From: Oceanobacillus luteolus
Lineage (GTDB): Bacteria; Bacillota; Bacilli; Bacillales; Amphibacillaceae
Length of the DNA stretch: 64,000 nt
Reading direction: 5' to 3'
Assembly (NCBI RefSeq): GCF_023715655.1
Contig: NZ_JAMBON010000015.1
Span: 1 to 64,000 of the forward strand
In this document: positions 1 to 64,000 of the stretch, piece by piece
Layout of the letters: each line of letters begins with the position of its first letter
Numbering within the stretch: the first letter of the stretch is position 1
Notes under the pieces: model-generated
What the model was told of the DNA's origin: nothing
What the model saw: only the letters and a program-made list of their open reading frames with translations
Databases searched by the model: none
Made by a program: the position numbers and the translations under genes

Positions 1-93
1 CTCGTCTTAACTGCAAGAAAACTAGTGCGTTTGGTGGATGCGCTACTACGTAAAAACCAAATTTACACGCCGGAAAGGAGCGTACATACATGA
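1..93 (+). CDS. C-terminal end of an IS110-family transposase (partial)
   Basis: The first 30 codons are open from base 1 to a TGA at 91-93 and read as a basic tail with the pattern TARKLVRLVDALLRKNQIY. That pattern is typical of the last residues of IS110/IS1111-type transposases, whose DEDD catalytic part lies in the missing upstream region. The element enters from outside the window, so whether it is intact cannot be judged. The call rests on a short stretch, but the TARKL.R...ALLR.N..Y pattern is characteristic. Confidence 0.65.
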   Translation, partial: LVLTARKLVRLVDALLRKNQIYTPERSVHT

Positions 94-448
94 AGCATGA
101 TTAGCTTCTAAATCCTTCCAATAATTTCCAGTAAATTCGCATAACTTTACTGGGTTAGTTTAGTGTTGCCTTTTTTAAGGATAATGCACCTTGATAACTG
201 AACAATTATTTATTTACCTCTTGACATATCACCGCAGGTCTTTTTGCTGACTGTGATTATACTAACACAGGAAAAAGGAGAAAACAGTTACAGGGGAATT
301 AAGAGTGGATGACATCAATTACAGTTCATCTACATTTACCGCCTTCTGTAATGAAAATGCAATAAATGACGCTAAACCGCAATTTAGTATGACAATATTA
401 CGGCGATACTACATCTTCCGCCATGTCTATGCAAGCTCTTTTCCATAA
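94..448. other. Non-coding stretch between the transposase end and the DUF1002 gene
   Basis: No ORF with a plausible start is seen here. It probably holds the right end of the IS110-type element, because members of that family carry untranslated sequence after the transposase stop. IS110 elements often lack clear terminal inverted repeats, and I could not place the junction. The segment is AT-rich, with no tRNA or obvious large hairpin. Confidence 0.4.
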
Positions 449-480
449 AAATAGAGCCTTTTCCATTGGAAAAGACTCCA
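449..480 (-). terminator. Terminator of the DUF1002 gene
   Basis: On the minus strand an 11-bp stem (453-463 with 467-477, one G-U-type mismatch, 3-nt loop) is followed by a run of T. It lies 13 bases past the stop of the DUF1002 gene. Confidence 0.75.
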
Positions 481-492
481 TCAATCTAAGAA

Positions 493-1380
493 CTAATTGA
501 ACAATCCTCTAAATAAATTTCCTATACCTTCAAATAAATCTGCGAAAAAGTTAGCGACCTTCTCCCAAAATCCTTGATCAAGGCCAAGTTCTTCTGCCTT
601 TTGCGTTACACTATCCGCAATATTCTTCAATTGATCACGAACACCACTAAAATCGATATCGAGTTCTCGCATCCGGTCGAATAAATCAATAAGCATTTGA
701 CGATCCTGCTCGCTAAGATTGATTTCCAGCTTGTTCAATTGTTCACTGACGATTTGTTCCACTTCTTCACGTGTTACCGGATTTTGTTCAGCAATCATTT
801 GTTTTATCTCCGTAAGCAATTGGGAAACATTTTCTTCACTGACGCCTTCCCTTTCAGCTAGATCAGTAGCAACGACAAGCTCATCATTCGCAAGCTCCAT
901 CCGTTCCTTGTCGAGCTCAACACCTTCCACATCATATGCCTTATAAATACCCGTTAGTGCAGAATGACCAGTTACAGCAATTGGAGAAACGACATCGACC
1001 GTCACGTTTTCCGCTCCTGCAGTAAGTAAAGCATTCTCATACATCTCACTTGTTACCTTGGTGATGTTTTCAGGCGTCAATATATTAACAACAAGACCTT
1101 CACCATTATTTTCTAATTTGATTAACGCTGAAGAGTACATATTCGCATTAGGATTTCCATTAATATAGTTCGCATAGTCTTGACCAGTGACATCATGTTC
1201 CTCAACCGCTTCATTCTCACCAAGGCCTAGCGCTTCACGGACGTCCTGCCTTTGCGATTCCGAAAGTTGTTCTCCGTAAATGAGGATACTTTCTGAAACA
1301 GCAGCTACAGGTGCAGCTAATCCAATAGAGAAAATTGCTACAAACAATAATGTCAGCATCGTTTTGGTCATCTTTTTCAT
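493..1380 (-). CDS. Secreted DUF1002 family protein (YpuA-like)
   Basis: The 295-residue product starts with a Sec signal peptide (KK at residues 2-3, hydrophobic segment about 8-27, AAPVAA cleavage-like site). The rest follows the DUF1002 pattern seen in B. subtilis YpuA: an N-terminal alpha/beta part with SALTGIYKAYD near residue 150, then a helical glutamate- and glutamine-rich region, and a short hydrophobic C-terminal helix. The start ATG at 1380 is preceded by AAAGGGGTG. The gene is monocistronic with its own terminator. The molecular function of DUF1002 proteins is not known to me; extracytoplasmic location is inferred from the signal peptide. Confidence 0.85.
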   Translation of the reverse strand: MKKMTKTMLTLLFVAIFSIGLAAPVAAVSESILIYGEQLSESQRQDVREALGLGENEAVEEHDVTGQDYANYINGNPNANMYSSALIKLENNGEGLVVNILTPENITKVTSEMYENALLTAGAENVTVDVVSPIAVTGHSALTGIYKAYDVEGVELDKERMELANDELVVATDLAEREGVSEENVSQLLTEIKQMIAEQNPVTREEVEQIVSEQLNKLEINLSEQDRQMLIDLFDRMRELDIDFSGVRDQLKNIADSVTQKAEELGLDQGFWEKVANFFADLFEGIGNLFRGLFN

Positions 1381-1641
1381 GATTCAACACCCCTTTAAAG
1401 AAGTCAAGAACATCTAACTTCAATTATCCCTTTTATATAATTTGAGAGGGACTTGCAATTATTATACCTTTTTCATTGAAAAAAGAACACTTTAAGTTCG
1501 AATTTGACCCGTCTGTATACATGAGCAGATTCCTTTAAAAATACTTCGGGATACGTTATATTTAGAGTAACGAAATATTCGTGGGAAAGAAGGGTATTAC
1601 AAATTAGTTATCAAGAAACCATCAATCGAAACTTAGTCATC

Positions 1642-2844
1642 ATGTGGTTTGCCAACTTTTTTGTCAGCGGAAGTATGACAATGGTAATTCCATTCATTTC
1701 TTTGTATATCGATTCTATGGGTAACTTTTCTGACGCATATGTGCAAACATGGTCTGGTATTATATTCGCAGTAACTTTTATCTCTGCCTTTATATTCTCA
1801 CCGATCTGGGGGAAAATTGGTGATCGATATGGCAGGAAAAATATTTTAATTATGTCCGCATTTGGAATAGGAATATCTGTTTTATTAATGGGGTTTGCCA
1901 CAACCGTTTGGCAACTTTTTTTATTGAGATTCCTGATGGGGATTGTGACAGGTTTCATCCCCATGTCTCAAGCATTAATCTCTGTGCAGACACCGGAGAA
2001 ATCAGCGGGCAAAGTGCTTGGAACGCTTCAAACCGGAAGTATTACAGGCGCATTAATGGGGCCAATGCTTGGTGGAGCTCTAGCAGACTCCTTTGGTTAT
2101 GCAAGCACATTTAAATGGGTATCCGTAACACTTTTCTTATCAGCGATACTCGTATTCTTCATTAAAGAAGTACAGTTAAAGGTATCAAAAGATGACCGTG
2201 ACTCTAAATCTTATACAAGTAAAGAAGTCATTCAGCATATCGTAGGTAATCCAGTCCTATTTGTCGTCATTCTTCTATCGATGTTGATTCAAATTGCACA
2301 CTTCAGTATCCAGCCAATCTTGTCCTTGTTCGTGGAGGAGATTCATGGTCCAGTAAACATCGCATTTTTCGCAGGAATGGCATTTTCAGCGGCGGGTCTC
2401 GGAACATTATTATTCTCACGAAGACTCGGGAAACTTGGTGACAAAATAGGATATATCAAAATTTTGATCGTCTTGCTATTCGCAGCAGGACTCATCTACT
2501 TGCCAGGAGCATTTGTAACAAACATCTGGCAGCTTGTTGTATTACGTTTCTTGCTTGGTGTAGCGATTGGAGGAATTGTACCATTAAGGGTTGCATATAT
2601 CCGGAAAGCCGCTCCCCTATCGATGCAAGGTGAAGTGCTCGGCTATAATACGAGCCTACGCTTTCTAGGGAACGTAATTGGACCGGCACTTGGCGGATTG
2701 ATTGCTGCGTCATTCGGATTTTCCGCAGTTTTCTATATCACTAGTGCATTACTCCTGATAAGTGGAGTCATTATGCTCTATACTTGGTATACAAGTGAAT
2801 ATGAAGGTAAAGAGTCAAAGCTCTTTTCGATATTAAAGCAATAA
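1642..2844 (+). CDS. MFS multidrug efflux transporter (MdtG/YttB-like)
   Basis: About 400 residues with twelve predicted membrane helices. The MFS signature between helices 2 and 3 reads GKIGDRYGRKN (about residue 52), and the related motif GKLGDKIGY appears in the second half. The opening WFANFFVSGSMTMVIPF is typical of drug/H+ antiporters of the MdtG group. The start is uncertain. ATG 1642 has no ribosome binding site, whereas AGAAGGG at 1588-1594 sits 8 bases before an in-frame ATT at 1603. The 13 extra residues encoded there (QETINRNLVI) fit the family's usual N-terminus. No in-frame ATG, GTG or TTG lies upstream. The substrate is unknown. Confidence 0.85.
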   Translation: MWFANFFVSGSMTMVIPFISLYIDSMGNFSDAYVQTWSGIIFAVTFISAFIFSPIWGKIGDRYGRKNILIMSAFGIGISVLLMGFATTVWQLFLLRFLMGIVTGFIPMSQALISVQTPEKSAGKVLGTLQTGSITGALMGPMLGGALADSFGYASTFKWVSVTLFLSAILVFFIKEVQLKVSKDDRDSKSYTSKEVIQHIVGNPVLFVVILLSMLIQIAHFSIQPILSLFVEEIHGPVNIAFFAGMAFSAAGLGTLLFSRRLGKLGDKIGYIKILIVLLFAAGLIYLPGAFVTNIWQLVVLRFLLGVAIGGIVPLRVAYIRKAAPLSMQGEVLGYNTSLRFLGNVIGPALGGLIAASFGFSAVFYITSALLLISGVIMLYTWYTSEYEGKESKLFSILKQ

Positions 2845-2847
2845 AAT

Positions 2848-2883
2848 AAAGCTTGGGAAGCCACTACTTCTCAAGCTTTTCCT
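2848..2883 (+). terminator. Terminator of the MFS gene
   Basis: Inverted repeat AAAGCTTG/CAAGCTTT extended by GAAG/CTTC across one mismatch, 6-nt loop, followed by TTTT. It starts four bases after the stop codon. Confidence 0.8.
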
Positions 2884-3011
2884 ATGCTGAAAAATTGCTT
2901 TTTCCTCATATATAGGATTATACTAACAACATCATGATCATATAGCGAATACAGTAGTTTCACAGCCTGTGAACAGAAGATAAACATTTCAACATAGAAA
3001 GTGTGATAGAT

Positions 3012-3257
3012 ATGGGCATTGTCGTCGTCGAAATTTGTGACGGAAATACGATAACGATGGTTGATGTGGAAGAGATTTTAGAATCGGAATTCCCTGAAGT
3101 AGCCGTCATCATGAATACATGCCTAAACTTTTGTGGACTCTGTGCGGTCCGTCCCTATGCACTAGTAAACAATAAACGGGTCTTTGGAAAAACACCGGAA
3201 GAATGTTTGGATAAGATTCGGGTAGCAATAAAGGAAGAACTTGCTCAATACTCATGA
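3012..3257 (+). CDS. DUF1450 family small protein (YuzB-like)
   Basis: An 81-residue soluble protein related to B. subtilis YuzB/DUF1450. The conserved features are the NTCLNFCGLCAVRPYALVN block (cysteines near residues 37, 41 and 44) and the later GKTPEECLDKI. The paired cysteines suggest a thioredoxin-like or metal/disulfide site, but no activity is established. GTG at 3003 is in frame; ATG 3012 was chosen because it leaves AGAAAGTG at a usable distance. The C-terminal codons form the left arm of the terminator that follows. Confidence 0.8.
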   Translation: MGIVVVEICDGNTITMVDVEEILESEFPEVAVIMNTCLNFCGLCAVRPYALVNNKRVFGKTPEECLDKIRVAIKEELAQYS

Positions 3258-3276
3258 GCGAGTTCTTCCTTTTTTC
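3234..3276 (+). terminator. Terminator overlapping the DUF1450 stop
   Basis: GAAGAACT..GCTC (from 3234) pairs with GAGC.AGTTCTTC (3261-3273 region), loop about 9 nt, followed by CTTTTTT. The left arm is inside the coding sequence. Confidence 0.8.
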
Positions 3277-3320
3277 AACATTTCCCGGGAAATACTTATT
3301 ATTTTGTCGAAACCTTATAT

Positions 3321-4490
3321 CTATAAGCTGGCTTGTAATATAGCCAAAGAGTCTTCTCTGTCCAACTTCTTGAATACACCATATTGCTCTCGTACTGCTA
3401 CTGCTTTATCTGCCATCAATTCGAGGCTATCTTCACCAATATCATAATCTGACAATCTGCTTGGAGCGCCTATCCGGTTCCAAAACGCACGCAGCTCTTC
3501 AATTCCTGCTAAAGCTACTTCTTTATCAGCTTTACCAGTCGGATCCACATTAAATACTCGAATCGCCAACTGTTTGAAGCGATCAACGTTTTCTTCATCG
3601 AGCACATGTTTCATCCAATTTGGGAATAAGATAGCAAGCCCTCCACCATGCGGGATATCATGCACTGCGGAAACGGCATGTTCCAAGTTATGCGTAGCCC
3701 AATCGCCTCTTAAACCTACACTAACCATTCCATTTAAAGCATACGTGCCGCTTAGCATCATTACTTCACGATACTCGTAATTCTCCGGCTCCTCCAAAAG
3801 TTTAGGTGCTGTTTCTATTACTGTCTGTAAAATGGATTCACAGAAACGGTCCTGCATTGGTGTATTTGAAGTCAAATGGAAATAATGCTCAAATACATGG
3901 GACATGATATCAACAATCCCATATATCGTCTGGTCTTTCGGTACTGAGAATGTATACGTCGGATCTAAGATAGAAAACTTCGGATAGACGAGTGGAGAAC
4001 CCCAACCATGTTTTTCCTTTATTTCCCAATTTGTAATGACAGACCCGGCATTCATTTCTGAACCGGTTGCTGCCAATGTTAAAATGGTACCAAGAGGAAG
4101 CGCATCGGAAGCTGATTCTTTTTTCATAATGATATCCCAAACATCTATATCCGTCTTAGCTCCAATAGCTATAGCTTTCGTACAGTCAATAGTACTCCCT
4201 CCCCCGACTGCAAGGAGGAAGTCGATACCTTCACGTTTACAAATCTCAATCCCTTTTTGGACCGTAGATAATCTTGGATTTGGTTCTACCCCTGGAAGTT
4301 CGAATACATCTGCATCAATTTCAGCTAATTTTTCCATGACTTGGTCATAGATTCCGTTTCGTTTAATACTGCCTCCACCATAAACGAGCAATATTTTCTT
4401 GCCATAGCGGGAGACTTCCTTTGGCAATAAATCAATTTGACCTTTTCCGAATAACAGCTTCGTAGGATTACTGAAAATGAAGTTATCCAT
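3321..4490 (-). CDS. Iron-containing alcohol dehydrogenase (YugJ/BdhA-like)
   Basis: 389 residues, normal length for the NADH-dependent butanol dehydrogenase group of family III alcohol dehydrogenases. GGGS at 38-41 and GGGSTID at 96-102 form the dinucleotide-binding region. The metal ligands are readable as Asp194, His198, His267 and His281, with the spacing found in FucO-type enzymes. It should reduce an aldehyde to an alcohol, or the reverse, with NAD(P)H in the cytoplasm; the substrate cannot be read from sequence. ATG 4490 has GAGGAGGTTGATGT before it. ridA ends 18 bases upstream, so the two are probably co-transcribed. Confidence 0.9.
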
Positions 4491-4507
4491 ACATCAACCT
4501 CCTCAGA

Positions 4508-4885
4508 TTACTCTACATGTGCAATACAATCGATTTCCACCAATACATCTTTTGGTAAACGGCTTACCTCTATCGTTGCTCTTGCAGGATAAGGTTCAAT
4601 TAAATAATTTCCATAGATTTCATTTACAGTCGCAAAATCTTCCATGGAATTTAAATAGATTGTAAATTTCACTGCCTGTGAAAAATCAGTCCCGGCTTCT
4701 TTAAGGACAGCCTTCAAGTTTTCCATGACTTGTTCTGTTTGTTTTTCTATTCCCTCTACAATTTCCCCTGTTTCAGGATCTACCGGAATTTGTCCAGAAA
4801 CAAAAAGAAATTCACCTGCTTGAATCGCTTGAGAGTATGGACCAATTGCTGCTGGAGCATTTTCTGTGTTAATTGCTTTAACCAT
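4508..4885 (-). CDS. ridA: RidA family enamine/imine deaminase
   Basis: 125 residues with the full YjgF/YER057c/UK114 pattern: IGPYSQA (14-20), VSGQIP (29-34), and the signature [20 protein letters not shown] (100-119). Arg102, which binds the carboxylate of the substrate, is present. These trimeric proteins hydrolyse reactive 2-aminoacrylate-type intermediates made by PLP enzymes. In B. subtilis the homologue YabJ also affects purine gene regulation. ATG 4885 follows AAAGGAGGAA. It is the first gene of a two-gene unit with the alcohol dehydrogenase. Confidence 0.93.
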
Positions 4886-4940
4886 GACTATTCCTCCTTT
4901 TTAAATCTAACTTTATTCTACCATTATGCTAATTATCTTT

Positions 4941-6275
4941 CTATTTGAATAGATCTTTTTCACGAAATTTACCGTAACGGAAATAGAGAAAAGCAATGAC
5001 ACTGCTAATTAAGAAGCTGACGCCCATCCCCATTGCAATTCCTTGCTCGCCGAATAGTTCAGAAAACAACCAAGTTAATGGATAACGCAGGATCCAAAAT
5101 GAAATGATATTCAGAATAAGGACCTGGTACATCGCACCAGCTGCCCTAACAATCCCATTCAGAATAAAGTTAATTCCTAAAAATGGATAACAGAGTGCAA
5201 TAATCGCTAAATACGTCCGACCAAACTCTACGGATGCTTCATCACGGATAAATAGCTTGATGGCATATTCTCCAAACAGGATGATGAGGATTCCAATGCC
5301 TACCATGATTGCGAAGTTGAATAACACACCATACTTGGCTATCTGATTCACTCGCTTCCAGTTCTTAATCCCAATGTTTTGTCCTGCCATACTCGTCACT
5401 GCAGTACTTAGAGCATGGGCAGGAAGCATAATAAGACTATCGAGACGTTGAGCTGCGGTAAATCCAGCAACGACTGCGCCGCCAAATGAAGTGACAACAC
5501 TCATGATCGCTGCAGATCCGGCTGATATAACAGCCATTTGCAGACCTGAGGGTATTCCAAGGTTGAAAATCAGTCGAACTTCCTGCCAAGAAGGAATGGT
5601 AGGTCTAGTAAAAGGGGCAAGCTTATGTCGTTTCAAATGAATAAAACCATAGATGAAAGCCAGACCTTGTGAAACTACCGTTGCATACCCAGCTCCATGA
5701 ATCCCCCAATTAAACACAGAGATAAATAAAGGATCAAGTACAATATTAGCGACAACGGCAACAGTCACAAATTTTAACGGCGTGTTACTGTCCCCAAGTG
5801 CACGCATGACCGTACTCATGAAATTGTATCCGAATAAGAATAGAATCCCAAGGAAATTAATCTGCAAATACACTTTAGCACCCTGAACCATCGAAGCAGG
5901 AGTACCTAAAAGATGAAGCAACTGTTCTGCGAAGAAAAAACCAACGGCACCTAACCCAACCGCAATCAATGTCATCAAGACGACGAATGCATTCAAATAG
6001 CGAATAAGTCCATCTTCATTTCCTTTTCCCTGTTGTTGAGAAAGAATGGTTAGTGCTGCATTATTCAATCCAATGATAAAAGCAAGCACGGTAAACAAAA
6101 TGGTGCTGGAAATTCCAATCGAACCTAATGCCGTAGCTCCTAATAAATTCCCAACCCACAAACTGTCAATAAACTGATAGGAAGTTTGCAATAAATTCGC
6201 GAGCAGTATCGGCCAAGAAAAGGAGATTAAATGTTTTAATATGTTTCCTTCCGTAAAATCATGTTGCTTTCTCAT
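4941..6275 (-). CDS. MATE family efflux transporter
   Basis: 444 residues with twelve membrane helices in two repeated halves, each opening with the MATE pattern (ISFSWPILLANLLQTSYQFID near residue 17; LGIPSGLQMAVISAG near 243). These are Na+- or H+-driven exporters of cationic drugs and metabolites. I set the start at ATG 6275 (MRKQHDF) because AAAGGCTGG precedes it. The in-frame ATG at 6296 lacks a ribosome site and would add seven unlikely residues. It is a single gene, followed downstream by ridA on the same strand after 55 bases. Confidence 0.88.
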   Translation of the reverse strand: MRKQHDFTEGNILKHLISFSWPILLANLLQTSYQFIDSLWVGNLLGATALGSIGISSTILFTVLAFIIGLNNAALTILSQQQGKGNEDGLIRYLNAFVVLMTLIAVGLGAVGFFFAEQLLHLLGTPASMVQGAKVYLQINFLGILFLFGYNFMSTVMRALGDSNTPLKFVTVAVVANIVLDPLFISVFNWGIHGAGYATVVSQGLAFIYGFIHLKRHKLAPFTRPTIPSWQEVRLIFNLGIPSGLQMAVISAGSAAIMSVVTSFGGAVVAGFTAAQRLDSLIMLPAHALSTAVTSMAGQNIGIKNWKRVNQIAKYGVLFNFAIMVGIGILIILFGEYAIKLFIRDEASVEFGRTYLAIIALCYPFLGINFILNGIVRAAGAMYQVLILNIISFWILRYPLTWLFSELFGEQGIAMGMGVSFLISSVIAFLYFRYGKFREKDLFK

Positions 6276-6337
6276 TATCAAACCAGCCTTTATCATTTTA
6301 TCTAATCTTTATCATACCCGAAAGAATGAGATAAGCA

Positions 6338-6372
6338 AAAAGAGAGGTCCTTGTTTTACAGGACCTCTCCTA
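6338..6372 (-). terminator. Terminator of the TRAP transporter operon
   Basis: GAGAGGTCC (6342-6350) pairs perfectly with GGACCTCTC (6361-6369); on the minus strand the stem runs into TTTTTGC. It lies just past the fused permease stop. Confidence 0.85.
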
Positions 6373-6397
6373 TCATATTAATGCATAGCCTTTACTA

Positions 6398-8464
6398 TTA
6401 AGCTCCGGCTGGCTCTTTTTTGTCGTTGCCCTTATTTCTGCTCATAAATTGAGTAGCGAGCATGACAACAAAAATAACCGCTCCAATTAAATCTGTGTTT
6501 CCTTCTGGGTACATTAACAGAATACCTGCGGCAAAAGCAACTAATCGTTCCGCCCAGTGCAACTTACGGTACCAGAAACCAATGAGTCCAGCACCAATCG
6601 CAATCATTCCTGTAATGGCAGTGATGATGATCCATGTCAAACCAAAGAACGTGACATCGATCATTAATAACTGTGGCTCAAATATGAACATATACGGAAT
6701 GATAAAGGCTGCTATAGCAAGTTTGGATGCATTAACCCCAGTACGTATCGGCTCTCCCCCGGAGATACCGGTTGCCGCAAATGCTGCCAGCGCAACAGGA
6801 GGAGTCACATCCGCCAGAATTCCGTAGAAGAATACGAACATATGAGCAGCGAGCACGTGAATTCCTAGCTCATATTGATCACTTAAAGCCATAATTGCAG
6901 GTAATGCAATCGTTGACGTAATAATATAGTTAGCTGTAGTCGGTGAACCCATTCCAATGATAAGGGATGTGATCATAGTAAATACTAGAGTTAACAAGAT
7001 TAATCCCATCTCATTGGATGTAATGGCAGCCGCTAAACCAACTAGACCGTTACCTAACTTCAGACCTAAACCTGTCTTCGTTACAACACCAACGATAATA
7101 CCAGCAGAAGCTGTTGCGGCAGCTACACCTAATGCAGTCCGCGCACCATCTGTCAACGCAGAAAAGAACTTACCAAGAGTAAATTTACCATTTTCATCTA
7201 AGAACATGTTCGTTTCTTTACTGAACAGACTGACGACAATCGCTGAAAGAATACCATAAATTGCTGTACGTTCTATACTCACTCCAGCAAATAAGAAGTA
7301 AACAATAGCTAGAATTGGTAATAGTAAATAAATCTTTTTAAAGACTTTTTTCTTATCTGGCAATTCCTCTTTTGGAAGACCAAGCAACCCGAGACGTTTT
7401 GCCTCAAAGTGAGTCATTACCCAAATACCGGTAAAGTACAGAAGCGCTGGGATCACAGCAGCTTTTGCAATGTCCCAATACGGAACTCCTGCAAATTCAA
7501 TCATTAGAAAAGCAGCTGCCCCCATAATAGGTGGCATAATTTGTCCACCAGTTGATGAAGCCGCTTCAACCGCTCCGGCAAAGTTCGGTTTATATCCCAA
7601 CCGTTTCATCATCGGGATTGTATAGGAACCAGTAGTTACCGTATTTGCTACAGAGCTTCCGGATATCGTACCGTTTAACGCACTTCCGAAAATAGCCACC
7701 TTCGCAGGTCCTCCAACACGGCGACCAGCAATAGCTAATGCTAGATCATTAAAATAGTTACCTACACCTGTTTGAACTAGAAAAGCACCAAATAATAGGA
7801 ATAGGAAAATATAAGTAGAAGACACTTGTAATGGTGTTCCTAGTATTCCTTCTGTTGTAAAGAACATCGAATTGACCAACTGTTGTAGAGACAAGCCACG
7901 GTGCATCAACATACCTGGCATGTATGGACCAAACAACGCATACAAGAGGAATACTACCGCTATAATAACTATTGGTAATCCCACAGCACGTCTAGCAGCT
8001 TCTAAAACTAGTAAAACCGCTATTCCACCAATCAGCAGTTGCGTGTTATCAATACCTCCGACTTTCACCACTAACGTATCATAGAATAATGGCCAGTAGG
8101 CACACACAACGATGGATAATACTACTAATATCCAATCATACCAAGCCACACTCGTCTTCTTCATTCCTCGTTTCGCTGGAAACAGCATGAAAATAAGTGA
8201 CAAAGCAAAACCTAAGTGAATCGTACGTTGGATATATGCTGTGTATGCACCAAAGATCCCTGTATAAAGGTGGAATAAAGAAAATGCAACTAACACAATA
8301 AAGACAACCCAGCCAAGGATTCCGGTCAGCTTTCTCGTATTCGATTCGATATCATATTTTTCCATTAACTTCTGTTGTTCTTCCAAAGATAATTCTTGCT
8401 CGTTCGAATTCGTATTCTCAGTATCTGTTAATTTATTTTTGTTGTTTTTATTTTGATCGCTCAT
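6398..8464 (-). CDS. TRAP transporter fused permease (4TM/12TM, DctQM-type)
   Basis: A 688-residue integral membrane protein. After a charged cytoplasmic N-terminus (about 45 residues rich in N, K and E), four helices correspond to the small DctQ-like subunit. The rest is the large DctM-like subunit, with repeated glycine-rich hairpins such as GSALNGTISGSSVANTVTTG (about 265-285) and GMGSPTTANYIITST. This fused form is the usual partner of TAXI-type binding proteins, driving Na+- or H+-coupled uptake of organic acids. ATG 8464 has AAGGAGTGA before it; the TTG at 8467 is an artefact. The start overlaps the end of the DUF1850 gene by 17 bases. Confidence 0.93.
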   Translation of the reverse strand: MSDQNKNNKNKLTDTENTNSNEQELSLEEQQKLMEKYDIESNTRKLTGILGWVVFIVLVAFSLFHLYTGIFGAYTAYIQRTIHLGFALSLIFMLFPAKRGMKKTSVAWYDWILVVLSIVVCAYWPLFYDTLVVKVGGIDNTQLLIGGIAVLLVLEAARRAVGLPIVIIAVVFLLYALFGPYMPGMLMHRGLSLQQLVNSMFFTTEGILGTPLQVSSTYIFLFLLFGAFLVQTGVGNYFNDLALAIAGRRVGGPAKVAIFGSALNGTISGSSVANTVTTGSYTIPMMKRLGYKPNFAGAVEAASSTGGQIMPPIMGAAAFLMIEFAGVPYWDIAKAAVIPALLYFTGIWVMTHFEAKRLGLLGLPKEELPDKKKVFKKIYLLLPILAIVYFLFAGVSIERTAIYGILSAIVVSLFSKETNMFLDENGKFTLGKFFSALTDGARTALGVAAATASAGIIVGVVTKTGLGLKLGNGLVGLAAAITSNEMGLILLTLVFTMITSLIIGMGSPTTANYIITSTIALPAIMALSDQYELGIHVLAAHMFVFFYGILADVTPPVALAAFAATGISGGEPIRTGVNASKLAIAAFIIPYMFIFEPQLLMIDVTFFGLTWIIITAITGMIAIGAGLIGFWYRKLHWAERLVAFAAGILLMYPEGNTDLIGAVIFVVMLATQFMSRNKGNDKKEPAGA

Positions 8465-8978
8465 CAATCTTCACTCCTTTCAGATAACTCCATAGGGGCA
8501 ACTTGTCTACTTTCACCGTATACCAAGCCCCCGGTTCAAAGTAATCGTTGAACCAAACCATTTTTTCTTCCATATGATTCTTCCATCGCAAACGATGCTT
8601 AGAAACTGTCTTTCCGTTTCGTATTTTCATGGATTCAAATACATTATTTAAGTTGCCTAAATGATATCTTCCATCTTTGTATTCAAATGTCTGCCCCTCC
8701 TCTACAGTAGAAGGCATGCCAATACCAAAGGATTCGAAAATGATCTCATCCTGTATAATCGTTAAGTTTTCTGTAACATGGTATTTCTCAACAACATCTG
8801 TCAAATGAATGGAATGAGTAAATATAATGTCAAACTGGTCACCTGCATCTATTGGTAAATAGGCTGCAAGTTCATCAGTATTTTCTTTATAAAAGACCAA
8901 CGCACTCTTAAAAGGGATAAACAATAGAGTAATGAGCAGAAGTGGGATAGAAACGAAAATAATTGTTTTAAATTTCAT
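8448..8978 (-). CDS. DUF1850 domain protein of a TAXI-TRAP operon
   Basis: 176 residues with one N-terminal hydrophobic segment (about 6-24, signal anchor or signal peptide) and then a compact domain. The domain carries the DUF1850 hallmark FTHSIHLTDVVEKY (about 59-72) and later ESFGIGMPS. DUF1850 genes commonly sit between the binding protein and the fused permease of TAXI-TRAP systems, as here; their exact role is unsettled. ATG 8978 (MKFKTIIF) is chosen over 8996 because GGTGAT is correctly placed. Topology implies the domain faces outside. Confidence 0.85.
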   Translation of the reverse strand: MKFKTIIFVSIPLLLITLLFIPFKSALVFYKENTDELAAYLPIDAGDQFDIIFTHSIHLTDVVEKYHVTENLTIIQDEIIFESFGIGMPSTVEEGQTFEYKDGRYHLGNLNNVFESMKIRNGKTVSKHRLRWKNHMEEKMVWFNDYFEPGAWYTVKVDKLPLWSYLKGVKIDERSK

Positions 8979-9049
8979 GGATAAATCACCGCACATGTGG
9001 TATCTGTCAAATGCATCAAATAGGGCTATGTAAATATAAAACCATAAAA

Positions 9050-9091
9050 CAGCCGGCTCTCAAAACAATCTACCGTCTTGACTGCCGGCTG
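9050..9091 (-). terminator. Hairpin between the TAXI gene and DUF1850
   Basis: CAGCCGGC (9050-9057) and GCCGGCTG (9084-9091) are a perfect 8-bp inverted repeat with a 26-nt loop. On the minus strand it runs into TTTTATGGTTTTAT. It probably works as a partial terminator that lowers expression of the membrane subunits relative to the binding protein, or protects the upstream mRNA. Confidence 0.6.
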
Positions 9092-9114
9092 AATATGGTT
9101 ATTCTATTTATTAC

Positions 9115-10104
9115 TTATTCCAGTACTCCAGCTTCTTTAAAGTACTTTTCTGCTCCTGGGTGGAAATCGATACCGATTCCTTCTACACCTGCTTCAGGAG
9201 AAATGAATTCACCTTTAGCGTGTGTGATAGATTCTGCATTATCATAAATAGCTTTTGTAATTTCATATACCGTATCTTCAGATAAACTTTCCGTAACTGC
9301 AAGCATCGCTCCAACAGCTACAGTGGCAATGTCTTGTTCTTGCCCAGCATAAGTTCCAGCTGCAATAGTGTCTTGTGCATAGTAAGGATATTCTTCAATT
9401 AAAGCATCGATTTTATCTTGCTCGATCGCTACGATTTTAATATCTGCTGTAGCTCCCAATCCTTCTACTGCACCAGTTGGTGTACCAGCAGTAATAAATG
9501 CCGCATCGATATTTCCATCTTGGATACCACCTGTAGACTCACCAAAGTCCAAGTGTTGTGCGTCAATATCATCCATTGTCATACCATGGACTTCCAATAG
9601 TTGTTCAGCGTTAACATACGTACCTGATCCTGGAGCACCTACTGATACTGTTTTACCAGCTAAATCTTCGACAGATTCAATTCCAGAATCTTGTGTTGTT
9701 ACAATTTGAATCGTTTCCGGATAGAGGGAACCAATAGCCAAAACATTGTCAACTGGATTTCCATCAAATGCGTTGATCCCTTGCTCTGCAAACGCTACCA
9801 CATCTGTTTGTACGAATGCAAGCTCTGCTTCTTCATTTTGTAAAGATATGACATTATCAGCAGAAGCATTGGATGATAATGCGTCAGTTTGAATACCTGT
9901 TTCATCTGAAATAATCTTTGCCATTTCTCCGCCTAGTGGATAATATGTACCACTTGTTCCACCTGTCAACATACTAATCGCTGATGGTGAGTCCCCACCT
10001 TCATTTGAATCCCCATCTGCTCCATCATTTCCACCACATGCTGCTAGGAATAAAGCCATAGCCGTCAAGAGAATGGAAAATAGAAATAATTTACTCTTTT
10101 TCAT
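9115..10104 (-). CDS. TAXI family TRAP transporter solute-binding lipoprotein
   Basis: 329 residues. A lipoprotein signal (KKSKLFLFSILLTAMALFLAAC, cysteine near residue 23) is followed by an acidic linker. The TAXI family pattern comes next: MLTGGTSGTYYPLGGEMAKI near residue 45, then LAGKTVSVGAPGSGTYVNAE. It captures an organic acid or amino acid outside the membrane and delivers it to the fused permease encoded next. ATG 10104 is preceded by AAAGGGGAG; longer in-frame starts up to 10344 have no ribosome site and would bury the signal peptide. The substrate is unknown. Confidence 0.93.
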   Translation of the reverse strand: MKKSKLFLFSILLTAMALFLAACGGNDGADGDSNEGGDSPSAISMLTGGTSGTYYPLGGEMAKIISDETGIQTDALSSNASADNVISLQNEEAELAFVQTDVVAFAEQGINAFDGNPVDNVLAIGSLYPETIQIVTTQDSGIESVEDLAGKTVSVGAPGSGTYVNAEQLLEVHGMTMDDIDAQHLDFGESTGGIQDGNIDAAFITAGTPTGAVEGLGATADIKIVAIEQDKIDALIEEYPYYAQDTIAAGTYAGQEQDIATVAVGAMLAVTESLSEDTVYEITKAIYDNAESITHAKGEFISPEAGVEGIGIDFHPGAEKYFKEAGVLE

Positions 10105-10472
10105 TTGAACTCCCCTTTCGTTTATACGTAAGATTCTAACAAATTGCTTAACTTTGTCAATAACTATAATTTGGCAGTACTCAATTAATTGAAGAATTAC
10201 AATAGATAGAAATTTAGTGATATTGGATTCCAGTATGTAGGACTTTCCTCTTATTCGGCTGGCTGATAAACAACAATGAAGGTACAGATAGAAGCGCAGA
10301 TTTTTCTTAAGATACACTTTACCGACTTTTTTGTAAAAAATCAACTAAAATTATTTTCTTTTACGTTTTTTATGCAAATGTATCCGTTTTCAATATATTT
10401 CTTGACAATATTACGAAAATTCAGCTACGATGATAGAAATATAATTTGTCGTTTGATTGGAGGGGGAAGATT
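10105..10472. other. Divergent intergenic control region of the TRAP operon and its neighbour regulator
   Basis: 368 bases between the two divergent starts with no ORF of its own. It holds the plus-strand promoter listed separately and must also hold the TAXI promoter. The length and AT content fit a shared regulatory region. No riboswitch-like fold was recognised. Confidence 0.5.
10402..10431 (+). promoter_or_regulatory. Probable sigma-A promoter of the regulator gene, with an overlapping CodY-like site
   Basis: TTGACA (10402-10407), 18-bp spacer, TACGAT (10426-10431), 42 bases before the start codon. Within it, 10407-10421 read on the minus strand matches the CodY consensus AATTTTCWGAAAATT at 12 of 15 positions. 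A three-mismatch CodY site is common by chance in AT-rich DNA, so the second call is weak. Confidence 0.45.
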
Positions 10473-11753
10473 ATGATAAAAATGGCAGTCTTCGGTACGC
10501 AAAACACGATCCGTCGTATTCAAGAAATTATATCAGATGTTGAAGAAGTGGAAATGTTACCATTCATCTATTCTGAAGCTGAAGAAACTACCAATCTACT
10601 GGACACGGTTTTTAATTGTGACATCTATGTATTTACAGAATACCTATCTTATTTATACGTTAAAGACACGATCGAAAAAAAGCGGCTCCCAGCACTCCGA
10701 GTGGAAATGGACCCTTACATGATGGCCGCAAATCTGTATCGGCTGGAAACAAAAATGGATCATCCTCCAAGTCGAGTCGCGCTTGATGCATTTAACGAAA
10801 CCTTTTTGGACGAGGTCACCCAAGAACTTGGACTAGATGATGATATCCACAGTTTCCTTCACGACGAATGGACCAAGCCTGATATCAATCGATTAGTATC
10901 CTACTATATAACTCTATGGACAGAAGATAAAGTGGACTATATCTTACCAAGTTCAGAGGAAATTACTGCTAAGTTAACAGCAAAAGGAATCCCTGCACAT
11001 ACGATGGAAATTCCCGAACTGCAACTAAAACAATTGATTGACCAGGCAATCTCTCTCGTACGATTAAGTGAGTCCGAAAACCGGCAGATGGTCACCGGAT
11101 ATGTTTCTGTTAAGGGAATTGATGCTAATACCGAAATAATCGGGCATAGTTTGGACATCTTAAACAAGGTAAGGCGGATTCTCACTAAATTCACTGCCAA
11201 GAATGATGCATCTTTTGTTAAAACCTCGGAAAACCATTTTGTCATCTATGGTTCGGAAAAGCTGCTTAAACATTTAAAGGAGCATTACAGGTCCTTCCCG
11301 TTGTTACAGGAAATGAAAAGTAATATTAAATTGCCGATCCACCTTGGATTCGGTTTAGGACTGAGTGCTAATGAATCTGCGAAAAATGCCGAAATTGCTC
11401 TGGATAGCTGCAAACGAAGCGACCATAGCATTTGCTACATCGTCAATGAAAGACAAGAAATGATCGGTCCAATCGGTGTGAAAAAGGAGATTGACACGTC
11501 TAGCTTGTATCAGGCACTGATTCATGATGCTAGATTAAATAATGAGCTTTCATATAATTTCATTGATTTCATTACCGACCGTAATAATGAACCCTTTTCC
11601 ACACATGACGTTGCCTTATTCTATAAAGTCACAAAAAGAAGTGCAGAGCGGACGGTGAATAAATTATTAAGCGGTAATGTGATTAAAATTGCCGGTGAAG
11701 AACGTCCATACAAAAAAGGAAGGCCAAGAAAACTATTTACACTGAATCAATAA
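10473..11753 (+). CDS. Putative transcription regulator with degenerate GGDEF-like domain and C-terminal helix-turn-helix
   Basis: 426 residues, cytoplasmic. An N-terminal alpha/beta region (about 1-170) has no motif I can name. The middle (about 195-335) looks like a degenerate GGDEF/GTP-cyclohydrolase-III-type fold: HLGFGLGLSANESAKNAEIAL resembles the GGDEF_2 module of PucR/CdaR regulators, without a GGDEF signature. The last 60 residues (STHDVALFYKVTKRSAERTVNKLL, then a basic KKGRPRK) look like a winged helix. ATG 10473 has GGAGGGGGAAG ahead. Divergence from the TAXI-TRAP operon suggests it controls that operon. The domain reading is by eye, so the functional call is an inference. Confidence 0.6.
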   Translation: MIKMAVFGTQNTIRRIQEIISDVEEVEMLPFIYSEAEETTNLLDTVFNCDIYVFTEYLSYLYVKDTIEKKRLPALRVEMDPYMMAANLYRLETKMDHPPSRVALDAFNETFLDEVTQELGLDDDIHSFLHDEWTKPDINRLVSYYITLWTEDKVDYILPSSEEITAKLTAKGIPAHTMEIPELQLKQLIDQAISLVRLSESENRQMVTGYVSVKGIDANTEIIGHSLDILNKVRRILTKFTAKNDASFVKTSENHFVIYGSEKLLKHLKEHYRSFPLLQEMKSNIKLPIHLGFGLGLSANESAKNAEIALDSCKRSDHSICYIVNERQEMIGPIGVKKEIDTSSLYQALIHDARLNNELSYNFIDFITDRNNEPFSTHDVALFYKVTKRSAERTVNKLLSGNVIKIAGEERPYKKGRPRKLFTLNQ

Positions 11754-11769
11754 TTCCGTCCAACATGAA

Positions 11770-11806
11770 AAAGAGTCGAACAGGCATCTCCTGTTCGACT
11801 CTTTCC
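11770..11806. terminator. Bidirectional terminator between the regulator and ywqA
   Basis: A perfect 15-bp inverted repeat (11770-11784 with 11790-11804, 5-nt loop), A-rich on the left and T-rich on the right, between convergent genes. Confidence 0.9.
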
Positions 11807-14800
11807 TTACAAGCTCAACAGTTCTCGGATATCATCCTCACTGAGACTGCTCAGCATTTGTTCGCCTGGTTGGATGACTTGGCTGATCAGCTCGCGTTTT
11901 TTCTGTTGCAATTCATATATCTTTTCTTCAATCGTTCCTTCCGCAATCAATCGGATAACTTGAACGATATTTTTTTGTCCAAAACGATGCGCACGTCCTG
12001 TCGCTTGATCTTCCACTGCCGGATTCCACCACAGATCATATAGAATCACCGTATCTGCTCCGGTCAAATTCAAACCTGTTCCGCCAGCTTTCAATGAGAT
12101 GAGGAAAATATCTTTTTCTCCCTGATTGAAGCGTTCACTCATCATGACCCGCTCTTCGGACTCTGTTTTTCCACTTAAGTAAAAGAAATCAATTCCCTCT
12201 TTTTCAAGTTCCTTCATGATGATTTCATGCATGCTCGTAAATTGTGAAAAGATCAGCATGCGCTTGCCATTTTCCAAAGCAGTCCTTACGGTGTCCATCA
12301 ATTGTTGCAACTTTCCAGAGTCACCTTGGTAGTTTTCGATAAATAAAGATGGGTGGCAACATATCTGACGTAACCGTGTTAAACCTGCTAAAATCTTCAT
12401 TCGATTTTTATTGAAGCCACTCTCTTTCAACGACTGGGAAGCGTCCTGCTGTACTTGCTGCAAATAACCGAGATAAAGCTCCTTTTGTTCCGTAGTCAAT
12501 TCCGACAAGCTTACCGATTCTATTTTCTCCGGTAATTCTTTCAACACATCTTGTTTCAATCTCCGCAAAATAAATGGTCGTGTGAGACTGGAGATTTTTT
12601 CATTCGTCAATTGCTTGAATTTGCGTAAAGATGGCATTAATCCAGGCAAGATCACTTGGAAAATCGCCCATAGTTCTTCAATTGAATTTTCAATTGGTGT
12701 TCCGCTTAAAGCAAAGCGACGAGATGCATTCACTTGTCTGATTGCTTGAGATGTTTTTGTTGCATAGTTCTTTATATATTGCGCTTCATCCAGAATCATC
12801 GTCTGGAATTCAAGATTACGATATAACTCTATATCTTGCCGAAGCGTCGAATAAGAAGTGATCCACACATCCACATCTTGTAGATTCTTTACTTTTTCAA
12901 GCCGTTCAGCGGGGGTTCCCGTTAAGATGGCAACCTTCAAATCCGGTGTGAATTTCATAAATTCATTTTTCCAATTGTAAACAACAGAAGACGGTGCAAC
13001 GACCAGATGTAACTTATCACTTGGCTCAGAAGCGATGTAAGCAATCGTTTGAATCGTCTTTCCAAGCCCCATATCATCTGCTAATATTCCGCCTAAGTGA
13101 TAACGGCTTAATGATTTGAACCATTGATAACCAGTGACCTGATAATTACGGAGTGTCGCATTCAAGTTTTCCGGCAACTCATCAATCTGTTCATCCGGTG
13201 TACGTAAATGATGGATTAAAGACCGGAACGCCGGATCATAACTTTTCTTCGTATCAATAAGCTCATCAATTTGCGTGCTTCTGTATAGCGGCATTTGCAC
13301 GTTACCTCCCTCTACATCCTGTTTTCGAATGTCCAAACTGTCAAAGAACTGATGGATCGAGGAAAATGCATCGTTTTCCAATGACATTAATGCCCCGCTA
13401 TCCAAACGATAAAAGCGTTTCTTCTCAATCACCGCCTGAAGTATGGACTCCACTTCTTGCTCATTTACACCATCAATATCAAAACTGATTTCCAATAGAT
13501 TGGAACTCGTGTCTACATTGACATTCGTTGTTGCAGTCGGCTCATGTTCAACAATCATATATTTTAAATCTGAAGTAAGGAAAAGCTCCACTTTATCCGC
13601 TAATAATGGCAAGATATCATATAAAAACTCATACAGCTCTTCTTCCTCAGCTGTTTCCAAATAAAGTTCTTTTCCATTGTACCTAAAATTCGCATGCTCA
13701 ATCAGCCGCATGATTTCCATTTCTTTTTCAACTTCGCGAATGATGATGAGATCACTCTGATCCCTGCCATTAAAAGGATCAACAACATGCTTACCATAAT
13801 GGTACTCCAGTTTTCCTGTGATCAATTCATCCTCAAGCTCGAGATAGAGCTTTGCTTGAAGTGGTACTTGGATCACTTCTTCAATAATGTTCTCCGCTAC
13901 TTTCACATCTCCTACGATTTTCAGTGATGGAATGACTTCAGAAAAGAACCGGTCCGCTTGCTGTTTCGAGATGGCGAGCGACAAATCATTAACATTAAAC
14001 TGAAATAATTTATCAATAATATTCGTTTCTTCAGGAGTCGCAAAATAAAACACTCCATCACTGAATACCATATTGTACTCTTTTAGAATCGACACATCGT
14101 TCCCTTCTGCAAGCCGGAGCAAAACATCTTCTTTGCTCTTCTCCAGCATGAATTCAAAAGGTAGCGACCCTTCTCCAATGGATATGTTGGAGTAAGTTCT
14201 GTTGGATATTCGAATGGAGGTCTTCCGTTCCACGAGTTTTTCCAGTAGTTCTCTAGCTGCCAGCGGTGGAATAATGATGTAACGATCATCCGTGCCGCTT
14301 GTCATTGCATAAATCGTCGAGTGGTAGATGTTCTCGTTTTTTTGGATTGCATGTAACATCCGGAAAATCTCTTCGTCCTGACCCAATATATAATGCTCTT
14401 CAGGTCGATATGTAAAATTCTTTGTAAAATAATATTCGTTTCCGGTAAGCACGGCATCGATTAGTTTAAACAATTCTTTTACAACATAGGGACGTTTAAC
14501 TCCAAATTTCAATTCCACTGATAGATTGCCGGTATAATGGTGATGTAAATGATACTCCACCTGTACCGGTTCCTGTTCGAAAATATGGCCAGGCTTTTTA
14601 GGTTCCAATTGCTGAAGTGCACTCAGTTGCTCGATGAACCTATCTGTTTTTACGTAATCGTAGGCAAGTACAGGTTCTTTATTATTCTCTTTCGTTTGAA
14701 TGCTTAATAAGGTTGCTACAATGTGCTTGCAAGAACCATAGGTATCAAATGCAGCACAGTCACAATATGTATCAATCGTTCCTTTTTCTGCTTCGCGCAT

Positions 14801-14971
14801 ATCGATTTCCACAAAGTAATTTTCGCTACCGTCGACCATCGCAGTCCAAACTTGATGGTTTCGGTCATAGACTAGATCGTGGACTTTGTCTTTCTTGAAA
14901 TATTCAACTCCCCTTCGGTATATGGCCGATGGAAATAACCTGCTTATGTTAACGTCTTTTAATTGTTTCAA
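11807..14971 (-). CDS. ywqA: SNF2 family helicase with SWIM zinc finger (YwqA-like)
   Basis: 1054 residues. An N-terminal SWIM zinc finger has Cys70, Cys72, Cys81 and His83. A long middle region is of unknown fold. The Swi2/Snf2 ATPase follows: Walker A DDMGLGKT near residue 635, DEAQ near 728, SGTPIENS near 750, and the C-terminal motif VI region DQATGRAHRFGQ near 990. It is expected to translocate on DNA and remodel protein-DNA complexes, as proposed for bacterial Rad54/YwqA-like proteins. The start codon at 14971 is TTG, with AAGGCGGG about 12 bases upstream. It is monocistronic. Confidence 0.9.
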   Translation of the reverse strand: MKQLKDVNISRLFPSAIYRRGVEYFKKDKVHDLVYDRNHQVWTAMVDGSENYFVEIDMREAEKGTIDTYCDCAAFDTYGSCKHIVATLLSIQTKENNKEPVLAYDYVKTDRFIEQLSALQQLEPKKPGHIFEQEPVQVEYHLHHHYTGNLSVELKFGVKRPYVVKELFKLIDAVLTGNEYYFTKNFTYRPEEHYILGQDEEIFRMLHAIQKNENIYHSTIYAMTSGTDDRYIIIPPLAARELLEKLVERKTSIRISNRTYSNISIGEGSLPFEFMLEKSKEDVLLRLAEGNDVSILKEYNMVFSDGVFYFATPEETNIIDKLFQFNVNDLSLAISKQQADRFFSEVIPSLKIVGDVKVAENIIEEVIQVPLQAKLYLELEDELITGKLEYHYGKHVVDPFNGRDQSDLIIIREVEKEMEIMRLIEHANFRYNGKELYLETAEEEELYEFLYDILPLLADKVELFLTSDLKYMIVEHEPTATTNVNVDTSSNLLEISFDIDGVNEQEVESILQAVIEKKRFYRLDSGALMSLENDAFSSIHQFFDSLDIRKQDVEGGNVQMPLYRSTQIDELIDTKKSYDPAFRSLIHHLRTPDEQIDELPENLNATLRNYQVTGYQWFKSLSRYHLGGILADDMGLGKTIQTIAYIASEPSDKLHLVVAPSSVVYNWKNEFMKFTPDLKVAILTGTPAERLEKVKNLQDVDVWITSYSTLRQDIELYRNLEFQTMILDEAQYIKNYATKTSQAIRQVNASRRFALSGTPIENSIEELWAIFQVILPGLMPSLRKFKQLTNEKISSLTRPFILRRLKQDVLKELPEKIESVSLSELTTEQKELYLGYLQQVQQDASQSLKESGFNKNRMKILAGLTRLRQICCHPSLFIENYQGDSGKLQQLMDTVRTALENGKRMLIFSQFTSMHEIIMKELEKEGIDFFYLSGKTESEERVMMSERFNQGEKDIFLISLKAGGTGLNLTGADTVILYDLWWNPAVEDQATGRAHRFGQKNIVQVIRLIAEGTIEEKIYELQQKKRELISQVIQPGEQMLSSLSEDDIRELLSL

Positions 14972-15078
14972 GATTGTAAACCCGCCTTTATGTGCAAATA
15001 GCTTATTATTACTATTTTATAGGAATAGTTGATAAAAGTGAAATGAACCATTTAAAAGTCTTTTTCTACTGGAAGTCC

Positions 15079-15242
15079 GCAATCCAAATACCCCTCGGCC
15101 CGTGAACCTCCGACGCACAAGATGTGCAAGTGCAGACATTGCCACAGGACATGGCGTTCCTATTCAGCCTCAGGCGCAAGCGCCCTGCGGGGTCTCACTC
15201 TGGCCTATCCCCCTGCAGGAGCCTTGAGGTATTTGGACTGCT
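15079..15242 (-). repeat. Long-hairpin intergenic repeat, family 1, copy A
   Basis: The outer arms GCAATCCAAATACC (from 15079) and GGTATTTGGACTGC (ending 15242) pair with one mismatch. Read on the minus strand the core shares GTGAGACCCCGCA and GAGGCTGA with copies at 15423 and 34486. It carries the extra hairpin cassette at 15115-15155 that copy B lacks. Elements with this core occur between genes in many Bacillaceae; their function is not known to me. Confidence 0.8.
15115..15155 (+). repeat. AGGA-loop hairpin cassette in repeat copy A
   Basis: Two small hairpins in tandem: GCAC-AAGAT-GTGC (15115-15127) and GCCAC-AGGAC-ATGGC (15141-15155, one mismatch). The same cassette occurs at 34560-34613 (minus strand) and 48454-48510 (plus strand). 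Confidence 0.65.
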
Positions 15243-15422
15243 CCAAGGAATATTTTAATTTGAATCACTGAATCTCAATAAATGTACCTTTAAAATGTGT
15301 GTACTTTAATAATTCATGACCCATAAAAAAAATAGCAATTACTTATATATTTATTCAGTATTAACGGATAAACACTCAAATCATTAAAAAGATTGATGCA
15401 CTAATCTTCAGCCTCCCTCTGA

Positions 15423-15542
15423 GCAGCCCCCATACACCGAAGACTTCTGCGGGAGGAAAGGCATCGGTGAGACCCCGCAGGGCGGTTACGCCCGAGGAGG
15501 CTCAACAGCCGCCCGCGAAAAGCGAAGGTGTATGGGGGCTGC
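15423..15542 (+). repeat. Long-hairpin intergenic repeat, family 1, copy B (no cassette)
   Basis: A perfect 16-bp terminal inverted repeat, GCAGCCCCCATACACC at 15423-15438 and its complement at 15527-15542. The arm sequence is unrelated to the arms of the other two copies. The core (CTGCGGGAGG, GGCATCGGTGAGACCCCGCA, GGAGGCTCA, CAGCCGCCCGCG) matches copy C closely. The roughly 50-base AGGA-hairpin cassette is absent. Confidence 0.85.
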
Positions 15543-15586
15543 GAACCTCCAGGAGAAAGGCTCTACTCTATCATGAGTGAACTAAT

Positions 15587-16777
15587 CTACACTTTCGCGG
15601 CTCGCTTTTCTTTTATGTAAAAGTAAATATATATCATCATTGAGCATGCGATGGATATGGCCGATGCGATGTAGATGGAGGCGTAGTTGATTGTGGCTGC
15701 CAGAAAGCCAAAGAAAATGGCTGCGATTCCGATTCCTAAATCAAAAAAGGAAAAGAACGTTGCATTTGCCATCCCTTTTCGATTGGCTTCCGCCTTGTCA
15801 ACTGCCCAAGCTTGCAAAGCCGGCTGTACCGTACCAAACCCAAACCCATAAATTGCACCTGCCGTCCATAAGATCAACGTACTTGGAAGCCAAGCAAGTA
15901 AAAGCATGGCAGATAAAATAAGAGCAGTACCTGGAAGAAAGACATAGAGATGCCCTTTCTTATCGTAAACCTTACCAGCAAATGTACGGGAAATCATCAA
16001 AAAGATGGCATAGACAAGAAAATAAGTTGCGATGCCATCAACATTCCTCTCCCATGCATGCAATGGAAGAAATGTTGCGATTCCACCAAACGTCGCCGTG
16101 ATAAAAAACATGAGAATCGACGGTTGTATCGCCGTTTTTTCAATGATGTCAAACCTGGCTACGTGTGTTTGTTCTTTTGAAACTTCTACCTTCTTATACC
16201 GGATCCCTAAAGAAAATAGCAAAGCAATGAACCCTAGCCCACTACATATTAAAAAGATTTCATTAAAACTAAGAACTCCCATCAGTCCCAATCCAAGCGA
16301 AGGACCGAAAGCGAGCGCAATATTTCCAGATAATCCGAAATAACCCATTCCCTCTCCACGTCGATGCGGGGGAATTAAATCAGTGGCGATCGTTCCTCCT
16401 GCAGTTGTTGAAAAGCCCCAGCCAACTCCTTGAATCACTCGGATTATACCGAGAAAGAGGAGACTCGCTAGAAAACCATAAGCTCCCATGGATATAACAA
16501 ATATAGTAAGCCCAAATATATAGACAAAGCCACGCCCCTTCGTTTCTAGCGCATGACCTGCGAACGGCCTTAAAATAAGAGCAGAAAAGGTGAATATACC
16601 TACAATCACACCAACAAGCTGATCATTTCCACCAAGCTCCTTCACATAAAGCGGGAGGGTCGGTAATGTCATTTGAAAGCCTAAAAAAATGAAAAAATTA
16701 GCCAGCCAAATAAAAACAAAATCCTTCGACCAGATGATGTCCTGTTTCGTTTTCGTCTGTACCCGAGCCTGAGCCAT
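15587..16777 (-). CDS. MFS transporter (YwoG-like)
   Basis: 396 residues, twelve membrane helices. The N-terminal half carries the loop motif RPFAGHALETKGRG (about 69-82, a variant of GxLxDrxGrr), and a basic amphipathic loop lies near residue 190. The pattern PTLPLYVKELGGND near the start is shared by Bacillus YwoG-type drug-efflux homologues. ATG 16777 has AGGAGAGGAAG upstream. The gene stands alone after the two family 1 repeats. The substrate is unknown. Confidence 0.85.
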   Translation of the reverse strand: MAQARVQTKTKQDIIWSKDFVFIWLANFFIFLGFQMTLPTLPLYVKELGGNDQLVGVIVGIFTFSALILRPFAGHALETKGRGFVYIFGLTIFVISMGAYGFLASLLFLGIIRVIQGVGWGFSTTAGGTIATDLIPPHRRGEGMGYFGLSGNIALAFGPSLGLGLMGVLSFNEIFLICSGLGFIALLFSLGIRYKKVEVSKEQTHVARFDIIEKTAIQPSILMFFITATFGGIATFLPLHAWERNVDGIATYFLVYAIFLMISRTFAGKVYDKKGHLYVFLPGTALILSAMLLLAWLPSTLILWTAGAIYGFGFGTVQPALQAWAVDKAEANRKGMANATFFSFFDLGIGIAAIFFGFLAATINYASIYIASAISIACSMMIYIYFYIKEKRAAKV

Positions 16778-16974
16778 TAATCAAACTTCCTCTCCTTATA
16801 CTAATAGTAAATTATACCGAAATATTTCGAGAATGGAAATAATTTAAAATCAATCTTCATACTAAAATAAGAGTAGTAGTTATTTTATAAATATGATAAG
16901 TTTTTACTGAAACTTAAATCCTATATAAACGTATAACCTATTACACTTACATATTATTGAAGGGAGTTACTTAG

Positions 16975-17907
16975 ATGCAAACAATGTTAGAGGTAAAAGG
17001 ATTGAACAAATCCTTTAAAGATAAGCAAGTCCTCAAAAACATCTCCTTTGAAGTGAAAAAAGGAGAAATTATGGCAATCCTCGGTCCAAACGGTGCAGGA
17101 AAATCAACGACCATCCGTAATATTATGGGGATTTTGTATCCGGATGAAGGATCAATCACTTTCCATAATCATAAAGGGAAAGGTATTCCACAAAACAAAA
17201 TCGGCTACCTTCCTGAAGAACGTGGCTTGTATAAAAATGTAAAGGTGATGGATATTCTACTTTATTTGGCGGACTTGAAGGATTACCCGCTTGATAAGGC
17301 AAAGGAGCGTATCCTCGATTATTTGAAAAAGTTTGATTTAGAAGGTAAAGAGAATGTTTCCATCGAAGAATTGTCAAAAGGGATGGGACAAAAAGTGCAA
17401 TTTATCGGAGCTGTCATCCACGAACCTGAACTGCTGATCCTCGATGAGCCATTTTCCGGACTTGACCCGGTCAGTCAGGATATTTTCAAAGAAGAAATCC
17501 GCAGATTACGTGATGCTGGTACATCTATCCTACTATCCTCCCATCAAATGAACTTAGTAGAAGAAATGTGTGACCGTCTATTTATGATTCAACGTGGTGA
17601 GAAAGTCATTTACGGAACGCTCGACGAAGTCAAAACAGAATATGCGAACTTCAAATGTACCATCCAAGGACAGAACGATATTCATTTACTGGAAACCATC
17701 CCAGAGGTTGAACATATTGAACAAGACGGCGATGTTTCCGTTTTATATTTAACGAAAGATGTTCATCCATCCAGATGGGTGAAACATCTCCCAGAAGATT
17801 TGAACATCCAAGAGCTATCTATGAATCGCGTTTCCCTACACGAGATCTTTATTGATATAGCAACGGACAAAAGACTGATGACGAAGGAAGGTGAAGCACA
17901 TGCGTAA
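16975..17907 (+). CDS. ABC exporter ATP-binding protein (NatA/YhaQ-like)
   Basis: 310 residues. Walker A is GPNGAGKST (about 39-47), the signature is the variant LSKGMGQKVQF (about 135-145), and Walker B is LLILDEPFSGLD, followed by an SSHQM switch histidine. The last 90 residues form the extra C-terminal domain of NatA-type exporters. It powers the permease encoded next, whose start overlaps its stop by 8 bases. Relatives export Na+ or peptides; the substrate here is open. ATG 16975 follows GAAGGGAG. Confidence 0.9.
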   Translation: MQTMLEVKGLNKSFKDKQVLKNISFEVKKGEIMAILGPNGAGKSTTIRNIMGILYPDEGSITFHNHKGKGIPQNKIGYLPEERGLYKNVKVMDILLYLADLKDYPLDKAKERILDYLKKFDLEGKENVSIEELSKGMGQKVQFIGAVIHEPELLILDEPFSGLDPVSQDIFKEEIRRLRDAGTSILLSSHQMNLVEEMCDRLFMIQRGEKVIYGTLDEVKTEYANFKCTIQGQNDIHLLETIPEVEHIEQDGDVSVLYLTKDVHPSRWVKHLPEDLNIQELSMNRVSLHEIFIDIATDKRLMTKEGEAHA

Positions 17908-19141
17908 TTCAATGAAAGTTGCAAAATGGGAAGTTAAACGAAATATGAAAAATAAATCTTTCATCATCGGACTCTTTCTGACCCCGCTTATCATCATCGG
18001 TTTCGGCTTTTTCGGAAGTTGGATTGGCGGTGATTCAGAAGATGAATCTAACGAGATGACTATTTTCATCGACGATCAAATTGGGATTATGGAAGAATTA
18101 GAGAGTCTAGTACATAACAGTGAACTAGGTTGGGAATTACACGCCACAGACGTGTCGGAAGAAGATGCCATGACTGAAATCGAGGATACTGAAGCAACCG
18201 CATATATCTATTTAAACGATGCTTCACTATTAGAGGGAATTGTCCCAGTCTATACAAGTGAAGATACAGACGCCTTCTTCACTAATCAATTGGCTGTTTT
18301 CCAAGGACCTATCCTCGCCTATCAAATGAATCAACTTGGGCTGACTGAGGAGCAATCAGCAGTTATCAGCCGAGGAGTATATTTTGCTGAGATGGGGGCG
18401 GAAACCGAAGCGATTGAAGAAGCTGCAGCACCAGAAGAAGCGTCTGAAGATGATTTCCTCGCTAGAATGATTCCAGCTGCCTTTGGGGGCATCATTTTTA
18501 TATCAATCGTATTTACAGGAATGGCTATTTTCCAAAGTGCCTCACAAGAGAAAAAGGATAAGATCGCAGAAATCATTTTATCTTCTTTAACTCCAGGAGA
18601 GTTGATGCAAGGAAAAATTATTGGGTATTTCATACTTGGTTTGATTCAAGCAGCTGTGTTATTGGTATTTTTAATTCCATTTATTATGATTCAAACGGAT
18701 ATACCAATCTTTGAATATCTTTTCGTACCGGAAACACTTCTTTTTGTTTTTATAGCGGTACTCAATTACTTGATGTTTGCAGCGATTTTCGTTGGAATTG
18801 GTGCAACGATTGAAGATGTTACTACATCCGGGAACTTCCAAGGGATTGTCATGATGCTGCCATTTTTACCATTTCTCTTCATCGGTCCAGTCATTGGGGA
18901 TCCATCTGGGCTATGGGCACAAATTGGCACTTATGTTCCATTTACCGCACCTGGCGTGCTCTTACTAAGACTGACCTTACTGGACGTATGGCCATGGATG
19001 GAAATCATCCTCTCACTGGCAATCATTATCGTAAGTACACTCTTATTCATTAAGCTTGCTGGAAAGATATTTAAAGTCGGCATACTCATGTACGGTAAAA
19101 ATGCAACTCCAGGCGAGATTTGGAAATGGTTAAAAGCGTAA
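17900..19141 (+). CDS. ABC exporter permease (NatB/YhaP-like)
   Basis: 413 residues of the ABC-2 type: one N-terminal helix (about 22-40), a large extracytoplasmic domain rich in D and E (about 45-185), then five or six helices. FQSASQEKKDKIAEIILSSL and PGELMQGKIIGY are the cytoplasmic coupling helix typical of NatB/YhaP proteins. The true start is ATG 17900, with GGAAGG at the right distance; the GTG at 17891 is too close to that site. It forms an exporter with the preceding ATPase. Confidence 0.9.
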   Translation: MRNSMKVAKWEVKRNMKNKSFIIGLFLTPLIIIGFGFFGSWIGGDSEDESNEMTIFIDDQIGIMEELESLVHNSELGWELHATDVSEEDAMTEIEDTEATAYIYLNDASLLEGIVPVYTSEDTDAFFTNQLAVFQGPILAYQMNQLGLTEEQSAVISRGVYFAEMGAETEAIEEAAAPEEASEDDFLARMIPAAFGGIIFISIVFTGMAIFQSASQEKKDKIAEIILSSLTPGELMQGKIIGYFILGLIQAAVLLVFLIPFIMIQTDIPIFEYLFVPETLLFVFIAVLNYLMFAAIFVGIGATIEDVTTSGNFQGIVMMLPFLPFLFIGPVIGDPSGLWAQIGTYVPFTAPGVLLLRLTLLDVWPWMEIILSLAIIIVSTLLFIKLAGKIFKVGILMYGKNATPGEIWKWLKA

Positions 19142-19255
19142 TACTTAACGAACTAAAATATACACTTCCCATTAATCAGCAAATTCTTTTTCCATTTCAG
19201 AAGTTATATACTATAATAGTAGTATAATAGTATTTACTTGGTGGGAGGTCATAAG

Positions 19256-19330
19256 ATGTTAATGTATGTTGTATCCTTAGCAATCGGCGTTAGTGTCAGT
19301 CTAATAATTGCGAGTGAAGTTTGGGATTAA
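19256..19330 (+). CDS. 24-residue hydrophobic peptide
   Basis: ATG 19256 to TAA 19330 encodes MLMYVVSLAIGVSVSLIIAS followed by EVWD, one potential membrane helix with an acidic tail. GGGAGG ends 8 bases before the start and two TATAAT-like boxes lie at 19212 and 19224. No family is recognised. The good ribosome site, promoter-like sequence and a strong terminator about 180 bases downstream favour expression, but a 25-codon ORF alone is weak evidence. It may be the leader of the structured transcript that follows. Confidence 0.45.
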   Translation: MLMYVVSLAIGVSVSLIIASEVWD

Positions 19331-19358
19331 GCCCAAAAGTGAAAGCGACCTTACAGTC

Positions 19359-19472
19359 TAAGAACGCGATTGTCTAAAAGAGGCCTGTATTAGCACGTCC
19401 TTTGTATCGTAGGGACATACGGACTAGGACACGGATGGAGTTCGAAGTTACTTTCGAATGAAGTCGTTCTTA
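19359..19472 (+). ncRNA. Possible structured RNA between the 24-residue peptide and the amidase gene
   Basis: TAAGAACG (19359-19366) pairs with CGTTCTTA (19465-19472), closing about 98 bases. Inside are the palindromic pair TTCGAA/TTCGAA (from 19440) and a 17-base block at 19385-19401 that matches 34593-34609 in repeat copy C at 16 of 17 positions. The transcript from the peptide promoter would include this fold and end at the terminator at 19509. It could be an sRNA, a 3' UTR structure or a degraded repeat. No known Rfam family is recognised. Confidence 0.35.
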
Positions 19473-19508
19473 ATCAAGCTTTTATTACACACAGGAAAAA
19501 ATATCTAG

Positions 19509-19540
19509 GCGTATCTGCTTATGCAGATACGCTTTTTTTT
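19509..19540 (+). terminator. Strong terminator upstream of the amidase gene
   Basis: GCGTATCTGC, 4-nt loop, perfect complement, then eight T. It ends the transcript that starts near 19225, not the ABC operon alone. Confidence 0.9.
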
Positions 19541-19631
19541 ATTTTTTCATTAAATGAGGCTTGTTTACTATCATCTTTCATATTATGATGAAACTACTAA
19601 TCTAATTTTTTCCAAGTATAAGGAGGCATCT

Positions 19632-20726
19632 ATGAGAAACTTTGGAATCGGCATTATCTTAATATTACTTTTGACCTTGTTCGTCCATGTTGAAACAACA
19701 ACTGCCGCTAGTGGTCAAACCTATGAAGTTGGAGTAAATATTCTACATGTTCGTGAGGCCGCAGATGGGGACGCCGATATCATCGGCCTGCTGCAACAAG
19801 GCGACAAACTGACAGCCTTCCAGGAAAAGTATGGGTGGGTACAAACGTACTATGCTGGGGAGCCGGCGTGGGTTGCCAAACATTACTTAATTCCTACCGG
19901 TTCAACAACAACTTCCAGTCAAAAATCGATGAGTTCAGCGACTGCCAGCATTACCGTCACTGAATCAAGTGTAAATATCCGTTCTGGCCCAGGTCTGGAT
20001 TATCGAGTCGTTGCAGGGACATCCCAAGGAGAAACGTTTAATGCAATCGATCATTCTGGGGAATGGATCCAAATATCCTTATCGAACGGACAAACTGGTT
20101 GGATTGCTTCCTGGCTTACAGATTCAATTCAGTCTCCAAAAGAACAAAAAAACCGCACAAACACAGCAGCTCAAAGCTCTTCCATTGGTTCACTTTCAGG
20201 ATATACCATTGTACTCGATGCTGGCCACGGAGGAAGAGATCCAGGTGCTATCGGGCTCCGTGGATTATATGAAAAAGACTTAGTGTATGATACGACGAGC
20301 ACCATCGCCCAAACACTCCGTAATTATGGAGCCACAGTTATCGAAACTCGTACCGGAGATTATTATTTATCTTTGGATGAGCGTGCTTCGATAAGCAACA
20401 CGCATTATACAGATGCATTTATCAGTGTCCACTATAACTCTTTCCCTGTTGTTTCTGTACAAGGGATCAATACGTTTTATTCAAGTGACGCGGGATATGC
20501 TTTAGCAAAAGATATACACTCCAGCCTGACTTCTACCGTGCCATTGAATAATCGGGGAATGGGCAAAGAAAATTATAAAGTACTTCGCAACACCATTGCA
20601 CCGGCAATTTTACTTGAGCTCGGATTTATTACAAACGCTTATGATCTATCCATCATTCAAACCGCCGATTATCAAAATCAAGTTGCTGATGCAATAGCAA
20701 AAGGACTTATTCAATACTTTCGTTAA
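19632..20726 (+). CDS. N-acetylmuramoyl-L-alanine amidase with two SH3b domains
   Basis: 364 residues. A signal peptide (about 1-27, hydrophobic IILILLLTLFV), two bacterial SH3 domains (about 28-87 and 102-160; the second contains VNIRSGPGLDYRVV), a short Q/N/S-rich linker and an Amidase_3 catalytic domain (about 185-362). Zinc and catalytic residues are visible in VLDAGHGGRDPG, in VHYNSF and in LLELGFITN. It cleaves the amide bond between muramic acid and stem peptide in the wall; the SH3b domains anchor it to peptidoglycan. ATG 19632 follows AGGAGG; the longer upstream reading is spurious. Confidence 0.93.
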   Translation: MRNFGIGIILILLLTLFVHVETTTAASGQTYEVGVNILHVREAADGDADIIGLLQQGDKLTAFQEKYGWVQTYYAGEPAWVAKHYLIPTGSTTTSSQKSMSSATASITVTESSVNIRSGPGLDYRVVAGTSQGETFNAIDHSGEWIQISLSNGQTGWIASWLTDSIQSPKEQKNRTNTAAQSSSIGSLSGYTIVLDAGHGGRDPGAIGLRGLYEKDLVYDTTSTIAQTLRNYGATVIETRTGDYYLSLDERASISNTHYTDAFISVHYNSFPVVSVQGINTFYSSDAGYALAKDIHSSLTSTVPLNNRGMGKENYKVLRNTIAPAILLELGFITNAYDLSIIQTADYQNQVADAIAKGLIQYFR

Positions 20727-20883
20727 GATTGCAACGGAATAAACTGATGTTTCCTTATCATTATTTTTAGCTCAATCATTCAATAAACACATTTCCCTCT
20801 CTTTTAGTTGGAGAGGGTTATTTTCTTGCACATTTAAGGAATGCTATAGTATTAAGAGAGTAATTTGATACGGAGGGAAATAT

Positions 20884-22149
20884 ATGCATGAGAAATTACA
20901 AGAATTAGTCGACTTCACAAAGAGAAAGTTTAGCTTGGATGAATTCCAATTAAAGCGATATCAACTATTCAAAGAAAAAGATCACAATAATGAACTGTCC
21001 TATATTTTCAATATGGAATGGTTTCCAACCAGATCAACAGATGAAACCGATGAATTCAATCCTCCCGGCACCGTCAGTATCGATGTTGATTTCCATACGA
21101 AACGGGTGAAGAGCCTAATATTTGTTGATGGTATAAATGATTTGGAGGCTGAACTTCCAACTAGTGATGCACCTGAAATGGCAATTGAGTGGGTAGAGAA
21201 TGAAACGGGCCTTGAATTCGGCCGGCAATTCAAACTGGAAAATACAGAAGGTCCCGATCTGATTTTTCTAGCGGCGGTGGATAATATCCCAGTTTACCCG
21301 TCCGGTTATATTGAGCTCGAATTCAATGATGAAGGGAAATTAAGTCTCTTCACCATGCATGGGAATTTTCCTGATGCAGAAAAAGTCAGTTGGGAACCGT
21401 TTGCCCTAACAGAAACAGAGACAAAAGAATTAGTGAAAAATCAATTGACACTATTGGAAATTCCAATCGTTGATGAAGAGAAATGGCAGAAAGTCTATAC
21501 GATATCAAGCAGTTTTATTACAAATACAACGAAGGAAGTCCTCTCGTACGAAGAAGTGGAAACAGACCCTGCCCATGTCTTATTGAATCAGGCCTTAGAG
21601 TGGGAAAATGCGGAACCGAGCGAATTTCCTAAGAAAGAAATCGACCAAAGCACGGATGCATCCGTGGAGGAAGCTTTGAATAATAAAGTTCAAGGGCCAG
21701 AGCCTCTAACCGACCAAGAACAGAATCAAGTCATTCGACAGGTGGAAGCATACCTCCAACATATCAAACCTGAGGAGTCAGGAAAATGGATGCTAACTTC
21801 AATCCAGCGGGAGGATAAATATATTTATGCAGTTCTGCGTTTGAATAAACCAGAGTTACGAGTGATTACCCGTAAATTAACAGTTGTACTTGAAACAGAT
21901 ACACTTCAACCAATTAACCATATTGATAATCAAGCCCTGCTTGATACTTTTCAAGAATTGTCTAGTGCACCAGAAGCAACTATAACGAAAGATGAAGCTT
22001 TTGACAGACTTTACAAGCATATCGAAATTAGCCCGATTTACGTCTATGATAAAATAAACGAAGAATATATCCTTTGCGGTAAAATAGATTCCGCACTAGC
22101 AATTGATGCAGTGACCGGTGATCTGGTCGAGATGGAAGCTTTAAATTAA
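20884..22149 (+). CDS. YcdB/YcdC-type repeat protein (DUF4901-like), cytoplasmic
   Basis: 421 residues, acidic, no signal peptide or membrane segment. Two similar halves (about 1-190 and 270-421) each show an ELSYIFNMEW/YAVLRLNKPE-like strand and a conserved KDEAFDRLYKHIEISPIYVY-type segment. They resemble the repeated domain of B. subtilis YcdB/YcdC and PepSY-like folds. No catalytic motif is seen and the function is unknown. ATG 20884 has GGAGGGAA in front. The family assignment is from pattern only. Confidence 0.65.
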   Translation: MHEKLQELVDFTKRKFSLDEFQLKRYQLFKEKDHNNELSYIFNMEWFPTRSTDETDEFNPPGTVSIDVDFHTKRVKSLIFVDGINDLEAELPTSDAPEMAIEWVENETGLEFGRQFKLENTEGPDLIFLAAVDNIPVYPSGYIELEFNDEGKLSLFTMHGNFPDAEKVSWEPFALTETETKELVKNQLTLLEIPIVDEEKWQKVYTISSSFITNTTKEVLSYEEVETDPAHVLLNQALEWENAEPSEFPKKEIDQSTDASVEEALNNKVQGPEPLTDQEQNQVIRQVEAYLQHIKPEESGKWMLTSIQREDKYIYAVLRLNKPELRVITRKLTVVLETDTLQPINHIDNQALLDTFQELSSAPEATITKDEAFDRLYKHIEISPIYVYDKINEEYILCGKIDSALAIDAVTGDLVEMEALN

Positions 22150-22156
22150 ATATCCT

Positions 22157-22193
22157 GTTCGGCGACTTTTTATGATGAGAAAAGTTGCCGAAC
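22157..22193. terminator. Bidirectional terminator between the DUF4901-like gene and gltC
   Basis: GTTCGGC.ACTTTT pairs with AAAAGT.GCCGAAC, loop about 9 nt, between convergent genes. Confidence 0.85.
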
Positions 22194-22194
22194 C

Positions 22195-23100
22195 TTACTT
22201 CTGAAATTGCTCTAAACGACTAAAGAAATCAACGACAAACTCATAAAATAGCTTTTCCGTTGGCAGCAGCTCCCGATCATCTGGTATCACAATTCCAACT
22301 GTACGAGTGACGGCTGGTTCAATCAGTGGAATGCGCACTGCTCTTCTTGGGATATTTTCCACTAACGTACTTTCTGGGACAAGCGAGATTCCAAGTCCTG
22401 CTGAAACCAGTCCTTTGATGGCATCAATGTCATCCCCTTCAAATGCAACATTTGGCGTAAAACCTATTTGTTCGCAAGCATCTACAAGGATTTTCCGTAA
22501 TAAATATGTCTCCGGAAACATAATAAACAATTCATCCCGTAATTCGGAAAGTCGAAGTGTCCTTTGATTTGCTTTTGGATGATTGCTGGGCAGTAATGCA
22601 ACTATCTTTTCTGTAGAAAGAATCTTTCCCCTCAACCGCCGATCATCGACTGGTACCGGAGCTAGTAACGCCATATTCGTCCTCCCTTTGATCACGGACT
22701 CTTTCAGTTCATAATAGTTCCCCTGCACTAATTTAAATTTTACTCGAGGGTATTCCCTTCTGAACGCGGATATCAATGTTGGCAAGATATATAGAGCCAG
22801 CGTACTGACAAAACCGATATGAATCGTCCCTGTCTCGGGATCCGTATATTCTTTAATGACCTGCTCCGCATCCTGAATGACATGCATCGCTTGTTCCATA
22901 TGCTTCAGAAAAACTTCTCCAATCGGAGTCAGCCGTACATTTCTTCCATCCCGAATAAATAAGTCGACTCCAAGTTCTTCCTCCAACTTGGAGATTTGCC
23001 GACTAACTGCGGATTGTGCGACATGTAAATGATTGGCCGCATCTGTAACATGCTCCCTCTTTGCCACTTCAATGAAATATGCAATCTGTCTCAACTCCAT
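22195..23100 (-). CDS. gltC: LysR family regulator, GltC-like
   Basis: 301 residues. The N-terminal helix-turn-helix (about 18-37, AANHLHVAQSAVSRQISKLE) and the effector domain match B. subtilis GltC along the whole length, including AIKGLVSAGLGISLVPEST and the ending FYEFVVDFFSRLEQ. GltC activates glutamate synthase genes gltAB and responds to 2-oxoglutarate, glutamate and glutamate dehydrogenase. Here it is divergent from gdhA rather than gltA, so gdhA is the likely target. ATG 23100 follows GGAGGCG. Confidence 0.85.
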   Translation of the reverse strand: MELRQIAYFIEVAKREHVTDAANHLHVAQSAVSRQISKLEEELGVDLFIRDGRNVRLTPIGEVFLKHMEQAMHVIQDAEQVIKEYTDPETGTIHIGFVSTLALYILPTLISAFRREYPRVKFKLVQGNYYELKESVIKGRTNMALLAPVPVDDRRLRGKILSTEKIVALLPSNHPKANQRTLRLSELRDELFIMFPETYLLRKILVDACEQIGFTPNVAFEGDDIDAIKGLVSAGLGISLVPESTLVENIPRRAVRIPLIEPAVTRTVGIVIPDDRELLPTEKLFYEFVVDFFSRLEQFQK

Positions 23101-23143
23101 TTTATCGCCTCCTCCCCTATTATCTCATATTGGCATTAATTTC

Positions 23144-23167
23144 ATCTATATTTTATATTGTTTAGAT
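23144..23167. promoter_or_regulatory. Candidate LysR operator between gltC and gdhA
   Basis: An interrupted dyad, ATCT (23144) and AGAT (ending 23167), with an AT-rich centre, inside the 124-base divergent region. LysR proteins bind such dyads, usually overlapping their own promoter. The region also contains ATCTCATATTGGCAT at 23122, another possible half. Weak, by eye. Confidence 0.3.
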
Positions 23168-23188
23168 AAATAATAAAAGTTAAAATAG

Positions 23189-24607
<1,419 letters not shown>

Positions 24608-24615
24608 TCATTCAT

Positions 24616-24648
24616 AACCTGTCACTGAAATTGACAGGTTATTTTTTG
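24616..24648 (+). terminator. gdhA terminator
   Basis: AACCTGTCA/TGACAGGTT, 7-nt loop, followed by ATTTTTTG. Confidence 0.9.
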
Positions 24649-24703
24649 TGTTAATTTATCAGAAAATATTTTATAATTTTATGATACAATTTAAATAGAG
24701 GTG

Positions 24704-24901
24704 ATGGACATAAACAATGAAAAGAAATCCCCAGAGAACATGCGGGAAGAATTAAGACAAAAGGAAGTGAAGCATCCAGCAAGCAGTATGAAAGGCAATA
24801 ACCTAGCTGATTTGGTCGGTGGAGCAAACTGGAAAATTAGCGGTATAATTATTCTATTATTAATCGGCATCCTGGGATTAGTTTGGTTATTTACAAAATA
24901 A
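24704..24901 (+). CDS. DUF6366-type small membrane protein
   Basis: About 65 residues: a charged N-terminus with SPENMREELRQKE, a central NNLADLVGGANWKISG, and one C-terminal membrane helix. This is the DUF6366 layout found in Bacillaceae; the function is unknown. The start is ambiguous. The ribosome site AGAGGTG overlaps the GTG at 24701 and almost touches the ATG at 24704. An ATA at 24710 is at normal spacing and would give MNNEKKSPENMREEL, the usual family opening. A hairpin terminator follows directly. Confidence 0.7.
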   Translation: MDINNEKKSPENMREELRQKEVKHPASSMKGNNLADLVGGANWKISGIIILLLIGILGLVWLFTK

Positions 24902-24941
24902 AAAGAAATGCCATCTAAAAGTGATAGCATTTCTTTTTTTA
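24902..24941. terminator. Bidirectional terminator between the DUF6366 gene and the ABC importer
   Basis: AAAGAAATGC and GCATTTCTTT arms with an inner ATC/GAT pair, flanked by A-run and T-run, between convergent genes. Confidence 0.85.
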
Positions 24942-24948
24942 GTCAGAT

Positions 24949-25743
24949 TTAACCTAAAACTACCCGATCATCCTCAAACTGCTCTCCACGTATCCGTTGG
25001 AATTCCCGGAGAAGATCCTCTACCCTCAGCCTATCCTTCTCTTTTCCGCTTGCTTCAAAGATGATCTGTCCTTTATCCATCATAATCAACCGGTTTCCGA
25101 GGTCAAGGGCCTGCTGCATGTTATGGGTTACCATTAATGTTGTAAGTCCAGATTTCGCCACAACCTCTTTCGTAAGGTGGGTAATCAATTCTGCTCGTGA
25201 TGGGTCAAGAGCAGCAGTATGTTCATCCAACAGAAGAATATCCGGATCCGTAAAGGTTGTCATAAGCAGAGATAACGCCTGCCTTTCCCCTCCGGATAAG
25301 AGCCCTACTTTCGCTGTCAAACGGTCTTCGAGGCCAAGATTCAATGTCTCTAAATACTCTTTAAACATTTGGCGACGACTCTTATTGACTCCAAAACTAA
25401 GACGCCGCTTTTTATTTCTTGAATAAGCCATCGCCAAGTTTTCTTCAATCGTCATCGATGGTGCAGTTCCAGCCATTGGATCTTGGAAAACACGTCCTAC
25501 AAAGCGTGAGCGTTTGTATTCAGGCAAGTGGACAACTTGCTTTTTGTTTATTAATACATCCCCCACATCCGGAAATAAATTACCGGCAATCACGTTCATC
25601 AACGTTGATTTACCTGCTCCATTACTACCGATTACAGTTACGAAATCTCCTTTTCTCATACTCAGGTTGATATCGTTCAGAGCTTTCTTCTCGTCAACTG
25701 TTCCTTCATTGAACACGATGGATATATTTTTTAAATCAAGCAT
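24949..25743 (-). CDS. ABC importer ATP-binding protein (TrpXYZ-type)
   Basis: 264 residues with Walker A GSNGAGKST (about 38-46), signature LSGGERQAL (about 150-158), Walker B ILLLDEHTAALDP and switch VTHNMQ. DEHTAALDP in place of DEPT is usual in this importer group, which pairs with ABC_sub_bind lipoproteins. It energises the permease encoded just upstream, whose stop overlaps its start by 8 bases. GGAGGTTC precedes ATG 25743. Relatives import tryptophan, tyrosine or other aromatic compounds; the substrate here is unproven. Confidence 0.88.
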   Translation of the reverse strand: MLDLKNISIVFNEGTVDEKKALNDINLSMRKGDFVTVIGSNGAGKSTLMNVIAGNLFPDVGDVLINKKQVVHLPEYKRSRFVGRVFQDPMAGTAPSMTIEENLAMAYSRNKKRRLSFGVNKSRRQMFKEYLETLNLGLEDRLTAKVGLLSGGERQALSLLMTTFTDPDILLLDEHTAALDPSRAELITHLTKEVVAKSGLTTLMVTHNMQQALDLGNRLIMMDKGQIIFEASGKEKDRLRVEDLLREFQRIRGEQFEDDRVVLG

Positions 25744-26722
25744 TGATAGAACCTCCTCCGCTTTTTAATGACCGGCGCTTTTCCAAACGACGCTTTTTCT
25801 CACGTTGTGCTTGGAGGATCTTCGGTGATATAAGCGCGATAATAACAATCACAGCTGTAATCAATTTCATATCACCTGTTTCAAGCCAGTCTACACGTAG
25901 AGCAAGAGTTACAATCATCCGATAAATGATCGCCCCTAAAATGACAGCTAGTGTGGCCCTGGCGATCGTTCTTGTTCCGAATAATGCCTCACCTATAATA
26001 ACCGAGGCGAGACCGATAACAATCATTCCGATTCCCATTCCAACATCCGCAAATCCGCCCAGCTGTGCAATCAAACCACCAGATAAAGCGACTAGACCAT
26101 TCGATAAAGCTACACCTAAAATGGTTAAGTTATCCGTATTGGCAGATAAGCTGCGGATCATCCGTTTATTATCTCCGATTGCTCGAATCGCAAGCCCAAT
26201 TTCTGTCTTCAGGAAATAGTCGGTTACTAACTTGATGACTAATGTCACGATAAACATGACGATTAAAATTCCCCATGTGCTTGGCAAGCGTTCTAATCCA
26301 AAGATACCTAATATACCATTAAAAAAGTCATCAATTGGTCCTGCCCACACATTTCCTAATTGATCGAAGATGGTACTTTCCGTATGAAGTGATAAAGTCG
26401 GCTGTCCAAGAATTCTCAGATTAATAGAATATAAGGCTGTCATCATGAGAATACCAGCCAGTAGGGCATTTACTTTTCCTTTCGTATGGATTAAACCAGT
26501 CAGTGTTCCTGCGAGGAAGCCTGCAATACCAGCAAGAACCGTGGCTAATATTGGGGGAACTCCATTTATGATGGATAACGCAGCAACAGCAGCACCGGTT
26601 ACAAAACTTCCGTCGACAGTCAGATCAGGGAAATCCAACACACGGAAAGTTAGGTATACACCTAATGCCATAATGGCATATATGACCCCTGACTCCACTG
26701 CACCGAACATTGATATGAACAT
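25736..26722 (-). CDS. ABC importer permease (TrpXYZ-type)
   Basis: 328 residues, eight or nine membrane helices, with the branched-chain-type permease pattern (GLAIRAIGDNKRMIRSLSANTD near 178-197, ALSNGLVALSGGLIAQLGGFADVGMG). The C-terminus is strongly basic (REKKRRLEKRR). It forms the translocation path for the binding protein encoded before it. ATG 26722 has CAGGAGGAG upstream. It is the middle gene of a three-gene operon. Confidence 0.88.
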   Translation of the reverse strand: MFISMFGAVESGVIYAIMALGVYLTFRVLDFPDLTVDGSFVTGAAVAALSIINGVPPILATVLAGIAGFLAGTLTGLIHTKGKVNALLAGILMMTALYSINLRILGQPTLSLHTESTIFDQLGNVWAGPIDDFFNGILGIFGLERLPSTWGILIVMFIVTLVIKLVTDYFLKTEIGLAIRAIGDNKRMIRSLSANTDNLTILGVALSNGLVALSGGLIAQLGGFADVGMGIGMIVIGLASVIIGEALFGTRTIARATLAVILGAIIYRMIVTLALRVDWLETGDMKLITAVIVIIALISPKILQAQREKKRRLEKRRSLKSGGGSINA

Positions 26723-26849
26723 ATTTGTACTCCTCCTGCTGTTTTCAAACTAAATGATGATATGGCAAGTCGCTAATTCTAGCAACTTACCATATATAAC
26801 AGGCTTTTACCCCACATAAGGAGGCAGCCTTTAAAAATTCTTTTTATTG

Positions 26850-27836
26850 TTATTCGACAAACTCCGCATCTTCATCCCAGTCGGAATGCCATTCTACATT
26901 TTGTTCTTCTGCGGCTGTTTTATTGATATAAAGTTGAAGTTGTGGAGGATATTCCACCGGAATGTCATTCGGTGATGTTCCTTCTGTTAAAATTTCAACA
27001 GCCATCTCACCTGTGCGGTATCCAATTGTATGATAATCAATACCAAATGTTGCAAATCCACCTTTTGCCAAGGAATCCGGCTCTCCAACAACTAATGGAA
27101 TATCATGATCGTTTGCAACACCTACAACACTATCCAGTGCAGATACAACCGTGTTATCCGTAATAATATACAATACATCGACATCTTCAACTAAGGAGAC
27201 AGTTGCTTGTTGTACTTCTGATGTATTGGCTACTGTACGTTCTTCAATTTCAAGACCTGTAGCTTCCGCTGCCTCTTTTACCGTATTCACTTGTGTTACA
27301 GAGTTTTGCTCCCCTGCATTATACACCATACCTACTGATGCATCTGGGAAATAATCCGCGATAAACTGTACCGTTGACTGGATCGCTTCCGGATGCAGGT
27401 CAACTACCCCAGTCACGTTTCCACCTGGTTCTTCCAGTGAATCAACCAATTTAGCATCGACAGGATCGGTTACGGATGTGAACACAATTGGGATTTCACT
27501 TGTTGCTTGTAAAGCCCCAAGTGCACTCGGTGTGGAGTTGGCAAAAATCAGATCCACTCCATCAGCAACAAAACCATCTGAAATTGGTTTCACGTTATTT
27601 TGATCATTTTGCGCACTTTGGAAATCATATTCCACATTTAGACCTGCATCTTCTAAAGCTTGTTTAAACCCTTCATATGCAGCATCTAGTGATGGATGTT
27701 CAACGATTTGTGTAGCCCCAATTTTATAAACTTCACCATCTCCACTATCATTATTTCCTGATTCTGTATCACTGGATCCACAAGCTGCAAGGAATACTAG
27801 CCCGATCGTCAGTAATGTAACGATTATCTTTCTCAT
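26850..27836 (-). CDS. ABC importer substrate-binding lipoprotein (TrpX-like)
   Basis: 328 residues with a lipoprotein signal (LLTIGLVFLAAC, cysteine near 19). The ABC_sub_bind fold is indicated by IGATQIVEHPSLDAAYEGF near 38, FANSTPSALGALQ, FTSVTDPVDAKLV and GGFATFGIDYHTIGYRTGEM. It is the receptor of the following permease and ATPase. ATG 27836 follows GAGGGGGAAG; the in-frame ATG at 27866 lacks a site. No T-box leader is seen upstream, so tryptophan control by T-box is not supported. Confidence 0.9.
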   Translation of the reverse strand: MRKIIVTLLTIGLVFLAACGSSDTESGNNDSGDGEVYKIGATQIVEHPSLDAAYEGFKQALEDAGLNVEYDFQSAQNDQNNVKPISDGFVADGVDLIFANSTPSALGALQATSEIPIVFTSVTDPVDAKLVDSLEEPGGNVTGVVDLHPEAIQSTVQFIADYFPDASVGMVYNAGEQNSVTQVNTVKEAAEATGLEIEERTVANTSEVQQATVSLVEDVDVLYIITDNTVVSALDSVVGVANDHDIPLVVGEPDSLAKGGFATFGIDYHTIGYRTGEMAVEILTEGTSPNDIPVEYPPQLQLYINKTAAEEQNVEWHSDWDEDAEFVE

Positions 27837-27985
27837 TGCACTTCCCCCTCTATTATTCTTTATCACGTTAAAGCGTTTATGTATTGATGTATATCAGTGA
27901 TTCTATCACATTTTCTTCATTTAGGATAGTTCTTTTTAAAAATTATTTGAAAATGGGCTATCAAACTGGCAAATTTCCAAAAAAG

Positions 27986-28020
27986 AAGAGTCAAGCAAGG
28001 ACTTCCCTGCTTGACTCTTG
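27986..28020 (-). terminator. Terminator of the ECF sigma/anti-sigma operon
   Basis: AAGAGTCAAGCA pairs with TGCTTGACTCTT; the minus strand continues into CTTTTTTGG. Confidence 0.88.
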
Positions 28021-28024
28021 TACC

Positions 28025-28807
28025 TTACTCTTCCTCTAGTAATTCAAAGCTTTCCAACATGTGATGGAACCTTGCCCCATGCCCTTCCGCTGCCTCCAGA
28101 AAATAAACTTGCTTGATGACATACACTTGTTCATTTTGTGCATCTGTTACATAATACCGGTGAATTGGCGTAGTACTTTCCCAACCAAAACTATCTGGAT
28201 CACCGGAACCATCCAATCCCATCCCTTGAATCATCTCTGCTTCGATAGGTTCACTGACCCGCTCCTCACTGCGGATACCCATTGTTTCACTAGTCTCTAT
28301 TCCTTCTTTGATTGCTTGGACAACAGCTTCTGTTGTAGTGTTCTCCACTTTACGGATCTCCATATATACTTCAGGGAAGTCCCCACCAACAGGTTCCTTC
28401 ATTTCAATTCGGTCGTACGCTTCCCCTTTCACCATTTTATAACGCGATTCATCGATATAAATGCTATAGTTCAACTCCTGATTAGGTTCGTAATGGACAT
28501 CAATCTCTTCTTCTTGACCTTCAATCTCTATGATTTCTTTTTTATCCTCCACAAAAATTTTCCTTACACTTTGCACCATAGCATTCTCTGGAGAGTTGCT
28601 TGCTGAAAAAATAATAAAACCAATGAATAAAACTGCAGCTACAGATAAACCGATGGATATTTTTTTCATAACCCTTCCTCTTTTCTTCCGGGGTAACTGA
28701 TCGTCGAGTGACTTCCATATGTCATCTTCCATTTTAGCTATGTCACGTTCATTTGGTTGTTTTGATAGAATCTCTTTTATTTTGTTATCCAGCTCTTTAT
28801 TATTCAT
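28025..28807 (-). CDS. Membrane anti-sigma factor
   Basis: 260 residues: a cytoplasmic N-terminal part (about 1-43, K/E/D-rich), one membrane helix (about 45-65, ISIGLSVAAVLFIGFIIF) and an extracytoplasmic domain of about 190 residues. No CHCC zinc motif is visible. The gene overlaps the ECF sigma gene by 8 bases, and that translational coupling is typical of cognate anti-sigma factors. ATG 28807 is used, with GGGAGGG inside the end of the sigma gene. The domain outside the membrane probably senses an envelope signal; which one is unknown. Confidence 0.8.
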   Translation of the reverse strand: MNNKELDNKIKEILSKQPNERDIAKMEDDIWKSLDDQLPRKKRGRVMKKISIGLSVAAVLFIGFIIFSASNSPENAMVQSVRKIFVEDKKEIIEIEGQEEEIDVHYEPNQELNYSIYIDESRYKMVKGEAYDRIEMKEPVGGDFPEVYMEIRKVENTTTEAVVQAIKEGIETSETMGIRSEERVSEPIEAEMIQGMGLDGSGDPDSFGWESTTPIHRYYVTDAQNEQVYVIKQVYFLEAAEGHGARFHHMLESFELLEEE

Positions 28808-29324
28808 TTGCCATCCCTCCCAGATATGCCCTAAGCTCATTTCTCGCTTGATATAGCCTTGATTTCACTGTTGACTTTGGTACATCCAACAGCGTCGCGA
28901 TTTCTTGTTCCGTATAAGAATTCACATACTTTAACACGAGTAACGTGCGCATTTCTGGTTGTAATCGTTCCATTGCAATTTCTAGATCTTCGTACGTACT
29001 GGACGAATGCTGCTGCCCTAAATAATCTAACGTATCCTCCGTTAAACCAGTGACAAGCTTTGCTTCCTTCTTCATATATCGCATACTTTCATTAACTAAT
29101 ATTCGATAAAACCATGGCTTAAATGGTTTACTCACATCAAAACGATCAATATGGCGAAACACTTTAATAAACGTCTCTTGGACAATATCAAAGGTATGGT
29201 TGTTATTTCGTGTAATTGCATAGACGGTCCGTATCGCGTCACCCGCATACCTGTCATAAAGTATCCGAAATGCCTGCTGGTTGCCTTTTTTGATTTTCTT
29301 AAGCAGTTTTCTTTCCAACTCCAT
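28800..29324 (-). CDS. ECF-family RNA polymerase sigma factor
   Basis: 174 residues with region 2 (about 20-88; DIVQETFIKVFRHIDRFD and KPFKPWFYRILVNE) and region 4 (about 110-165; LEIAMERLQPEMRTLLVLKYVNSYTEQEIATLLDVPKSTVKSRLYQA). This is the standard two-domain ECF layout. It directs polymerase to a dedicated promoter set when released by the membrane protein encoded next. ATG 29324 lies behind GGGGGAG. A TTTTGA...TATAAT promoter about 30 bases upstream on the minus strand is plausible. Confidence 0.92.
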   Translation of the reverse strand: MELERKLLKKIKKGNQQAFRILYDRYAGDAIRTVYAITRNNNHTFDIVQETFIKVFRHIDRFDVSKPFKPWFYRILVNESMRYMKKEAKLVTGLTEDTLDYLGQQHSSSTYEDLEIAMERLQPEMRTLLVLKYVNSYTEQEIATLLDVPKSTVKSRLYQARNELRAYLGGMANE

Positions 29325-29538
29325 CCCCGACCAGCTCCCCCTTTATTCATCTTTCAATTATAATACCTCGCGATGCGCTCAAAAGTTTGTAGAAATTTAT
29401 TTTTTTTAATCAATAGTTCTGAAATTTTGTCCTTTCATCTACTGTCCGAATATTGAACTTTATGATATGATGAGGAAGAACTAGGGATTTATCCCCACAG
29501 GGGCAGCATATTGATACGGGGAATTGGGGGTCTCTTTC

Positions 29539-30819
29539 ATGAAAAGACGTTTGAACGCTTATATTCTATTTATTTTCTTCATGGCGCTTGGGGTGGCATT
29601 GCTCTCCGGCCCAATTGAAATCGATATCACACTCTACGCACAACTGCTTATCATTTACTTGCTATTTACCACGTTATATTCACATTTACAAACCATAGTC
29701 AAAACAGGAAGGGTCAATATAGACTACAGTATTTCTTACGGCTTGTCATTCGGCCTTGTTGCTGGTCCTTTCGGGCTCTTTCTCTTTGAATTGATCAACC
29801 GTTTTTATGTGTTTCTGTATCTGGAAAAAACAGATACAGCAGATAAAGATGAATTTTTGCATACCTTTTATAACGTGGGGGCACCTACGCTTCTTCATTC
29901 ACTTGGTTTTTATCTCTACTATTGGTTGCTTCCATATTTCGAAGCTATTCCCTTGTTCGGATTTTGGATTCTGATCATTCTGATTGTATTTCTGATCGAT
30001 ACGCTTTCATCTATACTTCTTCTCGGTGTCTTTCATATCGTCGGCGATATAAAAACGTGGCAGGATCGGATAAATTTCATCCAAGCTAGAAGCAAGTCGG
30101 AATCGCTGCAAAAGGCAATTTCAAACGGACTATTATTCATTTTTATTATGGAAGGCCGTTGGGGACTGATGTTTGCACTATTTGTTTTAAATTATATTTT
30201 CAGCCGTTCAGCTGTATTAAAATCACAAAGTATTCAACACAAAATTGAACGTGACCGTTTTGAACAAATGGCTTATACCGATTTTCTGACCAAAGTCCAT
30301 AATCGGACATATATGAACAAGGTAATGAGGGAGCTTAATCAATCCGGTGAGCAACTAGGAATTGTTGTGTGTGATATCGATGATTTTAAAAGGATTAACG
30401 ATACATATAATCATACCGTGGGAGACCATGTCATCCATCACTTTGCTACACGGTTAAAGAGTTTTTTAAGCAAAGAGGACTATCTGTTTCGAAGTGGTGG
30501 AGAAGAATTTACGATAATATTAAGGAAGCGAAACTATAATGCCTGTAAAGCTTTAGTAGATAACATTCAGGAGGAAATCCAAAAACTGAAGGTGAAATCG
30601 GAGTACCGTTCCAAGGAAATCTCGGTGAGCTGTACCGCTTCTTTTGGAATGTATTACTTTATTGCAGAGGGAGATACAGATATAAAGCAAGGTTATATCC
30701 ACGCCGACGACTTGTTGAATAAAGCAAAGTCCTTTGGAAAAAACCAGGTAATTTCAAAAAACGGCATGTTCAACAAACCACTTTCAGTAAAATTTGCGAA
30801 TAAGGAATCATACAACTAA
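29539..30819 (+). CDS. Membrane diguanylate cyclase (GGDEF)
   Basis: 426 residues. The N-terminal half (about 1-215) has five or six membrane helices similar to 5TM sensor modules, then a linker helix and a GGDEF domain (about 255-405). The active-site motif is SGGEEF, and the upstream FKRINDTYNHTVGD metal/GTP segment is intact, so it should make c-di-GMP. The RxxD inhibitory site five residues before GGEEF is missing (SKED in its place), so product inhibition is unlikely. ATG 29539 follows TTGGGGGTC. Confidence 0.88.
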   Translation: MKRRLNAYILFIFFMALGVALLSGPIEIDITLYAQLLIIYLLFTTLYSHLQTIVKTGRVNIDYSISYGLSFGLVAGPFGLFLFELINRFYVFLYLEKTDTADKDEFLHTFYNVGAPTLLHSLGFYLYYWLLPYFEAIPLFGFWILIILIVFLIDTLSSILLLGVFHIVGDIKTWQDRINFIQARSKSESLQKAISNGLLFIFIMEGRWGLMFALFVLNYIFSRSAVLKSQSIQHKIERDRFEQMAYTDFLTKVHNRTYMNKVMRELNQSGEQLGIVVCDIDDFKRINDTYNHTVGDHVIHHFATRLKSFLSKEDYLFRSGGEEFTIILRKRNYNACKALVDNIQEEIQKLKVKSEYRSKEISVSCTASFGMYYFIAEGDTDIKQGYIHADDLLNKAKSFGKNQVISKNGMFNKPLSVKFANKESYN

Positions 30820-30850
30820 AAAACAGCTAGTGATCAGCTGTTTTTTAGTT
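30814..30850. terminator. Bidirectional terminator between the GGDEF gene and CoA-transferase
   Basis: AACTAAAAAACAGCT pairs perfectly with AGCTGTTTTTTAGTT, loop about 7 nt. It overlaps the stop codons of both convergent genes. Confidence 0.9.
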
Positions 30851-32146
30851 GAGTATGTTTCTTTTCTTCGCTTCGAAGGTCAGTTCTTCACGGAACTTAG
30901 GATGTGCAATATTAATTAAAGCTTCTGTTCGTTCCCTCACGGTTTTACCCCTTAAATTTGCGATACCGTACTCGGTGACAATATAATTGACATCATTTTT
31001 ACTCGTCGTCACAATTGCTCCCGGAGAAAGAATCGATTTGATTCTGCTTACCGTTCCGCCCTTTGCGGTAGACGGGAAGGCAAGAAAACTCTTTCCACCA
31101 GGAGAAAGTACGGCCCCCCGCACAAAGTCCACTTGACCTCCTGTTCCGGAGAAGTGCATCGCACCGAGAGATTCCGCGCAAACTTGTCCAAAAAAGTCCA
31201 CTTCCACAGCAGAGTTGATCGACATGAAATTCGGCAGTTGCCTAATGATGCTTGGATCATTTACCTGATCAATCGGTAACATCTTTACAGATTCATTCTC
31301 GTGAATATAGTCATAAACCCGTTTCGACCCAAAAGCAAATGAGGCAACTGTTTTGCCTTGGTGTAAAGGTTTCATTGCATTTGTAACCGCACCGGCTTCA
31401 ATCAGATCTATCATGCTTTCCGTAAACATTTCTGTATGGATCCCTATGTTCCGCTTTTCCTGCAATGCTGCACCTACTGCATCAGGAATGGCACCGATAC
31501 CAAATTGAATGGTGGATTCATCCGGTATTTCCTCCGCTATATAGGCTGCGATTTTTTTACTGATATCCTCCAACTCAGGTCGTGGATAGTCAGGTAGTTC
31601 CACATGATTTTCACATAATGCATCCACTTGTGAAATATGGACGACAGGTCCAGTTACAGACCGCGGCATATTTTTATTCACTTCCAAATAAATTCGTTTT
31701 GCCTTTTTAATGAGTGCCTCACTTAAGGAAGCAGAAACCCCCGTACTGAAATTCCCATTCTCATCCATTGGAGACACGCAAAGGAAGATAGCATCCAACC
31801 GGTCATACGATCCAATCAACGATGGCATATCCCTGAAATATGCCGGCATCACCTCGGCAGCTCCTCTATTTACAGCTTCCCGTGCAAATCCACCGGAAAA
31901 CCAGGAAACACCTGTAATTTCAGGATATTCTTCATTATATGCCCCAATTGGCATCCATTCTAATAATGTATGATATTTAATATCTGTCAGCTTTTTTTCC
32001 TTTACATGCTTATCAAATGCAGTGATAATTGCTGGAGGGAGCGAAAGTCCAATATCAGAACCACATATCCAACCTGACTCGACATGTTGTACGATATTCT
32101 CAGGTGTAGTTCTTCTGGCTTCATACTGTGTCAGGTATTTACTCAT
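30845..32146 (-). CDS. Acetyl-CoA hydrolase/transferase family CoA-transferase (4-hydroxybutyrate/butyrate type)
   Basis: 433 residues, close in length to AbfT/Cat2 and butyryl-CoA:acetate CoA-transferases. The catalytic glutamate is readable as about Glu239 in GIHTEMFTESMIDL. Downstream are GTGGQVDFVRGA and VTEYGIANLRGKT, which shape the CoA pocket. It exchanges CoA between short-chain carboxylates; the exact acid cannot be read. ATG 32146 has GAAAGGA before it. A second, different CoA-transferase lies at 44107-45627. Confidence 0.87.
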   Translation of the reverse strand: MSKYLTQYEARRTTPENIVQHVESGWICGSDIGLSLPPAIITAFDKHVKEKKLTDIKYHTLLEWMPIGAYNEEYPEITGVSWFSGGFAREAVNRGAAEVMPAYFRDMPSLIGSYDRLDAIFLCVSPMDENGNFSTGVSASLSEALIKKAKRIYLEVNKNMPRSVTGPVVHISQVDALCENHVELPDYPRPELEDISKKIAAYIAEEIPDESTIQFGIGAIPDAVGAALQEKRNIGIHTEMFTESMIDLIEAGAVTNAMKPLHQGKTVASFAFGSKRVYDYIHENESVKMLPIDQVNDPSIIRQLPNFMSINSAVEVDFFGQVCAESLGAMHFSGTGGQVDFVRGAVLSPGGKSFLAFPSTAKGGTVSRIKSILSPGAIVTTSKNDVNYIVTEYGIANLRGKTVRERTEALINIAHPKFREELTFEAKKRNILN

Positions 32147-32172
32147 CTGCAAAATCCTTTCTTATAAGGACC

Positions 32173-33249
32173 TCAAACCGCCCGTGTTCTTTTCTTCTTT
32201 GCAATTTGTTTACTTCTTAACTGTCCGCATGCAGCATCGATATCTGCGCCATTTTCCCAACGGACACCACTATTAATTCCGCCCGCCTTTAAAGTTTGAT
32301 GGAATTCATGAATCGTATCTACTTCACTTCGTTCATACTGAATATGCTCATCCACCTTGTTATAAGGGATTAAATTCACATAAGCCAAATGACGGTGATT
32401 ATAAAGTAATTTTACAAGTTCTTTCGCTTCCTTCTTATGGTCGTTTACACCTTGCAGCATGATATACTCATAAGTGATGCGACGGTTCGTTTTCTCTAAA
32501 TAGTAGTCGACAGCCTTCATCAGCTTTTCAATTGGGAACGCTTTATTGATCTTCATAATCTGTGTACGCAGTTCGTTGTTAGGCGCATGCAGGGAAATTG
32601 CCAAGTTCACTTGAATCCCAGTATCTGCAAATTCATAAATTTTATGAGCGAGGCCACTCGTTGATACCGTAATATGACGTGCACCAATATTCAAGCCTTT
32701 CTCATCATTGACGATATATAAGAAATCCATCAGGTTGTTAAAATTATCAAATGGTTCACCAATACCCATCACGACAATATGACTAACCCGTTCATTTTTC
32801 CCTTTACTGTCCAAGTTCTTTTGGACTTGCATAATTTGTTCCACAATTTCTGCGCTTGAAAGATCTCTGTTTTTTGACAGAAGGCCGCTTGCACAGAAAG
32901 AACAGCCGATGTTACAGCCGACCTGGGTCGTCACACAGACAGAAAGTCCATAATCAAAACGCATCAATACGGTTTCAATGACGTTTCCATCTGCAAGTTT
33001 GAATAAATATTTAACTGTCCCATCCTTCGATTCCTGTTTGATTTCCTCTTCCAGGGTGTGGATGACAAAATTTTCTTCGAGCAATTGAATGGTTGACTGA
33101 TTAACATTCGACATCTCCGTAAAATGCTGAATCCGCTTTTTATAAACCCAATCCCAAACTTGATTGGCACGAAAGCGTTTTTCACCATTATCTATAAGCC
33201 ATTCTTCCAATTCTTTAAACGTTAATCCATAAATGGATGTTTTAGACAT
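32173..33249 (-). CDS. rlmN: 23S rRNA (adenine2503-C2)-methyltransferase RlmN
   Basis: 358 residues. The radical SAM cluster cysteines are Cys112, Cys116 and Cys119 in [12 protein letters not shown]. The second catalytic cysteine, about Cys341, lies in DIDAACGQL near the C-terminus. [11 protein letters not shown] and ITVSTSGL are further RlmN hallmarks. It methylates A2503 of 23S rRNA and some tRNAs. ATG 33249 (MSKTSIYGL) replaces longer in-frame starts; its ribosome site (GGGGAACTA) is modest. The CoA-transferase start is 27 bases downstream on the same strand, so co-transcription is possible. Confidence 0.95.
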
Positions 33250-33398
33250 ATTAGTTCCCCATTTCTTATAACTTTCCTTCTTTATCTTACTTGAATCTCT
33301 GCTCTGTAGCAAATCGCCTTTGTAAGTTCGAATAGTGGACGAAAATAGAGACAAACCTTTATCCTGTATAGTAAAGAAATAAAGAAGGAGTGAGTTGT

Positions 33399-34415
33399 TT
33401 GCTACATGAACGTGCAAATAATTTTAATGGAATTCCCTTATCCGTATTAGATCTCGCGCCAATCCGGGAAGGTTCCAATGCCGAAGAGGCTTTCAAGGAA
33501 AGTGTGTCCCTTGCCCAGCATGTGGAAAAATTGGGCTTTAATCGTTATTGGCTTGCAGAGCATCATAATATGCCAGGTATCGGAAGCTCGGCAACATCGG
33601 TACTGATTGCACATATCGCGGGTAACACCAATTATATGCGAGTTGGTTCAGGAGGAATTATGCTGCCTAACCACGCTACGATCGTGATCGCTGAACAATT
33701 CGGAACGTTGGAATCACTTTTCCCTGGACGCATCGACCTCGGATTAGGCCGAGCACCTGGGACAGACCAAGCGACAGCCTATGCCCTTAGAAGGACTTTA
33801 AATTCCGGACCGGAAGAGTTTCCAATGCAAGTGAATGAATTACAAGATTATTTTTCTGATAAGCCCATTTCCCGAGTCCAGGCTGTGCCAGGCAGAGGGC
33901 TTGATATTCCAATCTGGCTGCTTGGGTCCAGTGACTTCAGCGCAAGACTTGCTGCCGAAAAAGGTTTGTATTTCTCCTTTGCAAGTCACTTTGCACCTCG
34001 TTATACCGTTCCAGCGTTGAAATTGTATCGAGATAACTTCAAGCCTTCTGATACACTAGCCAAACCGTATGCGATGGTGGGTGTAAATGTGATCGCAGCA
34101 GATACTGCGGAAGAAGCAGAACGGCTTGCGAGTTCCCAATATATGCAGTTCCTTGATTTGCGACGTGGTGAAGCAAGGAAGCTCCAAGCACCGATTGATA
34201 ATATGGAAGAAGTATGGACACCAATGGAAAAAGCGGCAGTACTGCAATCCTTAGATCCACGAACAACCATCGTTGGAGATAAAGATACAGTCAGAAAACG
34301 ACTCCGCGCCTTCCAAGAAGAAACAAATGCAGATGAAATCATCATCGGCTCACAAATCTATGACCTCAACGACCGCTTACGTTCGTATGAGATTGTAGCA
34401 GAGTTGTTTGATTAA
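33399..34415 (+). CDS. LLM-class flavin-dependent oxidoreductase (luciferase-like)
   Basis: 338 residues of the bacterial luciferase superfamily with the group opening [11 protein letters not shown], then [25 protein letters not shown] (about 48-72) and [13 protein letters not shown] (about 115-127). These TIM-barrel enzymes oxidise substrates with reduced FMN; the substrate is unknown. A GTG at 33390 sits inside the AAGGAG site itself, so the TTG at 33399, 8 bases after it, is the better start. It is divergent from rlmN. Confidence 0.87.
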
Positions 34416-34485
34416 TAGCTTGAATGAAGGAGAAGGTGGGACATAATAATACTTTCAACGGATAAATCCGAACAGCCACTTTACT

Positions 34486-34664
34486 AGCTCCGGAAATATA
34501 CGTAGACTCCTGCGGGATGAAAGGCATCGGTGAGACCCCGCAAGACGCTTGCGTCTGAGGCAGACTAAGTGCGCCACGTCCTGTGGCAACGTCTGCATTA
34601 GCACGTCCTATGCGTTGAGGCTCACCAGCCGCCCGCGCGGAATGCGCAGTATATTTCCGGAGCT
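34486..34664 (+). repeat. Long-hairpin intergenic repeat, family 1, copy C
   Basis: A perfect 15-bp terminal inverted repeat, AGCTCCGGAAATATA (34486-34500) and its complement (34650-34664). The core shares GGCATCGGTGAGACCCCGCA and CAGCCGCCCGCG with copy B, and the arms differ from both other copies. A cassette of about 50 bases with AGGA-loop hairpins interrupts the core at 34560-34613. This and flanking sequence fill the gap between the LLM gene and mrpG. Confidence 0.85.
34560..34613 (-). repeat. AGGA-loop hairpin cassette in repeat copy C
   Basis: On the minus strand the loop of GCCAC-AGGAC-GTGGC (34573-34587) presents AGGA. An outer helix GCAGAC/GTCTGC (34560-34565 with 34591-34596) encloses it. 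A second AGGAC block lies at 34604-34609. Compare 15115-15155 and 48454-48510. Confidence 0.65.
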
Positions 34665-34752
34665 TGTCAGAGGCACTACCATTAAGCTGTTCGTGTTTTA
34701 GCTATAACTAAAAGGTTATGTCCTTTTTCCTTTCCAACTATAAAACCAAAAA

Positions 34753-34780
34753 AATCAAGCAACCTCACAGCTACTTGATT
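34753..34780 (-). terminator. Terminator of the mrp operon
   Basis: AATCAAG/CTTGATT with a 14-nt loop; the minus strand continues into TTTTTTGG. It overlaps the mrpG stop. Confidence 0.75.
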
Positions 34781-35162
34781 AATTCGTATTATCCTCTTTC
34801 AATTCTTCCTTCTTCCCGTGGATAACATCCTCCAAAGCATCCTCAATCGTAATATCCGCCAACTTCACTTTAGCCCGATAAGCAGCCCTTGTTACCAGAT
34901 GCCCAGAAACTGGTGCAGTCAAGAAAACAAAGATAATACCCAACACCAGACGGACACTAAAATACCCTTGGCTTACTACGATATAAATCAATGCTCCAGT
35001 CAACGTCATAAGCACGCCTAGCGTAGAGCTTTTCGTTGCGGCATGAGAACGGGTGTATACATCTGGGAAACGGATAAGTCCAACGGCGCTAACGAACGCA
35101 AACAACGAACCAATAAAAATCAAAAACACGCCAATGTACTCAATTATCACGCTTACGTTCAA
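34779..35162 (-). CDS. mrpG: Na+/H+ antiporter subunit MrpG
   Basis: About 127 residues with three membrane helices and the MrpG signature AVGLIRFPDVYTRSHAATKSS (about 22-42). It is the last gene of the seven-gene operon and overlaps mrpF by about 20 bases. The start is probably TTG 35162, with AGAGGGG at the right distance; GTG 35171 is too close to that site. MrpG is required for a functional complex, though its own role is not resolved. Confidence 0.9.
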   Translation of the reverse strand: MNVSVIIEYIGVFLIFIGSLFAFVSAVGLIRFPDVYTRSHAATKSSTLGVLMTLTGALIYIVVSQGYFSVRLVLGIIFVFLTAPVSGHLVTRAAYRAKVKLADITIEDALEDVIHGKKEELKEDNTN

Positions 35163-35424
35163 TAATAACACCCCTCTCTATATACTTCGTGAAGGAAATG
35201 GTGCTAATAAACGCAAGGATTGCCAGCACGAGAATAACCTCAAGAAAAGCTTTGGTTTTAAGTAATATGGATATGATCGCTAATGCCGAAACAATCTGTA
35301 CCCCTATCATATCCAGGGAGAGGACGCGATCAGGTAGACTTGGCCCGATAATAACTCGTATTAAAGTAATCGCAATAGCTATCCCGAATAAAATCAACGA
35401 TGTAATGAGCAAAGTTTGGATCAT
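35140..35424 (-). CDS. mrpF: Na+/H+ antiporter subunit MrpF
   Basis: 94 residues, three membrane helices, with the family pattern RVIIGPSLPDRVLSLDMIGV (about 24-43). The conserved acidic residue after DRV is present. Its first base is shared with the end of mrpE, so the two are translationally coupled. Part of the Mrp membrane complex that exchanges cytoplasmic Na+ for external H+. Confidence 0.93.
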   Translation of the reverse strand: MIQTLLITSLILFGIAIAITLIRVIIGPSLPDRVLSLDMIGVQIVSALAIISILLKTKAFLEVILVLAILAFISTISFTKYIERGVIIERKRDN

Positions 35425-35906
35425 CAGCGCGTCACCTCCATAATAGCTTTTTCAAAAGTGTGCAGAGACTTGATCAGCATTTCTTTTGATTCTTCCAGGT
35501 CCATACCGTGGATATATAAATAATCCTCTTCTGGTGTAACTTCCATTACAACAGATCCTGGAGTCAACGTCAGGAGTAAAGATATTGCTGTAATTTCCCA
35601 TTCTCCACGCATTTGTGTCTCATATTTAAAGATTCCCGGTTTATAGTTTACCTTTGGACTTAAAATATGTTTCAACACCCATATACTGGACGAAAAAGTC
35701 TCCCGCAGAAAGATAAGGATTAACTTAAACAGGGCCCAAGGCCGAGCGAGATAGAATTTTTCTCCAAATAAACGGTGCATCAAAAACACAATTCCGATCC
35801 CGACAATATAGCCGGCAACGAATGTGGTAAATTGCAGCTCATTTTCATCACTAATCAGCGTCCAGAGTATAGCAATAAATACATTAAGAAAAAATTGTGC
35901 TGGCAT
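35424..35906 (-). CDS. mrpE: Na+/H+ antiporter subunit MrpE
   Basis: 160 residues, two or three N-terminal membrane helices and a cytoplasmic C-terminal domain with LTLTPGSVVMEVTPEEDYLYIHGMD (about 115-139), the MrpE hallmark. Length equals that of B. subtilis MrpE. A gap of 40 bases separates it from mrpD, the only real spacer in the operon. Confidence 0.93.
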   Translation of the reverse strand: MPAQFFLNVFIAILWTLISDENELQFTTFVAGYIVGIGIVFLMHRLFGEKFYLARPWALFKLILIFLRETFSSSIWVLKHILSPKVNYKPGIFKYETQMRGEWEITAISLLLTLTPGSVVMEVTPEEDYLYIHGMDLEESKEMLIKSLHTFEKAIMEVTR

Positions 35907-35946
35907 TGTTGTCAGCTCCTCTTTTAGCTACTAATAGCTCATTCTT

Positions 35947-37425
35947 CTAATCATTCAGTACAGCATCAATATAAACCTGGGGATTCATTAAGGTATATGC
36001 TGCGTCCGCCACATATGGCGCAAAATATTCCGCCCCAAGCCCAAGAACAAACATCAATATGGTGAGTAGGCCAAATGATACCATCCAACCTTTTCGCAAT
36101 GGAATTTCATCTTCAAAACTAATGATTGTTTCTCCCCAAAAGCTATTCAAGAAGATACGCAGGAGAGAATATAATACAAAAATACTAGAAATAAAAGCTA
36201 GGGCCAATAAAATAAAGGAACCCGCTTCAATTGCTCCTTGACCAACAAGGACTTTTCCAATAAATCCACTAAGCGGTGGAACTCCTGCAAGTGACAGCAT
36301 AACGATAAAGAACATCCAACCGAACGCAGGGTAATTTCGGATCAGTCCACTCATATTATCGAACCGTTTCTCACCGGTAACAGTTATCATCGTACCCGCC
36401 AGTAAAAAGAGCAGTGATTTTGCAATCATATCATGCATGAGATAGTAAATGGAGCCTTCAAAAGCTTCCTGTGTCATGACTGCCAGTCCGACTAGGATAA
36501 ACCCAACGGCGATAATGACATTGTAAGCGACAATTTGGCGAATATCCTTATAAGCAACCGCACCAATACTCCCTGCAATTAACGTTGCACCTGCGAGAAT
36601 TCCAATTGCCAAGTGGGTAATCTGAGTTTCATGATAAAAAATCAGAGTGAATACACGAATCATCGAGTAAATACCGACCTTTGTCAACAATCCTCCAAAC
36701 AATGCCGCAACCGCTGTTGGTGGTGCACTATATGATCCAGGAAGCCAAAAGTATAGAAGCAAACCGGATTTAAGGGCAAATACAACGAGGAATACCAAAC
36801 TCGTAATCGTAAGTAATGGTGTTTGGCCTGATTCACTAATTAACTGAGAAATATGCGCCATGTTCAACGTTCCGAGCTGGGCATATAAATAGGCAATCCC
36901 AACAAGGAAAAACCAAGAGGAAATGATATTGATGACGACATATTTGATCGATTCGCGCAGCTGCATCTTCTTACCGCCAAGGACAATCAATACATAGGAT
37001 GCAAGCAACATAATTTCAAAATTGACATAAAGGTTAAAAATGTCACCTGTTAAAAAAGAACCGTTAACTCCTGCAAGAAGGAAATTAACAAAGGAGTAGA
37101 AATACATATTCTCCATTTCCCTGCCAATAGAGGAAAACGCGTAGATTGTACAAATGAGTGTAACAATAGTAGCAACAAGCACGAGTATCGCAGAAAAGGA
37201 ATCAGCTACAAACAGAATTCCAAATGGCGGTTGCCAACCACCAAAGTCAAGACGCATGATCCCATCCGTATATACGGATTGCAATATATACCCAGAGATT
37301 CCTATTGTCGTCAGTAAACCGATAACCGTGATGGCTCGCTGTGTTTTTATATAGGGTCTTAAGAAAATCAAAATAATACCAATAATAATTGGAAGCGCCA
37401 TTGGCAGTACAATCAAATTAGTCAT
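35947..37425 (-). CDS. mrpD: Na+/H+ antiporter subunit MrpD
   Basis: 492 residues, about fourteen membrane helices, homologous to complex I proton-pumping subunits. NFEIMLLASYVLIVLGG (about 127-143) has the essential helix-5 glutamate, and LLYFWLPGSYSAPPTAVAALFGGLLTKVG (about 218-246) has the conserved lysine helices. ATG 37425 (MTNLIVLP) with GAGGTAG upstream is the right start; the longer reading is spurious. The start overlaps mrpC by 8 bases. Confidence 0.95.
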   Translation of the reverse strand: MTNLIVLPMALPIIIGIILIFLRPYIKTQRAITVIGLLTTIGISGYILQSVYTDGIMRLDFGGWQPPFGILFVADSFSAILVLVATIVTLICTIYAFSSIGREMENMYFYSFVNFLLAGVNGSFLTGDIFNLYVNFEIMLLASYVLIVLGGKKMQLRESIKYVVINIISSWFFLVGIAYLYAQLGTLNMAHISQLISESGQTPLLTITSLVFLVVFALKSGLLLYFWLPGSYSAPPTAVAALFGGLLTKVGIYSMIRVFTLIFYHETQITHLAIGILAGATLIAGSIGAVAYKDIRQIVAYNVIIAVGFILVGLAVMTQEAFEGSIYYLMHDMIAKSLLFLLAGTMITVTGEKRFDNMSGLIRNYPAFGWMFFIVMLSLAGVPPLSGFIGKVLVGQGAIEAGSFILLALAFISSIFVLYSLLRIFLNSFWGETIISFEDEIPLRKGWMVSFGLLTILMFVLGLGAEYFAPYVADAAYTLMNPQVYIDAVLND

Positions 37426-37759
37426 ATTTACTACCTCGCAATTCTTCCAAGTTATCCGTACCGAGTGTCTGGTATGCACGGTATGAAATCGTGAGTATCA
37501 CTGCAGTAACCGCGAAGCTGATAACAATCGACGTTAAGATCAAAGCCTGTGGCAGCGGATCTACAAATGCACTGACATCCTCATCCCCCAGTATCGGAAC
37601 GTTCCCTGTTTTCAACCCACCCATGGTAATGATCAATAAATGTGCCGCATGGGAGAAAATAGCCGTCCCTAAGACTACACGGAGTATACTTTTTGATAAT
37701 AATAAATATGTTCCAACAGTGACTAATACACCGGATAGGATGGTTATTAACGTTTCCAT
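37418..37759 (-). CDS. mrpC: Na+/H+ antiporter subunit MrpC
   Basis: 113 residues, exactly the usual MrpC/NuoK-like length, three membrane helices, with SHAAHLLIITMGG (about 37-49) and FVDPLPQALILTSIVISFAVTA. ATG 37759 (METLITIL) is preferred to the upstream in-frame start at 37777 because it gives the family N-terminus and AGTGAGGATG lies before it. It begins 4 bases after the end of mrpB. Confidence 0.94.
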   Translation of the reverse strand: METLITILSGVLVTVGTYLLLSKSILRVVLGTAIFSHAAHLLIITMGGLKTGNVPILGDEDVSAFVDPLPQALILTSIVISFAVTAVILTISYRAYQTLGTDNLEELRGSKYD

Positions 37760-37763
37760 TGAC

Positions 37764-38186
37764 TTACACATCCTCACTAATACTTAAGATAATCGTAACA
37801 ACTACACCGACCACCGCGAGCGTGACTCCCGCTTCAAAAATTGTCACAGTCGTCAGTTCAATCTCTCCAAAAAAAGGCACTTGGAAATAATCAAATGCTT
37901 GAGTAAGGAAAGGTACATCAAACAAGAACGCACCAAACCCTGTCCCTACAGCTAAAAAGGCACCCAGTGCAGCTATTTTTTTAAAATCAAGTGGTATCGC
38001 GTTTTTAATCGTCTCCATATCATACACAATGAACAGAAGTACAAATGCAGATGCGAGGACAAGACCAGCGATAAACCCTCCACCCGGACTGTTGTGTCCA
38101 GCAAAGAACAGATATACAGCGAGGGTAAGGATAATAAAAACCACTAATTTTGTAACCGTTCGTAATATAACATTATTGATTTTCAA
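37764..38186 (-). CDS. mrpB: Na+/H+ antiporter subunit MrpB
   Basis: 140 residues, four membrane helices, with the MrpB hallmark GHNSPGGGFIAGLVLASAFVL (about 29-49). It overlaps the end of mrpA by 14 bases. The domain is related to the C-terminal part of MrpA and completes the Mrp membrane arm. Confidence 0.94.
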   Translation of the reverse strand: MKINNVILRTVTKLVVFIILTLAVYLFFAGHNSPGGGFIAGLVLASAFVLLFIVYDMETIKNAIPLDFKKIAALGAFLAVGTGFGAFLFDVPFLTQAFDYFQVPFFGEIELTTVTIFEAGVTLAVVGVVVTIILSISEDV

Positions 38187-40587
38187 TCTTTTTCCCCCGC
38201 TTTCCAGCCTTCAGTTTGATGATGGAATAAACTCCAAGCCCAGCAATCAGCAATACGACAACTTCAAGCATCGTATCAAAACCACGGAAGTCACTTAGGA
38301 TGGTATTAACGATATTTCTTCCACCCGCTAATTCATAAGAATCTTCGAAGTATGTCGAAATCCGTTCAAACAAACGATTATTTTGAGCAGCCAAAGCCAC
38401 GACAGTAAAGGTTGCCCCTACAGCTATTGAAACGACGAGTTTCGTCAAATTCGCTTTCCTCGTCCCCTGTTCCTTTTGCCACTCCGGTAAGAAGTAATAA
38501 GCGACTAGGAAAAGAACCGTTGTTACCGTCTCAACAACCGTTTGTGTGAGAGCAAGATCAGGCGCGCGGAAAATAACAAATAAAAGCGCAACCCCGTAAC
38601 CGAGCACACTATTCAACAGGATGGCAGTCAGACGTGATTTTGCGAATAATATCGATATTGCGGCAATCATTAATGACATTACAATGATCCATTCAAAAGT
38701 AGAAATCATTGCGTTATCAGAAATCGTAAAGTTATATGAACCTGTCAAAACGAATGCCCCTGCAATCAGAAGAATAAAAAATGAAAAGATATACATCAGA
38801 TAGTTCCGCAAATCGCCTGTCATATAACTATTCGTGAATCGCCTTGACGACTTTTCACCTTGTTCAATAGCAAAATTATACAAGGAATTGAAGGACCACT
38901 CGCCTGGAAATAACACATAAATCCAGCGCCATATTTTGGGGAACTTATAAAGAATAATACCAATCAGAACGACTCCGATTGTCATCCATAATGCTAAACT
39001 GTTAAACCCATGCCAGCGTAGAATCTCAACACCTAAATCAACTTGGGTTGCAAGACTTGGAAAGACACTCGCCATTGCCGGACGAATGATGTAGTTACCA
39101 AGTACGTTTGGAAAGAAGAAAATAATCAAAACGAGTCCCGCTAAAATCAAGGGTGATATCAGCATACCAATGGGACTTTCATTTGCCGGACGTTCCAATC
39201 TTTCTTCTTTATATGGTCCAAGAAAGGTTTGAAATACAATAATCATGCTGTATACGAATGTAAATATACTTGCTATCCATGCAACGATTGGTATCAAGTT
39301 ACCTAATGTATCCACATGAAAGACGCCAAGCGTTGTAATATCAATAGCAGCTTGGAAAAACATTTCCTTACTTAAAAAACCATTGAATGGCGGTAATCCG
39401 GCCATCGAGAAACTCCCAATCAGAGAAATCGTAAATGTGATTGGCATAAACGTCGCCAAACCACCGAGCCTTCTTATATCACGTGTACCGACCTCGTGGT
39501 CAACAATACCTACCGCCATGAAAAGTGCACCTTTAAAGGTCGAATGGTTAATGAGATGGAATAAAGCTGCAAACGTTGCTTGCGTGTAAAAGACCGATTC
39601 CGTTGAGTATCCGAAATTCAGAGCAACTGAACCCATTCCGAACATACTCATAATCATTCCAAGTTGACTTACAGTCGAGTAAGCAAGCAATGCCTTCAGA
39701 TCAGTTTGTCGAACCGCTTGGAACGAACCCCAGAATAGTGTAAAAATACCTACCCCCGTAACAATCCAGAACCAAACTCCTTCTCCACCAAATACCGGTG
39801 TAAAACGGGCAACCAAATAGATTCCCGCCTTAACCATCGTCGCCGAATGCAAATAAGCACTGACTGGTGTCGGAGCTTCCATTGCATCAGGTAACCAGAT
39901 ATGGAATGGGAATTGAGCTGATTTTGTGAATGCTCCAAATAAAAGAAGCAACATCGCAGGTACAAATAACACATGCCCTGTAAGGTCTGGTATAATTTCA
40001 ATTATTTCACGGACATTCATCGTTCCGGTGATCGCATACAACATAAGGAACCCAACGAGCATACCAAAGCCGCCGCTCATCGTAATAAGCATGGACTTTT
40101 GTGCACCTTCCCTTGAACGTTTCCGCTGATACCAGAAAGCGATCAACAGGAAGGAAGAAATACTAGTCAGTTCCCAAAACACATAAAGAACCATCAGATT
40201 GTCAGACAGAACAACCCCTAGCATTGCCCCCATAAACATCATCAAATACGTATAAAAATGACCTAATTGTTCATTTTCAGACAAATAATAAATGGAATAA
40301 AGTATGACAAGCGTTCCGATACCTGTAATCAGTAATGCAAATATTAGACTAAGTCCGTCTAAATAGGTGGTAAAATTTATTCCATAGGAAGGGATCCAGG
40401 ATATGGTATGGAGAAAGGTCTTACCGTTTGCGATATCAGGTATATATGTCAGCAGATAGATAAATAATGATACGGCAACGAGTATTGGCAATAAACCGAT
40501 ATGCAGCCGTGAACCTTTTTTATAAAATAGCGGAATGAGCAATGCGGTTAAAAAAGGTATGAGTACAATAAAATTCAATGTTCCCAA
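38173..40587 (-). CDS. mrpA: Na+/H+ antiporter subunit MrpA
   Basis: About 804 residues. The N-terminal 500 residues resemble complex I NuoL (MVLYVFWELTSISSFLLIAFWYQ, KSAQFPFHIWLPDAMEAPTPVSAYLHSATMVKAG), followed by the long amphipathic helix region and a C-terminal domain related to MrpB. It is the main ion-channel subunit. The start is TTG 40587: GGAGGT lies 6 bases before it, and the ATG at 40605 overlaps that site. It is the first gene of mrpABCDEFG, which provides Na+ resistance and alkaline pH homeostasis. Confidence 0.95.
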   Translation of the reverse strand: MGTLNFIVLIPFLTALLIPLFYKKGSRLHIGLLPILVAVSLFIYLLTYIPDIANGKTFLHTISWIPSYGINFTTYLDGLSLIFALLITGIGTLVILYSIYYLSENEQLGHFYTYLMMFMGAMLGVVLSDNLMVLYVFWELTSISSFLLIAFWYQRKRSREGAQKSMLITMSGGFGMLVGFLMLYAITGTMNVREIIEIIPDLTGHVLFVPAMLLLLFGAFTKSAQFPFHIWLPDAMEAPTPVSAYLHSATMVKAGIYLVARFTPVFGGEGVWFWIVTGVGIFTLFWGSFQAVRQTDLKALLAYSTVSQLGMIMSMFGMGSVALNFGYSTESVFYTQATFAALFHLINHSTFKGALFMAVGIVDHEVGTRDIRRLGGLATFMPITFTISLIGSFSMAGLPPFNGFLSKEMFFQAAIDITTLGVFHVDTLGNLIPIVAWIASIFTFVYSMIIVFQTFLGPYKEERLERPANESPIGMLISPLILAGLVLIIFFFPNVLGNYIIRPAMASVFPSLATQVDLGVEILRWHGFNSLALWMTIGVVLIGIILYKFPKIWRWIYVLFPGEWSFNSLYNFAIEQGEKSSRRFTNSYMTGDLRNYLMYIFSFFILLIAGAFVLTGSYNFTISDNAMISTFEWIIVMSLMIAAISILFAKSRLTAILLNSVLGYGVALLFVIFRAPDLALTQTVVETVTTVLFLVAYYFLPEWQKEQGTRKANLTKLVVSIAVGATFTVVALAAQNNRLFERISTYFEDSYELAGGRNIVNTILSDFRGFDTMLEVVVLLIAGLGVYSIIKLKAGKRGKKIENQ

Positions 40588-41098
40588 AATCAGACCTCCA
40601 ATCAAAAATCACCTGCAACTAAGCAAACATACAGGCAGAATAAATAGACTTTTCATATAATAAAAGCACTGTTTCATATTTTATTAACATTTCTTGACTT
40701 AAGAAGTTGCGCGTATGATAATAAGAGGCAACAAAATATTTCGTATTACGTAGGAATTGTACGGTTTATTATATAAAACGACATATATAATAAAATTTTC
40801 ATTAAGAGTAGTATGTACAAGTGGGATTGATTTTACATTAATTTAGTATACATTAAAATATTTCGGCATGCATCTAAGAAGCCCCGATGATTTTAAGACC
40901 TAATACCAAATTCCCTTTTTCCACATACTTATAACATAAAATATCCGTCAACTTTTCTGTATTCACACAGTCTTCACCAAGATAATACAGTTTTTCCCAA
41001 TAAGGGCTTCACCTTCTAGTGAATACATGTTAAAATGATACAGTTTCAACATATAGAATATAAAATTGCAGAGTAAACAAGAGGTGAATTTTTCCGCC
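40588..41098. other. Divergent intergenic region between mrpA and the KdpD-like Usp gene
   Basis: About 510 bases with no ORF. A plus-strand promoter is plausible at 40694-40722 (TTGACT, 17 bp, GATAAT), about 375 bases before the Usp start. If used, the leader would be unusually long. AT-rich sequence with short hairpins; I do not recognise a ydaO/c-di-AMP or other riboswitch fold. Confidence 0.4.
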
Positions 41099-41788
41099 AT
41101 GAAAAACGTTAAAGGTCGTATGGATGAAAGAATATTAGTCTGTGTATACTATGGCCCGAATGGTGAGCGTTTAATCAAAAGAGGACATAAGCTATCTCAA
41201 ATCATGAATTGTCCTCTGTATGTTATGACTGTAGATCCTCTCCCATATGATGACTTCGATGCAGAGAGATCGAATTATGTGGATCGTTGGAGAGAGCTTT
41301 GCGATGAATTGAATGTCGATGAATTCATCCTTCGTGATAATGAAAGACGTCCAGTCTCAAAAGCAATCGCAGAGGTTGCCCACACTCGTAACATTACCCA
41401 GATTATTATTGGCCAAACACCACAAAGCCGCTGGGAAGAAATTACGAAAGGCTCTTTAGTAAATTCAATACTTAAAGAAATAACCTTTGTCGATATCCAC
41501 ATTGTATCAGTCGACCGCACGTTAAAAAGTGATAGTTTAGATATGGACTTTGAAAAAGGGGTACGTGCATTTTTGAGGAAAGATGAAGATACCTACCGTA
41601 TCACCTTTACAAGAGCAAGAGATAATCTCTATGAAGGAATCTTCTATAAAGAGATTGGCACAGACTTTAATAACGGCATTTTTAAGTTTGTCAGCAAACA
41701 TGGAAAAACTCGCCAAGTTCATATCACCGACGATCTTGTGGTTGGAGAGATTAAAGAAGAACCAAACGTTAAACTTGAAAAACATTAA
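41099..41788 (+). CDS. Stand-alone KdpD-type universal stress (UspA) protein
   Basis: 229 residues. Residues about 8-140 form a Usp domain of the KdpD subtype: ILVCVYYGPNGERLIKRGHKLS at the start and IIIGQTPQSRWEEITKGSLVNSIL, the SRW...KGS nucleotide-binding motif of KdpD sensors. There is no kinase domain. The C-terminal 90 residues (RITFTRARDNLYEGIFYKEIG...) match nothing I know. GAGGTGA lies 11 bases before ATG 41099; GTG 41084 is an alternative. Divergence from mrp suggests a role in ion or c-di-AMP-linked control, an inference. Confidence 0.7.
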   Translation: MKNVKGRMDERILVCVYYGPNGERLIKRGHKLSQIMNCPLYVMTVDPLPYDDFDAERSNYVDRWRELCDELNVDEFILRDNERRPVSKAIAEVAHTRNITQIIIGQTPQSRWEEITKGSLVNSILKEITFVDIHIVSVDRTLKSDSLDMDFEKGVRAFLRKDEDTYRITFTRARDNLYEGIFYKEIGTDFNNGIFKFVSKHGKTRQVHITDDLVVGEIKEEPNVKLEKH

Positions 41789-41796
41789 ATAAAAAA

Positions 41797-41834
41797 AGCC
41801 TGGTAACATATATATGCTGCCAGGCTTACTTTTT
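41797..41834 (+). terminator. Terminator of the Usp gene
   Basis: AGCCTGG (41797) pairs with CCAGGCT (41820-41826), followed after TAC by TTTTTT. Confidence 0.88.
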
Positions 41835-41909
41835 TATCTCATTTTTGTACTGAGTATTTGTGATTTCCATTATTCAGCACGCTAAATCAGCCTAAGAGGT
41901 ATACTCGCC

Positions 41910-42593
41910 TCATTCAGCTGTAAGTATTTTTTCAAGTTCAAGCGGCTCAATATACTCGCCTTTTCGATAAGCACGCATATTTCCACCAGAAATCTCATCG
42001 ATGAGCAGGATGTCCCCTGCTTTATCCCGACCAAATTCAAGCTTAATATCATAGAGTTCGATGTCTTTCCTTGCAAGCTCTTCTTTGACAACCTCTGAAA
42101 TATCAATCGTCAGTTTTTTCAACGTCTCATATTCCTCACTTGTGAGAATCCCAAGCATTTCTAAAGCATCCTTGCTGATTGGCGGATCTCCGCGCTCATC
42201 ATCTTTTAATGTAACTTCCACAAATGAATCGAGAGCTTGTCCTTCTTCGGCGTATTTACCATAACGACGGAGGAAACTACCAACTGCCCGGTAGCGACAA
42301 ATAACCTCAAGCCCTTCCCCAAAAACCGTCGCCGGAACAACGGTCATTGTCGTGTTCTCCAAGTCACTTGCGATATAATGCGTCGGAATATTTCTCTCCT
42401 TCAACTTTTCAAAAAATAGCGTCGTCACTTTAAGCCCCGCTCGACCTGCACCTTCGATAGTCAGTCCGACCGTATTCGCGCCAGGATCAAATACACCATC
42501 TTCACCGGTCACATCATCTTTAAATTTCAATAAAAAGTTGCCATCTTCCAGTTCATAAACGTCCTTCGTTTTACCTTCATATCGCTTTTTCAT
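41910..42593 (-). CDS. purC: Phosphoribosylaminoimidazole-succinocarboxamide synthase (PurC), isolated gene
   Basis: 227 residues with the SAICAR synthetase pattern: YEGKTKDVYELEDGNFLLKFKDDVTG at the start (glycine-rich ATP loop), VICRYRAVGSFLRRYG, LEFGRDKAGDILLIDEISGGNMR. It ligates aspartate to CAIR in purine synthesis. GAGGGATGTT precedes ATG 42593. In Bacillus purC normally lies inside the pur operon; here no pur gene is adjacent, so this may be a second copy or a displaced one. Confidence 0.9.
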   Translation of the reverse strand: MKKRYEGKTKDVYELEDGNFLLKFKDDVTGEDGVFDPGANTVGLTIEGAGRAGLKVTTLFFEKLKERNIPTHYIASDLENTTMTVVPATVFGEGLEVICRYRAVGSFLRRYGKYAEEGQALDSFVEVTLKDDERGDPPISKDALEMLGILTSEEYETLKKLTIDISEVVKEELARKDIELYDIKLEFGRDKAGDILLIDEISGGNMRAYRKGEYIEPLELEKILTAE

Positions 42594-42734
42594 AACATCC
42601 CTCTATTTCTTGGTTGTTTTTTTAATTTTACCATAATAAAACTAAGCTTGGAAATGAAGCGTGAATCGAAGAAAGGATAAATAATTCAAATCATGTATAA
42701 TAGTAAGTAGATAGAAAGTTTTGGAGGTGACAGC

Positions 42735-43352
42735 TTGAACGCATCCAATATCCTTGCAAAATTGGAAAATAGAACCCCCTCGATTATGGGTCAGCTCTCT
42801 TATAAACAATCTGCCGTACTTCTTCCACTTATATCCATCCAAGATGAAACTCATATTTTATTTGAAGTGAGATCCATGAGCATGAGGAGTCAACCTGGTG
42901 ATATCTGCTTCCCAGGAGGAAGAATCGACCCAGAGGATCCTAGCCCAAAACATACAGCAATCCGTGAAACAACCGAAGAGTTGGGAGTAAATGAAAACGC
43001 AATTGAAAATATCGTCCCACTAGATTATATTGTGAACGACAATCGCAGAATTATTTATCCCTTTGCTGGAACCTTGCTACACCCCGAAAAAATAGTTCCA
43101 AACGAGGCAGAGGTGGCGGAAGTATTCACCGTACCACTTAACTACCTCCTAAAAACCGAGCCAGAGATTTATAAAGTACACTTCCAAGTGCAGCCAGAAG
43201 AAGACTTCCCTTTCGACCGGATAGTGGGGGGAGAAAATTATAAATGGAACGCAGGACATATCGATGAATTGTTCTATCAATACGATGGGAAAGTCATCTG
43301 GGGATTAACAGCCAAAATATTGACCCATTTCCTGCAGCTTATTAAACAATGA
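42735..43352 (+). CDS. CoA pyrophosphatase, NUDIX family (NudL/YeaB-like)
   Basis: 205 residues. The UPF0035 motif LFEVRSMSMRSQPGDICFPGG (about 44-64) runs into the NUDIX box GGRIDPED...AIRETTEELGV, with the one-residue-longer spacing seen in E. coli NudL. It should hydrolyse CoA and its derivatives to phosphopantetheine and ADP. The start at 42735 is TTG, with TGGAGGTGA upstream. A terminator follows directly. Confidence 0.88.
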   Translation: MNASNILAKLENRTPSIMGQLSYKQSAVLLPLISIQDETHILFEVRSMSMRSQPGDICFPGGRIDPEDPSPKHTAIRETTEELGVNENAIENIVPLDYIVNDNRRIIYPFAGTLLHPEKIVPNEAEVAEVFTVPLNYLLKTEPEIYKVHFQVQPEEDFPFDRIVGGENYKWNAGHIDELFYQYDGKVIWGLTAKILTHFLQLIKQ

Positions 43353-43378
43353 GGAGCATTTGCTTCCTCTTTTTTTGT
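43351..43378 (+). terminator. Terminator of the NUDIX gene
   Basis: GAGGAGCATTTGCTTCCTC folds with a small bulge and is followed by seven T. Confidence 0.8.
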
Positions 43379-43445
43379 GCGCAGGGTTGAGGCGGCTTTA
43401 ACTGACTGTCTTTTCAAGCCTGAGCGCTTTTTTAACTCTTGAATT

Positions 43446-44010
43446 GCAAATTTGATTCTCCGTTTGGGCGATTAGAACGGTGAGAACGGGGATGAGCGAC
43501 CGAGTACAGAAGGCGACTCTGTGCTCGGGCGGTGAGAACGGCGATGAACGACCGAATAAGGAAGTAGACTCAGCATTCGGGCTATGAAGATAGCGATGAA
43601 CGACCGAATACAGAAGTAGACTCAGCATTCGGGCGGTGAGAACGGCGATGAACGACCGAATACGGAAGTAGACTCAGCATTCGGGCGGTGAGAACGGGGA
43701 TGAGCGACCGAATACAGAAAGCGACTCTGCATTCGGGCAATGAGTACGGCGATGAGCGACCGAATACAGAAAGCGACTCTGCATTCGGGCAATGAGTACG
43801 GCGATGAGCGACCGAATACAGAAAGCGACTCTGCATTCGGGCAATGAGAGCGGCGATGAGCGACCGAATACGGAAGGCGACTCTGCATTCGGGCAATGAG
43901 AGCGGCGATGAGCGACCGAATACGGAAGGCGACTCTACATTCAGGCAATGAAGACAGCGATGAACGACCGAATAAGGAAGGCAGCTCTGCACTCGGAAAA
44001 ATTAGAGCAG
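43446..44010 (+). repeat. Tandem array of ten 52-bp units
   Basis: GACCGA-type unit starts fall at 43498, 43550, 43602, 43654, 43706, 43758, 43810, 43862, 43914 and 43966, exactly 52 bases apart, with a degenerate extra unit before them. Each unit has an 11-bp inverted pair (CCGAATACAGA with TCTGCATTCGG, one mismatch, 7-base loop) joined by GCNRTGAGNACGGCGATGAGC. Minus-strand ORFs here are translations of the repeat and are not called as genes. The array fills most of 43353-44106. Confidence 0.9.
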
Positions 44011-44041
44011 TAATCAACACTGAAAGTCCCAACACAACGAA

Positions 44042-44085
44042 AAAGACATATACGCTTCCTGCCCGAAGCATATATGTCTTTCTAT
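44042..44085 (-). terminator. Terminator of the succinyl-CoA:acetate CoA-transferase gene
   Basis: AAAGACATATACGCTTC and its near-perfect complement around a 5-nt loop (one mismatch), about 22 bases past the gene's stop. Confidence 0.75.
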
Positions 44086-44106
44086 ATATGAACCCCTAGT
44101 TTGATT

Positions 44107-45627
44107 TTAGCTTTCTACCTCTAGCTTCACTTTTTGTTTCATTGTTCCTGTCTTCATGAAGTTATCATGCCAAGAGAAGGCTTTTTCAAGAACATGGGGA
44201 GTTTGTCCACCACGCTCTAATGCTTCCTGGTAATAGGCCCAAAGCTGTTCCCGGTAATCCGGGTGAGCACAGTTTTCAATAATGAGTGGTACTCGCTCTC
44301 TTGGTGCAAGCCCTCGAAGATCAACGAATCCTTGTTCCGTCACCAAGACATCTACATCATGCTCTGTGTGGTCTACATGAGAGACAAATGGAACAATACT
44401 GGAGATGTCTCCGCCTTTCGCAACAGATTTTGTAACGAAAATCGCAAGTCTTGCATTACGCGCAAAGTCCCCCGATCCTCCAATACCATTCATCATCTTC
44501 GTTCCAGTAACATGTGTTGAGTTAACGTTTCCATAAATATCCGTCTCTAAAGCGGTGTTAATGGAAAGCGTACCGAGACGGCGGATGAGTTCCGGCTGGT
44601 TTGAAATTTCCAGTGGACGAATCACAAGCTTATCATGATACTTCTCAAAGTTACCGAAGACTTCTTTCATCTTTTCTTCAGATAAAGTCATCGAGCAAGC
44701 AGATGCAAAGCTAACCTTTCCTGCGTCCATCAGGTCAAACACCGCATCTTGCAATACCTCCGAATAAACAACGAGATCTTCAAATTCGGAGTCAATCATT
44801 CCGTGAAGGACAGCGTTAGCTACCGTTCCAATTCCGACTTGAATTGGTCTTAAGCTTTCTGTTAAACGGCCAGCCTGGATCTCTTCACGTAAAAAGTCGA
44901 GTAGATGATCGGCGATTTGCTGTGTTTCCTCATCTGGAGATAAAATTGTAGAAGGAGAGTCTAACTGGTTCGTAAACACAATTCCTTTTACTTTATCTAA
45001 ATCTAGTGGAATACCAATTTCACCAATGCGATCCTCCACACTAGTCAATGGAATTGGCTCCCGTTCCCCTTGTGGTTTTGGACTGTATAAATCATGGATA
45101 CCTTCCAATTGCTCTGGCTGTGCCATATTAATTTCAATGATTATGTTTTCCGCCGCTTCAACAAATGCCAAGTTATTTCCGATGGAAGTGCTCGGAATCA
45201 AAAGTCCTTCTTCTGTAATTTTAACCCCTTCAATGATAGCGTAATCAATTTCTAATACACCTGCACGCAGAAGTTCAGCTGTATGGGAAAGGTGCTGGTC
45301 AATAAACAAATGCTCCCCTGTATTAATCGCTTTCCGCATGACCGGGTCTGCCTGGAATGGCAGTCTTTTATCTACAATTCCTGATTCAGCAAGGATTTTA
45401 TCAATGTCAGCACCAAGGGAAGCACCTGTATATACATTCACTTTAAATTCTTCACCATTTTTCGCCCTATTCACTAAAGCTGTTGGTACTGCTTTCGCAT
45501 CGCCTGCCCGCGTAAAACCACTTAAGCCTAGTGACATTCCATCTTCAATCCATGATGCCGCTTCTTCCGCCGATGTTACACGATCATGGAGTTCCGATAA
45601 ATGTATGCGCTTTAATTTTTCCGTCAT
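44107..45627 (-). CDS. Succinyl-CoA:acetate CoA-transferase-like protein (Ach1/AarC family)
   Basis: 506 residues, matching the long acetyl-CoA hydrolase/transferase class (AarC, Ach1) rather than the 435-residue class at 30845. GLSGFTRAGDAKAVP (about 34-48), VGIGTVANAVLHGM, the catalytic glutamate near Glu290 in VVYSEVLQDAV and NGIGGSGDFARNARL are visible. It moves CoA between succinate and acetate, a TCA bypass or acetate-activation step. GAAGGGAG precedes ATG 45627. A LytTR regulator is encoded upstream on the same strand. Confidence 0.9.
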   Translation of the reverse strand: MTEKLKRIHLSELHDRVTSAEEAASWIEDGMSLGLSGFTRAGDAKAVPTALVNRAKNGEEFKVNVYTGASLGADIDKILAESGIVDKRLPFQADPVMRKAINTGEHLFIDQHLSHTAELLRAGVLEIDYAIIEGVKITEEGLLIPSTSIGNNLAFVEAAENIIIEINMAQPEQLEGIHDLYSPKPQGEREPIPLTSVEDRIGEIGIPLDLDKVKGIVFTNQLDSPSTILSPDEETQQIADHLLDFLREEIQAGRLTESLRPIQVGIGTVANAVLHGMIDSEFEDLVVYSEVLQDAVFDLMDAGKVSFASACSMTLSEEKMKEVFGNFEKYHDKLVIRPLEISNQPELIRRLGTLSINTALETDIYGNVNSTHVTGTKMMNGIGGSGDFARNARLAIFVTKSVAKGGDISSIVPFVSHVDHTEHDVDVLVTEQGFVDLRGLAPRERVPLIIENCAHPDYREQLWAYYQEALERGGQTPHVLEKAFSWHDNFMKTGTMKQKVKLEVES

Positions 45628-45764
45628 GAAAAATTCTCCCTTCTCAAGCGTTCTTTATAATAATTTTACCGTGTATTAAGGGAGAATTTAGATTTTTACG
45701 ATAGATTCAAGTTTTATTTGCTCGAAACAAGCTGATTTGTGAACAAAACATGAATTTTTTTACA

Positions 45765-46403
45765 TTAAAACCCTAACAACTTTCTAAAATAACTTGAATA
45801 GGATTGACTTACAGGAATTTTATCTCCACCTGTCATAGACAATAATAAAGTAGAATGTGTATCAGGGAAGATTTCTTCTATATGGTGCACATTTACAATA
45901 TAAGATCGGTGGCACCGCACAAACGTATCCCTTGGAAGAAGGTACTCAAATTCTTGAAGGGTATTTTTATGTGTACCGTTTTGCTTGTCTGAGATTACGT
46001 GGGTTTTCCTATCTTTCGCTTCCAAATACTTCACGTCATCAAAAGGAATCGGCCTCCAGCCATCTTCCGTCTTCACTGTAACAACCGATTTTCCTTCCGT
46101 AAATGCAGGATGAATCGCCATCACACATCCGGCGACTTCTTCATCTTCATAATAAGGGACAGCCATTCCGTGATAAGGTACACCAAATATCGTCCGGTCA
46201 ATAAATTCAGAGGTTTTTTGTTGTGTGTTGATTGCTTTATATGCAATTGTTCCTTCTTTAATTGGATCTCCTGGATTGATTTTCAAATCAATTCGTTTAC
46301 TTTTTCGATAATAGATATATTCCGTTTTATCTGTGACAGCGATGGAGATTTCGTCGGAAAATAGTTCACCCATCACGTCTAGTAAAGATTTCAGTGTTAA
46401 CAT
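45765..46403 (-). CDS. LytTR-domain transcription regulator with non-receiver N-terminal sensor
   Basis: 212 residues. The C-terminal 105 residues are a LytTR DNA-binding domain (DDVKYLEAKDRKTHVISD, LPRDTFVRCHRSYIVNVHHIEEIFPD, KIPVSQSYSSYFRKLLGF). The N-terminal 100 residues are not a response-regulator receiver. They look like a small ligand-binding fold (ISIAVTDKTEYIYYRKSKRIDLKINPGD, GVPYHGMAVPYYEDEEVAGCVMAIHP). It lies 137 bases upstream of the CoA-transferase gene in the same direction, so it may control that gene. Related proteins are usually annotated only by the LytTR domain. Confidence 0.8.
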   Translation of the reverse strand: MLTLKSLLDVMGELFSDEISIAVTDKTEYIYYRKSKRIDLKINPGDPIKEGTIAYKAINTQQKTSEFIDRTIFGVPYHGMAVPYYEDEEVAGCVMAIHPAFTEGKSVVTVKTEDGWRPIPFDDVKYLEAKDRKTHVISDKQNGTHKNTLQEFEYLLPRDTFVRCHRSYIVNVHHIEEIFPDTHSTLLLSMTGGDKIPVSQSYSSYFRKLLGF

Positions 46404-46545
46404 ATCAATGCATCACCTCGTGTTTGATCAACAATAAGTTTACTTTTCGCACAGGAATGGAATCTATTCATTCCTCACCTTTGCATCTATACCATGATTA
46501 GCCAAAGACGCTCGGTTTCCTAGCCTATAAGGGAGATTCCACTTT

Positions 46546-47022
46546 TTATACTTGAAAAGTCTTTGGCATGACGACTGCAACTACTTCACCTTTTACAACA
46601 CAGTCTTCGCCAGCATATACTTCCGTGTGAACCTTAAACTTTTTCGGATGGATCTCCTCGACAGTACCAATTGCCTTCAATGGTACATCCTGTGGAGTAG
46701 GCTTCATAAAATCAACATGTAAGGATGCCGTTACAAATCGTGGCGGCTCCACTCCTTCGCCGGGTTCATGCCCATTTTTCCGATGCAGGGCCAATGATGC
46801 AGATCCTGTCCCGTGGCAATCAACTAGTGACGCCATTAAACCCCCATAAACAAAACCAGGAATTGCTTTATGTTCACTTTTTGGTGTATATTCCGTAACC
46901 GTTTTTTCCCCATCCCATTTTGTACGAAAGTGGTGGCCAGAATCATTCAATCTGCCACAACCATAGCACCAAGCAAATTCATCTGCATATTCATCCTGAA
47001 TTGCTACTGGTTCTTTCTCCAT
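46546..47022 (-). CDS. PaaI-type hotdog-fold thioesterase
   Basis: 158 residues. EFAWCYGCGRLNDSGHHFR at about 12-30 is the CxGCG...N..G motif of this subgroup, then the hotdog helix GFVYGGLMASLVDCHGTGSASLAL with its active-site acid (Asp). It should hydrolyse acyl-CoA thioesters; the substrate is unknown. AAAGGGGCG precedes ATG 47022; the in-frame start at 47052 has no site. Proximity to CoA-transferase and LytTR genes hints at acyl-CoA metabolism. Confidence 0.83.
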   Translation of the reverse strand: MEKEPVAIQDEYADEFAWCYGCGRLNDSGHHFRTKWDGEKTVTEYTPKSEHKAIPGFVYGGLMASLVDCHGTGSASLALHRKNGHEPGEGVEPPRFVTASLHVDFMKPTPQDVPLKAIGTVEEIHPKKFKVHTEVYAGEDCVVKGEVVAVVMPKTFQV

Positions 47023-47347
47023 TAAATCGCCCCTTTGTTCCAATATTTTCATATAGGAAATTTATCTTCAGTATAGCACACATGCTGCTTCATTACCTTT
47101 ATGACAAGTTAGGTTCATGTACGAACTTTCTTTATTTTGAACACGATGTCTAACTTTGAACATGTTAGGTAAAAACAGCTTTTTGCTTGTCAGAAATTGC
47201 ATTAAAGTATAATCTCACTCCCTTGTTATAGATGCAAAATTATGGATTTTCTTATTCTATGACATTTGATGACAGTTCAATCTAACTTTGGTAATCTATA
47301 CTATGGGTGTAAAAAGTGATGCGATCATACTACTAGGGGGTTATTGC
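47023..47347. other. Divergent intergenic region between the thioesterase and yutJ
   Basis: 325 bases without a gene. A plus-strand promoter TTGATG...TATACT just before 47300 is plausible for yutJ. Short repeats GTTAGGT/ACATGTTAGGT and the near-palindrome GTTCATGTACGAAC (about 47112) may be operator sites. Nothing else is recognised. Confidence 0.35.
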
Positions 47348-48409
47348 ATGAAAAGGCTAGTGATTTTAGGTGGGGGCTATGGTGGCATAAAAGTGCTCTC
47401 CGGATTGCTAGAAAATCATCTTCCAGATGATCTAGAAATTACAGTGATTGACAGAAATCCATTTCGTTCGTTGAAAACGGAATTTTATACTATTGCAGCT
47501 GGTACAGTTGCCGATTCTGAGGTTCGGGTGGATTTTCCTGAAGATAATAGAGTGAAGTATGTTTTTAGAGAAGTAACGAAAATTGATACAGAAAATAACC
47601 AAATCGTATTTGAAGAGCCGGAAGACACCATTTCCTTTGATTATTTAGTCATCGGACTTGGTTGTGAAGATAATTTTCATGGAGTTAAAGGCGCTGAGGA
47701 ATTCACGGAAAGTGTACAAACCTTTGCAAAGGCAAGACATACTGGAGTTGCAGTCGGCAACTTGAATGCCTATGGCAGAGTAACTGTTGTAGGCGCAGGT
47801 CTGAGCGGAATTGAAGTCGCATCTGAAATCCGTGAAAGCCGTCCAGATCTGAATATCCGTTTACTTGACCGTGGTCCAACTGTTTTAAAAGCATTTGATG
47901 AAAAGATCCAAAACCATGTCGAGCAGTGGTTTATTGCTAACGATGTGGATGTGATCCATCACTCCAATGTGGAATACGTCGAAAAGGATGGCGTTTGTAA
48001 TAATGGAGTTTGCTATTTAAATGATGTAACGATTTGGACAGCTGGTGTACGTCCGGTCTATTTAGTCCGAGAATTGCCTTTCAAAAAGGACCAGCATGAA
48101 AAAGTAATAGTAAATGAATTTTTCCAAGTACCCGAAAAGCAAAACATATATGTTCTTGGTGATTGCGCATCTTCTGAGCATTCCCCAAGTGCACAATTGG
48201 CGGGAATGCAAGGTGAGCAAATCGCTGAAATATTACTTGCCATCTTCCGCGGCAAAGAACCAAGAAAGCCACGTCCAATAAAACTACGTGGAACCCTTGG
48301 ATCCTTAGGAAAATCCGATGGATTCGGCAACATGATGACCATGCCTTTCACCGGCCTACTCCCCCGTTTAGCAAAATCAGGAGTACTTTGGTTGAATAAG
48401 AGGCATTAA
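47348..48409 (+). CDS. yutJ: FAD-dependent NADH dehydrogenase-like protein (YutJ)
   Basis: 353 residues of the type II NADH dehydrogenase family: FAD loop LVILGGGYGGIKVL (4-17), NAD(P) loop VTVVGAGLSGIEVA (about 139-152) and the late FAD motif NIYVLGDCASS (about 272-282). It lacks the long C-terminal membrane anchor of Ndh and resembles B. subtilis YutJ, whose substrate is not known to me. GGGGGTTATTGC precedes ATG 47348. A DUF1450 protein, adjacent to yutJ in B. subtilis, is far away here (3012). Confidence 0.85.
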   Translation: MKRLVILGGGYGGIKVLSGLLENHLPDDLEITVIDRNPFRSLKTEFYTIAAGTVADSEVRVDFPEDNRVKYVFREVTKIDTENNQIVFEEPEDTISFDYLVIGLGCEDNFHGVKGAEEFTESVQTFAKARHTGVAVGNLNAYGRVTVVGAGLSGIEVASEIRESRPDLNIRLLDRGPTVLKAFDEKIQNHVEQWFIANDVDVIHHSNVEYVEKDGVCNNGVCYLNDVTIWTAGVRPVYLVRELPFKKDQHEKVIVNEFFQVPEKQNIYVLGDCASSEHSPSAQLAGMQGEQIAEILLAIFRGKEPRKPRPIKLRGTLGSLGKSDGFGNMMTMPFTGLLPRLAKSGVLWLNKRH

Positions 48410-48416
48410 TTCAACT

Positions 48417-48640
48417 AAGGCTGAAGCGGCCGTTTAGGGACGGCCGAACTGCGCCCCACAGGACGTGGGGTGGTTCGATGTTGCCCCAGGATGGGGCGTT
48501 CTTAGTCGAACTTCCCCTATTTCAGGAAGATAAAGGAAACACAGCGACGCAAGGAGCCGATGATGACTTATCGACCGGAAGTACATGAAGTTCGGGCAGT
48601 CCCTGGCCGCAGAAGCTAGCCGTAACAAAAGCAAAAACAC
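48417..48640 (+). repeat. Structured intergenic repeat, family 2, copy 1 (with AGGA cassette)
   Basis: It shares with 59645-59828 (opposite strand) the blocks GTTTAGGGACG, ATAAAGGAAACACAGCGAC, TGACTTATCGAC and GCAGTCCCTG, and AGAAGCTAGCCG. AGGGAC pairs with GTCCCT in both copies. CCGAACT (48444-48450) pairs with AGTTCGG (48589-48595); the second copy has TCAAACT/AGTTTGA at the same places. The AGGA-hairpin cassette at 48454-48510 is inserted between two GAACT repeats and is missing from copy 2. Confidence 0.8.
48454..48510 (+). repeat. AGGA-loop hairpin cassette in family 2 copy 1
   Basis: Hairpin 1 is CCCCAC-AGGAC-GTGGGG (48454-48470). Hairpin 2 is GCCCC-AGGAT-GGGGC (48483-48497), enclosed by TTCGA/TCGAA (48474-48478 with 48506-48510). 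The layout and the GTTGCC and TTAGTC linkers match the cassette in family 1 copy C. Confidence 0.7.
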
Positions 48641-48644
48641 CAAA

Positions 48645-48692
48645 AATCCCACATGATACCGGTATCAGCCGATAATCATGCGGGATTTTTTA
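48645..48692 (+). terminator. Terminator downstream of yutJ and the family 2 repeat
   Basis: AATCCC.ACATGAT pairs with ATCATG.GGGATT, followed by TTTT. It would place the whole repeat in the yutJ 3' UTR. Confidence 0.8.
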
Positions 48693-48705
48693 TGTACGTG
48701 TAAAC

Positions 48706-48759
48706 TTTACATAAACCTTATACTACATTCACCCTCCATTAACACTCCCCTTCTATAAT
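48706..48759 (+). promoter_or_regulatory. Candidate PhoP box and promoter of the 19-residue peptide gene
   Basis: Four hexamers at an exact 11-bp period: TTTACA (48706), CTTATA (48717), TTCACC (48728), TTAACA (48739), then TATAAT at 48754-48759. The PhoP consensus is TT(A/T/C)ACA repeated every 11 bp, upstream of the -10 box. Two hexamers match fully, one at five positions and one poorly. Confidence 0.5.
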
Positions 48760-48790
48760 GAAAGTAAGAGAATGTAGTGGAGGTGGAGAC

Positions 48791-48850
48791 ATGCGTTTTA
48801 CCTTTAAACTTACTGTTAGTTTGATTGCTGCATTTCTTTGGTTTTTCTAA
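48791..48850 (+). CDS. 19-residue hydrophobic peptide, possibly Pho-controlled
   Basis: ATG 48791 to TAA 48850 encodes MRFTFKLTVSLIAAFLWFF: two basic residues and then one hydrophobic segment. GGAGGTGG ends 4-5 bases before the start and TATAAT lies 31 bases upstream of it, giving a short leader of about 25 bases. No family is recognised. Its stop codon overlaps that of the convergent HAD phosphatase gene (48847). The tight promoter, ribosome site and ORF arrangement supports a real gene, but the length gives no statistical support. Confidence 0.5.
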   Translation: MRFTFKLTVSLIAAFLWFF

Positions 48851-49710
48851 TTTTTTTCTATTAATATACTTTCTATTAATGCTGCCACGCCGTCTTCTAT
48901 GTTTGATTTCGTGACTCCATCGGCTAATTGTTTGATTTCATCGGAAGCATTTCCCATTGCGATTCCTTTACCAGCCGCCTGAAGCATACTGACATCATTC
49001 CAGTTATCCCCTACAGCTACAATATCTTCCATGGGAATGTTTAAACGATCAGCCAAGTTTTTTAGCGCTACTCCTTTTTGTGCTTGAGGGTGGTTGAATT
49101 CCAGGTTAATGTCTCCTGAGGATGTGATGACAAGCTCCTTCTCTTTACCAAGCGAAGCACGTACCCCTGCAAGTTTCTCAGGCTTTAAACTGAAACCTAG
49201 TATTTTATAGATAACCACATCATCCATTTCAAAAATCAAATCATAATCATCAATGAATTCAACCGGTTCATTCTGAAAACGGAGGTGTGCATTGGCACGA
49301 ATTTCTTCTTCGGTAAGATTCGGATTTGCCGATTTCATAATATCAACCAATACTTCAACAAAATATTCCCTGCTCGCGGAGTAAATTCCTTTATTCGTGA
49401 AGAACTCAAGATACATCTCCGCTTCCCTGCATACGGATAAAACTTCTTTAGCGACATCACGATTCATCTTTACTTCATGCAATAATTCTCCGTCTTCATC
49501 ATAGATCGTCGCACCATTCAAGCTAATAACCGGAGAAGTGATCCCTGCCGCCTGCAATGGTTTGGAAGCAGAGTCCCATGACCTGCCAGTCGCTACTACA
49601 AAACGGATTCCTTGATCCACTGCTTTTTTTATCGCTGCAGCATTATTTTCGCTTACTTGACCTATTTCATTTAATAATGTTCCATCTAAATCAGAAGCAA
49701 TTAGTTTCAT
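48847..49710 (-). CDS. Cof-type HAD-IIB family phosphatase
   Basis: 287 residues. Motif I is DLDGTLL (Asp7 nucleophile, Asp9), motif II SLNGA near 82, motif III lysine within the KGVALKNLADRL region, and motif IV VGDNWNDVSML (about 236-246). The cap is type C2b. It dephosphorylates sugar phosphates or nucleotide cofactors such as FMN or PLP; the substrate is unknown. GAGGAGAATAAT precedes ATG 49710. It overlaps the peptide gene tail-to-tail by three to four bases. Confidence 0.9.
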   Translation of the reverse strand: MKLIASDLDGTLLNEIGQVSENNAAAIKKAVDQGIRFVVATGRSWDSASKPLQAAGITSPVISLNGATIYDEDGELLHEVKMNRDVAKEVLSVCREAEMYLEFFTNKGIYSASREYFVEVLVDIMKSANPNLTEEEIRANAHLRFQNEPVEFIDDYDLIFEMDDVVIYKILGFSLKPEKLAGVRASLGKEKELVITSSGDINLEFNHPQAQKGVALKNLADRLNIPMEDIVAVGDNWNDVSMLQAAGKGIAMGNASDEIKQLADGVTKSNIEDGVAALIESILIEKN

Positions 49711-49880
49711 ATTATTCTCCTCAATGATTCATATTAATTTTAATTATACACGTACTATATCATTATTTACAGAATCCTTTACGTTAAGAATATGTAAATA
49801 CTGCTCCTGTATCAATTGCTTGAATTCTTCCATCCAATTTGAAACAATGATAGAAAATGATTGGGAAGGGAGATTAATTC

Positions 49881-50528
49881 ATGAAGGTATTACTAATAGG
49901 TGCGAATGGCCAAATCGGACAGCATATTATTCGATTGGCAAAAGAAGATGAGGAATTTTCCCTAACAGCAATGGTACGTAAACAAGAACAATTGGAAGAA
50001 AATAAAGCACAAGGAACAAATGCAGTGCTTGCTGACCTAGAAGGTTCAGTGGAAAACTTGCGCAACGTGATGGAAGGTATGGATGCAGTCGTCTTTACTG
50101 CTGGTTCTGGTGGACATACCGGCGCAGATAAAACGATTCTCGTTGACCTGGACGGTGCTGTTAAAGCGATCGAAGCGGCTGAAGCAGCAAACGTGGACCG
50201 CTTCATCATGATTAGTGCATTCCAAGCTAACAATCGTGAAGTCTGGGCTGATAGTAAAATCAAGCATTACATGGCAGCAAAGCATTACGCCGATCGTTTT
50301 CTTTTAAATAGTAAATTAAACTATACGATTCTGCGCCCAGGTGGTTTACTGAACGAGTCTGGCACAGGAAAAGTCTTGGCTGGAGAGTTGAAAGAGTATG
50401 GTTCCATCCCTAGAGAAGATGTAGCAAGAACCGTAATTGCCAGCCTTAAAAATGAAAATACTCACCGTCGATCCTTCGATTTATTAACTGGAGATCAGTC
50501 GATCGAAGAGGCACTCAACAGCCTGTAA
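49881..50528 (+). CDS. yhfK: NAD(P)-binding SDR-like protein (YhfK)
   Basis: 215 residues, atypical short-chain dehydrogenase/NmrA type. The nucleotide loop is LLIGANGQIGQHI (4-16), and FTAGSGGHTGADKTILVDLDGA (about 73-94) and ILRPGGLLNESGTG (about 151-164) match B. subtilis YhfK closely. The catalytic tyrosine region is AAKHYADRFL. The reaction is unknown. GGGAAGGGAG precedes the start. A terminator and the second tandem array follow. Confidence 0.88.
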   Translation: MKVLLIGANGQIGQHIIRLAKEDEEFSLTAMVRKQEQLEENKAQGTNAVLADLEGSVENLRNVMEGMDAVVFTAGSGGHTGADKTILVDLDGAVKAIEAAEAANVDRFIMISAFQANNREVWADSKIKHYMAAKHYADRFLLNSKLNYTILRPGGLLNESGTGKVLAGELKEYGSIPREDVARTVIASLKNENTHRRSFDLLTGDQSIEEALNSL

Positions 50529-50536
50529 AAGATATA

Positions 50537-50573
50537 AACTCGAATGAGCTTAAATGCTTATTCGAGTTTTTTG
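50537..50573 (+). terminator. yhfK terminator
   Basis: A 13-bp perfect stem, AACTCGAATGAGC/GCTTATTCGAGTT (one G-T), 6-nt loop, followed by TTTTTT. Confidence 0.9.
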
Positions 50574-50608
50574 TTGGAGAGAGTTCTTCTATTGAAAGGT
50601 ACTGCTTT

Positions 50609-50895
50609 AATGTAGAGAATAAACTTACATGAGAGCTCTCCTCTTGTCAGATTATCCTTCAATACAGAGAGTAAACTTACATGAGAGCCCTCCTCTTGTC
50701 AGATTATCCTTCAATACAGAGAGTAAACTTACATGAGAGCCCTCCTCTTGTCAGATTATCTTTCAATACAGAGAGTAAACTGACATGAGAGCCCTCCTCT
50801 TGTCACATTATCCTTCAATACAGAGAGTAAACTGACATGAGAGCCCTCCTCTTGTCAGATTATCTTTCAATACAGAGAGTAAACTGACATGAAAA
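50609..50895 (+). repeat. Tandem array of 52-bp units (five and a half copies)
   Basis: AATACAGAGA-type starts fall at 50609 (variant), 50661, 50713, 50765, 50817 and 50869, exactly 52 bases apart. Each unit contains TGACATGAG or TTACATGAG, a GC-rich 7-base middle and CTCTTGTCA, an imperfect hairpin. The sequence is unrelated to the 52-bp units at 43446-44010. It lies between the yhfK terminator and the terminator of the dioxygenase gene; no ORF is supported. Confidence 0.9.
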
Positions 50896-50919
50896 CGCTA
50901 TTCTCATCAAATACAATAA

Positions 50920-50949
50920 AAACCCCCACTCTCATAAAGAGTGCGGGGA
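50920..50949 (-). terminator. Terminator of the ring-cleavage dioxygenase gene
   Basis: CCCCACTCT/AGAGTGCGGGG stem with a one-base bulge; the minus strand continues into GTTTTTAT. Confidence 0.85.
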
Positions 50950-50960
50950 TGAAAAACTAA

Positions 50961-51944
50961 TTAATTATATTCTTTTTCAAAATTCACCGTACTTCTTACC
51001 GTATCAATCGGGCGGACCAGTTTTTCAATTTGTTCACGTTTTGGTTCTAGGAACGGTGGGAGGGATAGTTTTTCTCCAAGTGTTTCATAAGGTTCATCTC
51101 CCATAAATCCAGGTCCATCTGTCGCAAATTCGAATAAAATTTGCGGAGCTACACGTGCATATAAAGAACCGAAGAAGAAGCGGTCAACAAATCCTGATGT
51201 TTGGAAGCCGAAGCTGTGCATGCGATTCGTCCACTCATCAAGTACAGAACGGTCTTCCACACGAAACGCTGCATGGTGTACTGTACCAAATCCTTGTCTA
51301 TGCGGTGGCAATACTACGTTTTTCTCAACAATAACTTGAGCGCCATTTCCACCTTCGCCGACTTCAAATAAATGAGCTCCATTTTCTGTAGCTATTTCTT
51401 TAAACTGAAGAACTTTTTCCATCATCTCTTTAAAATAATCGAATTCTGCAATCCGAATAAAAATCGGTCCTAGGCCAGTAATCGCATACTCTAATGGAAT
51501 CGGACCATTTTTCCAAGGAACCCCTGAAGCAATACCTTTGTTATTCTCATCAGAAATAAGCTGATAATTTTGATCATCGAAGTCAACGAAAGAAAGAGTT
51601 TTCTTACCGAATTGCTCTTTAATCCCAGTGTGTTTCACTTCGAGACGGTCAAAACGTTTTTCCCAGTATTCGATGGCCTCGTCACTCGGTACACGGAAAG
51701 AAGTCTTGTAAATTTCATTCGTACCATGTACACCTTTAGGAATGCCCGGGAAGTCAAAGAACGTCATGTCTGTTCCGGCGTTCCCTTCATCATCTGCGAA
51801 AAATAAATGATAGGTTTGGATATCGTCTTGGTTTACCGTTTTCTTCACGAGACGCATTCCTAATACGTAAGTAAAAAATTTATAGTTTTCCTCTGCACTG
51901 CTAGTAATTGCAGTAACGTGGTGGATTCCTTTTAAATGATTCAT
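50961..51944 (-). CDS. Ring-cleaving dioxygenase/glyoxalase (VOC) family (MhqO/MhqA-like)
   Basis: 327 residues, two VOC modules. Metal ligands are in GIHHVTAI (His8/His9), TVHHAAFRV (about 223-231) and ILFEFATDGPGF, as in extradiol-type dioxygenases of the B. subtilis MhqA/MhqE/MhqO group, which handle hydroquinones and catechols under MhqR control. GGAGGGTGAGAC precedes ATG 51944. A 15-bp triple repeat lies just upstream and may be the operator. The substrate is inferred from relatives only. Confidence 0.87.
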   Translation of the reverse strand: MNHLKGIHHVTAITSSAEENYKFFTYVLGMRLVKKTVNQDDIQTYHLFFADDEGNAGTDMTFFDFPGIPKGVHGTNEIYKTSFRVPSDEAIEYWEKRFDRLEVKHTGIKEQFGKKTLSFVDFDDQNYQLISDENNKGIASGVPWKNGPIPLEYAITGLGPIFIRIAEFDYFKEMMEKVLQFKEIATENGAHLFEVGEGGNGAQVIVEKNVVLPPHRQGFGTVHHAAFRVEDRSVLDEWTNRMHSFGFQTSGFVDRFFFGSLYARVAPQILFEFATDGPGFMGDEPYETLGEKLSLPPFLEPKREQIEKLVRPIDTVRSTVNFEKEYN

Positions 51945-51957
51945 GTCTCACCCTCCA

Positions 51958-51993
51958 TTAATTCATATATCATTAATTAATATATCTTTAATT
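51958..51993. promoter_or_regulatory. 15-bp direct repeats upstream of the dioxygenase gene
   Basis: TTAATT occurs at 51958, 51973 and 51988, each time followed or preceded by ATATATC, an exact 15-bp period next to the start codon. A regulator binding side by side is possible. The sequence is very AT-rich. Confidence 0.35.
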
Positions 51994-52046
51994 CAGTATA
52001 TGTATATCGTAACATGAACAAATGCATTAGTCAACGAAGAAAAATA

Positions 52047-52078
52047 AATGCCCCAACCTGATAAAAGGAAGGGGCATT
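52047..52078 (-). terminator. Terminator of the DUF378 gene
   Basis: AATGCCCC/GGGGCATT with a 16-nt loop; the minus strand continues into TATTTTTC. Confidence 0.85.
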
Positions 52079-52081
52079 ATC

Positions 52082-52405
52082 TTATGGATTTTGATCTCGA
52101 TTATTATCCTGTTTGTCACGGTCCAAACGATATTCTGGATCAAAGTCATCAGCAAACTCCGTTCCAAAGGACGTTTGGTTTGTGGCACGCACCCTATCAG
52201 AGCTTGTTGCGACATCGGGTTCAAAGAAAAAGCTAAGACAAATTAAACCTGAAAGGCCGACGAGCCCGTAAATGAGTCTGGATAATGCGGCATCCTGTCC
52301 ACCAAAAATACTTGCGACAAGGTCAAATTGGAATAAAGCAATAAGACCCCAGTTAATAGCACCGATAATAACTAATGTAAGTGCAATTCTTCGTAATGTC
52401 TCCAT
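52082..52405 (-). CDS. DUF378 small membrane protein with acidic C-terminal tail
   Basis: 107 residues. Two helices with the DUF378 pattern (TLRRIALTLVIIGAINWGLIALFQFDLVA, then LSRLIYGLVGLSGL) occupy residues 2-60, and a hydrophilic D/R/N-rich tail of about 45 residues follows. Typical DUF378 proteins end soon after the second helix, so the tail is an extension. AGGAGGTGTCTTT precedes ATG 52405; the longer reading to 52465 is not supported. The function is unknown. Confidence 0.85.
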   Translation of the reverse strand: METLRRIALTLVIIGAINWGLIALFQFDLVASIFGGQDAALSRLIYGLVGLSGLICLSFFFEPDVATSSDRVRATNQTSFGTEFADDFDPEYRLDRDKQDNNRDQNP

Positions 52406-52524
52406 AAAGACACCTCCTAAGGTATTTACAACCTTAGCTTTTCTATTTTTGGCTAGTTTATACATAATAAAAGAATCGATATAAATAAAAAAATTACTAA
52501 TACCGCTTATCCAAATAACAACAT

Positions 52525-53214
52525 TTAAAGCATGATTATAACGAGTATAGGAGCAATCACAGAAACGATAACAGCACTGATTACCATCGCAATCGTGCTG
52601 ATGGAACCTTCAAGTTCACTTCTACCCATACTATTAGCCGTCCCCATTGCGTGGGAAGCACTACCTAAGCCAATTCCCCGGCCGATAGGAGACGACAACT
52701 TAAACAACTTAAATATCAAAGGACTCATGAGAACACCACTTACACCAGCAATAACAACAAAAACTGCTGCGAGTGACATCGATCCTTCCAGTGATTCAGC
52801 AATAGAGACTGCTACAGGTGTTGTCACTGATTTCGGTACAATCGAAAGAATCAGTTCCCGTTCAAATCCAAATAGTTTTGTAAACAGGAGGCCTGTTGAT
52901 ACTCCGATAAAAGAGCCGGCAGTAACACCCGAAAGAATGGGTACAGCAAGTTTTTTCAGACGTTCAAAGTGATTGTACAGCGGGAGTGCCAGTGCCACAA
53001 CAGCTGGTCCCATAAGGAAATCAATCCACGCTCCGCCAAGTTGATACGTTTCATAAGGTATATTGAAAACGAGCAGTAAAATAATGATGATTACTGAAAC
53101 AGCAATAATCGGCTGAGTAAATGGAGTATTTATTTTTTTATGAATCGGAACCATTGCAGCATATACCCCGACGGTGATGATAATAGCGATTATGCCAAAA
53201 ATAATCTCAGTCAT
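52525..53214 (-). CDS. lrgB: LrgB/CidB family membrane protein (YwbG-like)
   Basis: 229 residues, seven or eight helices, with the family pattern LSIVPKSVTTPVAVSIAESLEG (about 121-142) and GIGLGSASHAMGTANSMG (about 188-205). LrgB/CidB proteins act with holin-like LrgA/CidA in murein hydrolase control or as pyruvate/overflow transporters. The start overlaps the LrgA-like gene by 8 bases. GGAAGG precedes ATG 53214. Confidence 0.92.
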   Translation of the reverse strand: MTEIIFGIIAIIITVGVYAAMVPIHKKINTPFTQPIIAVSVIIIILLLVFNIPYETYQLGGAWIDFLMGPAVVALALPLYNHFERLKKLAVPILSGVTAGSFIGVSTGLLFTKLFGFERELILSIVPKSVTTPVAVSIAESLEGSMSLAAVFVVIAGVSGVLMSPLIFKLFKLSSPIGRGIGLGSASHAMGTANSMGRSELEGSISTIAMVISAVIVSVIAPILVIIML

Positions 53215-53581
53215 GCTGCACTTCCTTCCTCCGTGCTAAATATTCACTAACAGCACCGCTGCCCCCCATTACAAGTGCTGTACTGATAATTGTTATGGAT
53301 AGCAATAAAACACCTCTGACACTAAATACAGCATCAAAATATTCTATAAATCCGACGGTTACGGGAATGAAAAATAAAGTGAGATGTTTTAATAATAATG
53401 AGGTGCCCTCTTCAATCCACCGAAGCTTTACAATTCCAAGCTTCAATAAAGCAAATAAAAGGAGCATACCGATTACACTTCCTGGTATAAAAAGCTGAAA
53501 AGCCTCCTGCAGAAAATTCCCGACAAGAAGCAATACATATAAAAAGAAAATATGTGTGATGATCCTAAATAGTCTTACCAA
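53207..53581 (-). CDS. lrgA: LrgA/CidA family holin-like protein (YwbH-like)
   Basis: About 124 residues, four helices, with the LrgA pattern FIPGSVIGMLLLFALLKLGIV and LFFIPVTVGFIEY (about 82-94). TTG 53581 is preceded by AAGGTGG at 7-base spacing and gives the expected family N-terminus; the ATG at 53620 lacks a site. Partner of the LrgB-like protein in a two-gene operon. No LysR or LytTR regulator gene lies next to it. Confidence 0.9.
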   Translation of the reverse strand: MVRLFRIITHIFFLYVLLLVGNFLQEAFQLFIPGSVIGMLLLFALLKLGIVKLRWIEEGTSLLLKHLTLFFIPVTVGFIEYFDAVFSVRGVLLLSITIISTALVMGGSGAVSEYLARRKEVQHD

Positions 53582-53646
53582 ATAAAAGCCACCTTCTTTT
53601 CCACAGTAAAAAAACAACATTACCAGTATAGCGCTACAAGCAAAAT

Positions 53647-53674
53647 AAGACTAGCCCACCGGCTAGTCTTATTT
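53647..53674. terminator. Terminator between pstB and the lrgAB pair
   Basis: AAGACTAGCC/GGCTAGTCTT, 4-nt loop. The minus strand continues into ATTTTG, ending the pst operon. Confidence 0.85.
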
Positions 53675-53690
53675 ATAATTATAAACACTC

Positions 53691-54521
53691 TTAGCCGAAT
53701 CGACCAGAGATGTAATCTTCTGTACGGCTATCACTAGGATTGGTGAAAAGCTTGTCCGTTTCCTCAAACTCAACAACTTCCCCATTTAAGAAGAAGGCAG
53801 TTTTATTGGAGATTCGGGCAGCTTGCTGCATATTATGCGTTACCATGATGATGGAATAATCCTTCTGTAATTCTTGGACCAGTTCCTCAATTCTTAATGT
53901 AGACTTCGGATCGAGTGCGGAAGTCGGTTCATCCATCAAAATAACATCCGGCTCAATGGCAAGACAGCGGGCAATACAAAGACGCTGCTGCTGACCTCCA
54001 GATAAACCAAAAGCGTTATCTTTTAGACGATCTTTCACTTCATCCCACAAGGATGCTCCTTGAAGACTTTTTTCCACAATTTCATCCAAAACCTTTTTGT
54101 TACGAATTCCATGGATTCTTGGTCCATAAGCAACATTATCATAAATTGATTTAGGGAATGGATTTGCCTTCTGGAACACCATACCGACCTGTGTTCGAAG
54201 AGCTTCAACTTGAAAGTCTTTATCAAGGATATTTTTCCCCTTAAATTTAATCTCACCGGTTGTCCGCACACCTGGAACGAGTTCCACCATTCTATTTAAG
54301 GTTTTAATGTATGTTGATTTTCCACATCCAGAAGGGCCGATAATAGCTGTTACTTCATTCTCATTAAAAGACAAATCAATACCTTTTAATGCGTGTGTGT
54401 CGCTATACCAAAGGTTAAGGTCGTTCGTTTCGAATACAGAACGTTTTCCATTATCCTTTTGTGAGACCGAGTTTCCATTTATCTTCACATTGATTGATTG
54501 TTTATCTGATTGCGGACTCAT
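53691..54521 (-). CDS. pstB: Phosphate ABC transporter ATP-binding protein PstB (second copy)
   Basis: 276 residues. Walker [10 protein letters not shown], the phosphate-specific [10 protein letters not shown]-like helix ([16 protein letters not shown]), signature [16 protein letters not shown], Walker [14 protein letters not shown] and switch MVTHNMQQ. About 25 hydrophilic residues precede the ABC fold. AAGGAGAG lies before ATG 54521; the longer start at 54593 is unsupported. It is the last gene of the pst operon. B. subtilis also has two pstB paralogues in tandem. Confidence 0.95.
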
Positions 54522-54657
54522 TCTATTCTCTCTCCTTACTACTGAATTTCTCCAGCTTTGATTAAAGGTTATGCTGGAAGTTGTTGCGAGCAAAGATCGT
54601 ATCAGACGAAGGATGCTAAAGAAATCTTAATGTAGCAATCTTCCAGTTTGTCATGTC

Positions 54658-54693
54658 AAATGCCGAAAAACACCTGATAGGGTCTCGGCATTT
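54658..54693 (-). other. Intergenic hairpin between the two pstB genes
   Basis: AAATGCCGA pairs with TCGGCATTT, 18-nt loop, no T-run. Probably an mRNA processing or stability element within the pst transcript. Confidence 0.55.
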
Positions 54694-54731
54694 GAATACA
54701 TCTATTCACAAGTAACTTTTGCCTGTGAGTA

Positions 54732-55505
54732 TTAACCAAACTTCCCAGAGATATAATCTTCTGTTTCTTTTTGTTTCGGATTCGTAAATATATTATTCGT
54801 TTCATCTGCTTCAATAACGACACCATCTAAGAAGAAGGCTGTTTTGTCCGATACACGTGCTGCTTGCTCCATGTTATGCGTGACAATTACTACCGTATAA
54901 TTTTTCTTCAACTCGGTAATTAACTCTTCCACTTTAAATGTTGCCACCGGATCCAATGCAGATGTCGGCTCGTCCATTAAAATAATCTCAGGCTTTACTG
55001 CCATTACGCGCGCAATACAAAGTCGTTGCTGCTGTCCACCAGATAGACCTAATGCACTTTCGTTCAGTCTATCCTTTACTTCGTCCCATAGAGCTGCTTG
55101 TCGTAGACTATCTTCAACAATTTCCATTAATTGTTGTTTGTTTTTTAGTCCATTCGCTTTAGGACCATAAGCTACATTATCAAAAATACTTATTGGAAAT
55201 GGATTTGGTTTTTGGAAAACCGTACCCACTGCTTTTCGTAATTGAACGACATCAACGTTAGGGTCATATATATCTTGACCGTCGATGCGTACGCTCCCTT
55301 TCACACTTGTATAGGGAATTAAATCATTCATTCTATTTAAAACACGTAAAAATGTAGTTTTTCCACAACCAGACGGGCCGATGAATGCAAAAACCTCATT
55401 TTCTCTTATGTCCATTGTAATATTATGCAAAGCCTGTTTTTGACCATAGAAAAAGTCCAAGCCTTCCACCGCAATTTTTACATCTTGTTCTTTTGGAGCA
55501 ATCAT
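54732..55505 (-). CDS. pstB: Phosphate ABC transporter ATP-binding protein PstB (first copy)
   Basis: 257 residues with Walker [42 protein letters not shown], Walker [14 protein letters not shown] and VTHNMEQ. It couples ATP hydrolysis to phosphate import through PstCA. AGGAGGGAG lies before ATG 55505. It is very similar in layout to the following pstB and is separated from it by 210 bases containing a hairpin. Confidence 0.95.
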
Positions 55506-55531
55506 CCGTTTCTCCCTCCTATGCAAAACCA

Positions 55532-56401
55532 TTAAGCAGAAAATCGTTTTACTAATAATTTAAATAACGCTGCAGCAGCAAAGTTGATAATTAAGATAAG
55601 TACAATTAAAACTGCTCCCGTACCAAATGCCATTTGTACGTTTCCTGTTTCCATTGCTACCAAGTATAAATGTAATGCAAGTGTTCTAGCACCATCAAAT
55701 ACAGATGCAGCCATCAGCAAGCTTCCTCCGATTGTTAAAAGGAAAGCTGCCGTTTCTCCGATAACACGTCCGATTGCTAAGATGACACTCGTTGTAATAC
55801 CTGGCAATGCTAGTGGTAACACTACTTTCTTAATCGTGTACCATCTCGTTGTACCAAGTGCCAAACTTCCTTCTTTTAAGTTGCTTGGCACACTTCGCAA
55901 CGCTTCTTCCGAGGCACGAATGATAATAGGTAATATCATGACAACCCCTGTTAGAGCACCTGATAAAATGGACCAGCCTCCAGTATAATCTCCAAGGGCA
56001 ATAACAAAGAATAAGAATCCGAACATCCCGTGGATAATCGATGGGATAGCTGCTAATAATTCCGTCGCAAATCGAAGTACGCTTTTAAAACGGCCATCAG
56101 GCATATATTCATTTAAATAAATAGAAGTTCCAACTCCAATGGGAGCTGCAATAAGGATAATGAGTCCAACTAAATATACTGTTCCTACTATAGCTGGAAA
56201 AATACCACCTTCTGTCCCCATTTTACGGGGCTCTTCCAGCAGGAATTCCATACTGATCACTGATAGTCCTTGAGCCATAACATAAAAGACAATAGCTAAG
56301 AGAATGAGGACTGTTAATGCGGCAGCTAGACTCAACATCGTAAAGGCAAACATTTGCTCACGCTTCACTCTAACTAAATGATTTGGTTTAAATTCAACCA
56401 T
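55532..56401 (-). CDS. pstA: Phosphate ABC transporter permease PstA
   Basis: 289 residues, six helices; the coupling motif is [31 protein letters not shown] (about 165-195), and [14 protein letters not shown]-like sequence near 88 is characteristic of PstA. It forms the membrane channel with PstC. GGGGGAC precedes ATG 56401, three bases after pstC ends. Confidence 0.95.
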
Positions 56402-56404
56402 GGT

Positions 56405-57325
56405 TTAAGTCCCCCTTCTCCGTAGTAGTAAAGTTATAGAATTGATGATGATGATAAATAGAAACAGAATAATACCTGTCGCAAATAAAGCTTGACGATG
56501 TTCAGGACCTGCATACCCCATCTCTAGAGCAATATTTCCGGTCAATGTCCGTACAGGTGCAAAAACGGCTTCCCAACCTGGAATCGGAAGTTGTACACTG
56601 TTTCCAATTACCATGATAATAGCCATCGTTTCACCGATAGCTCGTCCGACACCAAGAATCACTGCAGCGAGGATACCTGATTTAGCTGCAGGCACAACCA
56701 CCTTAAAGAGGGTCTGCCATTTCGTAGATCCCATCGCTAGTGAAGCTTCTTTATATTCCTTTGGTACTGCTCGAATGGAATCTGCTGATATGGAAATGAT
56801 TGTAGGTAAAATCATAATTGCCAAAATAAGTACACCAGCCAAAATGGAATATCCAGTTTGATATCCTGCTGGTAAATAATCAGCTAAAGGTCCACGCGCT
56901 AATCGACGTATAACATCAATAATTACAACCATACCAAAAAGTCCAATAACAACAGATGGAATTCCTTCTAATAATAGAATTGCCGGCTTAACTATTTTAG
57001 TAACTCGAGGGGGAGCTATTTCCACCAAATAAACGGCAACAGCTATCCCAATTGGCGCTCCAACCAGAATAGCAAAGATAGTAACTATTACTGATCCAAC
57101 AATCATAGGAAAGATTCCATATACTTGTTCAGTCGGGTTCCATGTTGTCCCAAAAATGAAATCAGTTATCCCGTAACCGATCATAAAAGGAAGTCCTTCA
57201 TTAAAAACAAAGAACGTAATGAGACCCAAAGATATAATAGAAGATAATGCCATGATAAATAATATTACTTTAACTATAGCTTCCTCTATATTGTTTTTGT
57301 TATTTCTCTCCTTTTGAAACTTCAA
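56405..57325 (-). CDS. pstC: Phosphate ABC transporter permease PstC
   Basis: 306 residues, six helices; FIFGTTWNP near 51 and DSIRAVPKEYKEASLAMGSTKWQTLFKVVVP (about 182-212) are PstC landmarks. The start codon is TTG 57325, with GGAGTGAT at suitable spacing. It is separated from pstS by 269 bases that include a terminator-like hairpin. Confidence 0.94.
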   Translation of the reverse strand: MKFQKERNNKNNIEEAIVKVILFIMALSSIISLGLITFFVFNEGLPFMIGYGITDFIFGTTWNPTEQVYGIFPMIVGSVIVTIFAILVGAPIGIAVAVYLVEIAPPRVTKIVKPAILLLEGIPSVVIGLFGMVVIIDVIRRLARGPLADYLPAGYQTGYSILAGVLILAIMILPTIISISADSIRAVPKEYKEASLAMGSTKWQTLFKVVVPAAKSGILAAVILGVGRAIGETMAIIMVIGNSVQLPIPGWEAVFAPVRTLTGNIALEMGYAGPEHRQALFATGIILFLFIIIINSITLLLRRRGT

Positions 57326-57544
57326 TTTATATCACTCCATGACAGATCGTAAATTTATATCGCATTGATAACACGTACCAATACATTTTTAAGGGGATGT
57401 ATCAATTGAACATTAATCATAATGTTATCCACAGTGTTGACAATTCTTATAATTTAAAGCTTTTCTCCAAGTCTCGCTAGCATATATATTGGCTACTTTT
57501 TATTATATGCACTTGATTTATCAACTTATGTGGAAACAGGTAAA

Positions 57545-57571
57545 GAACAGGGCAGTTTATCTACCCTGTTC
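57545..57571 (-). terminator. Attenuating hairpin between pstS and pstC
   Basis: GAACAGGG/CCCTGTTC, 11-nt loop; the minus strand continues TTTACC, a weak T-run. Likely limits read-through so that PstS is made in excess. Confidence 0.7.
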
Positions 57572-57594
57572 TATATGAAGCATTAATTCACAAA

Positions 57595-58488
57595 TTAGTT
57601 AACAGAAATAAATCCGTTATCCTCCACAACTGACTGTCCTTCTTCGCTAAGTACAAAGTCAAGGAAAGCTTGTGCTAATTCGCTTAATTCTTCATCTTCA
57701 TTCGTTACATAGTTGAATGGTCTTGACACTTTATAGTCACCAGACTTGATGTTCTCATCAGTTGGCTCAACTCCGTCAACCGCAAGTCCTTTAACAGAAT
57801 CTGACATAGAACCAGTTGAAGCATATCCAATTGCATTTGGATCACTTGCTACAGCTTCTAGTACACCACCAGTAGAGTTGTGGATAAGAGCAGATTCTAC
57901 TAGAGTATCCTCACCATCTAATACGATATCAGTGAATGCACCTCTTGTACCTGAACCTTCTTCACGGCTGACTACAACGATGTCTTGGTCATCTCCACCA
58001 ACTTCAGACCAGTTAGTGACTTCACCAGAGAAGATTTTAGAAACATCTTCTAATGCAATATCTGCTACTGGATTGTCTGGGTGAGCAATAATTGCAATAC
58101 CATCAATTGCAATTACTACAGCTTCAATTCCAGTTTCTTCTTCTTTAATTTCACGAGATACAGCTCCAAAGTCTGCTGCATTTGATTGAGCAGCCGTAAC
58201 ACCAGCACCTGAACCTCCACCAGAAACTTCTAAACGAGTATCAGGATGGATATCCATGAAAGCAGCTGCCAACTCTTCAGAAAGTGGTTGAACAGAAGTA
58301 GAACCAGCCATTGTAATTGTACCTTCTAAGCTAGTACCTTCGCCTTCAGCTGAATCGCCACTGCTTGAATCTGTATTTTCAGTTTCTGCGTTATCAGTTC
58401 CCTCGTCTTCTGCGTCACTACCACCACAAGCTGCGAGTAGAACCATGAATAACGCTGCCATCAACAACAATAAGTATTTTTTGTTCAT
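57595..58488 (-). CDS. pstS: Phosphate-binding lipoprotein PstS
   Basis: 297 residues. Lipoprotein signal MAALFMVLLAACGG (cysteine near 21), an acidic S/T-rich linker, then the phosphate-binding fold: ITMAGSTSVQPLSE (about 63-76), SGGGSGAGV, VVSREEGSGTRGAF (about 173-186). GGGGAG precedes ATG 58488. It is the first gene of pstSCABB, with PhoP boxes about 80-110 bases upstream. Confidence 0.95.
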   Translation of the reverse strand: MNKKYLLLLMAALFMVLLAACGGSDAEDEGTDNAETENTDSSSGDSAEGEGTSLEGTITMAGSTSVQPLSEELAAAFMDIHPDTRLEVSGGGSGAGVTAAQSNAADFGAVSREIKEEETGIEAVVIAIDGIAIIAHPDNPVADIALEDVSKIFSGEVTNWSEVGGDDQDIVVVSREEGSGTRGAFTDIVLDGEDTLVESALIHNSTGGVLEAVASDPNAIGYASTGSMSDSVKGLAVDGVEPTDENIKSGDYKVSRPFNYVTNEDEELSELAQAFLDFVLSEEGQSVVEDNGFISVN

Positions 58489-58564
58489 TTGTACTGCTCC
58501 CCTCAATGATTATGCTTATTTTTTTCCTTACAAGAATTACTATACAGGATAAAAATAAATTTGT

Positions 58565-58602
58565 TGTTAAGCCAATGTAAATTTTTGTCGAATTCATGTA
58601 AT
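58565..58602 (-). promoter_or_regulatory. PhoP box of the pst operon
   Basis: On the minus strand four hexamers ending in ACA: ATTACA, TCGACA, TTTACA and TTAACA. The steps are 11, 10 and 11 bases (the plus-strand TGT triplets start at 58565, 58576, 58586 and 58597). This is the PhoP-binding pattern of B. subtilis Pho promoters, upstream of pstS. TATAGT about 20 bases downstream is a candidate -10 box. Confidence 0.8.
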
Positions 58603-58747
58603 GAAATCTTTACAATTGGCTTCTTAATTTTAAATTCTCCTGAACCTGGAATAATATACTACTTTTATTTAACGGATTGTCAGAAAATGAGATATCCTCA
58701 TCGTGATTTAATTCTGCATAGCCATGGCTTGAGTACATGAAAAAAAT

Positions 58748-58795
58748 AAGAGGCAATTAACAATGGTGTTCCCCACCGTTAATTGCCTCTTGATT
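58748..58795 (-). terminator. Terminator of glpQ and the ugp operon
   Basis: AAGAGGCAATTAAC pairs perfectly with GTTAATTGCCTCTT, with GGTG/CACC pairing within the loop; the minus strand continues into ATTTTTT. Confidence 0.9.
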
Positions 58796-58804
58796 GGAAT
58801 TTTA

Positions 58805-59566
58805 TTAAATATATAACGTGCGTTCACTCCTAAAAAAAAGAGCTTTTTCTGGATAGTCTGTGATAATGGCATTTACTTGTAGATCCAACAATTGTTTAAT
58901 CTCATCGGTACTATTCGCTGTCCAGACACGGAGACGTTTTAATGTTTCTTTATATTGATATGGAGATGCCAAGATAATGTCCTTTGCAACATGCAATGCT
59001 TCCAGACCGAATATTTCCACGTATTCATTTGGATGTGGTATCGGCTGATGGATAAGCCAAGCTATTTCCACAAATGGATCAAGCACTTTAAGTTTTAAAA
59101 TGCTAGGCAGATGAAAAGAGGAATATATAATATTTCTGCCTTCTCCATATAGGTTAACGAGCTCAAGCACTTTTTCTTCGATTCCTTCATAACGAAAATG
59201 GTTTGTTTTCAGTTCAATATTCAATTCAATATGTGGATGATCTTGCAAAAGCTCTAATACTTCTTGGAGTGTCGGTACCGCTTCGATTTCCCACTCTGGT
59301 TTGTACTTCGGAAATTTAGTGAAGTTAGCACCAGCACTGTATTGTTTAATTTCTCCTAAGGTCCAATCCTTAATAAATCCCGTTCCATTAGTTGTCCGGT
59401 CTAACATCTCATCATGAATGACAACAACTTCCCCATCCTTAGTCAATTGAACATCCAGCTCCAACCCGTCAACCCCCTGAAGAATTGCTTGTTCAAAAGA
59501 CAGTAATGTATTTTCCGGATACTCCCCCATTGCTCCTCGGTGACCATAAACTTTTGTTGGATGCAT
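58805..59566 (-). CDS. Glycerophosphodiester phosphodiesterase (UgpQ/GlpQ type)
   Basis: 253 residues, no signal peptide, so cytoplasmic like UgpQ. The GDPD motif is YGHRGAMGEYPENTLLSFEQA (about 7-27; catalytic His and Arg), with GLELDVQLTKDGEVVVIHDEMLDRTTNG (about 37-64; Glu, Asp, His). It hydrolyses glycerophosphodiesters to glycerol-3-phosphate. AAAGGAGCG precedes ATG 59566. It follows ugpB after a gap filled by a family 2 repeat, at the end of the glycerol-3-phosphate transport cluster. Confidence 0.92.
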   Translation of the reverse strand: MHPTKVYGHRGAMGEYPENTLLSFEQAILQGVDGLELDVQLTKDGEVVVIHDEMLDRTTNGTGFIKDWTLGEIKQYSAGANFTKFPKYKPEWEIEAVPTLQEVLELLQDHPHIELNIELKTNHFRYEGIEEKVLELVNLYGEGRNIIYSSFHLPSILKLKVLDPFVEIAWLIHQPIPHPNEYVEIFGLEALHVAKDIILASPYQYKETLKRLRVWTANSTDEIKQLLDLQVNAIITDYPEKALFFRSERTLYI

Positions 59567-59644
59567 ATCAGTCGCTCCTTTATTTTGTATTATGGAATAA
59601 AGATAAAAGAGAGAACAAAAACCTTAGATTTTTATTCTCTCTCT

Positions 59645-59828
59645 GTTATTAGAGTTCGGCCGCGGTCGTTTTCGCTTTTGATTCGGCTAGCTTCTGAGGG
59701 CAGGGACTGCTCAAACTTCGTCCGCTTCCAGTCGATAAGTCAACATCAGCTCCCGTTGGTCGCTGTGTTTCCTTTATCTCCTTGCACCGTACTCCAGTTT
59801 GAACGTCCCTAAACGCCCTCTTCAGCTT
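59645..59828 (-). repeat. Structured intergenic repeat, family 2, copy 2 (no cassette)
   Basis: Reverse orientation relative to 48417-48640, sharing GTTTAGGGACG, ATAAAGGAAACACAGCGAC, TGACTTATCGAC and AGAAGCTAGCCG. The pair TCAAACT (59711-59717) and AGTTTGA (59796-59802) replaces CCGAACT/AGTTCGG of copy 1. It lies between ugpB and glpQ in the operon direction. Confidence 0.8.
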
Positions 59829-59831
59829 TTG

Positions 59832-61223
59832 TTATTCCCCTCTTGCTGCGTTGGCTTGTTCGATGGCTGCGTTTAGTTGTTCTACCATGGCATTGTATGT
59901 TTCGTCTAGGTCGCCGCCATTGTAGATTGTTTCAAGTGCAGTTTCTACGATTCTTCTTTCTTCTGGAATCATGTCCATTACCGCACCTTGTGTTGCGTAG
60001 GACGAGTTCGTTTCTTGCAATTGTTGAACCGTCACTTGTAATTGAGGCATTTCTTCATAAGCTTCTTGAACAACTTGCTCATCATAAGCTGCTGGATTAA
60101 TGGCAAAGTATCCTGTGTTTACATGCCATTCTGCTTGGATCTCAGGTTGTTGTACGAATTTCATGAAGTCCCAAGCTGCATCTTTTTCTGCCTGCTCTTT
60201 TCCATCTACCATCCATAGACTAGCTCCACCAATAACTACTCCTTCTCTATCCACGTTCTCTGGGTGTGGAAGGAATGCTACGCCTACTTCGAATGGTGCG
60301 TTATCAATCACATCACGGGAGCTTGCTGAAGACTGAAGGAACATCGCCACATCACCAGCTAAGAATCCAGAAACCATGTTATCACCGTTTGTTCCATAAT
60401 TAGCGAATGTGCCATCATTCACCATATTTTCTACCCATTGGAAGATACTTTTACCTTGCTCTTCTGTAAAGCCGATTTCTGTTGGAGTATCTGTACGTCC
60501 GTTATCGTTGTTCATTAGAAGTGCACCTTGGTTTGCAAGTAATTGTTCGAATAACCAACCATATGCTTGTAGTGCAAATCCTCTCATGTCAGGATTAGCT
60601 TCCATGATTTTCTTGCTCACTTCTTCAATTTCTTCAAAAGTAGCTGGTGGTGTTTCCGGGTCTAAACCAGCTGCCTCAAATGCATCTTTGTTATAGTACA
60701 TGACAGGTGTGGAAGAGTTGAACGGCATGGAATAGAATTTATCATCGATCGTATAGTAGTTTACAATATTTTCTTCTAAGTAACTCATATCATAGTTTTC
60801 CGCATCCACATAGTTTTGGATCGGTTCAATCTGACCACTGTTGATCATCGACATCGTACCAATTTCAAACACTTGAATCATCGTCGGTGCACTATCTGTT
60901 CCTGCCACACTATGGAACTTCGTTAGTGCTTCGTCATAAGTACCTTGGTACTCCGCATTTACTTGAACTTTATCTTGGGACTCATTGTAGGCATCTACAA
61001 TTGCATTAATCGCTTCTTGACCAGCTCCACCCATCGAGTGCCAGAATGTAACGATTTGTTTCTCATCGCTTTCCGCTTCTGAACCGGCATCAGTATTTGA
61101 TCCGCTAGTTGAGGACGCATCAGAAGATGTATCATCCGACTCTTCTGCTTCCCCTTCCGAACCGCAAGCTGCTGTGATGAGTAATGCAAATACCATGAAC
61201 AAAACCGCTAAAAACTTTTTCAT
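59832..61223 (-). CDS. ugpB: Glycerol-3-phosphate ABC transporter binding lipoprotein (UgpB)
   Basis: 463 residues. Lipoprotein signal (FALLITAACG, cysteine near 20), S/D/E-rich linker, then the UgpB pattern VTFWHSMGGAGQEAINAIVDAYN (about 58-80), SMPFNSSTPVMYYNKDAFE and GGASLWMVDGKEQAEKDAAWDFMKF. The aromatic and W-H-S motif near the start fits glycerol-3-phosphate or glycerophosphodiester binding. ATG 61223 (MKKFLAV) is used. Last transporter gene of ugpC-A-E-B. Confidence 0.88.
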   Translation of the reverse strand: MKKFLAVLFMVFALLITAACGSEGEAEESDDTSSDASSTSGSNTDAGSEAESDEKQIVTFWHSMGGAGQEAINAIVDAYNESQDKVQVNAEYQGTYDEALTKFHSVAGTDSAPTMIQVFEIGTMSMINSGQIEPIQNYVDAENYDMSYLEENIVNYYTIDDKFYSMPFNSSTPVMYYNKDAFEAAGLDPETPPATFEEIEEVSKKIMEANPDMRGFALQAYGWLFEQLLANQGALLMNNDNGRTDTPTEIGFTEEQGKSIFQWVENMVNDGTFANYGTNGDNMVSGFLAGDVAMFLQSSASSRDVIDNAPFEVGVAFLPHPENVDREGVVIGGASLWMVDGKEQAEKDAAWDFMKFVQQPEIQAEWHVNTGYFAINPAAYDEQVVQEAYEEMPQLQVTVQQLQETNSSYATQGAVMDMIPEERRIVETALETIYNGGDLDETYNAMVEQLNAAIEQANAARGE

Positions 61224-61276
61224 AAAGACGTACACTCCTTAAACTAGTTTTAATTTATTTTGTTGAATTAGATAAC

Positions 61277-62092
61277 TTATTTCAGTGCACCTTCCGTCAA
61301 GCCTTTCTGCAACTGCTTTTGACCAAGGAATAGAAGGATGAGGGTAGGTATGATGACGATAATCGCTCCTGCCATAATCACCCCCCAATCATTCAATTGT
61401 TCCTGTGTCTGCAATTGCTTCAAGCCGATTTGCACCGTTCGGACACTGTCATTTGTTGTTGCAAGCAATGGCCAAAGATACATATTCCATGAGGTGAGAA
61501 ATCCATAAGCTCCTAGAGTCACAAGACTTGTTCTGGCAACTGGAAGAACGACCGTCAAGTAAAACTTAAAATCTCCCATTCCCGTAATTAAACTTGCTTC
61601 CCTTAATTCTTTCGGAATCTGCTTGAAGTTCTGTCTCAATAGGAATGTACCGAAAGCCATCGCAAAGAATGGAACGGACAATCCTGGATATGTATCAATC
61701 CACCCAAGATCTCTGATCGTGTGGAAGTTTGGAATGACAGACGCTTCAAACGGAACCATCATCGTTGCAATGAATAGATAAAACAGCATATCTCTACCTT
61801 TAAACTCCAGGAAAACAAATGCATAAGCGGCAAGACTCGATAAAATCAACTGGCCCAGCATAATCACAATGGAAATCAGAAAACTATTAAACAAGTATTG
61901 TAATAAAGGAAACTGGTTAAATGCTTTTACATAGTTATCGAAAGTCAGCACACTCGGCATACTTCCAGTCATAATATCTTTGTTGGACATGAAGCTCATG
62001 ACGAACGCCATGACAGTTGGCGCAAAGACGATTGCTGCTGTAATGATTAATAAAGTATAAAAAACGATTTTCTTCCCTATAGGCAGGCTCAT
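61277..62092 (-). CDS. ugpE: Glycerol-3-phosphate ABC transporter permease (UgpE)
   Basis: 271 residues, six helices, with the EAA coupling loop IPKELREASLITGMGDFKFYLTVVLPVAR (about 164-192). The N-terminus SLPIGKKIVFYTLLI is typical of carbohydrate-type (MalG-like) permeases. It overlaps ugpA by 4 bases. Forms the channel with UgpA. Confidence 0.9.
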   Translation of the reverse strand: MSLPIGKKIVFYTLLIITAAIVFAPTVMAFVMSFMSNKDIMTGSMPSVLTFDNYVKAFNQFPLLQYLFNSFLISIVIMLGQLILSSLAAYAFVFLEFKGRDMLFYLFIATMMVPFEASVIPNFHTIRDLGWIDTYPGLSVPFFAMAFGTFLLRQNFKQIPKELREASLITGMGDFKFYLTVVLPVARTSLVTLGAYGFLTSWNMYLWPLLATTNDSVRTVQIGLKQLQTQEQLNDWGVIMAGAIIVIIPTLILLFLGQKQLQKGLTEGALK

Positions 62093-63030
62093 TGGTAATG
62101 GACCTTCCTTTCCCCAAGTTTAAATTGAATGATGGTCATAATCAGGATGATGATAAATAACACCACCGCTTGGGCACTGGCTGAACCAAACTGATAGTTC
62201 ACAAACGCTTCCCGATAGATGGAATAAACAATCAAATTCGTCGTATTTTGCGGACCGCCTTGAGTGAGGATATCAATCTGGCCGAATGTCTGGAACGCAT
62301 TGATGATTGTCACCGTCACAACAAAAAACAAGGTCGGAGAAAGCATTGGGATCGTTATATTTTTTAATTTGTAAAAATATCCCGCTCCATCAATATCCGC
62401 GCTTTCATATAAATAACCATCAATGGATTGCAGACCTCCGAGTAATATGAGAAAAGTAAATCCAAGATTCATCCAAATTGTTGTAATCGCAACGGCAATC
62501 AGTGCCCACGTCGGATCCGTCAGCCAGCCGATTCGTTCAAATCCAAGCCCCGTGACAATCATATTTAAAAAGCCAATCGAAGGGTGGAATAAATACAGCC
62601 AAAATACACTTGCTGCAGCTACAGAGATTCCCATCGTGGATGAATAAATCGTCCGGAATATCCCAATTCCCCTCAGCTTTTCATTTGCAAGTAACGCTAA
62701 AAACAAACTGATGATGATCGTAAGTGGTACGGTATAAAGTACAAAAAGAAATGTCGATTTCATACTCTGCATAAATATTGGTGAGTTGAACATCCGGGCA
62801 AAATTTTCCCAACCGACAAATACAGTCGTTTCTCCAGCTGCATTCGTTAAGAAAAAGCTTAAATATATCGTACGAACGAGTGGATAAAAGAGAAATACCG
62901 TAAATAAAATGATCGACGGAAGTAAAAACAGCATACCTTTCGCCCAAGATTTGATGCGCTCTTTTCTTTTGTAATGCTCAAAATCAAGTTTCGATTCTAT
63001 TGGTTCTGCTATCGTGTTTGGCATACTCAT
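62089..63030 (-). CDS. ugpA: Glycerol-3-phosphate ABC transporter permease (UgpA)
   Basis: 313 residues, six helices plus a hydrophilic N-terminal segment; the MalF-like coupling loop is YLYESADIDGAGYFYKLKNITIPMLSPT (about 206-233). It overlaps ugpC by 4 bases and ugpE by 4 bases, so the three are translationally coupled. Family and order fit Ugp; glpQ next door supports the substrate. Confidence 0.9.
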   Translation of the reverse strand: MSMPNTIAEPIESKLDFEHYKRKERIKSWAKGMLFLLPSIILFTVFLFYPLVRTIYLSFFLTNAAGETTVFVGWENFARMFNSPIFMQSMKSTFLFVLYTVPLTIIISLFLALLANEKLRGIGIFRTIYSSTMGISVAAASVFWLYLFHPSIGFLNMIVTGLGFERIGWLTDPTWALIAVAITTIWMNLGFTFLILLGGLQSIDGYLYESADIDGAGYFYKLKNITIPMLSPTLFFVVTVTIINAFQTFGQIDILTQGGPQNTTNLIVYSIYREAFVNYQFGSASAQAVVLFIIILIMTIIQFKLGERKVHYQ

Positions 63031-64000
63031 ATCGCAGCAACCTCTTTTTCCTTACTGAAATGCGCTGGGCGGATCAAATCACCCGTTTTTGCATTAAAGA
63101 AGCAAAGATAATCCATGTCGATTTTCACAGGGACACGCTCTCCTACTTGGACGGACCACTGTCCCGCCCATTTCGCTGTCCATAGTTCCGCTCCAATATC
63201 AAAGGCAACAATCGTTTCATTCCCCAGCTGCTCCACATTCACTACTTCCAAATGATGAGTCGCAGTCTCCGACGTAGCAGGAAAAATATGTTCCGCTCGG
63301 ATTCCGATCTTCAACTTTTCCGTCCGCTTGATATTTTCTAAATAAGCCGAGTTATTTTTTATCGAAAGGGCATTTTCAATGACAAGCTCTTTACTTTCCT
63401 CCACGAACACTGCATTTCCAAGATTCATTTTCGGTGAACCGATGAAAGATGCGACAAATAAATTGGCCGGTTCATTATATAAATGGATTGGCTTACCTAC
63501 TTGTTGGATTTTCCCATCATTAAGCACCATGATTCGGTCACCCATTGTCATCGCTTCGACTTGATCATGAGTTACATAAACCATCGTAAGTCCTAAGCGC
63601 TTTTGCAACCTGCGAATTTCAATCCGCATATGGGCCCTCAATTTGGCATCCAAATTCGATAAAGGCTCATCCATTAAACAGAGCGGCGCCTGACTGACAA
63701 TCGACCGAGCGAGTGCAACACGCTGTCTCTGCCCTCCAGAAAGCTCTCTCGGTTTCCTCTTTAGATATTCTCCTAATCCCATCATCTCGACGGCTTCCAT
63801 GAGGCGTTCCTGTTGCTCTTGCTTACTCACCTTTTTCGCCCGTAACCCGAATAAAATATTTTGTTCTACATTCAGATGTGGATATAGTGCATAGTTTTGG
63901 AAGACCATAGATAAGTTTCGATCCTTTGGGGGTAAATGATTCACAGTTTCATTATTTATTTTCAACGTCCCACCTGTAATCTCTTCCAGTCCGGCAATCA
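63027..64000 (-). CDS. ugpC: Glycerol-3-phosphate ABC transporter ATP-binding protein (UgpC), start outside the window
   Basis: At least 323 residues are visible. The reading frame stays open to base 64000, where IAGLEEITGGTLKINNETV continues the usual MalK/UgpC sequence, so the start and Walker A lie beyond the edge. Visible are the Q-loop MVFQNYALYPHL, signature LSGGQRQRVALARSIV, Walker B LCLMDEPLSNLD, switch VYVTHDQ and the C-terminal TOBE/OB domain (IGIRAEHIFP). The ATG at 63965 is internal. The PhoP control expected for this operon would be outside the window. Confidence 0.9.
   Translation of the reverse strand, partial: IAGLEEITGGTLKINNETVNHLPPKDRNLSMVFQNYALYPHLNVEQNILFGLRAKKVSKQEQQERLMEAVEMMGLGEYLKRKPRELSGGQRQRVALARSIVSQAPLCLMDEPLSNLDAKLRAHMRIEIRRLQKRLGLTMVYVTHDQVEAMTMGDRIMVLNDGKIQQVGKPIHLYNEPANLFVASFIGSPKMNLGNAVFVEESKELVIENALSIKNNSAYLENIKRTEKLKIGIRAEHIFPATSETATHHLEVVNVEQLGNETIVAFDIGAELWTAKWAGQWSVQVGERVPVKIDMDYLCFFNAKTGDLIRPAHFSKEKEVAAI

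Follow-up and report, generated by a model that had tools for sequence, protein, structure and literature searches.

Bacillaceae-1 and comparable repeats

The closest described relative of the hairpin cassette analysed here is the Bacillaceae-1 family of Rfam (RF01690; Weinberg et al. 2010, PMC2864571), which has the same sequence and structure and is catalogued as a small RNA without known function. Its reverse complement has been proposed as a CsrA binder, in a published hypothesis (PMC4333381). The element itself, through Rfam, and the CsrA hypothesis were already known; the separable, mobile nature of the element was not found in the searched literature, where we came across no open-access paper describing Bacillaceae-1 as mobile, which is not proof that none exists. 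In contrast to the Rfam description, the cassette is here a separable, dispersed insertion that occurs in both orientations, and it includes a UAAA sub-family that does not score above the Rfam cut-off.

Comparable architectures are found in organelles, where double-hairpin elements and short palindromic repeats, for example those of Volvox, comprise two hairpins, or palindromes, of comparable size, which are inserted into spacers and into one another and occur in both orientations (PMC2670323). TAAA/TTTA loops are also present among the Volvox-type repeats, the mechanism of which is unexplained (PMC2670323). The cassette shares with them two adjacent hairpins, presence and absence at otherwise identical sites, both orientations, and nesting, but it resides in bacterial chromosomes and keeps a fixed internal loop and conserved hairpin loops across many genera, and the likeness concerns architecture. 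REP/BIME sequences with RAYT (PMC3733652, PMC2817692) are likewise high-copy extragenic palindromes, whereas the cassette is not associated with Y1 genes; the word Firmicutes is absent from the REP survey consulted. MITEs (Bcr1 and others) are small and non-autonomous, as the cassette is, but the cassette has neither clear terminal inverted repeats nor a target duplication. Finally, Bhal-1, a 74-nt repeat present 36 times in B. halodurans, and a stem-loop cluster in rRNA precursors of B. subtilis have been reported (PMC2267715), and either may, by its description, be the same element as the cassette.

Cassette copies in the window

According to a cmscan search of the window (the whole stretch of DNA analysed, 64,000 nt), the module noticed there in two larger repeat families, family 1 and family 2, is RF01690. 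One cassette, in family 2 copy 1, lies at 48455 to 48521 on the minus strand (63.3 bits, E 2.9e-9; 70.3 bits with our own covariance model, built from 24 diverse copies), and a second, in family 1 copy C, at 34550 to 34614 on the plus strand (49.1 bits, E 5.8e-6). Both exceed the Rfam gathering score of 35 bits, whereas the cassette of family 1 copy A (15114 to 15178, minus strand), which has decayed, falls below it, with 26.8 bits (E 0.014) for the Rfam model in a whole-genome search and 26.2 bits (E 1.7e-4) for our own. The initial annotation had placed the module in these same three repeats, as the searches confirm. Fifteen cassette matches were found in this genome, 11 of them over the Rfam cut-off, and the top-scoring one (L001) is located between 23S and 5S, just upstream of 5S.

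In the 48455 copy, hairpin 2 occupies 48454 to 48470 and hairpin 1 occupies 48483 to 48497, both with the loop AGGA on the plus strand, while the outer helix pairs approximately 48472 to 48479 with 48505 to 48512. DNA folding of this copy gave z values of -3.4 and -4.1 on its two strands; in copy A the folding signal is gone (z -0.03). The host repeat that this cassette splits, family 2 copy 1, extends from 48413 to 48638 on the minus strand, was recovered by blast in two pieces (48413 to 48451 and 48528 to 48638), and sits, judging by the flanking ORFs, in a convergent intergenic region.

Filled and empty sites

The cassette is an insertion separable from both family 1 and family 2, which are represented in this genome by 36 and 28 pieces, respectively. 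In the family 1 alignment, 16 copies run uninterrupted from CTGAG into GAGGCTC (or a close variant), and 9 carry a cassette of 57 to 59 nt exactly at that junction; the inserted unit of copy C spans approximately 34560 to 34616, and a cassette-minus copy at 15420 to 15545 (plus strand) has its empty site at about 15496/15497. The family 2 alignment contains 3 filled and 18 empty copies, and here an insertion of about 65 to 75 nt takes the place of about 10 nt of the host. Family 2 copy 1 differs from the cassette-minus copies over 48452 to 48526 (minus strand), and the family 2 copy at 59655 to 59845 (plus strand) lacks the cassette. The module is thus absent from the sister copies at 15420 and 59655, as originally reported; its original size estimate of 40 to 60 bases is to be corrected to the values given here for the two families. 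GAACT had been read as its boundary on both sides in family 2; this did not hold, since the left one is family 2 sequence (AGACT in the filled copy L002) and the right one is part of the outer helix of the cassette, and for the same reason we rejected GAACT as a target duplication. Across the junctions, which are clean, we found no target duplication beyond 1 to 3 ambiguous bases and no clear terminal inverted repeats of the MITE kind, and no target consensus could be extracted.

The same cassette is common to hosts that are unrelated to one another, namely family 1, family 2, a MITE of genome G028, a repeat of genome G138, rRNA and tRNA operons, and other cassettes. In the G028 MITE, which has terminal inverted repeats and target duplications of its own, one locus is empty (AAATTAGAAGCAAGCAGG; L054), another shows the same site with 58 nt added (L058), and a third also holds two cassettes (L050). 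In the 16S leader of one genus, the site GTAGTCAGTCAAACTACTTTATCGGAG is empty in L230 to L232, and 65 nt are inserted there in reverse in L229; within the single genome G306, the leader is empty in one operon (L232) and filled in reverse in another (L126). A related group carries the cassette forward in the 16S leader (L127, L205, L212), in G159 one operon has it (L128) and a sister operon has an unrelated TTCG hairpin instead (L209), and the comparison of L222 with L223, L224, and L227 reveals another separate event in a 16S leader. A protein gene is affected in G013, where the cassette frameshifts an ORF (L019) which, from its translation, we take to be Rpn/PD-(D/E)XK-like, and an intact paralogue elsewhere in the genome (L201) is 94% identical to the joined flanks. 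Cassettes broken by other cassettes occur in G067. The occurrence of filled and empty alleles at several unrelated kinds of site strongly supports the early suggestion of a small module inserting into larger repeats. Within each host family the insertion site is fixed, and because all copies in one host family share that site, the many copies reflect few insertion events.

Structure and covariation

Read on the Rfam strand, the cassette consists of an outer helix set around hairpin 1 via a fixed internal loop (CUAAGNNC facing AAC), followed by hairpin 2, and both hairpins carry the same short loop, (R)UCCU; two hairpins with such loops and an outer helix around the first are what characterizes Bacillaceae-1. 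The internal loop and the two hairpin loops are the parts that stay constant across copies. The AGGA loops of the initial annotation are correct for the strand on which the module was then read, which is opposite to that of Rfam.

Among 92 distinct copies, standard pairs fill 96.6% of the base-pair cells and compensatory double changes occur at 16 of 17 pairs, with none of 500 shuffles as good, although the alignment was fitted to the covariance model, so that the pairing counts lean towards the model (controls in which it was slid were 23 to 39% paired). The outer helix, which had been noted to differ between copies yet remain paired, is 93.8% paired over the 92 sequences and shows compensatory change at 7 of 7 pairs. 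The pair cells comprise 1,474 Watson-Crick, 10 G-U, and 25 A-C pairs. In 45 tRNAs from the same loci we counted 906 Watson-Crick and 61 G-U pairs, which makes G-U rarer in the cassette (p 5e-16), with the reservation that pairing in this imperfect control depends on ARAGORN's own rules. Wobble pairs are rare on either strand of the cassette, and the few G-U pairs may partly stem from recency or gene conversion. On the Rfam strand, A-C stands to G-U as 17:9 (p 0.17), or as 25:10 (p 0.017) if the outermost pair is counted; this balance does not support selection of the UCCU strand as RNA, and it leans, weakly and inconclusively, to the AGGA strand.

In two family 2 copies of this genome (L013 and L015), the architecture is retained but both loops are UAAA. 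When 159 genomes were searched for the pattern of this sub-family, 29 sites came up in 5 of them (G049 alone accounts for 23), with the hairpin 2 loop matched or nearly matched in almost all, while the reversed control pattern gave one chance match. The UAAA copies share one host site and therefore represent few events. The matched UAAA loops suggest a common reader for the two. A matched loop change was seen only in this sub-family; within the UCCU family, the loop variants of the two hairpins showed no obvious correlation at the C/G position.

Distribution across genomes

Cassette matches are present in 109 of the 146 genomes of the window's family, often in at least 29 copies, and one complete genome has 94; in the class-level sample, 80 of 399 genomes have matches over the cut-off. 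The family 1 type was also found in Oceanobacillus indicireducens, O. alkalisoli, and Virgibacillus litoralis. The 69-nt consensus had no match in the plasmid and phage collections searched. In a test that takes the start of each record to be the replication origin, the cassettes of G091 are distributed 62 to 8 between the replication strands, and those of four other genomes show no bias; we did not use the G091 bias as evidence, since a larger oriented repeat seems to carry its copies along.

Mode of spread and alternative explanations

These comparisons demonstrate that the cassette is structured, that it is a separable insertion found in both orientations and at multiple host sites unrelated to one another, that it nests, and that it is widely dispersed. 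The explanation that we favor as reasonably probable is a non-autonomous mobile double-hairpin DNA element of about 57 to 68 bp that is carried along by larger repeats. Bacillaceae-1 behaves as a two-hairpin insertion of about 60 bases and is probably not a regulatory RNA that soaks up CsrA. The cassette would enter spacers and the apical portions of other palindromic repeats in either orientation, mostly without duplicating the target, and it would multiply mainly as a passenger of spreading hosts, that is, family 1, family 2, MITEs, and, by gene conversion, rRNA operons. A putative trans-acting recombination or transposition factor may recognize the cassette as folded single-stranded DNA, reading its loops and internal loop; this would account for loops that change together and for Watson-Crick helices with few G-U pairs. 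What is catalogued as a small RNA family and annotated across many Bacilli genomes would then appear to be mobile DNA in cassette form, and finding it in a genome should not be taken as a sign of a regulator. It would also give the organelle double-hairpin elements a counterpart in bacteria.

The bolder version, a new class of bacterial mobile DNA, is tentative and has in our judgment a rather small chance of being right. Here, the mobilizer would read the loops of the two hairpins on folded single-stranded DNA. The loops would act as a key, exchanged as a matched pair between sub-families (UCCU/UCCU and UAAA/UAAA) beside a CUAAG/AAC internal loop that does not change, and the cassette would home to the tips of other hairpins and to the 5' flanks of genes for rRNA and tRNA.

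A different role is conceivable at those flanks. The cassette might be a domesticated processing element whose hairpins mark or insulate the 5' ends of 16S, 5S, or tRNA precursors, the dispersed copies being escapees. Besides L001, just upstream of 5S, there are six loci in which the cassette ends only about 0 to 4 nt from a mature start, that of 5S in L138 and L141, of 16S in L126, L127, and L130, and of a tRNA in L142, and one tRNA cluster holds three cassettes. B. subtilis has ten rRNA operons. Eight Bacillaceae-1 copies are reported in that species by BSGatlas (PMC8208703), and we infer that these are the rRNA copies. Abutment on mature 5' ends hints at selection on position, the alternative being that insertions are tolerated in spacers directly preceding mature RNAs. 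Next to 5S and tRNA genes the transcribed strand is UCCU, but upstream of 16S the cassette is found both ways round. Together with the sister operons of G306 and G159 that lack the cassette, the location of most copies in the window's family of genomes outside rRNA operons, and the rarity of G-U pairs, this leaves a processing element unlikely. Natural plus and minus alleles in paralogous rRNA operons of one genome nevertheless offer a test of what a hairpin beside a mature rRNA end does.

It is also quite unlikely, in our view, that the cassette is an ancient, inseparable block of several repeat families that is spread by host amplification and gene conversion and is not mobile itself. The single fixed site in each host family would fit such a block, as would the G028 copies that ride in a MITE with target duplications, but many independent insertions would be needed to account for hosts unrelated to one another, for an interrupted protein gene, for nesting, and for one leader with cassettes in both orientations, and the Rpn-gene paralogue pair (L019/L201) points towards insertion at a unique, non-repeat site.

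The initial annotation had considered a CsrA/RsmA-like binding or sponge role, in which the AGGA strand would be the RNA. The AGGA hairpin loops, the published motif match (PMC4333381), and the slight excess of A-C over G-U on the Rfam strand (A-C there being a would-be wobble on the AGGA strand) speak for it. However, 6 of 10 genomes without csrA contain cassettes, among them single-contig genomes with 22 (G006), 26 (G054), and 10 (G129); no association between csrA and the cassette was detected in their co-occurrence (p 0.27). On the AGGA strand, GGA is present in both loops of 56 of the 92 copies and in one loop only of 34, so that 36 (39%) lack the core in at least one loop, and the loops of the UAAA sub-family have no GGA. 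With UCCU as the transcribed strand in 5S spacers and tRNA clusters and with both orientations in 16S leaders, a sponge is very unlikely, though individual cassettes may occasionally bind CsrA.

The other early suggestion, a REP-like mobile hairpin, describes the behavior of the cassette better, yet membership of the REP/RAYT system, with a Y1 gene flanked by the palindromes, was not borne out. We searched for Y1 genes with PF01797, including their flanks in 14 genomes and for presence in 146. None of the Y1 (IS200/IS605, RAYT) genes of the 14 genomes is flanked by cassettes, Y1 genes are missing from cassette-rich genomes (G014, 24 copies; G026 and G058, at least 32 each), and no other candidate for a mobilizing enzyme was found; a requirement for Y1/RAYT was rejected on these grounds. 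Movement by an IS200/IS605-type transposase is therefore highly improbable, even though two similar hairpins of the same orientation, the missing target duplication, and insertion both ways round resemble single-strand transposition and G091 has its strand bias, which the four other genomes do not share. CGTC, which like GTAG is a REP tag expected at the foot of the hairpin, was noticed, unsystematically, within a cassette loop (ACGTCCTGT) and, in the short type, following hairpin 2.

Other repeats

Family 2 is itself modular, with outer arms AGGGAC/GTCCCT (48413 to 48638 and 59655 to 59845 in the window; L250 to L278, G049, and others), and UCCU or UAAA cassettes sit at different sites in different family 2 copies. 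Two further arrangements were observed: L136 (G274) has, at approximately 1480 to 1900, tandem cassette hairpins (CCGCATCCTGCGG / ACGTCCTGTGCACAACGC) in which numerous UCCU loops follow one another, next to GGAACTTTCGCTAA repeats, and in L023 (G034), at approximately 1501 to 1700, a cassette is fused to a 5S rRNA-like fragment without its 5' half, apparently a 5S-derived repeat that carries a cassette. The window also contains two tandem arrays: about ten head-to-tail units of 52 nt (GCGGTGAGAACGGCGATGAACGACCGAATA...) at 43477 to 43996, near converging genes and with a period that is not a multiple of three, and a second, unrelated array of about six units (ATGAGAGCCCTCCTCTTGTCAGATTATC...) at 50577 to 50890, the period of which is again 52 nt.
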